Positions 1 through 5,924 of a DNA stretch of 5,924 nt are shown in pieces. This stretch comes from a bacterium (lineage in GTDB: Bacteria; CG2-30-53-67; CG2-30-70-394). The position numbers and the translations under genes were made by a program. The stretch is from assembly GCA_024278555.1 (NCBI GenBank), contig JAJRSX010000090.1, positions 1-5,924 of the forward strand. The letters are read 5' to 3'. The notes beneath the pieces were generated by a model that saw only the letters and a list, made by a program, of their open reading frames with translations, had not been told where the DNA came from and ran no database searches. Within the stretch, counting starts at the first letter, position 1. The number at the start of each line of letters is the position of its first letter.

Positions 1-561
1 GGCCAGGGCCTGGCGCTCCGCCTCCCGGCGGGCCTCCTCCTGCCGCTGTTGCCGCTCCGCGGCCGCCCGCTGTTGCCGCGCCTCTTCCTCTCGCTGTCGC
101 CTCGCCGCCTCCTCCTTTGCCTTCGCGTGGCGCGCGCGCAGCCGCCGGCGGATGTCCGAGAGGCTCTTCTCCTCCCACCTCTTCTCGTCCACCAGGGCGT
201 GGTCGGGCGCCTTCGGCTTCGGATGGACTACCTTCGGCTTCGGCTTCGGCTTCGGCTTTGGTTTGGGCTTGGGTCTGGGCTTGGGACGCGGTTTCCCCTT
301 GGCCTTCGCCTTCGGGGGCGGCTTCACCACCTTCGGCGGCGCCGGCTTGGCCTTCGGCTTCGGGGCCACCGCCCGCCGCGGCGCGGTGGGGTGGCGCGCC
401 AGCTCCTTTACCAGCTGCACCTCCACCGACGGCGGCACCGGGTGGGATCGGTGGCGGGCGAGGTGGCCGACGGTGAGGACCGCGGCCACCACCACCAGGT
501 GGCCCACCACGCTACGGTGGAGGAAGGGGCCGAGACGGTCTGTGGCGCGGGCTGCCCGCAT
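1..561 (-). CDS. tolA: TolA, N-terminal part (cell envelope energy-transducing protein), cut by window edge
   Basis: The minus strand reads open from an ATG at 561-559 to the window edge, giving 187 residues with no stop. Residues 13-35 form one hydrophobic segment with the SX3H pattern (S17, H21) that TolA uses to contact TolQ/TolR in the inner membrane. Residues 61-118 are Pro/Lys-rich, including an unbroken alternating run of Pro with Lys or Arg at 91-110. From about 124 to 187 the chain is Lys/Arg/Glu/Gln/Ala-rich and looks like the start of TolA's long periplasmic helix. The C-terminal domain that meets TolB/Pal lies outside the window. The ATG is 10 nt after the tolR stop, with a GGAG/AGGT stretch over the tolR stop as ribosome site, so it is the third gene of tolQRA. 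The Pro/Lys run is more typical of TonB, so a TonB-like transducer is the alternative; TolQ/TolR neighbours favour TolA. The family call is inferred from layout and context. Confidence 0.82.
   Translation of the reverse strand, partial: MRAARATDRLGPFLHRSVVGHLVVVAAVLTVGHLARHRSHPVPPSVEVQLVKELARHPTAPRRAVAPKPKAKPAPPKVVKPPPKAKAKGKPRPKPRPKPKPKPKPKPKPKVVHPKPKAPDHALVDEKRWEEKSLSDIRRRLRARHAKAKEEAARRQREEEARQQRAAAERQQRQEEARREAERQALA
232..291. repeat. In-frame hexanucleotide repeat encoding a Lys-Pro run in tolA
   Basis: On the plus strand CTTCGG occurs four times back to back (232-255), followed by about five decayed hexamers (CTTTGG, TTTGGG, CTTGGG, TCTGGG, CTTGGG) up to 285 and a last divergent one to 291. 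Read on the minus strand each unit is one Pro-Lys or Pro-Arg pair of TolA. The exact units lie at the downstream end of the run in coding direction and the decayed ones upstream, as expected if the run grew by slippage. Unit loss or gain keeps the reading frame and changes only the length of the periplasmic spacer. Confidence 0.8.
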
Positions 562-571
562 GGCGGCGGAC

Positions 572-988
572 CTACTCCGCCTCCACCGGGCGGGTAACCA
601 TCCCGAGGTGGTCGACCCCCGCCTCCTGGAGGGAGGCCATGACCCGGGCGACGACGCCGTAGGGGACCTTGCGGTCGGCGCGCAGGAGGACCTCCCGTTT
701 GCGGCTCTCGCGCGCCCGGAAGATCGCCTCCACCTTGGCGCCGAGCTGGTCAACGGCGACCACGTGGTCTTCGATGTGGACCTGGCCGGCCTGGTTGATG
801 GTCACCGTGAGGGGCTCCTTCGCCTGCTTGATCGGCGTCGAGGCGGTCTCCGGCAGCTCCACGTCGACCCCCTGGGAGAGCATCGGGCTGGTGACCATGA
901 AGATGATGAGCAGCACCAGCATCACGTCCACCAGGGGGGTGACGTTGATATTGGCGATGGGGGCGCGGCCCGCCCTACGGTGCAACAT
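572..988 (-). CDS. tolR: TolR, proton-channel subunit of the Tol-Pal system (ExbD/TolR family)
   Basis: 138 residues, close to the usual TolR length of about 140. A short cytoplasmic N-terminus leads into one membrane helix (about 15-37). It carries the family signature TPLVDVMLVLLIIFM, where D21 corresponds to the essential proton-binding Asp of TolR/ExbD (D23 in E. coli TolR). The rest (about 40-138) is the periplasmic domain, with the expected motif near DRKVPYGVVARVM. TolR sits with TolQ in the inner membrane and couples proton flow to movement of TolA. Its ATG lies inside the tolQ 3' end (14-nt overlap) and no strong Shine-Dalgarno is visible, so it probably relies on translational coupling to tolQ. 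ExbD is the alternative name in TonB systems; the following TolA-like gene and TolQ-like partner favour TolR. Confidence 0.92.
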   Translation of the reverse strand: MLHRRAGRAPIANINVTPLVDVMLVLLIIFMVTSPMLSQGVDVELPETASTPIKQAKEPLTVTINQAGQVHIEDHVVAVDQLGAKVEAIFRARESRKREVLLRADRKVPYGVVARVMASLQEAGVDHLGMVTRPVEAE

Positions 989-1769
989 CTTGTGCGTCGC
1001 TCACGAAGTGGCGCCGGACGATGTTCAGGAGCTCGGCGTGGAAGTTGTCCATCTCGGCGGTGAGGGTGTCGATCTTGCTGTTGAAGTAGTTGTAGGCGAT
1101 CACCGCGGGGATCGCCGCGGCCAGGCCGGCGGCGGTGGCCACCAGGGCCTCGGAGATCCCCGGCGCGACCACCGCGAGGGTGGCGTTGCCACGCGCGCCG
1201 ATCTCACGGAAGGCGTCCATGATCCCCCAGACGGTCCCGAAGAGGCCGACAAAGGGGGCGGTGGAGCCGGTGGTGGCGAGGAAGGTGAGGTAGCGGCGCA
1301 GGCGGCTGATCTCCTCGTTGGTGGCGCGGCTCAGGGCGCGGCCGATGTTCTCCACCCCGCCGAGGTCGGTGGTCATCTCACTCGGCGCCTCCGCCTCGGC
1401 GGCGACCGCGTGGTCAGCGCCGCGCTGGGAGAGGCGGACGAGCTCACCGTAGCCAGCACTGAAGAGCTCCGCCAGGGGCGCCCCGTCGAGCTTGCGGGCC
1501 GTCTCGAAGATCGAGCCGAGTCGCTCGGTCTTCCAGAAGATCTCCAGGAAGGTGCGCGAGCCGCGGCGGGCGCGGCGTACCACCTGCCATTTGAGGGCGA
1601 TGATCGCCCACGACACCACGGAAAAGAAGACGAGCAGGAGCAGGACCGCCTGCACCATCGGCCCCGAGTGGACGACCAGGGCGAGGACCGACCGGCTCTG
1701 GGCACGGCTCGCCAAGGCCCACGCGGGGTGGGGCAGGAGGAGGAGAGCGAGGAGGAGGGGAATGCCCAC
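975..1769 (-). CDS. tolQ: TolQ, MotA/TolQ/ExbB-family proton channel protein
   Basis: 264 residues from a GTG start. Membrane helices are visible at about 38-59, 163-183 and 198-226, with the cytoplasmic loop between the first two, as in TolQ. The segment GLFGTVWGIMDAF (175-187) and the following VAPGISEALVATAAGLAAAIPAVIAYN (201-227) are the family's most conserved region and closely resemble E. coli TolQ. The protein is about 34 residues longer than E. coli TolQ (230). The excess is N-terminal: residues 3-20 are hydrophobic and end in Ala-Leu-Ala, like a signal peptide. No Shine-Dalgarno precedes the GTG; alternative starts are a TTG at 1715 and an ATG at 1658, but the ATG would cut into the region aligning with TolQ's N-terminus. 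First gene of tolQRA; no ybgC upstream, where many gammaproteobacteria have it. Identity is secure, the start is not. Confidence 0.92.
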   Translation of the reverse strand: MGIPLLLALLLLPHPAWALASRAQSRSVLALVVHSGPMVQAVLLLLVFFSVVSWAIIALKWQVVRRARRGSRTFLEIFWKTERLGSIFETARKLDGAPLAELFSAGYGELVRLSQRGADHAVAAEAEAPSEMTTDLGGVENIGRALSRATNEEISRLRRYLTFLATTGSTAPFVGLFGTVWGIMDAFREIGARGNATLAVVAPGISEALVATAAGLAAAIPAVIAYNYFNSKIDTLTAEMDNFHAELLNIVRRHFVSDAQDVAP

Positions 1770-1816
1770 GGCGAAGAGGAGAGGGGCGCAGCCGGGGAGA
1801 GGCAGGTGGGAGGACG

Positions 1817-1846
1817 ATAGTGGGGAGAGGCGGCTGGGGAAGTCAA
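1817..1846 (-). promoter_or_regulatory. Possible sigma70 promoter for tolQRA
   Basis: On the minus strand TTGACT (1846-1841) is followed after 18 bp by CACTAT (1822-1817). The -35 box matches consensus at five of six positions, the -10 box at three of six. Transcription would start near 1810, leaving about 40 nt before the tolQ GTG. It faces away from the tRNA. The -10 box is weak, so this is a candidate only. Confidence 0.4.
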
Positions 1847-1856
1847 CGACGCCGCC

Positions 1857-1886
1857 TTGACCTCCACGGCGCGATACCGGTAGCGT
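1857..1886 (+). promoter_or_regulatory. Possible promoter for the tRNA gene
   Basis: TTGACC (1857-1862) followed after 18 bp by TAGCGT (1881-1886), then a C-rich stretch where the discriminator would lie. Transcription would start near 1893 with about 37 nt of leader before the mature tRNA. GC-rich discriminators are usual for stable-RNA promoters. The -10 box is poor (three of six), so confidence is low. The arrangement is divergent from the candidate tolQ promoter. Confidence 0.35.
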
Positions 1887-1929
1887 CCGCTCCCCTCTGA
1901 GGCTGCCCGGCCTCTGTCGGGGCCCGTGA

Positions 1930-2006
1930 GGCGGTGTAGCTCAGCTGGTTAGAGCATGCGGCTCATATCCGCAGTGTCCGGGGTTCAAGTCCCTGCACCG
2001 CCACCA
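1930..2006 (+). tRNA. tRNA with anticodon CAU, probably elongator tRNA-Met
   Basis: A full 77-nt cloverleaf including an encoded CCA end. Acceptor stem GGCGGTG (1930-1936) pairs with CACCGCC (1996-2002); D stem GCTC (1939-1942) pairs with GAGC (1952-1955). Anticodon stem TGCGG/CCGCA (1957-1961, 1969-1973) encloses the loop CTCATAT, with CAT at 1964-1966. The T arm is CGGGG/CCCTG with loop TTCAAGT, including one G-T pair. Discriminator base A2003, then CCA. The acceptor stem is fully paired and the T stem is not of initiator type, so it is not initiator tRNA. A CAU anticodon could also be the lysidine-modified tRNA-Ile2; the overall look is closer to elongator Met. The minus-strand acyltransferase gene ends inside the 3' part (1985-2006). 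Confidence 0.93.
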
Positions 2007-2926
2007 TCGGCCGCCTCCCTCGCCGCCTCTCGGTGAAGCTCGTCGAGGAGGTCCATCACCCGGTTGACGGTGAACTGTTCGAAGTCGAGCGGCGACCCCG
2101 ATGCCTCCCACAGCCTGCGGCTCGCCACCAGATACTCGGCACAGGCGATCGGTGCACCGACCCGAAAGATGACCCGGTCCTGGACCGGCAGCTCCGCGGC
2201 CATCGGCCCGGCGGTCGCCGGTAGGGGGTTGCCGACCATGGCGATGGGATAGGCGAAGTCGAACGCCTTCAGATAGGAGGTCGTCTCCTTCACCGGCAGA
2301 TTTTCCTGGTCGCCCTTGGGCCGGCCGCCGAGGGGGAAGAGACAGAAGATGTGGCCCTTGCGCTTGAGCTGCGCCATGCGCCGGAAGGCGGCGCGGTTGA
2401 TCGCGGCGGCGGCCCGCTCCTCGGCGAGGCGCGCCTCGCGCTCCGCCTCGCGCTCGTCGTCCCTCGGCCCCGGAAGCTCGCGGCGCGGCACGATGACGAT
2501 GCGGGAGAAGATCTCCGTGTACATCTTCACCAGCTCACTCTCCTCGTTGAGCTTGCGGCCGGCGATGTAGATCAATCGGTCGAGGATCCGGCGGTAACGG
2601 GGCGAGGCGCGCTCGACGAGGTAGAAAAAGCAGGGGACGTCGAAGTTCCCGGCGTGCTCGGAGAGGAAGAGGATCCGCTTGCCCGCGTCGAGCTGCTCCA
2701 GGCAGTGGTCGAGGTGGGCACTCCCCTGGAGGCCGGAGCCGGGGAGGAGGAGCTGCTCCATCAGGTCGAGGATCACCGGCAGGTTCCACCGGTTGCCCGG
2801 CTGGTAGACGTTCTCCTGGGTGATGCGGCGGTCCTTACCCGGGACGTGGTGGGCCCACAGGCGCTTCGTCGTCTGCTCGACGAGCCGCCGTAGCGATGCG
2901 CGGCTAAGGGGTTCTGGAGAGGCCAT
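1985..2926 (-). CDS. Phospholipid/glycerol acyltransferase, resembling soluble glycerol-3-phosphate acyltransferases
   Basis: 313 residues from the ATG at 2926. Residues 91-96 read H-A-G-N-F-D, the H(X)4D catalytic motif of acyltransferases that move fatty acyl groups onto glycerol phosphates. A second block, IAGRKL (121-126), and a third, LFPLGGRPKGD (196-206), follow in the right order. The third block has GGR where most bacterial PlsC enzymes have EGTR; with the long N-terminal part and no clear membrane helix this recalls the soluble plastid/chlamydial GPAT type. Residues 150-172 are charged and may form a helical insert. The exact substrate is inferred only. The frame stays open upstream: alternative starts are ATG 2947, ATG 2986 and GTG 3004, none with a good Shine-Dalgarno; 2926 was chosen because conserved-looking sequence begins soon after it. 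The last seven codons plus stop lie antisense to the tRNA 3' end. Divergent from acpS. Confidence 0.75.
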   Translation of the reverse strand: MASPEPLSRASLRRLVEQTTKRLWAHHVPGKDRRITQENVYQPGNRWNLPVILDLMEQLLLPGSGLQGSAHLDHCLEQLDAGKRILFLSEHAGNFDVPCFFYLVERASPRYRRILDRLIYIAGRKLNEESELVKMYTEIFSRIVIVPRRELPGPRDDEREAEREARLAEERAAAAINRAAFRRMAQLKRKGHIFCLFPLGGRPKGDQENLPVKETTSYLKAFDFAYPIAMVGNPLPATAGPMAAELPVQDRVIFRVGAPIACAEYLVASRRLWEASGSPLDFEQFTVNRVMDLLDELHREAAREAADGGGAGT

Positions 2927-2968
2927 GGAGAGACGACAAGATTGCATCGTGGCCGCAGGCGCGACAAC

Positions 2969-2997
2969 CGGTCCGACGGCGCACATTCCGCGGACCG
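2969..2997. promoter_or_regulatory. Inverted repeat in the acyltransferase-acpS divergent region
   Basis: CGGTCCG (2969-2975) and CGGACCG (2991-2997) are a perfect 7-bp inverted repeat with a 15-bp spacer. It lies between the chosen starts of the two divergent genes, where an operator could control both. If the acyltransferase starts at the upstream GTG the repeat would be inside its coding region. No regulator is encoded nearby, and short repeats arise by chance in GC-rich DNA. Confidence 0.25.
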
Positions 2998-3072
2998 ACG
3001 CCACGGGCGTACGATGGGCGTGGCCGCCAGGCGGGCGGCGACCCGTCCCGGGGTGGCCCGGGGGAGGCGCGG

Positions 3073-3453
3073 ATGGTCCTCGGAATCGGCATCGACCTGT
3101 GTGAGGTGGCGCGGATGCGGCGTGCGGTGGCGCGCTTCGGCGACCGCTTCCTGGAACGGTGTTTCAGCGACCGGGAGCGGGCCGACTGCGTCGCCCGCCG
3201 CGACCCGGCGCCCGGCCTCGCCGCCCGCTGGGCGGCGAAGGAGGCCGCGGCCAAGGCGCTCGGCACCGGCCTCGGCGGCCCGCTGGGGTGGCGCGAGGTG
3301 GAGGTGGTGCGCACCAACAGCGGCCAACCCGAGCTCCACCTCACCGGCGGTGGTGCCGCCTACGTGGCCGGGCGCTGGGGAGAGGTCCGCCTCCACCTCT
3401 CCCTCACCCACGAGCGGGGGATGGCGGCGGCGGTGGTGGTCGTAGAGGGGTGA
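3073..3453 (+). CDS. acpS: Holo-[acyl-carrier-protein] synthase AcpS
   Basis: 126 residues, the normal AcpS length. It transfers the 4'-phosphopantetheine arm of coenzyme A to the serine of acyl carrier protein, turning apo-ACP into the active form for fatty acid synthesis in the cytoplasm. The two family blocks are present: GIGIDLCEVARM (4-15), with the metal-binding Asp at D8, and RWAAKEAAAKALGTGL (52-67), with the metal-binding Glu at E57. The C-terminal strand HLSLTHERGMAAAVVVV matches the family end. The ATG is preceded by GGGAGG (3062-3067) five bases upstream, a strong ribosome site that fixes the start. In many gammaproteobacteria acpS follows pdxJ in the rnc-era-recO cluster; here it stands alone between a divergent acyltransferase and the ars operon. 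No sigma70 promoter is obvious before it. Confidence 0.96.
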   Translation: MVLGIGIDLCEVARMRRAVARFGDRFLERCFSDRERADCVARRDPAPGLAARWAAKEAAAKALGTGLGGPLGWREVEVVRTNSGQPELHLTGGGAAYVAGRWGEVRLHLSLTHERGMAAAVVVVEG

Positions 3454-3533
3454 GGCGGTTGCCGTGGCCGCGGCGGCCGACACGATCTCTCCTCACGCCG
3501 CGTCGGAGGCCATCCCCACAGGCCACCTCCCCC

Positions 3534-3561
3534 CTTCTACTTTCTACCTTCTACCTTCTAC
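3534..3561. repeat. Tandem heptanucleotide repeat, four CTTCTAC units
   Basis: Units at 3534-3540, 3541-3547 (first base T), 3548-3554 and 3555-3561; a further TTTCTAC stands at 3568-3574. The stretch is pyrimidine-rich on the plus strand and clearly less GC-rich than its surroundings. It lies in the spacer between acpS and the ars operon and is not part of a supported gene. It resembles the short tandemly repeated sequences found in intergenic DNA of several bacterial groups. Confidence 0.9.
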
Positions 3562-3583
3562 GCCCCGTTTCTACGGCGAGGTC

Positions 3584-3626
3584 GGTGCGCCGCGCCGCGC
3601 TTGGCGCACCCCACGGAGGCGTGGGG
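3584..3626. other. Two adjacent hairpins upstream of the arsR promoter
   Basis: GGTGCGCC (3584-3591) pairs perfectly with GGCGCACC (3603-3610) over an 11-nt loop. Immediately next, CCCCACG (3609-3615) pairs with CGTGGGG (3620-3626) over a GAGG tetraloop. The two stems share bases 3609-3610, so both cannot be fully formed together. There is no T-tract after either, so neither is a classical intrinsic terminator. They could slow or stop read-through from acpS, or be structural remnants of the same repeat-rich spacer. Confidence 0.5.
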
Positions 3627-3639
3627 CCACCGCCTACGG

Positions 3640-3668
3640 TTGACGACATATCTGGATGAGCATATATT
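3640..3668 (+). promoter_or_regulatory. Strong sigma70-type promoter of arsR-arsC-acr3
   Basis: TTGACG (3640-3645), exactly 17 bp, then TATATT (3663-3668): five of six matches in both boxes with ideal spacing. The AT-rich core stands out in GC-rich surroundings. The expected transcription start is near 3675, only about 7 nt before the arsR ATG at 3682, so the transcript would be nearly leaderless. The -10 box is at the centre of the dyad described at 3646-3685. Confidence 0.85.
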
Positions 3669-3685
3669 TGCTGTTTCAGATATGT
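3646..3685. promoter_or_regulatory. Probable ArsR operator: 40-bp dyad centred on the -10 box
   Basis: Outer arms ACATATCTG (3646-3654) and CAGATATGT (3677-3685) are a perfect 9-bp inverted repeat. An inner element AGCATATATTTGCT (3659-3672) is a palindrome at 12 of 14 positions with the same centre, 3665.5. The dyad spans the promoter spacer, the -10 box, the transcription start and the arsR start codon. ArsR/SmtB repressors are known to bind AT-rich inverted repeats over their own promoters, so bound ArsR would block RNA polymerase here and release on arsenite. Which of the two nested palindromes is contacted cannot be told. Confidence 0.75.
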
Positions 3686-4032
3686 CTCCCACCGACCTCC
3701 TCCCGCTGCTGGCCGACCCGACCCGCCTGCGCTGCGTGGCGCTCCTCGCCGTCGAGGGAGAGTTGTGCGTCTGCGAGCTCACCGCCGCCCTAGCGGTGGC
3801 GCAGCCGAAGGTGTCCCGCCACCTCGCCCTGCTCCGCGACGCGGCGGTGGTGGCGGACCGGCGCGACGGGCGGTGGATCCACTACCGCCTCCACCCGGCG
3901 CTGCCCGGGTGGGCGCGGCGGGTGGTCGACGAGATCGCCGCCGCCACCAGCGAGGAGTCGTCCTTCGCGGACGACCGCGCCCGCCTTGCCGCGATGGCCG
4001 GCCGGCCCACGCGCCTCTGCTGTCCCGCCTGA
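3682..4032 (+). CDS. arsR: ArsR, arsenite-responsive transcriptional repressor
   Basis: 116 residues from the ATG at 3682, the usual ArsR size. A winged helix-turn-helix is visible: LLPLLADPTRLRCVALL (7-23), then ELCVCELTAAL (27-37), the recognition helix region AQPKVSRHLALLRDA (40-54), and the wing DRRDGRWIHYRL (59-70). Cys29 and Cys31 in ELCVCEL match the arsenite-binding CXC of E. coli ArsR; the third E. coli ligand (CVCDLC) is Thr here, while a Cys113-Cys114 pair sits at the C-terminus and may supply a ligand. It binds the operator and is released by As(III)/Sb(III). An in-frame TTG at 3601 would lengthen it by 27 residues, but that puts the promoter inside the gene, so the ATG is preferred. 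No Shine-Dalgarno precedes it, in line with a nearly leaderless message. First gene of the ars operon; arsC follows after 30 nt. Confidence 0.94.
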   Translation: MSPTDLLPLLADPTRLRCVALLAVEGELCVCELTAALAVAQPKVSRHLALLRDAAVVADRRDGRWIHYRLHPALPGWARRVVDEIAAATSEESSFADDRARLAAMAGRPTRLCCPA

Positions 4033-4062
4033 ACGCCCCCCTCGCCACACTGGAAGCGACCC

Positions 4063-4509
4063 ATGGCCGACCCCCTGCGCATCCTCTTTCTCTGTACCGG
4101 CAATAGCTGCCGCTCGCAGATGGCCGAGGGGTGGGCACGCCACCTCGGCGGCGACCGGGTCGAGGTCGCCTCGGCGGGGATCGAGACCCACGGCCTCAAC
4201 CCGCGGGCGGTGGCGGTGATGGCCGAGGCGGGGGTGGACATCGCCCCCCACCACTCCACCCGCCTCACCCCGGCGATGGTGGCCGACGCCGACCTGGTGG
4301 TCACCGTCTGCGGCCACGCGGACGCCCACTGCCCCGCCCTACCCCCGGAGGTGGAGAAGCGCCACTGGCCCCTGGACGACCCGGCCCGGGCGACCGGCGA
4401 CGAGGCCACCCTGATGGCCACCTTCCGCGCCAGCCGCGATGCCATCCGCGCGCGGGTGGAGGCGCTCTTGACGGAGCTCGACCCGACCCATGGAGTCGGT
4501 AATGAGTAG
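4063..4509 (+). CDS. arsC: ArsC, arsenate reductase of the thioredoxin-linked (LMW-phosphatase fold) type
   Basis: 148 residues. The P-loop C11-T-G-N-S-C-R17-S (CX5R) binds arsenate and C11 is the nucleophile. The pair C83 and C90 (CX6C in TVCGHADAHC) matches the relay cysteines C82/C89 of S. aureus ArsC, and WPLDDP (102-107) carries the catalytic Asp-Pro. These place it in the thioredoxin-dependent class, not the glutaredoxin class of E. coli plasmid R773. It reduces arsenate to arsenite in the cytoplasm, passing the disulfide from C11/C83 to C83/C90 and then to thioredoxin. GGAAG (4052-4056), six bases upstream of the ATG, is the ribosome site. It lies between arsR and acr3, whose start overlaps its end, so reduction and export are produced together. 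A plain low-molecular-weight tyrosine phosphatase is excluded by the relay cysteines and context. Confidence 0.96.
   Translation: MADPLRILFLCTGNSCRSQMAEGWARHLGGDRVEVASAGIETHGLNPRAVAVMAEAGVDIAPHHSTRLTPAMVADADLVVTVCGHADAHCPALPPEVEKRHWPLDDPARATGDEATLMATFRASRDAIRARVEALLTELDPTHGVGNE
4492..4495 (+). promoter_or_regulatory. Ribosome binding site deciding the acr3 start
   Basis: GGAG at 4492-4495 is six bases before the ATG at 4502. The upstream in-frame ATG at 4490 overlaps this GGAG and has no purine-rich site of its own. This supports 4502 as the start, with an 8-nt overlap of the arsC stop and probable translational coupling. Confidence 0.6.
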
Positions 4510-5635
4510 TCGATGCGCGACGGCCGCCCGGCGGCCGGCGAAGGCGGCGATGTCGCTCTTCGAGCGCTACCTCACCCTCTGGGTCTTCCTCTGCATCGGC
4601 GCCGGCATCGCCCTCGGCCAGGTGGTCCCCGCCCCCTTCCGCCTCCTCGGGCGGCTGGAGGTGGCGCGGGTGAACCTGCCGGTGGCCCTGCTCATCTGGC
4701 TGATGATCGTCCCGATGCTCCTGAAGATCGACTTCGCGGCCCTCCACCGGGTCAAGGCCCACTGGCGCGGCGTCGCGGTGACGCTGTTCATCAACTGGGG
4801 GGTGAAGCCCTTTTCCATGGCGCTTCTCGGGTGGATCTTCATCCGCCACCTCTTCGCGCCGTGGCTTCCCGCCGCGCAGGTCGACAGCTACATCGCCGGC
4901 CTCATCCTCCTGGCGGCGGCGCCGTGCACGGCGATGGTCTTTGTCTGGTCCAACCTCTCCGACGGCGAGCCCCACTTCACCCTCTCGCAGGTGGCCCTGA
5001 ACGACCTGATCATGGTCTTCGCCTTCGCCCCGATCGTCGGCCTGCTCCTCGGCCTCTCGTCGATCCACGTGCCGTGGGCGACGCTCTTCTTGTCGGTCGT
5101 CCTCTACATCGTCCTCCCGGTCGGCTTCAGCCACGCCTGGCGCGAGCGGCTCCTGACATCCGGCGGCCAGGCCCGCCTCGACGCCACCCTGGCGCGCCTG
5201 GGGCCGATCTCCCTGGTGGCGCTGCTGGCCACCCTGATCCTCCTCTTCGCCTTCCAGGGCGAGCAGATCCTCGCCCAGCCCCTGGTCATCGGCCTGCTGG
5301 CGATCCCGATCATCATCCAGGTCTATTTCAACTCCACCCTCGCCTACCTCCTCAACCGGTGGGTGGGCTCCGCCCACTCCGTCGCCGCGCCGTCGGCCCT
5401 GATCGGGGCGAGCAACTTCTTCGAGCTGGCGGTGGCGGCGGCGATCTCCCTCTTCGGCTTCCAGTCCGTCGCCGCCCTGGCCACGGTGGTGGGGGTCCTG
5501 GTGGAGGTGCCGGTGATGCTCTCGGTGGTCCGCATCGTCACCGCCAGCCGCGGGTGGTACGAACGTGGCCGGCGTGTTGCCAGACGCGGAGCGCTGGCAA
5601 CGGAACCGATTTTTGCCGCGAATGAACGCAAATAG
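4502..5635 (+). CDS. acr3: ACR3-family arsenite efflux permease
   Basis: 377 residues from the ATG at 4502. About ten hydrophobic helices are visible, as in the BART-superfamily ACR3 carriers, which expel arsenite across the inner membrane using the proton gradient. Hallmarks: LLAAAPCTAMVFVWS, with the essential Cys (residue 142 here); VALNDLIMVFAFAPIVGLLLG; IPIIIQVYFNSTLAY; and ALIGASNFFELAVAAAIS, with the conserved Glu (residue 308). The final helix GVLVEVPVMLSVVRIV leads into SRGWYERG, which is usually about where these proteins end. Here 21 further, basic residues follow, the last ones encoded by a 10-bp repeat that also supplies the stop. Alternative starts are ATG 4490 (four residues longer) and ATG 4550, whose MSLFERYLTLW is where many homologues begin; the Ala/Arg-rich lead is poorly supported. 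It is not the unrelated ArsB antiporter. Last gene of arsR-arsC-acr3. Confidence 0.94.
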   Translation: MSSRCATAARRPAKAAMSLFERYLTLWVFLCIGAGIALGQVVPAPFRLLGRLEVARVNLPVALLIWLMIVPMLLKIDFAALHRVKAHWRGVAVTLFINWGVKPFSMALLGWIFIRHLFAPWLPAAQVDSYIAGLILLAAAPCTAMVFVWSNLSDGEPHFTLSQVALNDLIMVFAFAPIVGLLLGLSSIHVPWATLFLSVVLYIVLPVGFSHAWRERLLTSGGQARLDATLARLGPISLVALLATLILLFAFQGEQILAQPLVIGLLAIPIIIQVYFNSTLAYLLNRWVGSAHSVAAPSALIGASNFFELAVAAAISLFGFQSVAALATVVGVLVEVPVMLSVVRIVTASRGWYERGRRVARRGALATEPIFAANERK

Positions 5636-5646
5636 ACGCAAACCAA
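5617..5646. repeat. Short 10-bp tandem repeat spanning the acr3 stop codon
   Basis: Three units begin at 5617, 5627 and 5637: CGCGAATGAA, CGCAAATAGA and CGCAAACCAA. The acr3 stop TAG is at 5633-5635 inside the second unit. Base composition drops from GC-rich to AT-rich exactly here (from about 5610), suggesting that the repeat replaced or was added to the original gene end. Confidence 0.7.
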
Positions 5647-5826
5647 CTGCACGAAAAACCGCAGTCACCGGCAACAAGCCCTCTTCTGTGGTGACCCGAG
5701 CCTTCCAGACCAACACAGCTACCGGCGCCCCCGTACGATGACGCCCTCTTCACAATTCCCGATTCGAGGAGCAGCGGAAATAATGACTGGCGAGAAAGTC
5801 GATGTTCCCGAGACCTCGAGGGAGTG
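5636..5826. other. Intergenic DNA without recognised gene
   Basis: No supported coding region, RNA gene or promoter is seen between the acr3 stop and the CACGAAA array. Composition is clearly less GC-rich than in the genes to the left. GTCACC (5664-5669) and GGTGAC (5690-5695) could pair over a 20-nt loop, but no T-run follows, so no intrinsic terminator for the ars operon can be named. An ATG-initiated frame from 5738 runs into the repeat array and is judged spurious. Confidence 0.6.
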
Positions 5827-5913
5827 GGAACACGAAAGCACGAAAAGTTCAAAACACGAAAGAATTCAATCGGTTGTTTTTCGTGCTTTCCCCCTTTCGT
5901 GGTTTCGTGTTCC
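5827..5913. repeat. Mirror-symmetric array of CACGAAA units (87-bp imperfect palindrome)
   Basis: CACGAAA occurs at 5831, 5839 and 5855; its reverse complement TTTCGTG at 5879, 5895 and 5903. Start spacings are 8 and 16 on the left and 16 and 8 on the right, and every pair is centred on base 5870. The outer arms 5827-5847 and 5893-5913 match as inverted repeats at 19 of 21 positions. In a second register, 5834-5846 pairs perfectly over 13 bp with 5878-5890. The RNA or single strand could therefore fold in two alternative ways. No T-tract follows. The array lies in AT-richer DNA with no supported gene. It may be a dispersed repeat or miniature element; this cannot be tested within one window. 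Confidence 0.85.
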
Positions 5914-5924
5914 AGCGGTGTGAA

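Follow-up and report, generated by a model that had tools for sequence, protein, structure and literature searches.

A palindromic octamer array within a 197-bp mini-transposon probably mobilised by an IS1182-type transposase

The window analysed here, a stretch of 5,924 nucleotides that makes up an entire contig, carries close to its right end a symmetrical array of CACGAAA and TTTCGTG heptamers, which raises the question of what kind of genetic element, if any, the array belongs to. We find that it occupies the centre of a dispersed element 197 bp long, whose 17-bp terminal inverted repeats read GAGGAKCAGCGGAAATA. Copy number, ends, duplications and target preference, all observed here, together with an intact IS1182 element in another bacterium whose ends are nearly identical, make it very probable that the array is carried as passenger core by a mini-transposon (MITE) that an IS1182-type DDE transposase mobilises in trans, leaving a 3-bp duplication at CNC-NNN-GNG targets. 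The striking palindrome is thereby accounted for: it belongs to a mini-transposon that was active recently.

The octamer array and the element around it

The preliminary description reported six heptamers in mirror arrangement, and all six lie where it had placed them (Table 1), with spacings of 8 and 16 on the left and 16 and 8 on the right of a mirror centre at base 5870. The array is real and far above chance: the two heptamers together occur 7 times in positions 5601–5924, compared with a mean of 0.15 and a maximum of 2 in 2000 dinucleotide shuffles. Pairing extends over 19 of 21 positions in the outer 21-nt arms and over 29 of 35 (83% complementary) in the full 35-nt arms, and the fold of the array strand has z = –4.2 against shuffles. 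A second pairing register proposed at the same time, a perfect 13-bp stem between 5834–5846 and 5878–5890, is present but, at –15.4 kcal/mol, far less stable than the mirror register at –33.0 kcal/mol (RNA parameters). A search of the window against Rfam gave a tRNA at 1930–2003 as the sole match. A further octamer-type array, CCGCGAATGAACGCAAATAGACGCAAA, is located at 5616–5642 and overlaps the 3′ end of a predicted ACR3-type arsenite transporter frame (4490–5635), so that the last residues of this frame are encoded by repeat DNA.

When the window's own genome (3.06 Mb in 211 contigs) was searched with positions 5780–5924 as the query, at least 40 distinct genomic places matched, a lower bound taken from the best 40 of 67 candidates. 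Several copies are 100% identical over 97–138 bp, indicating that the element was recently active. Complete copies are 197–198 bp long and carry one 17-bp sequence at both ends, the second time inverted (GAGGAKCAGCGGAAATA...TATTTCCGCTGMTCCTC). Their alignment puts the start of the element at 5766 and its right end about 38 bp past the contig end at 5924, giving limits of about 5766–5962; those given in the preliminary description (5827–5913) were too narrow. The missing stretch of about 38 bp ends in TATTTCCGCTGATCCTC, as judged from other copies. The window thus ends inside the element, several other copies are likewise found at contig ends, and the element accounts for the assembly break at this point. 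The preliminary description had read the array as a distinct genetic element that might be a non-autonomous mobile repeat, a view that it would have given up for a sequence found only once in the genome; the view is supported by the multiple copies, sharp boundaries and terminal inverted repeats, and by the 3-bp target duplications described below.

Table 1. Features of the mini-transposon copy at the right end of the window
Feature	Position	Strand	Remarks
Presumed left target duplication (3 bp), TTC	5763–5765	+	TTC is among the duplicated triplets; right copy lies past the contig end
Mini-transposon (MITE), 159 of 197 bp present	5766–5924	+	At least 40 copies, full or partial; 197–198 bp when complete
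Left terminal inverted repeat GAGGAGCAGCGGAAATA	5766–5782	+	Boundary from aligned copies; genome-wide match count
Smaller internal inverted repeat, TGTTCCCGAGACCTCGA / TCGAGGGAGTGGGAACA	5803–5832	+	76% complementary
Left arm of octamer palindrome	5827–5861	+	CACGAAA units at 5831, 5839 and 5855
Loop between arms, 17 nt	5862–5878	+	
Right arm of octamer palindrome	5879–5913	+	TTTCGTG units at 5879, 5895 and 5903
Right subterminal segment, first part, cut at contig end	5914–5924	+	Other copies continue as GGACGACGGAACGCTCGGGGCTATTTCCGCTGATCCTC

With up to 2 mismatches allowed, the genome has 127 matches to the 17-bp end, compared with 4 for a reversed-pattern control. The end has no match in the seven further genomes of the class that includes the window's genome, and the element was unmatched in the plasmid collection. 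As expected of a MITE, the element is short and multi-copy, has no space within its 197 bp for a transposase gene, and bears the terminal inverted repeat GAGGAKCAGCGGAAATA at both ends. Certain derivatives of the element (L079 at 2001–2108, L023 and L083) have deletions or breakpoints within the palindrome and adjoin other octamer sequence, which suggests recombination or slippage at the repeats.

A transposase of the IS1182 family with the same ends

Three kinds of element in the window's own genome are bounded by the 17-bp end: the 197-bp family, another MITE-like family, and copies of an IS1182-family transposase gene shortened by deletion. Members of the second family (within the L066/L067, L068–L073 set) are 220–506 bp long, the longer ones holding an internal palindrome of CACAGAGA-type octamers, and elements of 517–529 bp with the common ends in the same set are remnants of the transposase gene. 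Pieces of two longer remnants, L098 and L099, match the IS1182 model NF033551 (E = 1.3e-29 and 1.3e-26) and PF13751 (DDE_Tnp_1_6), and both carry one common internal deletion junction. The searches of this genome yielded no complete IS; the best two pieces are internally deleted and others stop at contig ends. A search with the C-terminal piece of the transposase found no relative in the genome collection, from which the genome's own records may be missing. An origin of the MITE core as an internal deletion product of the IS was considered and rejected, because the two have only the 17-bp ends in common and no subterminal sequence. A second, different IS1182-type transposase, 28% identical to the first over 107 aa, is encoded at L171 (G000 C65:11407–12237), where GGAGTCTGTCGGACTT precedes the gene and a contig end truncates it.

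When the genome collection was scanned with the exact end, six contigs were recovered, all from one Myxococcales MAG (MAG_56), in which the end has 284 matches compared with 2 for the control. An intact 1729-bp (1.73-kb) IS is located at the start of one of these contigs, with GAGGGTCAGCGGAAATA at both ends and an uninterrupted 556-codon IS1182 frame (E = 2.4e-73; 248 bits, under the 270-bit curated cut-off), the product of which is 48% and 53% identical to the two pieces from the window's genome. Small elements in MAG_56 show 3-bp duplications in 10 of the 18 end pairs examined, a few of which overlap one another. Both the MAG_56 protein and the pieces from the window's genome match the family model, and the occurrence of an intact IS1182 element that has almost the same ends ties the 17-bp end to the IS1182 transposase family in two bacteria. 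The autonomous partner with the same ends that is expected for a MITE is represented by the deletion derivatives in the window's genome and by the intact IS of MAG_56, the ends of which are near-identical.

Published IS1182 members or MITEs have 4-bp or no duplications (PMC3281130, PMC3852290, PMC5678879), an example being the 4-bp repeat of ISPse1 (PMC3281130), so the 3-bp duplication seen in both genomes is unusual. Within this heterogeneous family, it points to a divergent branch and not to a typical member.

Target sites and insertion

Identical 3-bp flanks (TTC, TCC, TGA, AGA and others) border 19 of the 35 two-ended copies, whereas re-paired flanks gave a mean of 6.2, with 0 of 10000 re-pairings reaching 19. 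The other 16 copies are without an exact 3-bp duplication, which is absent or decayed in them. A dyad surrounds the duplication, with C at –6 in 30 and at –4 in 32 of the 35 copies, and G at +4 in 29 and at +6 in 30, giving a testable target rule of CNC-NNN-GNG with a 3-bp duplication. At L009, removal of one AAA yields an uninterrupted octamer array, ACGCAAAGGCGCAAAGG. Periodicity of 8 or 9 bp was detected in the right flanks of 16 of 35 copies compared with 4.8 expected, meaning that insertions often occur at other tandem octamer arrays. With genes predicted heuristically, 28 of the 32 own-genome insertions are intergenic, and the orientations of the genes around them are mixed.

We propose that elements sharing the 17-bp ends encode an IS1182-family DDE transposase, which would bind the terminal inverted repeats GAGGAKCAGCGGAAATA, move the 197-bp element and join it to a 3-bp staggered target within a C-N-C-NNN-G-N-G dyad. 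Joining would leave the 3-bp duplication, and the targets would be mainly intergenic, often in other tandem octamer arrays. The action of this transposase on the MITE would be in trans.

The facing octamer arms at some insertions allow a different reading, in which the IS replaces pre-existing inverted repeats in the style of IS1272, and some flanking arms are remnants of a replaced hairpin and not chance neighbours. Such arms border certain duplication-free copies (e.g., CACGAA and TTCGCG at L072, CACCGCGAAGACGCGAAGA and TTCGCGCCCTTTGCGTCTTCGCGGTG at L028), and IS1272, which is described as belonging to the IS1182 family, selects inverted repeats as targets and replaces them, leaving no target duplications (PMC5678879). 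However, strictly inverted 3-bp flanks are present in only 1 of 35 copies, compared with direct 3-bp duplications in 19, and we regard replacement as unlikely.

The palindromic core and comparison with known systems

Octamer-armed palindromes without IS1182 ends are present elsewhere in the genome, at L225 (1499–1749), L218 (1496–1752), L220 (1499–1635 and 2358–2583) and L228 (1495–1775). The palindrome at L225 consists of AACGCAAAGG(CGCAAAGG)n mirrored, that at L228 encloses a further octamer palindrome in its loop, and some variant octamers of these free-standing palindromes recur as mirror images in the other arm. Three-unit arrays of the CGCAAAG type number 49 in the genome compared with 0 in controls, and three-unit CRCGAA arrays are found in 16 of the 290 genomes searched, including a same-genus genome without the ends. 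The existence of such palindromes without ends, and of arrays elsewhere, suggests that the core of the MITE is a captured member of the genome's free-standing octamer palindromes, caught between IS ends. These observations draw attention to octamer arrays and palindromes, which are sporadic in distant genomes. A text search of papers for the octamer strings returned none, nothing matching was found under octanucleotide hairpins or 8-bp repeats, and no description of octamer arrays or octamer palindromes was found in the literature searched. We tentatively raise the possibility, which we hold to be the less probable one, that octamer-armed palindromes, built of 8-bp units that are mirrored together with some of their variants, constitute an independent, undescribed class of dispersed hairpin, beside which the IS1182-type element inserts and one of which it captured as its core. 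If this is true, the IS1182-type element and the octamer palindromes would spread together.

Could the palindrome instead be a functional structure, such as a terminator, an RNA hairpin or a protein-binding array, that is under selection and merely carried by the mobile element? Its stable fold and its mainly intergenic positions are consistent with this, as are the arms, which are complementary in all 26 aligned copies (90% mean identity over the palindrome). Compensatory changes are, however, not supported among these 26 copies (95.5% paired cells vs. 95.6% in shuffles; one both-sided change in hairpin pairs vs. 1.5 expected), although this is a weak test as the copies are young, and gene orientations at the insertions are mixed. 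Selection for such a structure seems to us improbable, and we claim no function for the hairpin, since nothing observed here speaks for one.

Spread of a REP/REPIN-like palindrome through a Y1 (RAYT) transposase, the link suggested in the preliminary description, is very improbable: the core is palindromic and the genome has four Y1_Tnp genes, but the element has DDE-type terminal inverted repeats matching those of an IS1182-family element, together with target duplications, and at the three Y1 loci inspected (of the four) the gene is not flanked by the repeat, with neither octamer arrays nor 17-bp ends nearby. Two of the three inspected loci (L248 and L250) carry GGGGTCAGG repeats. A different inverted repeat, GGGGTCAGGCTTGCAAACTTGCAAG, was observed at L009 (2932–3014), L091 (754–838), L112 (about 1890–2010) and L250 (1156); at L112, one repeat cluster lies inside a mini-transposon copy.

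The present MITE resembles REPINs and RAYT-mobilised REPs (PMC3116915, PMC2817692) in being a many-copy, dispersed, intergenic palindrome, but differs from them in its DDE-type terminal inverted repeats and duplications and in lacking a Y1 association at the three loci inspected. Insertion sequences that target REPs likewise land repeatedly in dispersed repeats (Tobes and Pareja 2006, PMC1525189), but the targets here are tandem 8/9-bp arrays and the CNC-NNN-GNG dyad, not REPs, and the transposase identified in this work is of the IS1182 type. IS1272 shares the transposase family, ends of about 16 bp and a preference for palindromic or stem-loop DNA (PMC5678879); it makes no target duplications and replaces its target inverted repeat, in contrast to the common 3-bp duplications of the present element. 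IS1182-family MITEs are known in Methanosarcina acetivorans, where ISMac2-derived elements of 160–169 bp are present in 7–14 copies (PMC3852290). Like the present element, these are short and non-autonomous, with inverted-repeat ends and an IS1182-family partner, but their inverted repeats are 25–26 bp and their duplications 4 or 0 bp (PMC3852290), compared with 17 bp and 3 bp here, with an octamer palindrome inside. The element is thus a real mobile element of a familiar kind, set apart by the 3-bp duplication, the dyad target and the octamer core.
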